DNA of 33,821 nucleotides from Acidimicrobiia bacterium (GTDB taxonomy: Bacteria > Actinomycetota > Acidimicrobiia > Acidimicrobiales > Poriferisodalaceae): positions 1-33,821 of the forward strand of contig JAJDTF010000081.1 in assembly GCA_022827265.1 (NCBI GenBank), in the 5' to 3' direction. The position numbers and the translations under genes are program-made. Of this stretch, positions 1 through 33,821 are shown one piece after another. The notes below the pieces were generated by a model that worked only from the letters and a program-made list of their open reading frames with translations, searched no databases and was not told where the DNA came from. Position 1 is the stretch's first letter. Each line of letters starts with the position of its first letter.

Positions 1-972
1 GCCGATCTTGTCGGTCAGACGACCGACCACCGGCGAGAACAGGTACATGCCCAGAATGTGGAACGCCATCATGTACCCGATGACGCTCTGAGACTGGCCG
101 CCTTCATCCATGTGCAACGGCGTCAGCGCCATGACCCCCACCATGGTCACCTGGCTGACGATCATCGCCAGCACCGCCAGCCGAGCCTCGGGCCGCTGCC
201 AGATCAGCGAGATCGCCTCACGCGTCGACGGGGCGGGCAGCGCGGGCTCATGGGAGGCACTGCCGTCACCGTTCTCGGACAGCTCGCTGGCCACATGCAT
301 CGGGTCGGGACGCAGGAAGACTTCGATGATCGCCGCTGCGAGCAAGAACATGATGCCGGCGAACACATACGAGCCGGTCTTGTCGGGCAGCCCGAACGCG
401 ACGCCGACCTCGCTGGCAAAGCCGGACACCGCAGAGCCCGCAGTGGAGCCGAACGTGGTCGCCCACACGATCATGCTGATGGTGCTGGCACGGCGCTGCT
501 CCGTGGACAGGTCCGAAGCGGCGTACCGGGTCGCGAGGTTGGCTGCGTTGCCGGCCCCCGCACCGAACACCCCCAGACACAGCAGCGGGTAATTCAGCAG
601 GATCGCGCCCAGCACTGCCGACAGGGCTCCGCCGGCGCCGACCAGGTAGCCGAAGCGCAGACCCGAGCGGCGCCCGTAGCGGTTCATCAGACGCGACATC
701 GGCACCGCAACCGACGCCGAGCCGATCGACAGGCAGCTTGCAGCGATGGTGCCGAGCGTGGCGCTGCCGGTGATGTCCTTCGCCAGCAGGGCGCTCACGA
801 TGTAGGTGGCGACCAGACCGAAGCCGCCGGCCGCCTGGCTTGCGATGAGAACGATGACCGTGCGCCGCTGGATGCGCTCTTGATCTGAGCGCGAGTACAG
901 CGAGGCGCGCCGCACTGCGAAGACAGTGCCATTGAGGGCAGCTTCGTCCCGCACCGCAACAGCTTGGCGCAC
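1..972 (-). CDS. MFS transporter, 3' end beyond the window
   Basis: The leftward frame is open from about 972 to the left edge and encodes at least 324 residues of a multi-spanning membrane protein, so the C-terminus is missing. Hydrophobic segments alternate with basic loops: the first membrane span follows RIQRRT, and the basic loop SRLMNRYGRRSG matches the conserved MFS loop between helices 2 and 3. A polar central loop (ENGDGSASHEP) separates the two six-helix halves, and the second half carries SPVVGRLTDKIG, the matching basic loop. The family exports or imports small solutes by proton antiport or symport; the substrate cannot be told. The start is uncertain: GTG at 972 and GTG at 954 are both possible and neither has a good ribosome site. 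It is divergent from the LLM oxidoreductase gene. Confidence 0.85.
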   Translation of the reverse strand, partial: MRQAVAVRDEAALNGTVFAVRRASLYSRSDQERIQRRTVIVLIASQAAGGFGLVATYIVSALLAKDITGSATLGTIAASCLSIGSASVAVPMSRLMNRYGRRSGLRFGYLVGAGGALSAVLGAILLNYPLLCLGVFGAGAGNAANLATRYAASDLSTEQRRASTISMIVWATTFGSTAGSAVSGFASEVGVAFGLPDKTGSYVFAGIMFLLAAAIIEVFLRPDPMHVASELSENGDGSASHEPALPAPSTREAISLIWQRPEARLAVLAMIVSQVTMVGVMALTPLHMDEGGQSQSVIGYMMAFHILGMYLFSPVVGRLTDKIG

Positions 973-1079
973 TTGGCCGCTGCATGCACGACTGCGCGGT
1001 GTGCGGGGCTGGTGGGCCCGTTGGATTGACCAGATCGGCGAGGCCAGCGGGGCCAGCGGCGCTCGCTACAGGTGTTGCG

Positions 1080-1085
1080 TACAGT
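1080..1085 (+). promoter_or_regulatory. -10 hexamer TACAGT for a leaderless transcript
   Basis: TACAGT fits the actinobacterial TANNNT -10 element and ends 7 nt before the ATG at 1093, which would place the transcription start on the start codon. No clear -35 element is seen. Confidence 0.45.
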
Positions 1086-1092
1086 CCCGCAG

Positions 1093-1971
1093 ATGCACGT
1101 CGGCATCACACCCATCAACTCGGCCACTTACCTCGACCCTGGGTACTTGCGGTCATTCGCCCAGCAGCTCGAGGAGCTCGGCTACGAATCGGTGTGGACA
1201 TTCGAGCATGTGATCGTGCCGCACGACTACGAGAGCCGCTACCCGTACAACCCCAGCGGCAAGCTGTCGATCCCGTCAGATCAGGGCTTCACCGACCCGT
1301 TCATCGCGCTGACCTTCGTGGCGGGGGCAACTCAGCGCCTGCGGCTCGGCACCGGCGTCAACATCGTCACCCAAGCCAATGCCCTCTACTTCGCCAAGCA
1401 GGCGTCATCGCTGGACCACCTGTCGGGCGGTCGGCTGGAGCTCGGCATCGGCGTGGGCTGGCTGGAGGAGGAATTCGACGCGCTCGGCGTGCCGTTCGAC
1501 CGCCGGGGCGCCCGGGCTGACGAGTACATCGACGCCATGACCGCCGCTTGGACCGGCGAGGACGTGGATTTCCGGGGCGAGTTCCTGGACTGGACGGGGT
1601 TCTCGATGCTGCCCACACCGGCCCAGCGGCCCCGCATGCCGCTGCTCATCGGCGGCACCACGCCGCCGGCAATCCGTCGCCTGGTGGCGCGGGGCGACGG
1701 CTGGTACGTGATCCACAAGGACCTCGACGACTTCAAGCGCTTGATCGGCGAGATGCGTGCAGAGTGCGACCGGCAGGGGCGCGACCCGGCCGAGCTGGCG
1801 CTGACCGCGTACTGGAACTACCACCGCGAGGGGCTCGAAGGGCTCGAGGTGTACCGCGACCACGGCGTGCAGCGGTTGCTGGTCAACACGGCGGCGCTGC
1901 GCATGGGCCGGCCCGAGGATGCGATCGTGCAGTTCGCCGACGAGGCTCTGCCGGCCTGCAACGAGGCGTAG
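1093..1971 (+). CDS. LLM class F420-dependent oxidoreductase
   Basis: This 292-residue protein is a luciferase-like TIM barrel enzyme of the type that uses coenzyme F420 for hydride transfer. The family marks are the N-terminal strand MHVGITPIN, the LGYESVWTFEHV segment, LRLGTGVNIV, the barrel motif LELGIGVGWLEEEF near residue 125, and PLLIGGTTPPAIRR near residue 190. Length is typical. The start at 1093 is preferred over an in-frame GTG at 1072 because a TACAGT hexamer lies 7 nt upstream and the protein then begins directly with the first barrel strand. The substrate is unknown. It stands alone, divergent from the MFS gene, and may belong to the oxidative catabolism suggested by its neighbours. 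F420 rather than FMN is an inference from the subfamily. Confidence 0.9.
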   Translation: MHVGITPINSATYLDPGYLRSFAQQLEELGYESVWTFEHVIVPHDYESRYPYNPSGKLSIPSDQGFTDPFIALTFVAGATQRLRLGTGVNIVTQANALYFAKQASSLDHLSGGRLELGIGVGWLEEEFDALGVPFDRRGARADEYIDAMTAAWTGEDVDFRGEFLDWTGFSMLPTPAQRPRMPLLIGGTTPPAIRRLVARGDGWYVIHKDLDDFKRLIGEMRAECDRQGRDPAELALTAYWNYHREGLEGLEVYRDHGVQRLLVNTAALRMGRPEDAIVQFADEALPACNEA

Positions 1972-1979
1972 CAGCGCAC

Positions 1980-1997
1980 GGCCGCGGGCGGGCGGCC
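1980..1997. terminator. Possible hairpin between convergent genes
   Basis: A six-base-pair GC stem (1980-1985 with 1992-1997) lies between the converging ends of the LLM gene and the cupredoxin-like gene. There is no T-run, so a terminator role is only a positional inference. Confidence 0.25.
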
Positions 1998-2058
1998 GGC
2001 GCTCGACCGGGGCACGGCCTCACTATTGGCTCAGCCGCAGGGCTGGGATCGCGGGCGC

Positions 2059-2568
2059 TCAGCCGTCGCCGATGGAGATGCTGATGCTGCCGGAGGGGTG
2101 CAGCGAGCAGTAGGCGCTGATGGCGGCTACCTCGTTGAACGAATGCTCGGACTGTTCGCCGGGCCCGATCTCGAACGGGCCGATGGTGTGCGCCACCGAG
2201 TCACGGTTCACGATGATCAGCACATCGCGCAGCGTGAAGTCCAGCTCGTCGGGAATGACCTCGACGTCATCGCCGGCTGCGATCGCGTCAGCCGTCCCCG
2301 GCGGTATGTCGATGGTGTAGGTGTCGCCGGGGGGCTGGTCGACGAAGCGCGCCACCACCACGGGGATCGCCGCGATCAGCAGCCCGCCCACCAGGTACAG
2401 CAGCAAGGTGCGCTGGTTCGGCCAGCCCCGGTCACGCCGCGGTGCCGGGCGCACATCGGGTGCCCCAGTCTGCTCATCGTCGTCGTCGGCATCGGCGCCC
2501 GGGAGCGCAGAGGCGTCTCGCTCACCGTCCGCCCCAGTCGGCGACGAGGCGTTGCGCCGCTCGATCAC
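2059..2568 (-). CDS. Membrane-anchored cupredoxin-like protein
   Basis: A 169-residue protein with a polar, acidic N-terminus (DADDDDEQ), one membrane span at about residues 54-74, and an outer domain resembling a plastocyanin-type cupredoxin. The copper-site pattern is partly visible: His127 in SVAHTIG, then Cys154 and His157 in YCSLHP. The axial Met expected a few residues after the second His is absent; the chain ends SGSISISIGDG. It may bind copper with another axial ligand or not at all. GTG at 2568 was chosen because the frame upstream overlaps the preceding gene and a GAGG element precedes it. It follows the enoyl-CoA hydratase homologue after 40 bp on the same strand, so co-transcription is likely. 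Redox role is inferred. Confidence 0.75.
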   Translation of the reverse strand: MIERRNASSPTGADGERDASALPGADADDDDEQTGAPDVRPAPRRDRGWPNQRTLLLYLVGGLLIAAIPVVVARFVDQPPGDTYTIDIPPGTADAIAAGDDVEVIPDELDFTLRDVLIIVNRDSVAHTIGPFEIGPGEQSEHSFNEVAAISAYCSLHPSGSISISIGDG

Positions 2569-2608
2569 GCCTCCATCCTCGCAGGTGCGTCGCGCCCAGC
2601 GGTCCCGC

Positions 2609-3427
2609 TCAGTCGTCGGACCAGGTGCGGGCGTCGGGATCGTCCCGGTCGAAGTAGCTGCGCACCGCGGTGCGCGAGCTCTCGCTCTTGCCCATGTAGC
2701 CGACCGCCACATGGTCGAGGTGGTTGATCGCCCGGCCGAGCGGCATCGCCTGCGCGTTGATCGACGCCTTCGACGACGTCACCGGCACCGGCGGCTGGTT
2801 CACAATCGCCGCAGCCAGGCGCTCAGCCGCGGGCACCAGCTCGTCGTCGCCGGACACCGTCTCGGTGAAGAAGCCCCACCCGTCGAGCTCTTCCATCCCG
2901 TAGGTGCGCCCGAGAATCAGCATCTCCTTGGCCCGGTGCGGCCCCACCAGGTTCACCAGCGCCGGCACCGAGTGCCACGTCAGGTTGAAGCCGATGCTGA
3001 CCTCGTTGAGCGTCAGGCTCATCGACGGGCTGCCGATGCGGAAGTCGCACGCGGCCGGCAGCACCCCTCCCCCGCCGATCATGTAGCCGTGGCAGAGGCA
3101 GATCGTGACGGCGTTGAGGTGCATGAGCGTGTCGTACATGCGGGCGCCCGCCTTGGAGCCGAGCATGGCGTCGAGGCTAGTGCCCCGCCCCTGCTTCAGG
3201 TCGGCCCCCGAGGACAGGCTGCGGCCCTCGCCGCGCACGATCACCACCCGCACGCTCGGGTCGGCATCGAGCGCCAGGCACGCAGCATGCACGTCGGCGA
3301 TCAGCTGAGAGTTGACGGCGTTGTGTACCTCAGGCCGGTTGAGCACCAGATGGCGCACCGGCCCGTCGCCGTCCACCCGCACGGTCCCGAACTTCGTGCC
3401 GGAGGCCGTCGCTGCATCGATCGCCAT
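2609..3427 (-). CDS. Enoyl-CoA hydratase/isomerase family protein
   Basis: This 272-residue crotonase-fold protein has the family's oxyanion-hole segments: SLSSGADL near residues 71-77 and GYMIGGGG near 114-121, followed by ACDFRIGS. Of the two glutamates used by true enoyl-CoA hydratases, the first position (GGGxE) is Val122, while the second is kept as Glu142 in NEVSIG. Retention of only the second is typical of enoyl-CoA isomerases and other crotonase relatives, so hydration is doubtful. ATG at 3427 is preferred to an in-frame start 45 nt upstream because the family's first strand begins shortly after it. It is the first gene of a probable pair with the cupredoxin-like gene. The substrate is unknown, presumably a fatty or aromatic acyl-CoA. 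Confidence 0.88.
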   Translation of the reverse strand: MAIDAATASGTKFGTVRVDGDGPVRHLVLNRPEVHNAVNSQLIADVHAACLALDADPSVRVVIVRGEGRSLSSGADLKQGRGTSLDAMLGSKAGARMYDTLMHLNAVTICLCHGYMIGGGGVLPAACDFRIGSPSMSLTLNEVSIGFNLTWHSVPALVNLVGPHRAKEMLILGRTYGMEELDGWGFFTETVSGDDELVPAAERLAAAIVNQPPVPVTSSKASINAQAMPLGRAINHLDHVAVGYMGKSESSRTAVRSYFDRDDPDARTWSDD

Positions 3428-3553
3428 CGTTGTTGCCCCGTGTTCTCGCCGTCGCTGAGAGAAGTTTGGCATGCAACGTGGTACTCAAGCGCAGGCCGCA
3501 GACAGCGCTATACGAGGGCGCGGGCCCGGGCACAGGCGAATCTGTCGACGGCG

Positions 3554-4675
3554 TCAACCCCCCGCGGGCGCCGAGGTGCCGGACGCTTCCTGTCCGTCGA
3601 ACATGCCGAATCCCGTCGGATCGCCGAGGTCGCCGAAATCGCCGATGATCTCGTCCGCGGGCGGTGCCTCGATGGTGATCTCGGTGTCGTAATCGTGGAA
3701 GTCGACCACTTGGCCCAGCTGGGGCATCTCGTCCGCCAGTTCATCGGTGCCCTGTGCGAATGCGCCCAGCAATCCCCTCAGCATCGAACCCAGATCGATG
3801 GATACGCGGCGCATCAGGGCGTTCTCATCCACCCAGAAACTCACGATCAGATCGTCAGGAAAGAAACCACTGAGCAGGAGTCCCGAAAGGCCGTCGCCGT
3901 CGTCGATCATCCCGGTCGAGGACGCTGCTTCCGCCAGGACGGCGAGATCGAGGGCCACATCGATTCGCGTCGTCGCTGTTCCGTCGAGCTCCTCCTCGCC
4001 CACGATCTCGGCCCCAGCGGCCGCTGCGAACAAGGCAGACAGGTCGGTCGGCGGCGGGCATTCCTCGCCGGCCACAGCCTGCGCCACGATCGACGACGGG
4101 CACAGCAGGCCGATTGCATCGGCTGTCTCTGAGCTAAGCGTGAACCAGCCATCGGGCGGCAGATCCGCGCCCGCCCGATCGCGCGACTCCGGCGGTGCCA
4201 CAAGCCGGGCATACCCGAGGCCGTCCACGAAGCGGTACTCCATCTCGACACCCGATGCCGGGGCATCCTCGGGCGCGCCGGGATCAGCCTCCGACACCTC
4301 CTCGAGGTTGATGAACACCGCCACGTCTCCATCGGCGTCGGCTTCGAACCGCGCCATCAGCGGCGCCGCGTTCCCCTCAGGGCTCGGCAACGAGAGCGAC
4401 ATGGCGCCGCGGACGGAGCGGCCCAGGCTTGCCTCGGTGCTGGCATACAGCAATTCCATGGCATCGGTCGGCAATTCGCTGACTGCCGCGGTAGTCGCCG
4501 GTAGCGCAGCCGCTGCGGGAGTAGTGCTGGTCAGAGGCGCTGGAGCAGTCATCGGTGCGGATGTCGCTTGCGCCACGACATCTGCCTCATCTCCCTCACC
4601 AGCGCCACCGCATGCAGCGGTCGCTAGCGCGGCAGCCGCGAGAGCTGCCGCGAACCTCGCCTTGCGAGCCTTCAC
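3554..4675 (-). CDS. Exported lipoprotein, paralogue of the RCC1 protein C-terminus
   Basis: A predicted secreted lipoprotein of about 373 residues. It starts with a basic n-region (KARKARF), an alanine-rich hydrophobic core and a lipobox-like LATAAC, followed by a Thr/Pro/Ala-rich linker. GTG at 4675 sits 9 nt after AAGGAG; ATG at 4684 or 4681 in the same frame is possible but too close to that site. The mature domain shares landmarks in order with the C-terminal third of the upstream RCC1-repeat protein: LPxDGW, a Cys-containing ExCxPPxDLS, an IVGxExxxGxxTxR stretch, and a final DxxITIEAPPxDxIxGxFG. The overall plan resembles LppX/LprG-type lipid-binding lipoproteins, but this is a shape comparison only. 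The protein is probably anchored outside the membrane; function unknown. Confidence 0.8.
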   Translation of the reverse strand: MKARKARFAAALAAAALATAACGGAGEGDEADVVAQATSAPMTAPAPLTSTTPAAAALPATTAAVSELPTDAMELLYASTEASLGRSVRGAMSLSLPSPEGNAAPLMARFEADADGDVAVFINLEEVSEADPGAPEDAPASGVEMEYRFVDGLGYARLVAPPESRDRAGADLPPDGWFTLSSETADAIGLLCPSSIVAQAVAGEECPPPTDLSALFAAAAGAEIVGEEELDGTATTRIDVALDLAVLAEAASSTGMIDDGDGLSGLLLSGFFPDDLIVSFWVDENALMRRVSIDLGSMLRGLLGAFAQGTDELADEMPQLGQVVDFHDYDTEITIEAPPADEIIGDFGDLGDPTGFGMFDGQEASGTSAPAGG

Positions 4676-4807
4676 CGTCATCATCTCCTTGCCGGCGCCG
4701 GGGAGCCGAGGCGCAGGCGCCTCCGACACGAACCGGCCTTCTTCCAGTATCTCAGCAGGCCGTGTCCGCGGACGGCCACCTGTTTCGGTCGGCTGCAGTG
4801 CCGAAAC

Positions 4808-7435
4808 TTATGCCGTGGAACTCGGATCGAGGATCGGATCGTCGAAGAGGCCTAGGAATCCCAAGTCCTCAAGCCACTCACCGAACTCGCCGACGATCCG
4901 GTCGGGCGGGGGCGCCTCGATGGTGATGTCAGCGCCGAAGTCGTAGGAGTCCGTCACCACGACGGTCGTCGGCGCCTCGTCGATCTCTTCCCCGAGCGCT
5001 TCGCTCAACGCTTCGAAGTTCAGCGTGAGTTCCATGCGGATGCGATGCACCCGAAGTTCGTCGTCAATCCACAGCTCGATGGGCAACTCGCTGGGCATCA
5101 ATGCAAGCGTCAGGCCCAGCAATCCGCCATCGACAGCTTCGCCAAGGGCCTCTTCCATGAGCGATCTGAAGTCAAGCGCTGACTGAACCCTGATCGTCTC
5201 GGCCCCGCGCACGGTTTCGCGTCCGACGATGGTGGCTTCAAGCACGAAATCCGCCATCTCCGAAAGATCGTTCGGCGGCGCGCACTCATCGCTGACAAGT
5301 CCCGAAGCCGGCACCGGAGGGCCGCAGTCGACACCCAGCAGCTCCATCGTCTCGCGGCCCACTGTCATCCAGCCATCGGGCAACTCGATGCCCGAACCCT
5401 GGAGCAGCTCCTCGGCAATGCTGAGCCGGGCGTACACGACATCGTCGACCGTGAGAATCTCGACAATCGACTGAGACTCAGGGTCGTACGATCGCACTCC
5501 GGTTCGGATGAAGGCGTGCGTGTTGCCGTATTCGTCGATCTCGGAATACTGCTCCTGCGTAAGGCGCTCGGCAGCGCCCGTGTAGGTAGCGGTGCGGACT
5601 CGGCTGGATTCTGTGCGTTCTGTGCTCATGGCCGCTATCACGAGTTCTCGGGCAGTGAGCTCTGTCGGATCGAGCCTGTCTGCACCGGCCAAGCCGTCGG
5701 CCCAGTCTCCGGCGATCACTTGTTGATCGCGCCATAGCGGTCTGGTCGCAACCGGTGGGTCCGACTGCCAGTAGCCCCAGCAGACAGCCTGGCCGCCAGC
5801 GCGCAACCCGCACGAGTAGGAGTCACCAGAGGCGACTGCTGTGAACGAACCACCCGGCGCATCAAGCTGCCCGGCGTCGTTCCTGCCCCAGCACACCACC
5901 TCACCGCCTGCGCGCAACCCACACGAATAGCCGAAGTCGGCTGACACGGCAGAGAACGAGCCGTGGGGCGGGTCAAGCTGCCCGTAGGTGTTGTCGCCCC
6001 AGCAGACCACCTCGCCGCCCGGGCGCAACCCGCACGAATGGTGGTAGCTGGCGGCGATGGCGACGAAAGAACCCCCCGGCGCGTCGAGCTGGCCGTCGTG
6101 GTTCCTGCCCCAGCAGACCACCTCACCGCCCGGGCGTAACCCACACGAATAGCCGGCACCCGCAGCCACGGCCGTGAACACACCGTCCGGCGCGTCAGGC
6201 CGACGGTCCCAAGAACCTCCCCAACAGACCACCTCGCCGCCGACGCGCAACCCGCACGAATGTGTACCGCTGGCGGACACCGCGGCGAAGGCACCGCCGG
6301 GCACATCGAGTTGCCCGTAGCGGCCGTCACCCCAGCAAACCACCTCGCCGTCGCTGCGCACGCCGCAGGAATGGCTATCGCCGACGGTCACAGCGCTGAA
6401 CCGACCCTGGGGCGCGTCAAGCTGGCCGTGACGGCCCTCACCCCAACAGACCACCTCGCCGCTGGCGCGCAGCCCGCACGCGTGGTCTGAACCAGTGGCG
6501 ACCATTTCGAGCCGCGCATCGGGCGGGTCAAGCTGGCCGTCGTAGTAGGTGCCCCAGCAGACCACCTCTCCATCAATGCGAATTCCACATGCATGCCGGT
6601 CGCCAGCGGATACCGCGACGAACGAACCCCCCGGCGCGTACAGCTCCCCGTCAAGCGCCCCTGCCCAGCACACCAGCTCACCGCCGGAACGCAGCCCGCA
6701 CGAGTAAAGGCCACCGGCTGTCACGGCAACGAACGAACCCTCAGGAACGTTCGGCTGCAGGCTGCCCCTGTCGCCCCAGCAGACCACCTCACCACCGGTG
6801 CGCAGCCCGCAAGAATGAACGTCGACAGCAATCTGAGCGAAAGAACCCTCCGGCGCGTCAAGCTGCCCGTCCGTGTTGTAGCCCCAGCAGACCACCTCAC
6901 CACTCGTGCGCAGCCCGCAGGAATGAAAATAGTCGACAGCAACATCAGCGAAGGGGCCCTCCGGCGCATCGAGCTGCCCGGATGCGTTGTTGCCCCAGCA
7001 GACCACCTCACCGTCGCTTCGCACACCGCAGGAATGGGCAAAGCCAGCAGCAACCGCAATGAATGAACCCTCCGGCGCATCGGCCTGCCCGCGAGAGTTG
7101 CGGCCCCAGCAGACCACCTCACCACTCGTGCGCAGCGCGCACGCATGGTGGCCGACCGACACTGCAGCGAATGAGCCATCTGGTGCCTCAAGCTGCCCGG
7201 CTGCGTCATCGCCCCAGCAGACCACCTCGCCCGAAGTGAGCAGCCCGCAGGAAAAGTCGTTCCCGGCGGACACGGCGGTGAAGGCGGTCGGGAACTCGAT
7301 GTCTGCAAGCGCTGTCCAGCGATCCTTGACAGCGAGCACCGGCCCGTCCGGACGCTGCGCGGCAGTGGGCTGTGCCAGCAGCGCCGCCACCAGCAGGATT
7401 GCTGTCGCACCCACGATGCCTGCGCGCAATCTCAT
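4808..7435 (-). CDS. Secreted RCC1-repeat protein with C-terminal lipoprotein-like domain
   Basis: An 875-residue protein with a signal peptide (residues about 1-27, ending PTAAQ). From about residue 61 it carries 14 consecutive repeats of 36-37 residues with the pattern HSCGLRxxGEVVCWGxNxxGQLDAPxGSFxAVxAG, each with two Cys. These are RCC1/BLIP-II-type repeats, expected to form one or two beta-propellers. After about residue 600 comes a domain homologous to the neighbouring lipoprotein (DGWMTV, ECAPPNDLS, ITIEAPPPDRIVGEFGE). ATG at 7435 begins the signal peptide; the frame extends 13 codons further upstream. RCC1-type propellers mediate protein binding, so an extracellular ligand-binding or scaffold role is likely, perhaps with the lipoprotein about 130 bp downstream on the same strand. 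Partner and ligand are unknown. Confidence 0.88.
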   Translation of the reverse strand: MRLRAGIVGATAILLVAALLAQPTAAQRPDGPVLAVKDRWTALADIEFPTAFTAVSAGNDFSCGLLTSGEVVCWGDDAAGQLEAPDGSFAAVSVGHHACALRTSGEVVCWGRNSRGQADAPEGSFIAVAAGFAHSCGVRSDGEVVCWGNNASGQLDAPEGPFADVAVDYFHSCGLRTSGEVVCWGYNTDGQLDAPEGSFAQIAVDVHSCGLRTGGEVVCWGDRGSLQPNVPEGSFVAVTAGGLYSCGLRSGGELVCWAGALDGELYAPGGSFVAVSAGDRHACGIRIDGEVVCWGTYYDGQLDPPDARLEMVATGSDHACGLRASGEVVCWGEGRHGQLDAPQGRFSAVTVGDSHSCGVRSDGEVVCWGDGRYGQLDVPGGAFAAVSASGTHSCGLRVGGEVVCWGGSWDRRPDAPDGVFTAVAAGAGYSCGLRPGGEVVCWGRNHDGQLDAPGGSFVAIAASYHHSCGLRPGGEVVCWGDNTYGQLDPPHGSFSAVSADFGYSCGLRAGGEVVCWGRNDAGQLDAPGGSFTAVASGDSYSCGLRAGGQAVCWGYWQSDPPVATRPLWRDQQVIAGDWADGLAGADRLDPTELTARELVIAAMSTERTESSRVRTATYTGAAERLTQEQYSEIDEYGNTHAFIRTGVRSYDPESQSIVEILTVDDVVYARLSIAEELLQGSGIELPDGWMTVGRETMELLGVDCGPPVPASGLVSDECAPPNDLSEMADFVLEATIVGRETVRGAETIRVQSALDFRSLMEEALGEAVDGGLLGLTLALMPSELPIELWIDDELRVHRIRMELTLNFEALSEALGEEIDEAPTTVVVTDSYDFGADITIEAPPPDRIVGEFGEWLEDLGFLGLFDDPILDPSSTA
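5790..7260 (-). repeat. Coding tandem repeat, 14 units of about 108-111 bp
   Basis: The repeated DNA is the coding sequence for the 14 RCC1 units described in the gene entry. The GEVVCWG core is nearly fixed, while the second half of each unit drifts. It is a place where recombination could add or remove blades and where short-read assembly could collapse copies. Confidence 0.85.
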
Positions 7436-7592
7436 CGGCACATTCTGGCCGCGTTCCAGAGGAAACCGCTGCACAACACGTCATTGGCTGCCAACGGCAT
7501 CGCTACTCGAGGACTTCGACCAGAACACCGAATGGCGTGCCGACAATGCCGACGCGAGCAGGTCGCCGCCGCTTCGTGCAGCCTCGTCCGGG

Positions 7593-8786
7593 CTACAGCG
7601 GGTGGGGGCCGGGGTCCATGCCGAGGCGGGTGCGGCCGTAGGCCTCGCCGACCGTGTCGAGATCGGCGACCTGGTGCTGGGAGGCCATCGTCACGTCCCG
7701 GAAGGACTGCTGCAGGCGGCTGCCGTCGAAGACTGCCCGCCCGCCGGCGGCCGTGGTAATCCGGTCGAGCGCCCGGCGGCACAGCTCGATGGCGTAGCTG
7801 CCCTGGTATTTGGCGTGGGCTCGCAGCGCCTTGGAGTCGTCGCCTTCGGCGGCCCGGCGGAGCAGGCCGATCGTGTCGTCGATGAGCAGCTCGGCGGAGC
7901 GCACCTCGGTATTGGCCTCGGCGAGGCGCATGTGCAGCCCTGGCCGGCGGGACTTGGCCGTGCCCATGTAGCGATCGTCCTGGACACCGAAGCGTTCGGC
8001 GGCATCGTCGAGCCCGGCCCGGGCGAGCCCGAGCGCCGTAGCCGCGACGTGCACCGCCAGCCCGGGCAGCACGGGCGTGTGGTACAGCGATGTGCGGTGG
8101 CGGGCCGACCACGGCGAGCGGGCGCCGAGCAGCTCGCCGGAGTCGAGCATGCGGTGGGTGGGCACGAAGGCCTGCTCGGCCACCACATCGCACGAGCCGG
8201 TGCCGCGCAGGCCGATCGCGTACCAGTTGTCATCGACTTCGATGTCAGCGCGGGGCATCACCACGTGGATCAGGCGGGGTCGCTCCCCCGGCTCGAGCAC
8301 CTGCGAGCCAAGCAGGAACCAGTCGCCCCAGACCGCTCCGCTGGTGAACGGCCAGCGCCCGTCGACGAGCCAGCCGCCGTCGCATTCGGTGGCCGAACCC
8401 ACCGGGGCCAGCGAGCCCGGCACGATCGAGTCGAGGTCGGCCCCGTACACCTCGTCTTGGAGTTCCTCGCTCATCGAGCCGAGCATCCAGCTGTGCCCCA
8501 CCAGCACCATCAGCACCCAGGCCGCAGCGCCGTCGTACAGGGCGGCCTCGCGCACGTTGGCCACCATGTCGGCGAGCGTGAGCTCGTCGCCCCCGACTCG
8601 CTCGGGCACCAGCAGCCGCAGCGCTCCCGAGTCGCGCAGCGCCGCGAGGGAGTGCTCGGAGAGGTGGCGGTGCTCTTCGTTCCAGGCGGAGTGCTCAGCG
8701 AGCACCGCACCGGTGCGACCGTCGATCCGCAGCTCCCGACCCGAACCGTCCGAAGCGGCAGCGCTTTGTGCCTCGTCGACCGTCAT
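7593..8786 (-). CDS. Acyl-CoA dehydrogenase family protein, probably flavin-dependent monooxygenase type
   Basis: This 397-residue protein has the acyl-CoA dehydrogenase fold. The N-terminal helical domain contains LRLLVPERVGG; the middle beta domain has VDGRWPFTSGA and the signature GLRGTGSCDV followed by AFVP; the C-terminal helical domain includes ELCRRALDRI and AAGGRAVFDG. The middle motifs and the lack of the usual acyl-CoA dehydrogenase base region fit the HsaA/HpaB-like group D flavin monooxygenases and DszC-type enzymes, which take reduced flavin from a separate reductase. A fatty acyl-CoA dehydrogenase is the alternative. AGGAA lies 8 nt upstream of the ATG. It is 164 bp downstream of the CaiB/BaiF gene on the same strand. 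Substrate unknown. Confidence 0.85.
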   Translation of the reverse strand: MTVDEAQSAAASDGSGRELRIDGRTGAVLAEHSAWNEEHRHLSEHSLAALRDSGALRLLVPERVGGDELTLADMVANVREAALYDGAAAWVLMVLVGHSWMLGSMSEELQDEVYGADLDSIVPGSLAPVGSATECDGGWLVDGRWPFTSGAVWGDWFLLGSQVLEPGERPRLIHVVMPRADIEVDDNWYAIGLRGTGSCDVVAEQAFVPTHRMLDSGELLGARSPWSARHRTSLYHTPVLPGLAVHVAATALGLARAGLDDAAERFGVQDDRYMGTAKSRRPGLHMRLAEANTEVRSAELLIDDTIGLLRRAAEGDDSKALRAHAKYQGSYAIELCRRALDRITTAAGGRAVFDGSRLQQSFRDVTMASQHQVADLDTVGEAYGRTRLGMDPGPHPL

Positions 8787-8950
8787 CTCGCTATTCCTAA
8801 CGCACTGCTGCGTCTATTGCATTCCGCAGCAGCTTCTCGAACGAGCTGCCATCTCGCGCCCGACCCCTCCGCACGACCCGTCGTTGCGCTCGGGCACTCG
8901 GTTGCGACGGGCGGGGTGCGGGTCCGCACGGCTGTGCTTGCGCGGTCGCG

Positions 8951-10150
8951 CTACTTCACTACGCCCGAGGCACGCAGCTCGGCGATGGCGTCGGTCGACC
9001 TGCCGAGCTCGCTCAGAATCTGATCGGTGTCGGTGCCGCGCTCGACCGCGTGGCGCAGCTCGGGCATGCCGGCAGCGAACAGTGCAGCGGGGCGGTGCTG
9101 GCGGATCGGACCGACGATGGGGTGGTCCACTTCCCGCACCACTCCGGAGTGCTGCACCTGCGGGTCGGCGGCGATCTCGTCGGGGCGCAGGGCCGGCGCC
9201 ACCGGCACGTCGGCTGCGATGAGCCGCTCGACCACGTCGTCGCGGGCCACATCGGCCACCACCTCGCCGAGCGTGTCGATCATGTCGCCGAAATGCGCTG
9301 CCCGCGGGCCGGCTTCGGCGAAGCGAGGATCGGTGAGCAGGTCGGGCCGGTCGAACGCATCGGCCACGCCCTTCCAGTGCGCATCGGTGAGCGGCATGAC
9401 GGCCACGTAGCCGTCCCGGCAGCCCAGCAGGCGGTAGTCAGCCAGCAGGTTCGGGCGATGGTCGGCGTCGTCGGCCAGCACGGTGTGATCCATCATCGCG
9501 TCGGGCCACATGAAGCTGACCGCCGAGTCGAGCAGCGACAGCTCCACGTGCTCGCCCCGGCCGGTGCGCTCCCGCGCGAACAGCGCCGCGCACACGGCCT
9601 GGGTCCAGGTCAGCGAGGTGACCTTGTCGGGGATGAAGCTCTTGACGAACTGCGGCTCGCCGTCGCCGCCCTGCACAGCGGCAATGCCCGACCAGCCCTG
9701 GATGACTGCGTCGTAGGCAGGGCGCTTCGAATAGGGCCCATCACGGCCGAACCCGCTGATCGACACGTAGATGATCTTGGGGTTGCGCTCGCGCACGTCG
9801 GCTTCGCCGATGCCGAGCCGCTCGGCCACGCCGGGGCGGTATGCCTGCACGAACACATCAGCGGTGGCCAGCAGATCGGACATGAGCTCACGGCCCTGGG
9901 GCGAGGCGATGTCCATGGCGAGCGAGCGCTTGCCGGCGTTGATGTTGGCGAACCAGCCCGACATGCCGTTCCGGCTCGACCCGAACATCCGCAACGGATC
10001 GCCGACCACCAGGTCCTCCACCTTGATGACCTCAGCGCCCTGCGACGCCAGCAGGTGCGAACCGCCAGGTGCGGCAATGAACGTGGCGATCTCCACAACG
10101 CGGATGCCCGCCAGCGGCCCCTGCGGCACTCCCGACTCGACCGCTGTCAC
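8951..10150 (-). CDS. CaiB/BaiF family (class III) CoA-transferase
   Basis: A 399-residue CoA-transferase that moves CoA between acids through an aspartyl-CoA intermediate. Family marks in order: GIRVVEIATFIAAPGG near residues 15-30, AEVIKVED near 39-46, the NINAGKRSLAMDI segment near 69-81, ADVFVQAYRPG near 97-107, and YVSISGFGRDGPY near 128-140. The catalytic aspartate is probably Asp175 in SFIPDKVTS, followed by the RERTGRGEHVELSLLD motif. Length is normal. The start is GTG at 10150. It is followed by the acyl-CoA dehydrogenase homologue and preceded by the 11-residue-repeat protein on the same strand. An epimerase such as alpha-methylacyl-CoA racemase is a related alternative. The acid substrate is not evident. 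Confidence 0.9.
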   Translation of the reverse strand: MTAVESGVPQGPLAGIRVVEIATFIAAPGGSHLLASQGAEVIKVEDLVVGDPLRMFGSSRNGMSGWFANINAGKRSLAMDIASPQGRELMSDLLATADVFVQAYRPGVAERLGIGEADVRERNPKIIYVSISGFGRDGPYSKRPAYDAVIQGWSGIAAVQGGDGEPQFVKSFIPDKVTSLTWTQAVCAALFARERTGRGEHVELSLLDSAVSFMWPDAMMDHTVLADDADHRPNLLADYRLLGCRDGYVAVMPLTDAHWKGVADAFDRPDLLTDPRFAEAGPRAAHFGDMIDTLGEVVADVARDDVVERLIAADVPVAPALRPDEIAADPQVQHSGVVREVDHPIVGPIRQHRPAALFAAGMPELRHAVERGTDTDQILSELGRSTDAIAELRASGVVK

Positions 10151-10249
10151 CGTCTATGCCCCGAACAGCACTGCCGGGCAGTCATCGCAACCCAGTGCTC
10201 CGGTGAGGCGTCGGCCAAGCGAGCCGTCTGCGAGCACAGACGCGTCCAT

Positions 10250-10657
10250 TCAGCAGGGCTTGCTGCCGCGCATCCTGTGCGGCGACCACGCGAGGAACCG
10301 CGTGCTGCGGGCGCCGAAGGCGCCCAAGCCGCCGTGGGCGAGGAAGCCCACCGAGTTCAAACCCCCGAACGAGATCACCCCGATGCTGTTGAGACCGCCG
10401 ATCGAGATGATCCCGATGGAGTTCGCACCTCCGATGGACACGATGCCGATGGCATTCCACCCGCCGAACGCGACGATCCCGATGCCGTTGTTGGTGCCCA
10501 CAGCGATGGCCGCGCTCTCGCTCATCGGAACGTCGTCGAGCAGACCCCACTGGGTCAAGCCGAACATCAGCGCTAGGCCGCCAGCCAGCAACACCGCCCA
10601 CAAGAACGTCAGCCCCCGCATCTTGTCGAGCTCATGCCCGTCCAGTTCTCCGACCAT
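10250..10657 (-). CDS. Small membrane protein with 11-residue glycine repeats
   Basis: This 135-residue protein is not assigned to a known family. It has a short polar N-terminus (MVGELDGHELDKMRG), one or two hydrophobic segments at about residues 16-35, then from about residue 64 five tandem 11-residue units of the form GGxNSIGIxSI (GGWNAIGIVSI, GGANSIGIISI, GGLNSIGVISF, GGLNSVGFLAH and a degenerate GGLGAFGARST). The regular Gly-Gly turn followed by alternating small and aliphatic residues suggests a narrow beta-solenoid or a packed membrane hairpin, but this is inference. A GAGGGGG ribosome site precedes ATG at 10657. The CaiB/BaiF gene follows 99 bp downstream on the same strand, so they may be co-transcribed. 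Confidence 0.75.
   Translation of the reverse strand: MVGELDGHELDKMRGLTFLWAVLLAGGLALMFGLTQWGLLDDVPMSESAAIAVGTNNGIGIVAFGGWNAIGIVSIGGANSIGIISIGGLNSIGVISFGGLNSVGFLAHGGLGAFGARSTRFLAWSPHRMRGSKPC
10300..10470 (-). repeat. Coding 33-bp tandem repeat, five units
   Basis: Five in-frame 33-bp units encode the 11-residue repeats of the small membrane protein, with third-base changes between copies and a degenerate last unit. Confidence 0.75.
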
Positions 10658-10890
10658 CGCAAGCCCCCTCGTCGATGCCCCGCGCCACCGCCGAACCTAA
10701 CCCACCGTCCCGACTCGCCGCCCGGCCACTGTTCAACCGCGAAGCGGGCGTCCACGACCACTGCGCCAGCGACCGCGCTCAACAGCGGAGTCGGCTGGTA
10801 GCACGCGTGCGGGCTGCGCGAGGATGGCACGCTGTCCTGCAGGTGGACCCGGTTCATGCCGCGTCCGGACTACGTGCGACGGGAGCAGGG

Positions 10891-11994
10891 ATGGACATCC
10901 TGGTCATTGGGGGGACGGGGCCGACTGGGCCCCACATCGTGAACGGTCTGGTCGACCGCGGTCACACCGTGACGATCCTGCACACGGGCCGCCACGAGGT
11001 CGACACCATCCCCGATCATCTCGAGCACATCCACACCGATCCGTTCGATGAGGATGCGTTCCGGTCGTCGATCGAGGGACGCAACTTTGATGCCGTCTTC
11101 GCGATGTACGGCCGGCTGCGGTCGATCGTCAAGGTGCTCGTCGGCCGGACTCCTCGCCTGTTCTCCATCGGCGGCGTGCCCGCATACAGCGGGTTCTCCG
11201 AGCCTGCGACGAAGTTCCCCGAGGGGATGTCGATCCCCACGCATGAGAACGACGAGCTCGTCACCGATGAGCGATCAGGGCCCAAGCCGCTCAAGATCGC
11301 CGAGTCCGAGGAGCTGACGTTCTCGCTGCACCCCGACGCCACCCACTTCCGGTACCCCTACATCTACGGTCCCAATCAGGTGCTGCCGCGGGAGTGGACG
11401 CTGGTCAAGCGTGCACTCGACGGCCGGCGGCAGCTCATCATGCCCGACGGCGGTCTCACGGTGATGACGTCGGCGTTCGTCGAGAACGCCACATCGGCAG
11501 TGCTGCTGGCGGTGGATCACATCGACCGCTCGGCGGGCGAGATCTACAACGTGGGCGATGATCAGCAGTTCACCTACGCGCAGATCGCGGAGATCGTGGG
11601 CGACGAGTTCGGCAATCCCTTCGAGCTTGTCTCGGTTCCGTGGGAGCTCGCCCCAACGGCCGGGCCGTTCATTCACAATCACTCCTCGACGCACCGCATC
11701 CTCAGCACCGAGAAGCTCCGCCAGCAGCTCGGGTACCGCGACAAAGTGGACCCCACCGAAGGGATACGGCGCACCGTGCGCTGGCAGGCGGAGCACCTGC
11801 CCGGCAACGAGGACGCCGTGACCCGGCTGCAGGATCCGTTCGATTACGCCGCCGAGGATGCGTTGATCGCTGCGGCGGAGCGATTCGCGGCCGAGGTCGG
11901 GCGCATCGAATGGGCGCAAACGCCGGGCTGGAGCTTCGGCTACTACGGACCACACGAGAACCCCGGCGGCCGCCGCGGCAGCTTCCGGGCGTGA
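10891..11994 (+). CDS. Atypical NAD(P)-dependent epimerase/dehydratase (extended SDR)
   Basis: A 367-residue Rossmann-fold protein. The nucleotide-binding loop is at the very N-terminus (GGTGPTG, residues 7-13), followed by VNGLVDRGHTVTILHTGRHE. Further marks of extended SDRs are the FRYPYIYGPNQ segment near residue 150, FVENATSAVLLAVDH near 200 and GEIYNVGDDQQFTYAQIAEIV near 215. The usual active-site YxxxK is not obvious, as in atypical SDRs of the CSP41/isoflavone-reductase type, so the reaction is uncertain. ATG at 10891 is preceded by GGGAGCAGGG; the frame upstream is open but not conserved in character. The amidase gene begins 9 bp after its stop, so the two are surely co-transcribed. 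Confidence 0.85.
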   Translation: MDILVIGGTGPTGPHIVNGLVDRGHTVTILHTGRHEVDTIPDHLEHIHTDPFDEDAFRSSIEGRNFDAVFAMYGRLRSIVKVLVGRTPRLFSIGGVPAYSGFSEPATKFPEGMSIPTHENDELVTDERSGPKPLKIAESEELTFSLHPDATHFRYPYIYGPNQVLPREWTLVKRALDGRRQLIMPDGGLTVMTSAFVENATSAVLLAVDHIDRSAGEIYNVGDDQQFTYAQIAEIVGDEFGNPFELVSVPWELAPTAGPFIHNHSSTHRILSTEKLRQQLGYRDKVDPTEGIRRTVRWQAEHLPGNEDAVTRLQDPFDYAAEDALIAAAERFAAEVGRIEWAQTPGWSFGYYGPHENPGGRRGSFRA

Positions 11995-12003
11995 GGAGGA
12001 ACT

Positions 12004-13464
12004 GTGACGGCGACGATTGCTGAGCTGGCGGCGGGCTACCGGGATGGGTCCCGGTCGCCGGTGGAGGCCACCGAGGAATGCCTGACGGCGATTGCGTCGC
12101 TGGACGGACGGGTGGGGGCTTGGCAGGCGGTGTACGCGGATGAAGCCCGGGCGTCGGCCGAGGCTGCGGAGGCGGCGCTGGCCTCGGCACGCAGCTCTGG
12201 GCAGCTCCCCGGAGCGGATGGACCGTCGAGCATGTCTGGCGAGGCCTTGGGGCCGTTCTTCGGGGTGCCGTTCGCGCTGAAGGACATTGTGGAGGTCGAG
12301 GGCCGGGTGACCACGGCGGGCTGCGCCGAGTGGGCCGACCGGGTTTCGCCGGTGACGGCGGTGATCGCGCAGCGCCTGCTGGACGCGGGCGGGGTCCTGC
12401 TGGGCAAGACCAAGACCGTCGAGTTCGCCATGGGCGGCTGGGGCACCAACCAGCACATGGGTACGCCGTGGAATCCGTGGGATGCCGATGTGCTGCGCAC
12501 GCCCGGCGGCTCGTCGTCGGGATCGGGTGCGGCGGTAGCGGCCGGCATGGCGCCGTGCGCTGTCGGCACCGACACGGGCGGATCGGTGCGGCTGCCGGCT
12601 GCCCTGTGCGGGATCGTCGGGCTGAAGACCACCGAGGGCCTGCTGCCGATCGACGGCATCGTTCCCCTGTCGCACACGCTGGACACGCCGGGGCCGCTGA
12701 CCCGAACAGTGCTGGACGCTGCGCTCATGTTCGACGCCATGGCGGGCACGCCAGCCGCCGAAGTCGAGCGTGACTGGCTGGCCGGTGCCGGTCGCTACGG
12801 GGCGCTGCGGGCGGCGCTCGACAGCGGACTGGGCGGGCAGCGCATCGGCTGTCTGAACGATGCCGAGCGTTCGGGCGTGGATGCCGCGCAGCTCGCTGCT
12901 TACGACGCTGCACTCGAGGTGCTGGTAGGGCTGGGTGCCGAGGTAGTGGCCTTCGACCCGCCGACCTCGTTCGAGGAGATGAAGAACACCCGCTTCGTGA
13001 TCGTGACGGCCGAGTCGTACCACTACTACGGCGAGCTCATGGAGGATCCGAGCTCGAAGGTCGACGAACGGGTGCGAGCCAGGGTGCTGCCGGGCGCCGG
13101 CATCTCCGCCAACGAGTACATCGCGGCGATGGTGCAGCGGCGCACCGACCTTGCCGAGTTCGCCGAGGCGTTCGAGGGCTTCGACGCGATGGTGACGCCC
13201 ACCACGCCGATGCTGCCGCTGCCCGTCGACGAGGCCGACGAGACGAACACCCCGGCGCTGTTCACCCGGGCCGGCAACTTCTTGGCGCTGTGCTCGACGA
13301 CCGTGCCGACGGGGGTGTCGCCGGCGGGACCGGCGGGTGGCTTGCCGACGTCGATCCAGTTCATGTGCCGGGGCGGCGACGAGACGCTGTCGCTGTCGCT
13401 GGCAGCGGCGTACGAGGCGGCTCGCGGCCCCATGCCCACGCCGCCGCTGTGGGCCGGCGGCTGA
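12004..13464 (+). CDS. Amidase (amidase-signature family)
   Basis: A 486-residue serine hydrolase of the amidase-signature family, which cleaves amide bonds with a Ser-cisSer-Lys triad. Visible catalytic residues are Lys93 in PFALKDIV, the glycine/serine-rich loop TPGGSSSGSGAAVAAG with cis-Ser about 170, and nucleophile Ser194 in GTDTGGSVRLPAALCG. The GTG start at 12004 directly follows a strong GAGGAGGA site that overlaps the stop of the upstream SDR gene. It lies in a rightward run with an SDR, a cupin and an ABM-domain protein. A GatA role in tRNA amidation is unlikely because no gatB or gatC is adjacent. A catabolic or detoxifying amidase is the most probable role; substrate unknown. Confidence 0.92.
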   Translation: MTATIAELAAGYRDGSRSPVEATEECLTAIASLDGRVGAWQAVYADEARASAEAAEAALASARSSGQLPGADGPSSMSGEALGPFFGVPFALKDIVEVEGRVTTAGCAEWADRVSPVTAVIAQRLLDAGGVLLGKTKTVEFAMGGWGTNQHMGTPWNPWDADVLRTPGGSSSGSGAAVAAGMAPCAVGTDTGGSVRLPAALCGIVGLKTTEGLLPIDGIVPLSHTLDTPGPLTRTVLDAALMFDAMAGTPAAEVERDWLAGAGRYGALRAALDSGLGGQRIGCLNDAERSGVDAAQLAAYDAALEVLVGLGAEVVAFDPPTSFEEMKNTRFVIVTAESYHYYGELMEDPSSKVDERVRARVLPGAGISANEYIAAMVQRRTDLAEFAEAFEGFDAMVTPTTPMLPLPVDEADETNTPALFTRAGNFLALCSTTVPTGVSPAGPAGGLPTSIQFMCRGGDETLSLSLAAAYEAARGPMPTPPLWAGG

Positions 13465-13536
13465 GCGGCCGCGTGCGGTGAGCGGCGCGGCCGGCCAGCG
13501 TCAGACGGTTGACGACGAGACCAGGAGCATTCGCCC

Positions 13537-13911
13537 ATGAAGATCACCTGGATGCGCACCGGCGCCGACGGCCAGACCACGTTCGAGGATCTGGAGATCG
13601 CCACGACCCGAGGCGAGCGCGGCAACGAGACGCCGCTGTTGCCGATCGAGGGTGTGTTCTTCCGCACTGGCCAGCCGGCACTCGACATGGACTTCCACAA
13701 CGCTCCGCGCCGGCAGCTCGTGATCCCGCTCGGCGGCGAGCTCGAAGTCGAGGCCGGCGACGGGACGGTGCGCCACATTGGAACCGGCGATGCACTGCTG
13801 GCCGACGATCTCACGGGACAGGGACACAAGTCGCGGTTCATTCCCGACGGCGCCACGGTGGTATTCGCAGTGCTGGGTGACGACGCAGATCCGGCTGCTT
13901 GGCGCGCCTGA
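13537..13911 (+). CDS. Cupin-like domain protein
   Basis: A 124-residue single-domain protein. The centre reads like a small cupin barrel: RRQLVIPLGGELEVEAGDG followed by VRHIGTGDALLADDL and GHKSRFIPDG, with a strand-turn spacing typical of cupin_2 proteins. Metal-binding histidines of the classical motif are only partly present (His near FHNAPR and GHKS), so enzymatic activity is uncertain; sensing or binding is possible. AGGAG lies 9 nt upstream of ATG at 13537. It follows the amidase by 72 bp and precedes the ABM protein by 61 bp on the same strand, suggesting one transcript. Confidence 0.7.
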   Translation: MKITWMRTGADGQTTFEDLEIATTRGERGNETPLLPIEGVFFRTGQPALDMDFHNAPRRQLVIPLGGELEVEAGDGTVRHIGTGDALLADDLTGQGHKSRFIPDGATVVFAVLGDDADPAAWRA

Positions 13912-13972
13912 CACCGGCGGCGCTCAGGCAGACTCAGCCAGAGACAATCACGAAGAACCGAGGAGCACGGCT

Positions 13973-14278
13973 ATGGGCAAGGCAACGGTGATCGGCAGCT
14001 TCACGTGTCAAGACGGCAAGGCTGACGAGATGGAGGCGGTGCTGGCTTCGATGGTCGAGGCCGCCCGCGACGAGCCGGGCGTCGAGATCTACTCGTACCA
14101 CCGCGGCGAGGGAAACCAGTTCTGGTTCTTCGCTCTCATGAGCGACGCTGAGTCGATGCAGCACCACGGCCAGACCCCCGCCATGCAGGAGGCCATGGCG
14201 GCGTTCGGTCCGCTGATGGGGTCTCCGCCGCAGATGCAGATGACAACGCCGGTCGCAGCCATCGGACTCGATCTCTAG
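13973..14278 (+). CDS. Antibiotic biosynthesis monooxygenase (ABM) domain protein
   Basis: A 101-residue protein covering exactly one dimeric alpha/beta barrel domain of the ABM/YgiN type. Typical features are the opening strand ATVIGSFTCQDGKADEME, the helix LASMVEAARDEPGVEIYSYH, the strand NQFWFFALMSD and the SMQHHGQTPAMQE helix. Such proteins are cofactor-free quinol monooxygenases or heme and aldehyde-handling enzymes. ATG at 13973 follows AGGAGCACGGCT; the frame is open much further upstream but that part overlaps the cupin gene. Last of the SDR-amidase-cupin-ABM group. The substrate is unknown, and a non-enzymatic stress role cannot be excluded. Confidence 0.85.
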   Translation: MGKATVIGSFTCQDGKADEMEAVLASMVEAARDEPGVEIYSYHRGEGNQFWFFALMSDAESMQHHGQTPAMQEAMAAFGPLMGSPPQMQMTTPVAAIGLDL

Positions 14279-14549
14279 CGCAATGCGTCGGCCACGATGA
14301 TCGACAAGCGGGCCGCGGGCGCAGCCGAGGCCGTTGCGGCGACGGTGGTGCAGGCTTCATCGGTGGATGCGCCGGGTTCGCAACCCTGCGACCGACGTGG
14401 CGCCGCAGGGTGTCGAGGTGATCGAGACGCACCCCGATGGTCGCTCGACGAGGTCGCCGCCCGCACTGATGCACCGGTTCGGGACACCCGTCCCGGTGCC
14501 GACGGCACCTGACGGAACGAGCCTGGCGGACAGCCGTAGGGTGGGCGGC
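14279..14549. other. 270-bp gap between ABM and FxsA genes
   Basis: No convincing gene is seen. The only signal is the TAGGGT promoter element at its right end, so the FxsA gene probably has its own transcript. Confidence 0.5.
14537..14542 (+). promoter_or_regulatory. -10 hexamer TAGGGT for a leaderless transcript
   Basis: TAGGGT fits TANNNT and ends 7 nt before GTG at 14550, supporting this start over the longer open frame upstream. Confidence 0.45.
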
Positions 14550-15020
14550 GTGCTGGCGGTGCTGATCCTGTTGCTCATCTCGGTGCCGCTGCTGGAGCTG
14601 TTCGTGATCGTGCAGGTGGCTGGCGGTCTCGGCGCCGGCCAGACCATCCTGCTGCTGGTCGTGGTGTCCGTCGTGGGTGCCTGGATGGTGCGGCGCTCCG
14701 GGCTCGGCGTGCTGAACCAGATCCGCACCCGCTTGGCGCAAGGTGAGATTCCCGGCAATGAACTCGTGGACGGGCTGTTGATCCTGCTGGCCGGCGCATT
14801 CATGCTCACACCCGGCTTCCTGACCGACGCTGCCGGGCTGATCATGCTCTTTCCGCCGACCCGCAAGGTCGTACGCTCGGTACTGGTGCGTCGCTATGCC
14901 AAGCGAGTCGATATCGCTGGCTGGCCCGGCGCACAGGGCAGTCCTGGCGGTCCTCGTCGCTTCGGCTCCCCCCTCGACGCCGAGAGCTACACGAAGGACA
15001 CCGATGACCGGTCCAACTGA
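14550..15020 (+). CDS. fxsA: FxsA family membrane protein
   Basis: A 156-residue inner-membrane protein with the FxsA architecture. A first span at residues 1-24 (SVPLLELFVIVQV) is followed by a second (TILLLVVVSVVGAWMVRRSG), then QIRTRLAQGEIPGNELVDG and the family hallmark around LLAGAFMLTPGFLTDAAGL and LFPPTR, ending in a polar tail. In E. coli, overproduced FxsA relieves F-plasmid exclusion of phage T7; the normal role is unknown. GTG at 14550 begins at the first span and has a TANNNT element 7 nt upstream. Its last 17 bp overlap the start of the SH3-domain gene, so the two are translationally linked. Confidence 0.85.
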   Translation: MLAVLILLLISVPLLELFVIVQVAGGLGAGQTILLLVVVSVVGAWMVRRSGLGVLNQIRTRLAQGEIPGNELVDGLLILLAGAFMLTPGFLTDAAGLIMLFPPTRKVVRSVLVRRYAKRVDIAGWPGAQGSPGGPRRFGSPLDAESYTKDTDDRSN

Positions 15021-15900
15021 CTTTCCAGAACCCCATGGCATGGAGAGCGCGCCTTCTGAGGGCCTGATTCCGCTGAAGGATCGACTGCCGCTGGGCGTCG
15101 CGCTGCTCGCGCTCATTGTGGCGATCGCAGCGCTGGTGGTCGCCCTCGGAGACTCCGACGACAACACCACTGCGGCAGTTGATGACCAGCCTGAGGCCAC
15201 CGCCGTCACACCGGCGCCCGTGACAACCGCACCGGCCCCGATTCCCACCACCACCATCGGCACGGTCCAGACGCTGCCGCCCGCGCCTACGACGACGTCC
15301 GCGCAGCAAGTCGTGACCGCGACGACGGTGGCTGAAACCGATGAGGGGGCCGAGCAGCGTCTGGTGCTGTCGGTCGTGGGCATCGGCTACGACAGCACGC
15401 TCAACGTGCGCGAGGAACCGGGCGGTCAGATCGTGACCAAGCTCGATTCAGCGGGTACAGGCATCGTTCCCACCGGCACGCGGCAAGAGGTGTCCGGGGT
15501 GCTCTGGCACGAAGTGCACGCAGCCGGCGTGATCGGCTGGGTCAGCGGCGACTATGTGACTCCGCTGGGCGCGACCGTCGACACCACGACCGAGATCGTG
15601 GCGCGCCTCGGCCAGACGCCCAGCGCGCCGAACCTTGCGGCGCTGGGGCGGGCCGTCGCAGGGGCCGTGGCATCGGAAGAGCCAGAATCGCGCGTGAGGA
15701 TCTCGGGCGAGCCCACCGTCGGCGAACTCAGCGAGGTCACGATGGATGTCGTCGGTCAGCCTGACGATTCGATCCGCGGCTTCCGGCTGCACGTGTTCGC
15801 CACCCGCAACAGCAACGGAACGTTCACGCTGCGCAACGTCGAGGGCACCGTGATGTGCTACATCGACCGCGGCGTCAGCGCTCAGGGTCTCTGCAACTGA
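15004..15900 (+). CDS. Membrane-anchored SH3-like (SH3b) domain protein
   Basis: A 298-residue protein with a short cytoplasmic N-terminus, one membrane span at about residues 26-48 (GVALLALIVAIAALVVAL), a Thr/Pro/Ala-rich linker (about 55-110), and a bacterial SH3 domain with STLNVREEPGG, VPTGTRQEVSG, WHEVHAAG and GWVSGDYVTPL. The C-terminal third has an RISGEPTVGE segment and TFTLRNVEGTVMC; it is not recognised. SH3b domains usually bind peptidoglycan or peptide ligands, so an outer-face wall-binding role is inferred. ATG at 15004 follows AAGGA and lies inside the end of fxsA; the longer upstream frame reads over fxsA and is rejected. Confidence 0.78.
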   Translation: MTGPTDFPEPHGMESAPSEGLIPLKDRLPLGVALLALIVAIAALVVALGDSDDNTTAAVDDQPEATAVTPAPVTTAPAPIPTTTIGTVQTLPPAPTTTSAQQVVTATTVAETDEGAEQRLVLSVVGIGYDSTLNVREEPGGQIVTKLDSAGTGIVPTGTRQEVSGVLWHEVHAAGVIGWVSGDYVTPLGATVDTTTEIVARLGQTPSAPNLAALGRAVAGAVASEEPESRVRISGEPTVGELSEVTMDVVGQPDDSIRGFRLHVFATRNSNGTFTLRNVEGTVMCYIDRGVSAQGLCN

Positions 15901-15934
15901 CGGCACCGGCAGCGGCAGACCCCGAGAGGCTCTC

Positions 15935-16900
15935 GTGCAAGGCGTTCGCCTGAGGGCACTCGTAGTCGCCATTGTCGGCGTCGTGGCCTTCGTGCCCGGC
16001 TGGATCGCCTACGCAGCCATCGACCATCCCCTCGTCGGCACGCCGTACGGCGTCGCGCTGGGAGTGTGCACGGCGGTGGCGGTGCTGAGCTGGATGGCGT
16101 CGTTCCTGACACGGGACGCCTCCTGGGTGGACCGGCTGTGGTCGATCGTGCCGGCGCTGTACTGCGGGATCGTTCTCGCCGACGTGGGACTCGACTCGGC
16201 TCGGATCACCGTGATGACAGCGCTGGCATGCGTGTGGGGGGCACGACTCACCTTCAACCTCATCCGCCGGGGCGGGTGGCGGCGCGACAGCGAGGACTAC
16301 CGGTGGAGCTATCTCCGAGAGCAGCTCAGCCAGCGGGGAATATTCGGCCGGCGGATCGGCGAGGTGGGCTTCCAGGTCTTCAACGTGCTCTTCGTGTCAT
16401 TCGGCCAGATGGCGCTCGTCTGGCTGTTCACGTCGCCGGTACACCAAGCGTGGCTGCACGCCGAGGTGCCGCTGGGCTGGCTGGATTACGGCGCGATCGT
16501 GGCGTTCCTGGTGCTGCTGCTGCTCGAGATCGTCGCCGATGAGCAGATGTGGCGATTCCAGCAGAACAAGGCGCGGCTCGTGGCCGAGGGCGCCGATGTG
16601 GAGCGGCCGTTCATCACCGAGGGGCTGTTCCGCTACTGCCGCCATCCCAACTGCACCTGCGAGCAGGCCATGTGGATCGTGTTCTACCTGTTTGCGATCT
16701 CGGCGTCGGGCCAGCTGTGGCACTGGACCGGGCTGGGCTGGGTACTGCTGCTGCTGCTGTTTGCGGTGTCGACGAGGCTCACCGAGAGGATCTCGTCCGA
16801 GAGGTATGCCGCCTACAGCCGTTACCAGGCTGCGGTGCCGATGTTCGTGCCGAACCCGCTCAACCCGAGGCGGCGGCGGGCGCAGCCGGTGTACGTGTAG
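15935..16900 (+). CDS. DUF1295 membrane protein (steroid 5-alpha-reductase-like fold)
   Basis: A 321-residue polytopic membrane protein. Hydrophobic spans fill the N-terminal half; the family marks are SWVDRLWSIVPALY near residues 65-80, ARLTFNLIRRGGW near 103-115, EDYRWSYLRE near 120, and the C-terminal signature FITEGLFRYCRHPNCTCE near 225-242, ending with ERYAAYSRY. The RHPN motif is the NADPH-site hallmark shared with steroid 5-alpha-reductases and isoprenylcysteine methyltransferases. The family is thought to reduce lipid or steroid double bonds, but few members are characterised. GTG at 15935 follows GAGAGG. It lies 34 bp after the SH3 gene on the same strand, probably in one operon. 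Confidence 0.85.
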   Translation: MQGVRLRALVVAIVGVVAFVPGWIAYAAIDHPLVGTPYGVALGVCTAVAVLSWMASFLTRDASWVDRLWSIVPALYCGIVLADVGLDSARITVMTALACVWGARLTFNLIRRGGWRRDSEDYRWSYLREQLSQRGIFGRRIGEVGFQVFNVLFVSFGQMALVWLFTSPVHQAWLHAEVPLGWLDYGAIVAFLVLLLLEIVADEQMWRFQQNKARLVAEGADVERPFITEGLFRYCRHPNCTCEQAMWIVFYLFAISASGQLWHWTGLGWVLLLLLFAVSTRLTERISSERYAAYSRYQAAVPMFVPNPLNPRRRRAQPVYV

Positions 16901-16960
16901 CGCTGCCACAAAGAGGCCGGCGTGCGGCCGGGTGGCGAGGCGGACCGGCGATACGAGCTG

Positions 16961-17365
16961 CTAGGCGGGTTCGGGCATCTCGGCGGTGCCGTATCCCTCG
17001 TCCACCACGCCTTCGGTGAAGAAGGCTTCCCACCACAGGCCGTTGGGGTCGGTGACCCACGACTTGTGCTGGAGCTGGTAGCCGCACACCAAGTCATCCT
17101 GGTCGGACCGGGGCAGGGCGGCCGCATCGATGTGGGAACGCAGATCGGTGAGCTCGTCGTGCGTTTCCACCTGGATGCCGTAGTGGGCCGAGCCCGGCTG
17201 CCCGTCGCCGTGGGTGTCGAGCGAGAAGTTGACGCTGGGATCGTCGAGCATCCACTTGGCGTAGTCGTGGCGCCGCAGCGTGGGCTTGCAGCCGAACAGC
17301 CGGGTGTAGAACTCGATCGACTCGTCAAGGTCGTCGACCTGCAAACCGATGTGCATGCGCCGCAT
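16961..17365 (-). CDS. ArsI/CadI-like VOC dioxygenase
   Basis: A 134-residue single VOC-type protein resembling ArsI/CadI, non-heme iron enzymes that cleave the C-As bond of trivalent organoarsenicals or are induced by cadmium. The Fe ligands fit His5 (RMHIGL), His61 (SAHYGIQV) and Glu113 (WWEAFF), with QVDDLDESIEFY and HKSWVTDPNG in the expected places. ArsI binds arsenic with an adjacent Cys pair; here the pair is Cys94-Gly95 (DLVCGYQ), so lyase activity is doubtful. ATG at 17365 has TATCGT 7 nt upstream, supporting it over a long upstream extension; ATG at 17356 is an alternative. No arsR, arsB or arsM gene is adjacent. It is divergent from the hydrolase gene. Confidence 0.8.
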   Translation of the reverse strand: MRRMHIGLQVDDLDESIEFYTRLFGCKPTLRRHDYAKWMLDDPSVNFSLDTHGDGQPGSAHYGIQVETHDELTDLRSHIDAAALPRSDQDDLVCGYQLQHKSWVTDPNGLWWEAFFTEGVVDEGYGTAEMPEPA

Positions 17366-17372
17366 GGCTCGA

Positions 17373-17378
17373 ACGATA
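17373..17378 (-). promoter_or_regulatory. -10 hexamer TATCGT for a leaderless transcript
   Basis: TATCGT on the minus strand ends 7 nt before ATG at 17365. It decides the start of the ArsI/CadI-like gene. Confidence 0.45.
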
Positions 17379-17558
17379 GGGCGCGACATGGCACGAACGA
17401 AAGGACAGTGCCGGACGTATGTCTGGCCTGAACTGTGCTGGCCGACATCCGGCGATGTGGCGGATGCTGCGATGGCCCTCGCGGGCAGTTCTTGCGGCAG
17501 ACTCTTCGGCGCTGCCGACGCGCTGCCCGTCGCGTCGCCAGCAGGAGCAGTGCCCACG

Positions 17559-18521
17559 ATGCCGTTTGCGACCGTCAACACGTTCAATTCGACCGGGTCT
17601 GAAGCTGGCCTGCAATCCGATCCGAAACAGATCGAGCTCTACTACGAGACGCATGGCGACGCGGCCGATCCGGCGCTGTTGCTGGTGAACGGTTATTCGT
17701 CGCAGATCCTGGGTTGGTATCCCGGCTTCCGGGAGCAGCTCGCCGAGCAGGGGCGGTTCGTGGTGAGCTTCGACAACCGTGATGTCGGCCTGTCGACGCA
17801 CTTGGACGGCGTCGAGGTGGACCTCGGTGCGGTGAGCAAGGCCGCCGTGAAGGCTGCGGCCGCCGGTGAGCCCATGCCGCCGGTGCCTTACACGCTGTCC
17901 GACTTCGCCGATGATGCCGTCGGACTGCTCGACCATCTGGGCATCGAGGCGGCGCACATCGCCGGGGTGTCGATGGGCGGGATGATCGTGCAGCAGACGG
18001 CGATCGATCACCCCGACCGGGTGCTGTCAATGACATCGATCATGTCGACGACCCGCGAGCCGGGCTACTTCGAGGCCACGCCCGAAGCCATGGCAGCGCT
18101 GACGACGCCGCCGCCGCCCGACCGCGAGGGGTACATCGCGGCCAGCGTTGCTTCTCGCAAGATCAGCTCCAGCCCGCGCCACTTCGACCCCGACCAGGCA
18201 GCCGAGATGGTGGCCGCCTCGTACGACCGCATGTACTACCCCGAGGGTCTCCCGCGCCAGATGGCAGCCGTGCGGTGCTCGCCGCTCGGGGTCGAGGCAC
18301 TGCGCCGGCTGGGTGTGCCGACGCTGGTGATCCACGGCCGTGACGACCCGCTGATCATGCCGAACGGCGGTGAGCGCACGGCCGAACTCGTGCCGGGGGC
18401 CAACCTGCTGATGGTGGGTGACATGGGCCACGACCTGCCGAAGCCGCTGTGGCCGATCCTGATCGATGCGATCATCAGCCACACTGCCTACGCGGAGACT
18501 GCCCACGCGGAGACATCATGA
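17559..18521 (+). CDS. Alpha/beta fold hydrolase
   Basis: A 320-residue hydrolase with the full catalytic set: nucleophile Ser138 in AGVSMGGM, acid Asp262 or Asp263 in HGRDDPLI, and His291 in GDMGHDLP. The oxyanion segment LLLVNGYSSQILGW and the SFDNRDVGLST strand are typical of epoxide hydrolase- and haloperoxidase-like esterases. A cap region rich in helix follows residue 165. ATG at 17559 follows AGGAG with an 11-nt gap. The longer open frame upstream would overlap the divergent ArsI-like gene and is not used. Its TGA overlaps the ATG of the FMN-reductase gene (ATGA), so the two are translated together. The last codons contain a short near-duplicate of ACGCGGAGAC. Substrate unknown. Confidence 0.9.
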   Translation: MPFATVNTFNSTGSEAGLQSDPKQIELYYETHGDAADPALLLVNGYSSQILGWYPGFREQLAEQGRFVVSFDNRDVGLSTHLDGVEVDLGAVSKAAVKAAAAGEPMPPVPYTLSDFADDAVGLLDHLGIEAAHIAGVSMGGMIVQQTAIDHPDRVLSMTSIMSTTREPGYFEATPEAMAALTTPPPPDREGYIAASVASRKISSSPRHFDPDQAAEMVAASYDRMYYPEGLPRQMAAVRCSPLGVEALRRLGVPTLVIHGRDDPLIMPNGGERTAELVPGANLLMVGDMGHDLPKPLWPILIDAIISHTAYAETAHAETS

Positions 18522-19084
18522 AACTCTTGGCCTTTGCCGCCTCCAACAGCAGCCAGTCGATCAACCGGCAGCTCGTCGACTACGCCATCGGGCTGCTTGC
18601 CGACGGCGAGATCGAGGGCGTGCCGGCCGGAGCGCTGGAGATCAGCACGCTCGACCTGAACGACTTCGAGATGCCGATCTACAGCCTCGACCGGCAGGAA
18701 GCCGGCGGCATACCGCAGGCGGCGCACGACTTCTACAACACGCTCGGGGCGGCCGATGCGCTGCTGATCTCGTTCGCCGAGCACAACGGGTCGTACACGG
18801 TCGCCTTCAAGAACGTCTTCGACTGGGCATCACGCATCGACATGCGGGTGTACCACGACAAGCCGATCGTGATGCTGTCGACGTCGCCTGGTGGCGGCGG
18901 GGGCGGGTTCGTGCTGCGCGCCGCCGGCCACCTGGCCGGGTATTTCGGCAACGAGGTGCTGGCCAGCCTCGCCATCCCCCGGTTCGGCGAGAACTTCGAC
19001 ACCGAAGCGGGTGTTCTGTCCAACTCCGACCTCGACGCCCAGCTACGAGAGGCCTTGGCCACGCTGTCTGGGCTGTTGCCCTGA
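18518..19084 (+). CDS. NADPH-dependent FMN reductase
   Basis: A 188-residue flavodoxin-like protein. The FMN phosphate loop is AASNSSQSINRQL near residues 7-19; later marks are FEMPIYSLDRQEAGGIP, the SFAEHNGSYTVAFKNVFDW segment near residue 90 that stacks on the flavin, and the PIVMLSTSPGGGGG turn. It reduces FMN (or quinones or azo compounds) with NAD(P)H in the cytoplasm and could supply reduced flavin to a monooxygenase. ATG at 18518 overlaps the stop of the alpha/beta hydrolase gene by ATGA, so both form an operon. A two-component partner is not adjacent; the acyl-CoA dehydrogenase-like protein at 7593-8786 is a speculative candidate. Confidence 0.9.
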   Translation: MKLLAFAASNSSQSINRQLVDYAIGLLADGEIEGVPAGALEISTLDLNDFEMPIYSLDRQEAGGIPQAAHDFYNTLGAADALLISFAEHNGSYTVAFKNVFDWASRIDMRVYHDKPIVMLSTSPGGGGGGFVLRAAGHLAGYFGNEVLASLAIPRFGENFDTEAGVLSNSDLDAQLREALATLSGLLP

Positions 19085-19243
19085 TACGCCCGCGACTCTG
19101 CGTCGTGAGGCCCGCCGGGATCACTGCGTCAGCGGATGCAGCAGGCGAGCGCATGGTGATTTCGGTGAGCTTGTCTCTGTTGCGAAGCGCTACGGGCCGT
19201 GCGACCGCTTCGTCGGTACGGTGCACTATGGCCGAGGTGCTGG

Positions 19244-20941
19244 GTGCCCGCGACTGACACCACGGTGCTCATCGTGGGTGCGGGGCCGGCCGGGCTGTCG
19301 ATGGCGATCCTGCTCGGTCGTCTCGGGATCGATGCGATCGTCGTGGAGCGTCGCAGCGGCATCAACCCCCATCCCCGCGCACGGTCGGTCAACGTGCGGA
19401 CCGCTGAGCTGATGCGCCAGTGGGGCGTGCTGGATGAGATCGAGGCCGCGAGCCTGCCGCTGCCGTGGACCGAGCAGTTCGTGTACTGCGAGACGCTGGC
19501 GGGCACTGAGATCGGCCGTGTGGTCACGGGCGTGCAGCCGGTGGTGAACGGCGTGGAGCTGTCGCCGGCGCCGTGGCTGCTGACCTCGCAGGACCGGATC
19601 GAGGAGATCCTGCTGCGCCGGCTGGCGGGCATGGACGAAGTGCAGATCTGCTGGGACACCGAGCTCGTCGAGGTGACCCAGGGCGACGGGCAGGTGACTG
19701 CCGAGGTGCGCGACCCATCGGGCTCGCGGCATCTGACGGCGCGTTGGCTGGTCGGGGCCGACGGGGCGGCGTCGAACGTGCGGCGGAGCCTCGACATCGA
19801 GATGGACGGCATTGCCAGCTTCGGCACGATGATCAACTGCCAGTTCTACGCCGACCTGAGCCCGTGGACCGATCATCGCCCCGCTGCCCTGTACTGGACG
19901 ACAAGCCCGGCCCGCAACGTGTTCCAGAAGATCGACACCGACAACCGTTGGCTGTGCCAGCTCAACTACGACCCGTCAACCCATCGGGCGGAGGATTTCA
20001 GCACCGAGACGGCGGCGCAGTGGATCCGACGTTCGATCGGGCCGGATCTTCCTGAGGACTTCGACCTGCGGGTCACTGATGTCATTCCCTGGGTCATGTC
20101 CTCGACGGTGGCTGAGCGGTTCCGGGATGGGCGGGTGTTCCTGATCGGCGATGCGGCGCACCAGTTGCCGCCGACGGGTGGCTTCGGCATGAACACGGCT
20201 GTGCAAGACGCCCACAACCTGGCGTGGAAGTTCGCTGCGGTGGCCGGCGGCCATGCCGGCGAGGGGTTGCTCGGCACCTACGAGACCGAGCGGGCGCCCG
20301 TCGCCCAGTACAACGCTGACCGGTCTCGTGAGAACTCCCGGAGCGTGGGGCGGATCCGGCGGTTGGTCGAGTCGGGCACGGCGACCGTCGAGCAGAAGCG
20401 CGAGGCCCTGCGAGCCTCCACGCAGTACGGCAACTGGCTCGGGATGGACCTGGGGCTGCGCTACGACAAGGGGTGCCTGATTCCTGACGGCACTGAGCCC
20501 CCGCAGGTGGATGACCCGGTTTCCGAGTATGTGCCGACGGCCCGGCCGGGACATCGTGCTCCCCATCTGCCGATCGATCTGGAAGGTGCGACATCGACGC
20601 TGGATCTCTACGACACGCAGTTCGTGCTCCTGTGCGGTGCCGCCGTCGACATCGAGGCTGCGATTGACGGGGCGCACGCAGAGGCTGACGGCGTCCAGCT
20701 GGGTGCAGCGGCTGAGACAGAGGTCGACGCAAATCGCGACAGCGGCGACGCGCACCCGGCGCTGCGCGTCCTGTGGTTAGGTATCGACCTCGACGACCCC
20801 AGCGGTGGGCTAGCGGCCACCTACGGCATTGGCGAGGAGGGTGCGGTGCTCGTGCGACCCGACGGCCACGTCGCGTGGCGGGATCCGCAGACGACCGGCG
20901 CGACCGCCATGGCCGCGCTCAACAGCCTGCTTATGCACTGA
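19244..20941 (+). CDS. FAD-dependent aromatic monooxygenase (class A, PheA/TfdB-like)
   Basis: A 565-residue single-component flavoprotein hydroxylase. The FAD-binding GAGPAG loop is near residues 11-16, the NADPH-linked DG motif is LVGADGAASNVRRSL, and the second FAD motif is RVFLIGDAAHQLPPTGGFG followed by NTAVQDAHNLAWKFA. The C-terminal 150 residues fit the thioredoxin-like domain of phenol hydroxylase-type enzymes. Such proteins hydroxylate phenols or polyketide rings using NAD(P)H and O2. GTG at 19244 is chosen because the dinucleotide-binding strand (TTVLIVGAG) starts a few residues later, and a GAGG lies 7 nt upstream; the start is moderately certain. It lies 160 bp after the FMN-reductase gene. 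The exact substrate is unknown. Confidence 0.9.
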   Translation: MPATDTTVLIVGAGPAGLSMAILLGRLGIDAIVVERRSGINPHPRARSVNVRTAELMRQWGVLDEIEAASLPLPWTEQFVYCETLAGTEIGRVVTGVQPVVNGVELSPAPWLLTSQDRIEEILLRRLAGMDEVQICWDTELVEVTQGDGQVTAEVRDPSGSRHLTARWLVGADGAASNVRRSLDIEMDGIASFGTMINCQFYADLSPWTDHRPAALYWTTSPARNVFQKIDTDNRWLCQLNYDPSTHRAEDFSTETAAQWIRRSIGPDLPEDFDLRVTDVIPWVMSSTVAERFRDGRVFLIGDAAHQLPPTGGFGMNTAVQDAHNLAWKFAAVAGGHAGEGLLGTYETERAPVAQYNADRSRENSRSVGRIRRLVESGTATVEQKREALRASTQYGNWLGMDLGLRYDKGCLIPDGTEPPQVDDPVSEYVPTARPGHRAPHLPIDLEGATSTLDLYDTQFVLLCGAAVDIEAAIDGAHAEADGVQLGAAAETEVDANRDSGDAHPALRVLWLGIDLDDPSGGLAATYGIGEEGAVLVRPDGHVAWRDPQTTGATAMAALNSLLMH

Positions 20942-21105
20942 CGGCCAGCTACGAGCCGGGTTCGCTTGCGACGCCGCGACGCGATCTCGGATGTCGAGGT
21001 TCTTGACTCTCACTTGCTCGCTGCCTTTGAGAGCCATTCAGCACCTCGCCTGCGCCCATCGGCTCGGCGTTGCCGGCGGCCGGCTGAGGGGATCGCGGCG
21101 TTGGG

Positions 21106-22743
21106 TTAGGGCTCCCACAGCAGGGTGTCGGCCATGAACTGGCTCCAGGCGAACCAGAACGACTGGTGGCCTTCGATCGGTTCACCGGCGGCGTCGACCG
21201 CACGCACCCCGCCGCCGTCGAGCTGCAGCGTGACACCGCTGAGCTCCACCATCCCGCCAGCTTCGAGCGCGGCCACGGCCGCTTCGACGGGGAACGCAAC
21301 CGGCGTGCCGTCGTCGAGCACCACGCCGAAGACCTGATCCTGCACGCTGAGACGCTCATCGACATCGCCGACCGGGAAGATCGGCCCGTTGTCGTCACGG
21401 CCGCCCAGCGGGTTGAGCGGGTAGCTGCGCCCGATCCCACCGTCGGGGGCGATGATCGTCGTGTCAGGATGGGCGGCCTTCCACTCGCCCCAGGTGGTGG
21501 TGACCACGGTGGTCTGGGGCAGCACGACGCCCTCGCGGCGCAGCGGGCCCGAGATGGCCCGGCCGGTGAACGTGTCGAATACCGACTTGGTCACCAGGTC
21601 GTACATGACCTTGTTCGACCGTGACAGCAGGCCCGAGGTGCGCAGCACGGGCGTGCCCACGCCGTCGGGCACCTCCTCGGTCAGGTACGCCTGGGCCGAG
21701 CCGCACAGCGTGCAGTACGGCATGCCGATGCGACGGCCGCCGAGCGTGTCGTTGATCATCTCGTGGATTTCCATGATGTGGCGGGGGTAGGCCCGGGCCT
21801 CGCCGCCGAGCACGACGGCGAACACGATGCCGTCGTCGGGGTACCAGGATCCGCCCTCGGCGTCGGTGACGCCGGGGTTGTCGAGGGCGGGGATGCAGCC
21901 TCGGGGGCACAGTCGGGGGTCGCCGAGCTCGCGGTTGTCGATGAGCACGCCGCCCCAGCTCACGATGCGCCAGTCGATGTCGGATTCGGCGTCGTCGAAG
22001 AACGGCTGCCAGCCGGGCTCGACCAGCGTGAACAGCCGCTCCTTGTACTCGGCGTAGCCGTCGAAGACGGGCAGATCCCAGGCGAGCAGGTGATCGGTCA
22101 CCGACTGCCATGGGCTGCGCAGGGCGACGGGGTCGTCGGCCAGCCGGACGCCGGTCAGCGACTGGAAGGCCGAGATGGCCCCGTCGGTGAGTTCGCCCGG
22201 GGGAACGAACCTGAGGAGGTCGGAGAGGATCCACCCGAGTCGAGGGTCGCCCGTCTGGCCGAGCCGGGCAATGGAGTCGCCGCTGACGCCGCCTCGCTGC
22301 AGGCCCGACCAGATCATGTTGAGGTCGTTGAGCGCGGCGCGTTGCAGCGGGCCCGTCTGCACCTCGGGCGCGGGAGGGAACGCGTAGCCGAGAAAGTTGC
22401 GCAGCTGGCCGGTTTCGCGTGGGTCCAGAACCACGTCGCTCCCGCTCTTGCTCTCGCCCTCGCCGGCCACCCCCGCCGACTTGTCAGCAGCCGTCCCCGA
22501 AGTGTCAGCAGTCGTCGGGGACGTGGCCTGTTGGCCAGAATCCCCGACGGACGACGCGGCCGACGCATCTGCCAGCGCATCGGAAGAGGAATCGGTCCCC
22601 GGCGGCGTGCTCGTGTCGGATGTGGCACAGGCCGCTGCCAGCACGACGGCCGCGAGCAACGCCGTGATGGATCGGGCGAGGATGTGCTGGGTCGTGCGGA
22701 TCGGTGTGGCTCCGGCCAGCCGGGCACAGATGCGGCACCGCAC
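21106..22743 (-). CDS. DUF3179 domain lipoprotein
   Basis: A 545-residue exported protein. A long basic n-region precedes a hydrophobic core and the lipobox LAAAC (Cys39), then a Ser/Asp/Thr-rich linker to about residue 100. The body carries DUF3179 marks: RVVSWGGVLIDN-like IVSWGGV, IPALDNPGV, DDGIVFAVVLGGEARAYP, MEIHEMIND, the Cys pair MPYCTLCGSAQAY, TSGLLSRSNKVMYD, and the FTGRAISGPL stretch. The function of DUF3179 is not established; the Cys pair and lipid anchor suggest a redox or metal-binding surface protein. GTG at 22743 has TAGGGT 6 nt upstream, supporting a leaderless start. It is convergent with the FAD monooxygenase gene. Confidence 0.88.
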   Translation of the reverse strand: MRCRICARLAGATPIRTTQHILARSITALLAAVVLAAACATSDTSTPPGTDSSSDALADASAASSVGDSGQQATSPTTADTSGTAADKSAGVAGEGESKSGSDVVLDPRETGQLRNFLGYAFPPAPEVQTGPLQRAALNDLNMIWSGLQRGGVSGDSIARLGQTGDPRLGWILSDLLRFVPPGELTDGAISAFQSLTGVRLADDPVALRSPWQSVTDHLLAWDLPVFDGYAEYKERLFTLVEPGWQPFFDDAESDIDWRIVSWGGVLIDNRELGDPRLCPRGCIPALDNPGVTDAEGGSWYPDDGIVFAVVLGGEARAYPRHIMEIHEMINDTLGGRRIGMPYCTLCGSAQAYLTEEVPDGVGTPVLRTSGLLSRSNKVMYDLVTKSVFDTFTGRAISGPLRREGVVLPQTTVVTTTWGEWKAAHPDTTIIAPDGGIGRSYPLNPLGGRDDNGPIFPVGDVDERLSVQDQVFGVVLDDGTPVAFPVEAAVAALEAGGMVELSGVTLQLDGGGVRAVDAAGEPIEGHQSFWFAWSQFMADTLLWEP

Positions 22744-22749
22744 ACGGCC

Positions 22750-22755
22750 ACCCTA
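22750..22755 (-). promoter_or_regulatory. -10 hexamer TAGGGT for a leaderless transcript
   Basis: TAGGGT on the minus strand ends 6 nt before GTG at 22743 of the DUF3179 gene. Confidence 0.4.
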
Positions 22756-22967
22756 TGACGCAGCAGGGTTCACTTTGCCCGCATCACATGACCTGCATCG
22801 GTCTCCGGACAATGCCCGCACTGCCCTGCTGCGATTGCGGGCCGCGGAGCTGCATACCAAGCGGCTGATGCGCCATCAGTAAGCTCAGTCGCGGGCGGTC
22901 GCAGAGGACAGGTGGTGCCATCGGCAGCGCCAGTTTCAGCGGCCGGCGGACCCCGGGAGGTTGCCCG

Positions 22968-23411
22968 ATGTTCCGATTGACATCGCTGGACCACATTGTG
23001 CTGCGGGTCGTCGACGTCGAGCGGAGCATGGACTTCTATACGACGGTGCTTGGCTGCAGCGTTGAGCACATCAACGACGAGATCGGCCTGTACCAACTGC
23101 GGGCCGGCGATTGCATCATCGACCTCGTCGACGTGGCGGGCGTGCTCGGGCAGGAGGGTGGCCCGCCGCCAGGCCCGACAGCGCACAACGTGGATCACTT
23201 CTGCGTGCGGATCGAGCCGTTCGATGAAGCCGACCTGCGTGACCATTTCGCGGCCCACGGCGTCGAAGCCGGCCGCCTGTACAACAACTGGGGCGCCGAC
23301 GGGCGCGGCCCGTCGATGTACGTCAAGGATCCCGACGGCAACACCGTCGAGCTCAAGGGCCCCCCAACTCAGCCCTATGACCCTGCGGTCGGCTACATCC
23401 ACGCATCGTAA
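22968..23411 (+). CDS. VOC family metalloenzyme (glyoxalase-like)
   Basis: A 147-residue protein made of two beta-alpha-beta-beta-beta modules. Likely metal ligands are His9 (SLDHIVL), Asp52 (IIDLVD) in place of the usual Glu, His77 (NVDHFCV) and Glu128 (NTVELKG), with the closing YVKDPDGN turn. The layout matches the YaeR/glyoxalase I branch of the VOC superfamily, which acts on thiol adducts, epoxides or aromatic diols. GGGAGG 8 nt upstream supports ATG at 22968. The SDR gene follows 31 bp later but has its own promoter-like element. Substrate unknown. Confidence 0.88.
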   Translation: MFRLTSLDHIVLRVVDVERSMDFYTTVLGCSVEHINDEIGLYQLRAGDCIIDLVDVAGVLGQEGGPPPGPTAHNVDHFCVRIEPFDEADLRDHFAAHGVEAGRLYNNWGADGRGPSMYVKDPDGNTVELKGPPTQPYDPAVGYIHAS

Positions 23412-23429
23412 GTCGGTTCGCAACACCCG

Positions 23430-23435
23430 TAACTT
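23430..23435 (+). promoter_or_regulatory. -10 hexamer TAACTT for a leaderless transcript
   Basis: TAACTT ends 7 nt before ATG at 23443. No ribosome-binding site precedes this ATG, so leaderless translation fits. Confidence 0.45.
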
Positions 23436-23442
23436 GCCAACC

Positions 23443-24180
23443 ATGCTGGAGGGCAAGCGCATCGTCGTGACTGGGGCAGGGGCCGGGATCGGTGCTGCCA
23501 TTGCGGAAACGGCACGTGGCTACGGGGCCGAGGTATTCGGCGCCGACATCGACCGGGACACCGACGTCGACGGACACTACGACGTCGCCGACGAGGCCGA
23601 CGTGGCCCGGCTGTTCGCGGCCGCTGTCGAGCAGATGGGCGGGATCGACGGGTTGGTCAACAACGTCGGCATCGCCGGCCTGACGGGCCGGGTCGAAGAC
23701 CTCGACCCGGCAGCTTTCGATCACTGCGTGCAGGTGAACGTGGGCAGCACATTCCGCTGCACTGCGGCAGCGGTGCCGCTCCTGTCCAGCGGCGACTCGA
23801 TTGTCAACATCGTCTCCACGGCCGGCATCTTCGGCTACCCGCTGCGGAGCCCCTACGCCGCCTCGAAGTGGGCGGTGGTGGGCCTCACCAAGACGTGGGC
23901 CATGGAACTCGGCGAGCGCGGCATCCGGGTCAACGCGATCTGCCCCGGCACCGTCGAAGGCCCGCGCATGGACGGTGTGATCGAGCGGGAGGCAGCCGCC
24001 ACCGGCAGCACTGCCGAAGCGATCAGGGCCGGCTACACCGCACAGGTGTCGATGCACACGCTCGTCACCGGCACCGACATCGGTGAGGCCTGTTGCTGGC
24101 TGCTCTCGGATGCCGCCCGCTACATATCGGGCCAAATCCTCAGCGTGGACGGCAACACCGAAACCCTTCGCACTGTCTGA
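23443..24180 (+). CDS. SDR family NAD(P)-dependent oxidoreductase
   Basis: A 245-residue classical short-chain dehydrogenase. Cofactor loop TGAGAGIG near residues 9-16, acidic end of strand 2 (FGADIDRDTD, favouring NAD), NNVGIAG in place of NNAG, then active-site Ser in NIVSTAGIFG, Tyr and Lys in SPYAASKWAV, and the VNAICPGTVEGPRM segment. The C-terminus has the usual YISGQILSVDGN. It oxidises or reduces an alcohol/ketone pair; the substrate is unknown. The ATG lacks a ribosome site but has a -10 element 7 nt upstream. It follows the VOC gene on the same strand and converges with the PPOX gene. Confidence 0.92.
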   Translation: MLEGKRIVVTGAGAGIGAAIAETARGYGAEVFGADIDRDTDVDGHYDVADEADVARLFAAAVEQMGGIDGLVNNVGIAGLTGRVEDLDPAAFDHCVQVNVGSTFRCTAAAVPLLSSGDSIVNIVSTAGIFGYPLRSPYAASKWAVVGLTKTWAMELGERGIRVNAICPGTVEGPRMDGVIEREAAATGSTAEAIRAGYTAQVSMHTLVTGTDIGEACCWLLSDAARYISGQILSVDGNTETLRTV

Positions 24181-24205
24181 AACCCATCGGCTGAACCAGG
24201 TCGGC

Positions 24206-24220
24206 GGCGCGGCCTGCGCC
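24206..24220. terminator. Possible hairpin between convergent SDR and PPOX genes
   Basis: A five-base-pair stem GGCGC/GCGCC with a GGCCT loop lies between two converging stops. There is no T-tract. Weak, positional evidence only. Confidence 0.25.
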
Positions 24221-24239
24221 AGGTCTTGAGCCCCCGCCG

Positions 24240-24866
24240 TCAACCCGCCTCGGACCACAGCGTGGCTTCGTAGCCCGCTTCCAGGTTTTGGTCGATGGCG
24301 CTTGGCTCGGCCTGCAGCTCATGCTGGGAGGCGAGGATCTCGCCCGCAGTGGGCACCTCGCCATCCGGCCATGTCGAGCTGTCCCAGAGGTTGGCGCGTA
24401 TCAGCGCCTTCCCGCAGTGGAGAAAGCACTCGTCGACATCGACGACCACGGCCGTCTTGGGCACCCGATCCCCCACCGCCGTAGCGGCACAGACATCGGG
24501 ATCGGTCGTAAGCGAAGCAGCGCCGTTCACTCGCACGGTGTGGTCGCTCCCAGGCACGAAGAAGATCAGGCCGATCTGGGGGTTGTCGAGAAAGTTGGTG
24601 TACGAATCGAGCCGGTTGTTGCCGGCGAGGTCGCCGAACGCCAAGCGTGCACCGTCATCGAGCACCCGGGCGAATCCCGCAGGCCCACCACGGGGCGACG
24701 CGTCGGTCCCGCCCGGGCCATGGGTCGCCAGCACGCACAGCGGCGACATCGCCAGGAACCGAGCCGACTCAGCATCGATCGCCGGCACATTCTTGTTGGC
24801 CACCAGCTTGGATGGCTGGCGGTAGATCTCCCGCAGTGCCGTGGTGTCGCTAACCGGTCCGCTCAT
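24240..24866 (-). CDS. MSMEG_1061-type FMN-dependent PPOX flavoprotein
   Basis: A 208-residue split-barrel flavoprotein of the pyridoxamine-phosphate-oxidase-like superfamily. Marks of the MSMEG_1061 group are SPLCVLATHGPGGTDASPRGG, LAFGDLAGNNRLDSYTNFLDNPQIGLIF, the VPGSDHTVRVNG turn, and VDECFLHCGKALIRANLWD. These proteins bind FMN (or F420 in relatives) and are thought to reduce or sense small molecules; the exact reaction is unknown. AAAGGGA lies about 7 nt before ATG at 24866, a good ribosome site. It is convergent with the SDR gene and stands alone. Confidence 0.9.
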   Translation of the reverse strand: MSGPVSDTTALREIYRQPSKLVANKNVPAIDAESARFLAMSPLCVLATHGPGGTDASPRGGPAGFARVLDDGARLAFGDLAGNNRLDSYTNFLDNPQIGLIFFVPGSDHTVRVNGAASLTTDPDVCAATAVGDRVPKTAVVVDVDECFLHCGKALIRANLWDSSTWPDGEVPTAGEILASQHELQAEPSAIDQNLEAGYEATLWSEAG

Positions 24867-25186
24867 CGCTCATCCCTTTGCTGGTCTCATTCGTTCTGCC
24901 GCGTGGCCCAGTTTGGCGGTCCACGGACGCTCAGTGCTTCGTCAAAGCCCGCTGCCGCCGCCCGTTGCCGATTGCGAGGTCGAGGCCGATGCCGAGGTCG
25001 AGATGGAGGTCGAGGTCGAGGCCATCGCCGTAGGCGGTGTCATCCCCGTGTCCCGACCCGCTGCCCTGCAGGACCGCTGCACTCCTCGCATTCGGCACCT
25101 CAGACGCACTCCGGCAACTCCGAGCGTCGACGCAACGTCAGGCAATTGCACACGTTCGGCAAGCGAGCGGACAAGAGAGCCACCGC
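24867..25186. other. 320-bp gap with a GAGGTC-type simple repeat
   Basis: No gene is supported. Open frames here are low-complexity (Glu/Val or Ser/Thr alternations) produced by the hexamer run at 24976-25023. It probably contains the promoter of the PPOX gene and the 3' end of the HNH transcript. Confidence 0.55.
24976..25023. repeat. Hexamer tandem repeat, eight GAGGTC-like units
   Basis: Eight successive six-base units, mostly GAGGTC with GAGGCC, GATGCC and GAGATG variants. It is a noncoding simple repeat by its position. Confidence 0.8.
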
Positions 25187-26884
25187 TCAGCAGTTCTGAC
25201 GGACGTGGTCTCCCGATGGCGTGCGGGGTGTGCGGGGTGGGGCTGGCGTGACCGTCCAGCCCTCGCCGGGCGGTGCCGGCGCCGTGGGCGGGTGCAGCAT
25301 CAGGTTGTACTCGTGGAGGCGCTGGTGGTGGGTGTGGCACAGCAGCGCCAGATTGTTCAGGCTGGTGGGGCCGTCGTCGAACCAGTGCTCGATGTGGTGT
25401 CCTTCGCAGTGGATCGGGGCCCGGTCGCAGCCGGGCCACACGCATCCTTGGTCGCGAGCAATCAGCGCCCGGCGGATGGCTGGGGGGATGGTGCGCTTGG
25501 CGCGGCCCACGTCGAGCACTTCGCCCGGCCCGCCCATCACCACCGGTATGACCCCGGTGTCGCAGGCGATCCTGCGCAGATCGGCTGCGCCGAGCACGGT
25601 GCCGGTCTCGGTGATCGCCGTAGCGCCGGGAACGGCCAGCAGATCGTTCGCGGGTCTTGACGCTGCGCACGTGCACCCGCCGTCAGGCCGCCCGCAGGGC
25701 GGGTTGCCGCGCAGGTTGTCGAGGGTGGTGAGCACGATCATCTGCGTGGGGCTCGGCACGACCCAGCAGCCGTCACCTGGGCCGACGCCGGTGACAGCCC
25801 CAGTGTCACGGAACGCAGGTCGCGCTGGGGGTGCGCCAGCGACTGCCGCCCCTTCGGGGGCTGCGGATGCCGCTTCGGTCCCGCCAGCGGCCGACACAGC
25901 ATCTTGAGCCGCAGAGCCTGCATGCCGTACCGAGTCGGGGCTCGAAGCGTCGACGCCCGCGGAGTCCACGCCCTGCGCGAATCCAGGAGACGCAGCGTCG
26001 CCTGGCGCAGCATTCGCATCTTGGGTGTTGGCGGCGGTGAGCAGCCACACGAGCGCATCGGCGGCGCGCTGGGGGACGCTGCGCCGCTGGGATTTAGGAA
26101 GGTCCTTGTCGCTGCGCCAGTTCCGCTCGATCGCGGCCACCAAAAGACGGTTGACAGCGTCGCCGGTCAGCGCATCGAGCTTCGCACGCAAGTGCCACAT
26201 GCCGTCGTGCGAGTCGACCCACATCGATGCCGACCTCGCGGCGCGCTGGCGAGCCCGCCGCTGCGCGTCGCTCTCGCACCGCCACGCCGCCTCGGCCGCA
26301 CGCACGGTCTGCCGTGTCTGATCAGCAGTCTGGTTCTTCGCCTGTATGCACAGCTCACGCCGCACCTCGTCGGGCACTTCTGCCGCAGCCACCATCGCGG
26401 CCTGGTCAGAGTTGATGTCGCCGCGCCCGAGCGCATCAGCCACCAGGGGCTGGGCGCCCAGGGCCTGCGCCTCGCGTTCGATCCGCCGCGCCAACGCGCC
26501 GCCGATCGCGGTGGCATTGACCAGAGTCTCTGCCCCCGACGCCTCCCCACGGCGCGCGGGCAGCCGTCGCCGCACCGCCTCAGCGGCCAGCGCGCTACGT
26601 GCTCCCTCGAGCACATTGATGGCCCGCTGCACGGCCTGCGCGCACCACACCAAATCGCCGTCGTCCACAGACCGAACCGCTGCCGTGTCGACCAGCGGAA
26701 TGGCGCCAGCCAGCGGCCCAACTGCGGCATCGACCGCGTCTCGGACGGTGCCGTCGCCGCTGTCGTCGCCGCCGCACTGCTGCGCCAACCGTGCGCGAAT
26801 CTCCGCCAGGCAGGCCTTCCCCCCATGGCGGCCACCCGAGCTATGCCGGGTGCCGGCCGACCGGTGTCGTGCAACGGAGGTCAT
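25187..26884 (-). CDS. DUF222/HNH endonuclease (13E12 repeat family)
   Basis: A 565-residue protein from ATG at 26884. The N-terminal two thirds is DUF222: AINVLEGARSALAAEAVRRR, the SDQAAMVAAAE helix, RQTVRAAEAAW and LRAKLDALTGDAVNRLL. An Ala/Gly-rich linker follows, then the HNH nuclease domain from about residue 481, with Cys residues in CVWPGCDR, the HHIEHW histidines, Asn in SLNNLALLC and the final HTHHQRLHE. This architecture is the mycobacterial 13E12 (REP13E12) family, multicopy and linked to phage attachment; the cellular role is unsettled, though HNH domains cut DNA. The start lies in the last unit of the tandem array 26845-27155, where the stop of a short ORF overlaps it (ATGA). An open frame continues upstream to 27145 but is just the repeat array. 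Confidence 0.87.
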   Translation of the reverse strand: MTSVARHRSAGTRHSSGGRHGGKACLAEIRARLAQQCGGDDSGDGTVRDAVDAAVGPLAGAIPLVDTAAVRSVDDGDLVWCAQAVQRAINVLEGARSALAAEAVRRRLPARRGEASGAETLVNATAIGGALARRIEREAQALGAQPLVADALGRGDINSDQAAMVAAAEVPDEVRRELCIQAKNQTADQTRQTVRAAEAAWRCESDAQRRARQRAARSASMWVDSHDGMWHLRAKLDALTGDAVNRLLVAAIERNWRSDKDLPKSQRRSVPQRAADALVWLLTAANTQDANAAPGDAASPGFAQGVDSAGVDASSPDSVRHAGSAAQDAVSAAGGTEAASAAPEGAAVAGAPPARPAFRDTGAVTGVGPGDGCWVVPSPTQMIVLTTLDNLRGNPPCGRPDGGCTCAASRPANDLLAVPGATAITETGTVLGAADLRRIACDTGVIPVVMGGPGEVLDVGRAKRTIPPAIRRALIARDQGCVWPGCDRAPIHCEGHHIEHWFDDGPTSLNNLALLCHTHHQRLHEYNLMLHPPTAPAPPGEGWTVTPAPPRTPRTPSGDHVRQNC

Positions 26885-26973
26885 GGCCGCCACCGCAGAA
26901 ACGGGGTGTGACTGACGCCTGCGGCCAGCGGACGTCGGCCGCTGAGCGATCGGCTTCGGGCGGCGGGGGTCAT
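26881..26973 (-). CDS. Mini-ORF in repeat unit three, coupled to the HNH gene
   Basis: A 30-codon ORF begins at the ATG of unit three and ends with ...LRWRP before TGA. Its TGA overlaps the ATG of the HNH gene as ATGA, which favours translation coupling. The peptide is Arg/Ser/Pro-rich and has no recognisable domain; it may matter only as a translation relay. Existence as a translated product is inferred. Confidence 0.35.
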   Translation of the reverse strand: MTPAARSRSLSGRRPLAAGVSHTPFLRWRP

Positions 26974-27155
26974 GGCCGCCACCGCAAGTGCGGGGTGTGG
27001 CACCCGCCTGCGACCACCGGACGCCAGCCGCTGACCGGTCGGCTTCGCACCTCGAATGCCACTGCTGCCACCCCGGAAGTTGGGCGCGAGACACGGCCGC
27101 GGCCAGCAGGACTGCGCCGGGCAGCAACGGGTCGGCTTCCAGCAACGGAGGTCAT
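26970..27155 (-). CDS. Short ORF over repeat units one and two
   Basis: A 61-codon ORF starts at the first ATG of the array and reads through units one and two in frame (93 bp apart), ending with ...LRWRP, the same last residues as the 30-codon ORF after it. Its TGA overlaps the next ATG. A TANNNT element ends 7 nt before its ATG, so this codon is the probable 5' end of the whole leftward transcript. No domain is recognised. Confidence 0.35.
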   Translation of the reverse strand: MTSVAGSRPVAARRSPAGRGRVSRPTSGVAAVAFEVRSRPVSGWRPVVAGGCHTPHLRWRP

Positions 27156-27162
27156 GACGGTC

Positions 27163-27168
27163 AACGTA
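27163..27168 (-). promoter_or_regulatory. -10 hexamer TACGTT at the head of array A
   Basis: TACGTT on the minus strand ends 7 nt before ATG at 27155. This would start a leaderless mRNA at the first repeat unit, not at the HNH gene itself. Confidence 0.4.
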
Positions 27169-27322
27169 CAAGAGGGGTGTTACAAGTGTTCGTGACACCA
27201 GCCGCAACGGCGACGTCGCAGCGACGATTGGCGGGATGACCGCAGAGGGCTCATGCGCCGACAGCCGATGGCCGAAGGGCAACCCGGTCAGAAATGGGCC
27301 AGTCGTGCCGTCGCCTTGGCCA

Positions 27323-27328
27323 TACGGT
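27323..27328 (+). promoter_or_regulatory. -10 hexamer TACGGT at the head of array B
   Basis: TACGGT ends 6 nt before ATG at 27335, the first ORF of the rightward transcript leading to the DUF1697 gene. It mirrors the element at 27163-27168 on the other strand. Confidence 0.4.
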
Positions 27329-27334
27329 TCTCGC

Positions 27335-27472
27335 ATGGCTCATGCAACGCACGACACCCACGGAGAACACGCCCAGACTCGCCGCAGCGATGACACCTTC
27401 CATGAACGCCTCGCCGCCTCCATGAAGCGCCACCGCCGCATCCTCGATCGCCTCGCCCACGAGGACAGGTGA
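27335..27472 (+). CDS. Small ORF of unknown function upstream of the DUF1697 gene
   Basis: A 45-codon ORF encoding a His/Arg-rich peptide (AHATHDTHGEHAQTRR ... HRRILDRLAHEDR) with a possible C-terminal basic helix. It has a TANNNT element 6 nt upstream and stops 10 nt before the first unit of repeat array B. Its last third (ATG at 27422 onward) weakly resembles the array-B unit at base level, so it may be a diverged copy. No family is recognised and expression is unproven. Confidence 0.4.
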   Translation: MAHATHDTHGEHAQTRRSDDTFHERLAASMKRHRRILDRLAHEDR

Positions 27473-27482
27473 GCCGCCAGCA

Positions 27483-27554
27483 ATGACCATTCGCTGCGTC
27501 GCACTCCTCAGACGCGAACGGTCGACGGACACAATGGCGAGCCACCAGCCATGA
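27483..27554 (+). CDS. Mini-ORF in array B, first unit
   Basis: A 23-codon ORF beginning MTIRCVALLRRE and ending ASHQP. The start resembles the usual N-terminus of DUF1697 proteins (ALLRGINVGG) more closely than the DUF1697 gene in this window does. Its TGA overlaps the next ATG (ATGA). Function as a peptide is not implied. Confidence 0.35.
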   Translation: MTIRCVALLRRERSTDTMASHQP

Positions 27555-27622
27555 CCGCCCGCTGCGTCGTTCTTCTGGATCGGGAACAGCCGGCCGATGC
27601 AACGGCGAGCCACCAGCCATGA
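27551..27622 (+). CDS. Mini-ORF in array B, second unit
   Basis: A 23-codon ORF beginning MTARCVVLLDRE and ending ASHQP, the same last residues as the unit before. Its TGA overlaps the ATG of the DUF1697 gene, so ribosomes finishing it could restart there. Confidence 0.35.
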   Translation: MTARCVVLLDREQPADATASHQP

Positions 27623-28179
27623 CCGCCCGCTGCGTCGTGCTGCCCAATGGCATCAACGTGGGCGGGCACAACCGGGTACCCATGGCCGATCTGCGCCCCA
27701 AGCTGGCCGACGCCGGCTACACCGACCCTGTCACGATCCTCCAGAGCGGCAACATCATCGTCACCGCCGACCAGCCCGACAGTGCCACTGACCCCGCCGC
27801 AGTAGCCGCCGCACTGGCCGCCTCCGTCCAGCAATTGCCGGCCGACGAATTCGACGTCCATGTGCCCTGCGTGGCCCGCACCGCCGCCGAGATCGAAGAC
27901 ATCCTCGAGCGCAGCCCACTCGGCCACATCGCCCATGATGGATCCCGCTACCTCGTCAACTTCCTGTCGTCCGAACCAAGTCCCAATGCCATCCGCGAAC
28001 TCACCGAAGCCGACCACGCACCCGAAGTCCTCCACGTGGAAGGCTCGCAGGCATTCGTGTGGGCGCCCGAAGGCATCAGGGCGCTCCGCCTGACGTACGC
28101 ACATCTCGAGCGTCACTTCGGCGTGACCACCACGGCCCGCAACCGGAACACGCTCGAACGCATCGCAGCAAAGCTCTAG
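27619..28179 (+). CDS. DUF1697 family protein
   Basis: A 186-residue cytoplasmic protein with the DUF1697 marks: NGINVGGHNRVPMADLRPKL near residues 10-29, TILQSGNIIVTAD near 39-51, then EDILERSPLG and a C-terminal LTYAHLERHFGVTTTARNRNTLERI, where the family has TTRNWNTV. The usual ALLRG before INVGG is VLPNG here. Function of the family is unknown. The start codon is the third ATG of the 68-bp array and lies in an ATGA overlap with the preceding mini-ORF. No ribosome site is visible, so coupled initiation is likely. The ABC transporter follows 136 bp later on the same strand. Confidence 0.87.
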   Translation: MTARCVVLPNGINVGGHNRVPMADLRPKLADAGYTDPVTILQSGNIIVTADQPDSATDPAAVAAALAASVQQLPADEFDVHVPCVARTAAEIEDILERSPLGHIAHDGSRYLVNFLSSEPSPNAIRELTEADHAPEVLHVEGSQAFVWAPEGIRALRLTYAHLERHFGVTTTARNRNTLERIAAKL

Positions 28180-28314
28180 CCCGCCAGCCCGACCTAGCTC
28201 GGCCCGTCCGCATGCTGGCAGTGCGCGTCACCGGCCACGGCACCGGGTTCGAGCTCGCAGCACTGCGCAGCAGTCCCGCCCCGCAAGGTTGGCTGACTGC
28301 CCCAGACAGCCAGA

Positions 28315-28995
28315 ATGTCAGTCGTGACGCTGCTGGAGGTCGAATCGCTGACCAAGCGATACGGCTCGATCACCGCCGTCGACGATCTGTCGTTCTCGGT
28401 GGCCCCCGGCGAAACGCTCGGGCTGCTGGGCCCCAACGGCGCCGGCAAGACGACCACGATGGGCTGCATCGTCGGCCTGCTGGAGCCCGACGGCGGCCGC
28501 GTCGCCGTCGACGGGCTGGCGCCGAAGTCGAAGACGGTCAGCGCCATGGTCGGGTATGCAGCCCAGCGAACGGCGCTGCACCTGTCGCTGCGCGTGTCAG
28601 AGAACCTCGCCTACTTCGGCGGCCTGTACGGGCTGCGGGGCCGGTCGCTCGCGGAGGCGGCGGCGAAGATCGTCGACTTGTTCAACCTCGCCTCGCTGAC
28701 CGCCCGCCGGGTGAACGACCTCAGCGTGGGGCAGGCGAAGCTCGTGCACCTGGCATCAGCCGTGATCCATGAGCCCAGGCTGCTGCTGGTCGACGAGCCG
28801 ACGGCCGGTCTCGACGTGTCGGCGCGACGGCGGGTGATCGACGCCGTCCGCCGGCTCGCAGCCGGGGGCACCGCGGTGATCTTCAGCACCCATTACCTTG
28901 AGGAAGCCGACGAGGCGTGTGACTCGCTGGTGATCATCGACCGCGGCAGGCGGGTTGCCGCCGATCCGCCGCCTCTACGAGCGGGTCATCGATAG
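28315..28995 (+). CDS. ABC transporter ATP-binding protein, probable 3' frameshift
   Basis: A 226-residue ABC-2-type exporter ATPase. Walker A GPNGAGKTT at residues 39-47, signature LSVGQ at 136-140 (Val in place of the usual Gly), Walker B LLLVDEP at 156-162, D-loop AGLD and H-loop STHYLEEA near 191-198. After DRGRRVAADPP the frame gives only PLRAGHR and stops. Stepping one base forward at the CCGCCGCC run (about 28966-28973) gives RLYERVIDSSDADG and a polar tail ending at TAG 29081-29083, which overlaps the permease ATG, the normal arrangement for such pairs. A one-base insertion, an assembly error or programmed +1 shifting are possible. The catalytic domain is intact in either reading. Confidence 0.88.
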   Translation: MSVVTLLEVESLTKRYGSITAVDDLSFSVAPGETLGLLGPNGAGKTTTMGCIVGLLEPDGGRVAVDGLAPKSKTVSAMVGYAAQRTALHLSLRVSENLAYFGGLYGLRGRSLAEAAAKIVDLFNLASLTARRVNDLSVGQAKLVHLASAVIHEPRLLLVDEPTAGLDVSARRRVIDAVRRLAAGGTAVIFSTHYLEEADEACDSLVIIDRGRRVAADPPPLRAGHR

Positions 28996-29075
28996 CAGCG
29001 ACGCCGACGGGGCGGGCACGGGCAATGCCAGCACCGAAGCCGACAGCGATACCGGCGACGACAGCAGCAGCGCCG

Positions 29076-29804
29076 ATGACTAGCACCCTCCTCATCGCCC
29101 GCAACGAGCTGCGCCTGCTGCAGCGCGACCCATTCCCGTCGTTCGTGCTGATCGGCATGCCGGGCGTGCTGCTGTTCTTCGTGACCGACGCGCTCATCGG
29201 CGGACCGGCTCACTCGGTGCCCGCCCTGGCTTCGCTGTTCGCCCTCATGGGCACCGGGTCGATGGGGTTCTCGTTCTTCCGAGAGCACGGCTGGGGCACT
29301 TGGGACCGGCTGCGCGTCGCCCCGGTGCGCACGATCGAGCTCGTCGCCGGCAAGGCCATCCCGATGCTGGCCGTGACCGCCGCCCAGCAGCTCATCATGG
29401 TGGCCATCGGCATCGCCGTGTTCAGCCTCGATGTGCCCGGCTGTGTGGCCCAGCTCATCATCACGGCGCTGGTGTGCGCGGCGATGTACGTCGCCCTGGC
29501 GATCACATTGACATCGCTGTGCTGGACCATGTCGCAGCTCAACGCCGCCTCGATGCTCGGCACCATGGCGATCGCGGGCGCCGGAGGGGCCATCACCAAG
29601 ATCGCAGCGCTGCCGGGCTGGGTGCAGGCCATCGCCCCGGCCAGCCCCGTGTACTGGGTGATCGACGCCTACCGCAGCGTGCTCGACGGCGAGCAGGGCT
29701 TCGGCCGCGCCATCGCCATGCTCGTCGGGTTCACAGCGCTGTTCACCGCCATCACGCTGTGGCAATTCCGAGCCCACAAGCCGAAGGAGGGCCTCGCCGG
29801 GTGA
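29076..29804 (+). CDS. ABC-2 type transporter permease
   Basis: A 242-residue membrane protein with about six spans. It begins STLLIARNELRLLQRDPFPSF, the usual amphipathic entry helix, and contains the ABC-2 loop FREHGWGTWDRLRVAPVRTIELVAGKAIP and the ASPVYWVIDAYRSVLDG turn that precedes the last span. With the ATPase upstream it would form an exporter of the drug-resistance/NodJ type; the substrate is unknown. ATG at 29076 lies inside the extended end of the ATPase frame, consistent with coupling. The MazF-like gene converges 21 bp downstream. Confidence 0.88.
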   Translation: MTSTLLIARNELRLLQRDPFPSFVLIGMPGVLLFFVTDALIGGPAHSVPALASLFALMGTGSMGFSFFREHGWGTWDRLRVAPVRTIELVAGKAIPMLAVTAAQQLIMVAIGIAVFSLDVPGCVAQLIITALVCAAMYVALAITLTSLCWTMSQLNAASMLGTMAIAGAGGAITKIAALPGWVQAIAPASPVYWVIDAYRSVLDGEQGFGRAIAMLVGFTALFTAITLWQFRAHKPKEGLAG

Positions 29805-29824
29805 CCGATTACGCCTCAGCAGGC

Positions 29825-30184
29825 TCAGCGGCGCAGTGAGCTGGACAGGCCGAGCGCCAGTCGGAGACCGTCGTCGATGCGTTCCATGGTGGCCGGGCCG
29901 ACGGCGCCGACCGCTTCGGACAGTTCTGCCTTGTCGATAGTGACCACTTGGGACACGTTGGCCACCGAGTCGTGGGGCAGGCCCGCTTCGGCGGCGGGCA
30001 GGCTCACGTTGCCGGGCGCGTCGAGCAGTTGCAGATTGCTTGTCACCACTACCCCGACAACCGTCGCTATGCGGCTGCGGTTGAAGCTGTCATCGGAGAC
30101 CACCACCAGCGGGTGCCGATAGCCCGGTCCCGAACCGGCCGGCTTGCCGAAGTCCACCCAGCAGACATCGCCCCGCTGGATCAC
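29825..30184 (-). CDS. MazF/PemK family toxin (endoribonuclease)
   Basis: A 119-residue MazF-like toxin, a ribosome-independent mRNA interferase neutralised by its antitoxin. Landmarks are IQRGDVCWVDFGKP at the N-terminus, the conserved YRHPLVVVSDDSFNRS, VVGVVVTSN and the later QVVTIDKAEL with RIDDGLRLAL. Length is normal, so the enzyme looks intact. GTG at 30184 overlaps the antitoxin's TGA (GTGA), the usual tight coupling of this toxin to the antitoxin translated before it. It converges with the ABC permease gene 21 bp away. Confidence 0.93.
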   Translation of the reverse strand: MIQRGDVCWVDFGKPAGSGPGYRHPLVVVSDDSFNRSRIATVVGVVVTSNLQLLDAPGNVSLPAAEAGLPHDSVANVSQVVTIDKAELSEAVGAVGPATMERIDDGLRLALGLSSSLRR

Positions 30185-30414
30185 CGGCGGCCTGACAGCG
30201 CCCGAGCCTGCGCCTCACGAAAGCCGGCCCCGAGATCGGATCGCTCGGCGTCGTACACGGCATTGAGCTTGGCCGTGACCTCCTGCCGCTCCGCCTCGGC
30301 CAGCAGACGCCGCAGCGCCTCCGCATACAGGCTCGAGCGCGAGCAGCGCTCACGCGCCGCCAATTCCTCCCCAGCCCGAAACACATCGTCCGGAATCGAA
30401 ACGGCGATCTTCAC
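30181..30414 (-). CDS. Ribbon-helix-helix antitoxin (MazE/CopG-like)
   Basis: A 77-residue antitoxin. Residues 1-45 fit a ribbon-helix-helix DNA-binding domain (KIAVSIPDDVF strand, then AGEELAARERCSRSSLYAEALRRLL helices). The remaining tail (EVTAKLNAVYDAERSDLG) would wrap the MazF-like toxin encoded next. GTG at 30414 lies 7 nt after a TATACT -10 element and a 17-bp palindrome covers that element, so the protein very likely represses its own leaderless transcript. Stop overlaps the toxin start. Confidence 0.92.
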   Translation of the reverse strand: MKIAVSIPDDVFRAGEELAARERCSRSSLYAEALRRLLAEAERQEVTAKLNAVYDAERSDLGAGFREAQARALSGRR

Positions 30415-30420
30415 ACCCGC

Positions 30421-30426
30421 AGTATA
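30421..30426 (-). promoter_or_regulatory. -10 hexamer TATACT of the mazEF-type operon
   Basis: TATACT on the minus strand is one base from the TATAAT consensus and ends 6 nt before GTG at 30414, giving a leaderless message. Confidence 0.6.
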
Positions 30427-30438
30427 ACCAGGTCATAC
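30422..30438. promoter_or_regulatory. Palindromic operator of the toxin-antitoxin operon
   Basis: GTATAACC-A-GGTCATAC is a 17-bp inverted repeat with one mismatch between arms. It overlaps the TATACT element and ends 8 bp from the antitoxin start, the expected place for autorepression by a ribbon-helix-helix antitoxin. Confidence 0.65.
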
Positions 30439-30696
30439 CACCGCTCATCTCGCCGGTTCAGTGCCACTTGAACGCGCAGATCATGAATGAGCTGGCCCAT
30501 GGCGAGATGCCGTTCGACGACAGCGCGCGTCGAAGGGGAAGGCCCGTCGCGACCAGCCTTGACATCTTCCCAGCGGGATCGATGAGCCACAGCCCGACAT
30601 CAGGCCGCCGACGTTTGCATGCTGCCAAATGGACCGGCGACGACCGCGCCAAAATTCGCGGTGTTGAAGTCCAAGTGCGTCACTACGGTCAGCTAG
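30439..30696. other. Gap between the mazEF-type operon and the HEPN gene
   Basis: No gene is supported. Small open frames on both strands (for example minus strand 30458-30652, 64 codons) have no family marks. The right end holds the TACGGT element for the HEPN gene. Confidence 0.45.
30684..30689 (+). promoter_or_regulatory. -10 hexamer TACGGT for a leaderless transcript
   Basis: TACGGT ends 7 nt before GTG at 30697 of the HEPN gene; no ribosome-binding site is seen there. Confidence 0.45.
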
Positions 30697-31188
30697 GTGA
30701 AGAGCCGAGGCGCCGTCGCGTACCTCATCGAGGTTGGGCGACTCGAACGAATTGCGCACGAGGGCCGAGCAGAAGCGGGTGACTGGTTGCTCGGTCAGGC
30801 TGAACGGCGGCTTGCGACGGCAATCGCTGGACTCGATCTCGGCGACATCACCGGCGCCTTCGCGGTTGCATACGACGCATACCGAATGGCGGCGGAATCG
30901 CTGTTGTCGCGTCAGTGTCTGCGGCCGACTTCCGGGGAGGGTTCGCATGTCGCCGTGGAAGATGCTGTCTCGGCCCAGTTCGCAGACTCAGTCCCCGAAT
31001 TCGCGAAGCCGACGTTCGAGAGGTTCCGTCGGAGGCGACATGCTGCCCAGTACTACGACGACACGGTGCCGCCGCCCACGCGCGATGACGCTCGGTGGGC
31101 GATCTCAGTGGCGAGGGCTGCTGTCGGCGGGTCGAAGCAGATCGGCGCAGCAGACGCCCTGGAGCCCTTCAGTCCTGACCAAGGTTGA
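30697..31188 (+). CDS. HEPN domain protein (SAV_6107-like), putative toxin
   Basis: A 163-residue helical protein. The body matches HEPN proteins of the SAV_6107 type: LLGQAERRLATAIAG, the AYDAYRMAAESLLSRQCLRPT helix, GSHVAVEDAVSAQF, and the putative RNase motif R-x5-H at Arg109-His115 in ERFRRRRHAAQYYD. HEPN proteins act as RNases or partners of minimal nucleotidyltransferases (MNT), which block them. The neighbouring gene on the other strand is an HTH-nucleotidyltransferase whose 3' end overlaps this one by 20 bp. GTG at 30697 is leaderless by its TACGGT. Toxin role is inferred from family and context. Confidence 0.8.
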   Translation: MKSRGAVAYLIEVGRLERIAHEGRAEAGDWLLGQAERRLATAIAGLDLGDITGAFAVAYDAYRMAAESLLSRQCLRPTSGEGSHVAVEDAVSAQFADSVPEFAKPTFERFRRRRHAAQYYDDTVPPPTRDDARWAISVARAAVGGSKQIGAADALEPFSPDQG

Positions 31189-31759
31189 TCGGCACTAGGG
31201 GCCGGCTGACGACAGTCGCGTGGAAGCTGCCCGCGCCCTCGGCGATCCAGTCGGCCGGGCGAATGGCGTCCTGCACCGGACGACCGAGTCGTTTCTCGGC
31301 GACGGAGAGCGCTGCGTAGAGCCGGTCGCGGTCGGGCGCGCCAAGCACGAGGACATCGATATCGGCGACGGGACGATCGGCTCCCTCCCCAGACCAGCGA
31401 GCTGCCCACGAGCCAAAGATGTACGCGGCCTCAATGCCGTCGACGTCCTCAAGAACCTCAGCGAGCATTTGCGGCGGGCCGAACGCCTTGACCAGCACGT
31501 CGGCGAGTCCCCGGTAGTAGGGACTTTCGGTGTCGGCTCGCACGAGCCGGACATTGCCGATCCTGCGGCTCGTGACGATTCCGGCCGCTTCGGCTCGCTC
31601 GATCTCACGGTGCACGGAGCTGATCGGAACTTCCGCCATCGCTGCGATGTCCGTGACACTGGCTTCGAGCTCGGGATCACCGAGCAGTAGAGCCAGAATC
31701 TCGCCCTGCTGACGGGACCGCAACAACGGCAGCAGTTTCGGCGCTTCCGTTTTTCCCAT
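31169..31759 (-). CDS. HTH plus minimal nucleotidyltransferase protein, putative antitoxin
   Basis: A 196-residue protein with a winged-helix DNA-binding part at about residues 15-75 (TDIAAMAEVPISSVHREIERAEAAGIVTSRRIGNVRLV) and a DNA-polymerase-beta-type nucleotidyltransferase domain after about 90. The active-site pattern is intact: Gly116-Ser117 in YIFGSWAAR and Asp133/Asp135 in VADIDVLVLG. Many such MNT proteins neutralise HEPN toxins by AMP transfer or binding, and the HTH suggests self-regulation. It converges with and overlaps the HEPN gene, unlike the usual same-strand order. ATG at 31759 lies beside an AT-rich stretch with a TAAACT element 9 nt away. Confidence 0.87.
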   Translation of the reverse strand: MGKTEAPKLLPLLRSRQQGEILALLLGDPELEASVTDIAAMAEVPISSVHREIERAEAAGIVTSRRIGNVRLVRADTESPYYRGLADVLVKAFGPPQMLAEVLEDVDGIEAAYIFGSWAARWSGEGADRPVADIDVLVLGAPDRDRLYAALSVAEKRLGRPVQDAIRPADWIAEGAGSFHATVVSRPLVPINLGQD

Positions 31760-31768
31760 GACTAGAGA

Positions 31769-31774
31769 AGTTTA
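31769..31774 (-). promoter_or_regulatory. Possible -10 hexamer TAAACT for the nucleotidyltransferase gene
   Basis: TAAACT on the minus strand ends 9 nt before ATG at 31759, in an AT-rich spot unlike the surrounding DNA. It overlaps the interrupted palindrome TTCC-A-TTTAAA-GGAA just beyond (31775-31789), a possible operator. Confidence 0.35.
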
Positions 31775-31792
31775 TTCCATTTAAAGGAAATT

Positions 31793-31906
31793 CTGAGACG
31801 CGACGATTGGTCTCATCGATTCACCGAGGCCGGCGTGTCGCGCCGGGATGCGGCTCGGCTACTGGGCGTGTCGCACCAGCGGGTCCAGCAACTCGTCGCC
31901 GGCTGA
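31793..31906 (+). pseudogene. HTH fragment, probably the N-terminal part of a split antitoxin
   Basis: A 37-codon stretch that reads FTEAGVSRRDAARLLGVSHQRVQQLVAG, an evident helix-turn-helix, and then hits TGA at 31904-31906. The frame is open only from 31766 and has no ATG, GTG or TTG before the HTH; CTG at 31793 beside AAAGGAA is the only early candidate. One nucleotide after the stop, a second ORF in another frame encodes a DUF2384-like domain. The pair therefore looks like an Xre/MbcA-type antitoxin broken by a frameshift or split into two cistrons. Confidence 0.5.
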
Positions 31907-31907
31907 C

Positions 31908-32153
31908 GTGAGTGGCACGAACCCCCGCGGCGTCGCTCGCCGGCGGACGCAGCCAACAGTTCCGCGCCCGCAGGAGTTGCAAGCGGTTATCGATCTCGCC
32001 CGCACGGTCATCAGTGATGACGCCGTCAGGCCGTGGCTGCGATCTCCCAACCCGGGCCTCGGCGACCGAACACCGCGAGACGTCATCGCCGCTGGCGAGC
32101 ACCAACGCGTGGTCGATCTGCTGCACGCGCTGGCGGAGGGCGTCACGTCCTGA
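31908..32153 (+). CDS. DUF2384-like (MbcA/ParS/Xre) antitoxin C-terminal domain
   Basis: An 81-codon ORF from GTG at 31908. Its last 60 residues fit the antitoxin toxin-binding domain DUF2384: LQAVIDLARTVISDDAVRPWLRSPNPGLG, then RTPRDVIAAGEHQRVVDLLHALAEG. In full antitoxins this follows an HTH; here the HTH is in the ORF ending 1 nt upstream. Its normal partner is a RES-domain (or similar) toxin, and none is seen downstream. The start is uncertain: an upstream ATG at 31848 in the same frame overlaps the HTH fragment and is less likely. It may be a remnant or a small separate protein. Confidence 0.6.
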   Translation: MSGTNPRGVARRRTQPTVPRPQELQAVIDLARTVISDDAVRPWLRSPNPGLGDRTPRDVIAAGEHQRVVDLLHALAEGVTS

Positions 32154-32168
32154 CCAGGACGCTAAACA

Positions 32169-32188
32169 GCCCCGACCGAAGTCGGGGC
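32169..32188. terminator. Strong hairpin after the DUF2384 ORF
   Basis: A perfect eight-base-pair stem GCCCCGAC/GTCGGGGC with a CGAA loop begins 15 bp after the stop at 32153. No T-run follows, so it is either a terminator of the GC-rich kind or part of a folded RNA together with the next hairpin. Confidence 0.55.
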
Positions 32189-32194
32189 CGTCGG

Positions 32195-32215
32195 ACCGGG
32201 GTAACGAGCCCCGGT
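32195..32215. other. Second perfect hairpin
   Basis: A seven-base-pair stem ACCGGGG/CCCCGGT with a TAACGAG loop lies 6 nt after the first hairpin. Two tandem hairpins between convergent genes may end transcription from either side. Confidence 0.5.
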
Positions 32216-32412
32216 GGGGTGCGCTCATCGTACCGGAGGCATCCGTCGCTGAAGCGGCACATCACCTGGTGCGCAACGACGGCCGCCCGAAGGCGACCGT
32301 AGGACGTGGCGTTCGGCCTAGGACCTACGCGCCGTTGAAGAAGTACACGGGCACCATATGACACGACCCGAATCCCAGCCAAACCGATTCGAGTCTCCGC
32401 CCGCGCAGGTCC

Positions 32413-33009
32413 TCACAAACCGAGCCGACGTTCGATGGCCTGCCAGCGTGTGCGGGCTGCCACGTGATGCTCGTCGTCGATCTGCTCGCAGACCGCACGC
32501 GGCCGGACGGCTTCGGACTCAACCAGGCCTACGACAGCAGCCTCGACATCGTCCCAGCTGACCTCGACGTATCGAGTGCCGTCGCGCATCAGCTCGATCA
32601 CGGTGACTTCAAGCGGCTCCAGTTCCCGGAACCGACGCTCGACAGACCTCGCCGCAAACACCACTCCTCGGGGAGGCCGACGAGCACGGCCGGCGACCGC
32701 CACCGCCTCCACAGAGGGAACCTGCGTCGTCAAGCCCAGTGCTGTTGCAGCCGAGAAGCCAGCTGGGCCGGCCCCGGCGCCCGCTACTGCCATCCCGACC
32801 GCGAGCGGCGCCGGAGGCACCATGCCAGCCCGTGTCTGGGGCCCCTTCCAGTACAGGCCCTTGTGTGGGCGCATCAGCTCATTCCGGCCTGCCAGCCGCG
32901 CCAGCTCGCAATCGACTGCGTGACCTGGTGTCGGCAGGTCGCTTCGCGACAGAAACGACCGCACCGGAAGGCGCTCGACATGCTCACGGACCGTCTCGGC
33001 AACGCTCAT
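32413..33009 (-). CDS. AbiEi-like type IV antitoxin domain protein
   Basis: A 198-residue protein with the N-terminal winged helix of the AbiEi/DUF6088 family: VREHVERLPVRSFLSRSDL, then the AVDCELARLAGRNELMRPHKGLYWKG block, in which the last residues are the family hallmark. The remainder (GFSAATALGLTTQVPSVEAVAVAG) matches the antitoxin C-terminal part. AbiEi represses its operon and neutralises the nucleotidyltransferase toxin AbiEii, normally encoded just downstream; no AbiEii is present here, only a noncoding region. Possibly an orphan that lost its toxin, or a DUF6088 regulator. ATG at 33009 is preceded by an AT-rich stretch with TACGAT 8 nt away. Confidence 0.8.
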   Translation of the reverse strand: MSVAETVREHVERLPVRSFLSRSDLPTPGHAVDCELARLAGRNELMRPHKGLYWKGPQTRAGMVPPAPLAVGMAVAGAGAGPAGFSAATALGLTTQVPSVEAVAVAGRARRPPRGVVFAARSVERRFRELEPLEVTVIELMRDGTRYVEVSWDDVEAAVVGLVESEAVRPRAVCEQIDDEHHVAARTRWQAIERRLGL

Positions 33010-33017
33010 GAGAAGAA

Positions 33018-33023
33018 ATCGTA
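33018..33023 (-). promoter_or_regulatory. -10 hexamer TACGAT for the AbiEi-like gene
   Basis: TACGAT on the minus strand ends 8 nt before ATG at 33009, within an AT-rich block (33012-33060). Confidence 0.35.
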
Positions 33024-33104
33024 TCGATAAATTCTCAAATTTGCGAAGCGAATTAATTGGCGCCGAATCGGATCTTCACTCCGCCCTGAAGCATCGCCGT
33101 TGCC

Positions 33105-33821
33105 CTAGCTCGCCGCCGGCGCCGGCAGCTCGTCCCACAGCTTGCCCTCGAGTTCGCGGCCGCCGGCCTTGGGCGTGCGGCCTCCCCGCTGCTTGAAGAA
33201 GAACGCCACGCCGGCCGAGACGCAGGCGTCGCGCAGCTCGGTGACCCAGTCCAGCTCCATGGGCCGGGCGCCGGCACCGGACTCGCCGCCGGCGATCACC
33301 CAATCGATGCCCGCAAGATCGAGCTCGCCGAGCGGGCCGAGCAACGGCTCGGCGCTGACGAACCTCACCACTGCGGGCACCTGGCGCAGGTGGTCGATGC
33401 GGAACCCGTACCGGCGAGTCTCGACGCTCACGCCCATCGGTAGGTTCGGCGGCCAGTCGAGCTCAGGTGCGATCCGGCTCAGCCGCTGCGCTCGCTTGGT
33501 GAGCACCTGGTAGGTGTGCTGGGGCGTCTCGCGGATCACCTCGAAGACCTGCGCGATGAACCCCGGCGGCACATCGTCGTGAAAGAGATCGCTCATCGAG
33601 TCGACGAACACGAGGCGGGGTGCGCTCCAGCGTCGAGGCACATCGAGCGACGACCGATGCAAGGTGAGCCCGAAGCCCGGCCCGCTCGTCGACGGGTCGC
33701 CGTCGTTCTGGTACTTCGGCGACCCCATCGCCTTGAGCCGCCTGGCCAGCGTCTGCGCATAGCAGCGGTCGCAGCCCGGCGACACCCGATCGCAGCCCGT
33801 GGTCGGGTTCCACGTCGCCTC
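33105..33821 (-). CDS. DUF5131 (phage Gp37/Gp68) family protein, 5' end beyond window
   Basis: The leftward frame is open to the right edge and encodes at least 238 residues. It starts inside the family's typical EATWNPTTGC, followed by the Cys cluster DRVSPGCDRCYAQ expected to hold an iron-sulfur cluster. Later marks are FVDSMSDLFHD, YQVLTKRAQRL, MGVSVETRRYGFRIDHL, RFVSAEPLLGPL, WVIAGGESG and FFFKQRGG. This family is related to radical-SAM-like proteins and is widespread in phages and plasmids; the reaction is not established. The N-terminal dozen or so residues lie outside the window. Confidence 0.9.
   Translation of the reverse strand, partial: EATWNPTTGCDRVSPGCDRCYAQTLARRLKAMGSPKYQNDGDPSTSGPGFGLTLHRSSLDVPRRWSAPRLVFVDSMSDLFHDDVPPGFIAQVFEVIRETPQHTYQVLTKRAQRLSRIAPELDWPPNLPMGVSVETRRYGFRIDHLRQVPAVVRFVSAEPLLGPLGELDLAGIDWVIAGGESGAGARPMELDWVTELRDACVSAGVAFFFKQRGGRTPKAGGRELEGKLWDELPAPAAS

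Follow-up and report, generated by a model that had tools for sequence, protein, structure and literature searches.

The window, i.e., the whole stretch of 33,821 nucleotides that was analyzed, comes from an environmental actinobacterium and carries an HNH endonuclease gene on its minus strand and, divergent from it, a DUF1697 gene on its plus strand. Three diverged tandem copies of the nuclease gene's own 5' end lie ahead of that gene, giving four tandem units that start at 27155, 27062, 26973 and 26884 (spacings of 93, 89 and 89 bp) and run into the gene (Table 1). Re-reading of the DNA confirmed what a sequence-only reading had reported of these positions and spacings, of the 61- and 30-codon ORFs, of both ATGA overlaps, and of the TACGTT element 7 nt upstream of the first ATG. 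The resemblance that it saw among the four units also held, as every pair of units was identical at 44 to 60 of 89 positions, with z of 5.1 to 11.1 (60 composition shuffles each). It was mistaken in giving unit 2 an ATG, since this unit starts with GTG. The units are too diverged for the array to be an assembly artefact, and such arrays are also present in the separate assemblies of relatives.

Table 1. Features of the two divergent gene starts, in positions of the window.
Feature	Position	Strand	Remarks
HNH endonuclease gene, 565 codons + stop	25187..26884	-	Pfam HNH; Ka/Ks 0.16-0.40
Decayed promoter block, unit 4: AGTCACAC, 8 nt, TGCGGT	26892..26913	-	PWM score 17.5
Leader ORF 2, unit 3, 30 codons	26881..26973	-	TGA overlaps HNH ATG 26884
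Decayed promoter block, unit 3: TGCCACAC, 8 nt, TGCGGT	26981..27002	-	PWM score 12.0
Unit 2 start position (GTG)	27062	-	In frame inside ORF 1; promoter block unrecognisable, PWM score -20
Leader ORF 1, units 1 and 2, 61 codons	26970..27155	-	TGA overlaps ATG 26973
Intact promoter-like block, unit 1: TGTAACAC, 8 nt, TACGTT	27163..27184	-	Exact motif match; PWM score 33.7
TACGGT, -10-like, 6 nt before ATG 27335 (predicted leaderless)	27323..27328	+	Layout same in 11/11 genus genomes
DUF1697-side leader ORF, 45 codons	27335..27472	+	
DUF1697 start, first copy, 23 codons	27483..27554	+	TGA overlaps ATG 27551
DUF1697 start, second copy, 23 codons	27551..27622	+	TGA overlaps ATG 27619
DUF1697 gene, divergent neighbour	27619..28179	+	Pfam PF08002, E 9e-29

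The nuclease gene had been assigned to the DUF222/HNH type, with the last unit as its 5' end. The HNH part of this assignment was borne out by a Pfam match (PF01844) of 21.5 bits against a cut-off of 21.4. The DUF222 part was not, there being no match to PF02720 at E 0.01; two paralogues that stand behind the same promoter-like motif (L059 and L063) do match DUF222. Comparison of 36 ortholog pairs showed that the nuclease is under purifying selection, in a set for which the longer upstream start was taken for G001, G002, G003, G005, G006 and G009, the N-terminal part of these six being unclean as a result. The query used for homology (25187-26887) included one extra upstream codon.

The earlier reading saw the first -10 element alone, whereas the repeat unit contains a whole promoter-like block. 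We scored these blocks with a position weight matrix (PWM), on which exact sites of the motif score from 16.5 (minimum) with a median of 30.5, and found that the first of the four window blocks is the sole intact copy (Table 1). The A of the -10 element, which is generally critical for promoters, is gone in units 3 and 4, where TGCGGT stands in place of TANNNT. A search of the window's own genome with the 272-bp array DNA returned one match, the array itself, and no dispersed copies. Phage records gave no match, Rfam gave nothing at E 1 for positions 26700-27800 of the window, and a generic scan for sigma-70 promoters and terminators found nothing.

On the DUF1697 side of all 11 genus genomes, a short leader ORF of 8-57 codons follows 6 nt behind a TANNNT, and its stop lies 10-13 nt before the next start or, in G004, G007 and G009, overlaps it by 4 nt. 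In the window, the stop of the 45-codon ORF falls 10 nt short of 27483, where the first DUF1697 start copy begins, and the chain runs through 45, 23 and 23 codons and then the gene. The two 68-bp start copies, chained by ATGA, are found in the window alone among the 11 genomes. No promoter block was seen in these units by inspection, and a genome-wide search for the CCATGACC pair pattern returned only the DUF1697 copies. Start relays thus stand at both genes of one intergenic region, and when the window and 221 kb sampled from the 3.80-Mb genome were scanned, no third ATGA-chained start array was detected at the threshold used. Elsewhere in the window, at 5774-7253, a large minus-strand ORF (4808-7474) contains 111-bp in-frame tandem repeats, which resemble beta-propeller (RCC1-type) repeats.

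A promoter-like motif across the genus

Upstream of the nuclease start, the genus shares a motif consisting of TGTMACAC, 8 nt, TANNNT, 7 nt and ATG. The pattern TGTMACAC-N8-TANNNT had 13 exact sites in the window's own genome and 121 sites in the 11 genomes of the genus, and a reversed-pattern control gave 0 in both searches. These 121 places were reduced to 118 distinct sites for the analysis of spacing and to 115 in the later PWM and ORF analyses. With ATG, GTG and TTG counted as starts, the first long ORF began 7 nt after the -10 element at 52 of the 118 sites and 6 nt after it at 15, while the other 51 had an ORF at a different distance (57-58 nt for recA) or none.

An ORF of at least 100 codons followed 102 of the 115 sites; five second starts of array genes were left out and 97 proteins were submitted to Pfam. 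Many of the 97 are truncated where the analyzed DNA stops, which makes the domain counts lower bounds: at least 13 HNH, 10 HAD hydrolase, 9 RecA, 7 DUF222, 5 C5 methylase, 4 Cas_GSU0053, 2 NAD-dependent DNA ligase and 2 RecQ zinc-binding. In the window's own genome, the sites include those of recA, ligA, a RecQ-like helicase gene, a C5 methylase gene and HNH genes. Four loci (L125, L130, L132 and L151) are probably, by shared sequence, the Cas_GSU0053 (CRISPR type I) matches, which make up 4 of the 97; in these the ORF begins 52 nt after the block, an arrangement that hints at damage-linked CRISPR expression. At another locus, L138 (G003:C85, 1-4000), three motif-plus-start blocks were found within 4 kb, each followed by a probably truncated ORF of fewer than 180 codons, the beginning of which resembles that of the nuclease paralogues.

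The mycobacterial RecA-NDp promoter of the PafBC damage response is given as tTGTCRgtg, 8 nt, TannnT (PMC5656591). The genus motif is like it in having two blocks 8 nt apart, of which the second is TANNNT, and in standing before recA, ligA and a RecQ-like helicase gene. It differs in the first block, which is TGT(C/A)ACAC, as the search pattern required, with cac replacing gtg; three letters of this block therefore differ from RecA-NDp, and the window's own copy differs in a fourth. It differs also in standing before genes without a known repair role, e.g., those of 10 HAD hydrolases. Two adjacent WYL proteins in the window's genome (G000:C150) form a putative PafB/PafC pair, recognised by their WYL domains alone; neither had an NCBIfam match, and a comparison of one of them with solved structures (PDB) gave no match. 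Given the three divergent letters and no PafBC assignment, we infer rather than read off the damage type of the motif, and its activity as a damage promoter is likewise presumed in what follows. Among the titles and abstracts listed in literature searches, none described such repeats or the motif before DUF222 genes.

Orthologous arrays and arrays at other genes

We compared the number of units among relatives, as had been proposed with the sequence-only reading, and found that it varies and is not single throughout. An ortholog of the nuclease gene lies at the same place in nine of the 11 genus genomes, with four units in the window's genome (G000), three in G001, G002, G003 and G006 (the middle start being lost), two in G005, and one in G007, G009 and G010. 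In the protein tree, the single-unit G009 and G007 fall among multi-unit genomes, showing that unit number is labile. In the remaining two genomes, G004 and G008 (L045 and L041), no nuclease gene was read between the neighbours; in G004, a remnant of the promoter block was seen by eye at the break.

The upstream ORF ends with ATGA on the next start in all six multi-unit orthologs and is 61 codons long in G000, G001, G002, G003 and G006 and 30 codons long in G005. The predicted chain of short ORFs before the nuclease has thus been kept in every ortholog that has more than one unit. Across the in-frame step of 93, the start of unit 2 has been lost in four of five genomes and is GTG in the fifth, whereas the start at the ATGA end has been kept in all five. 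ORF 1 ends with CCATGA in each of these five genomes, and this end is invariant at an identity between the window and the others of 70-71%.

PWM scores of the orthologous blocks were 32.1 (first) and 33.5 (gene start) in G001, G002 and G006, 34.2 and 31.8 in G005, and 33.1-33.9 for the single blocks of G007, G009 and G010. Both blocks of G003 are weaker (18.4 and 24.9), the first being the weaker of the two. The earlier proposal that the mRNA begins at unit one is accordingly rated as probable: the first block scores 32.1-34.2 in eight of nine orthologs, but 18.4 in G003. The G005 array resembled the units of the focal clade at only 20-27 of 55-56 body positions (z of 0.8-2.7), and whether it arose independently of that clade appears uncertain on this comparison.

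We also analyzed the coding signal of the 61-codon leader. Between the window and its four relatives, changes numbered approximately 15 at codon position 1, 15 at position 2 and 25 at position 3, and Ka/Ks was 0.43-0.47 in the leader's own frame versus 0.71-0.94 and 1.13-1.63 in the other two. Within the close clade, Ka/Ks was 0.64-1.79, indicating no coding constraint. Because the four comparisons share one branch and none of the signal is found within the clade, we read it as retention of the frame and claim no function for the peptide. A second frame runs across the leader without a stop in each of the five genomes, which says little by itself at this high G+C; it is the HNH frame in G001, G002, G003 and G006 and the frame of ORF 2 in the window, i.e., the HNH frame stands differently to the leader in the window and in the relatives. 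The HNH frame of the window meets a single stop across the leader, at the first ATG itself.

To find further arrays, 450 bp on either side of the 115 genus sites were scanned with the PWM at a score threshold of 8. The scan returned 18 rows above this score, all at arrays, versus 0.6 expected from shuffles. In addition to the focal locus, these were L102 (G006) and L146 (G007) with a step of 92, L165 and L167 (both G005) with a step of 101, L172 (G005) with a step of 111, and L144 (G007) with a step of 307. At the four loci with steps of 92 and 101, a 32- or 35-codon ORF has its stop within ATGTTGA at the gene start. At L172 and in G121, a genome outside the genus whose array gene is DUF222-like by eye only, the step is 111 and the first start shares the frame of the gene, the fusion remaining open to the end of the analyzed DNA. 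These arrays, like the focal one, are copies of the 5' end of the gene that they precede. Some array nuclease genes may be damaged, as the HNH match of G007:C193 contains two TGA and that of G005:C51 one TAG. The array is a real and recurrent arrangement.

L144 (G007:C148, 2151-2479) is a 307-bp duplication of promoter block and gene start, in which a 98-codon ORF ends in the next block. Its step is 1 mod 3, the exception among eight start-carrying arrays, for which the residue is 2 in the focal clade, G005, the 92 and 101 designs and the DUF1697 copies, and 0 in both 111 designs. The avoidance of residue 1 had P = 0.195 with L144 included, P = 0.059 without it (0/7), and P = 0.088 when G005 was also merged into the focal clade (0/6); a frame rule across arrays is suggestive only. 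A search for the double-motif pattern in 397 genomes of the order, 395 of the class and 9 of the G121 family found arrays beyond the genus in G042, G121 and G179 only, too few for the frame rule to be provable. Arrays that carry no start codon behind the block (steps of 86, 84 and 82 in G042, 33-34 in G179) had no frame preference, as expected. That of G042 (L101; G042:C176, 7610-7801) precedes a gene that is ComM/YifB-like by eye, and that of G179 (L100; G179:C2, ~557560-557940) is a head-to-tail series of blocks before a large ORF, with nine blocks in the loose list and more by eye. A different arrangement, not of the ATGA type, was seen at L194 (position 8356), where a 46-bp tandem similarity lies at a long-ORF start on both strands.

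A proposed relay and the alternatives to it

Two known systems resemble the array. Mycobacterial interspersed repetitive units (MIRUs) are described as apparently mobile short repeats that insert at start codons and carry an ORF whose end overlaps the following gene by -4 nt (ATGA), a coupling that likely spares expression of the gene (PMC12548453). The array shares this -4 nt overlap between the repeat ORF and the start that follows it, at both junctions of the window and in the six multi-unit orthologs. Unlike MIRUs, the units are not dispersed through the genome, and each locally duplicates the 5' end of the gene itself together with a promoter-like block. The array would work like a MIRU but is no MIRU. 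In mycobacteria, leaderless short ORFs are coupled to the next gene by RTGA, with the architecture reportedly kept more than the peptide sequence (PMC4633059). The nuclease leader is similar in that the stop of a short upstream ORF overlaps the gene start, in the form of CCATGA in five of five genomes. It differs in that its short ORFs, known from sequence, repeat the start of the nuclease gene itself in tandem, and their number is variable.

We hypothesize that each unit duplicates a leaderless damage-type promoter along with the opening codons of the nuclease gene, and that ribosomes starting at the first copy terminate and reinitiate at both ATGA overlaps and so arrive at the nuclease, a reading that we hold to be somewhat better than evenly balanced. 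After damage, transcription would start near 27155, placing the 5' end of the mRNA at or next to this ATG. A ribosome would take the 5' AUG, translate 61 codons, restart at the ATGA, translate a further 30 codons and restart at the next ATGA, and the nuclease would be made. Such a relay of ribosomes along the chain appears likely from the layout of the ORFs. In the window it is predicted to be the main route, because both gene-proximal promoters have lost the -10 A, while in G001, G002, G003, G005 and G006, where a second promoter copy next to the gene still looks usable, direct initiation would operate alongside the chain. Local duplication of the promoter-start cassettes would be tolerated because ribosomes are probably handed over at the stop-start overlaps, as has been proposed for MIRUs. 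Recombination between copies probably adds and removes cassettes, and a change would persist if its step is 2 mod 3, the stop then falling on the following start, or 0 mod 3, which gives an in-frame fusion. As a broader and decidedly tentative proposal, such promoter-plus-start cassettes may be a new, self-copying kind of repeat element in a lineage with leaderless mRNAs, promoter and start codon being duplicated as one unit, a step of 2 mod 3 giving a relay, 0 mod 3 a longer protein and 1 mod 3 being purged, and decay of the inner promoters may make the relay obligatory, as in the window.

Alternatively, the copies could be neutral debris, left by slippage or recombination in the start region and without effect, with the nuclease starting at its own ATG directly or via a residual promoter. 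The decay of the window blocks of units 2-4, the single-unit orthologs (G007, G009 and G010), the lack of conservation of the leader peptide within the close clade and the nonsignificant frame rule all agree with this. However, the ATGA end has been kept in five of five genomes in spite of the divergence of the window from the others, and four more start-carrying designs (92, 101 and the two 111) leave a continuous translation path, although that of 307 does not. We consider this explanation rather improbable. A further possibility, to which we give less credence still, is that the copies are kept because several damage promoters raise or widen transcription, with the start codons as passengers. 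The two high-scoring blocks of G001, G002, G005 and G006, the two weaker ones of G003, and the start-less block arrays outside the genus, before the large ORF of G179 and the ComM-like gene of G042, are consistent with such an effect of dosage. However, three of the four window blocks have decayed, and dosage therefore cannot be what keeps the window array.

The sequence-only reading had suggested that the short ORFs meter translation, i.e., that each extra one would lower or time nuclease synthesis and that unit number would be selected as a dial. Unit numbers of 1, 2, 3 and 4 among relatives of one genus are compatible with this, and a nuclease is a plausible target for restraint. However, the sequence reveals neither a trend nor a function, arrangements with one unit occur too, and the variation in number would be explained just as well by duplications that persist simply because coupling keeps the gene translated; we regard a metering role as quite unlikely. 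Finally, translation in the HNH frame from upstream of 26884, as an N-terminal extension, is very improbable: no stop interrupts the HNH frame anywhere in the leader of G001, G002, G003, G005 and G006, or in the window from just behind the first ATG, and in-frame fusions exist in L172 and G121, but the leader Ka/Ks is lowest in the 61-codon frame, with the HNH frame among the two higher ones, and CCATGA is invariant.

Initiation on a leaderless gene is considered to depend on which AUG comes first in the mRNA. If the relay of reinitiating ribosomes is true, it would mean that a leaderless gene can survive duplication of its own start, and it would provide a route by which upstream ORFs arise. 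It also raises the question of whether termination-reinitiation alone shields leaderless genes from upstream start codons. Our analysis also points to a putative family of damage-type promoters (TGTCACAC, 8 nt, TANNNT), which in Microthrixaceae-type bacteria precedes recA, ligA, nuclease genes and a CRISPR gene.
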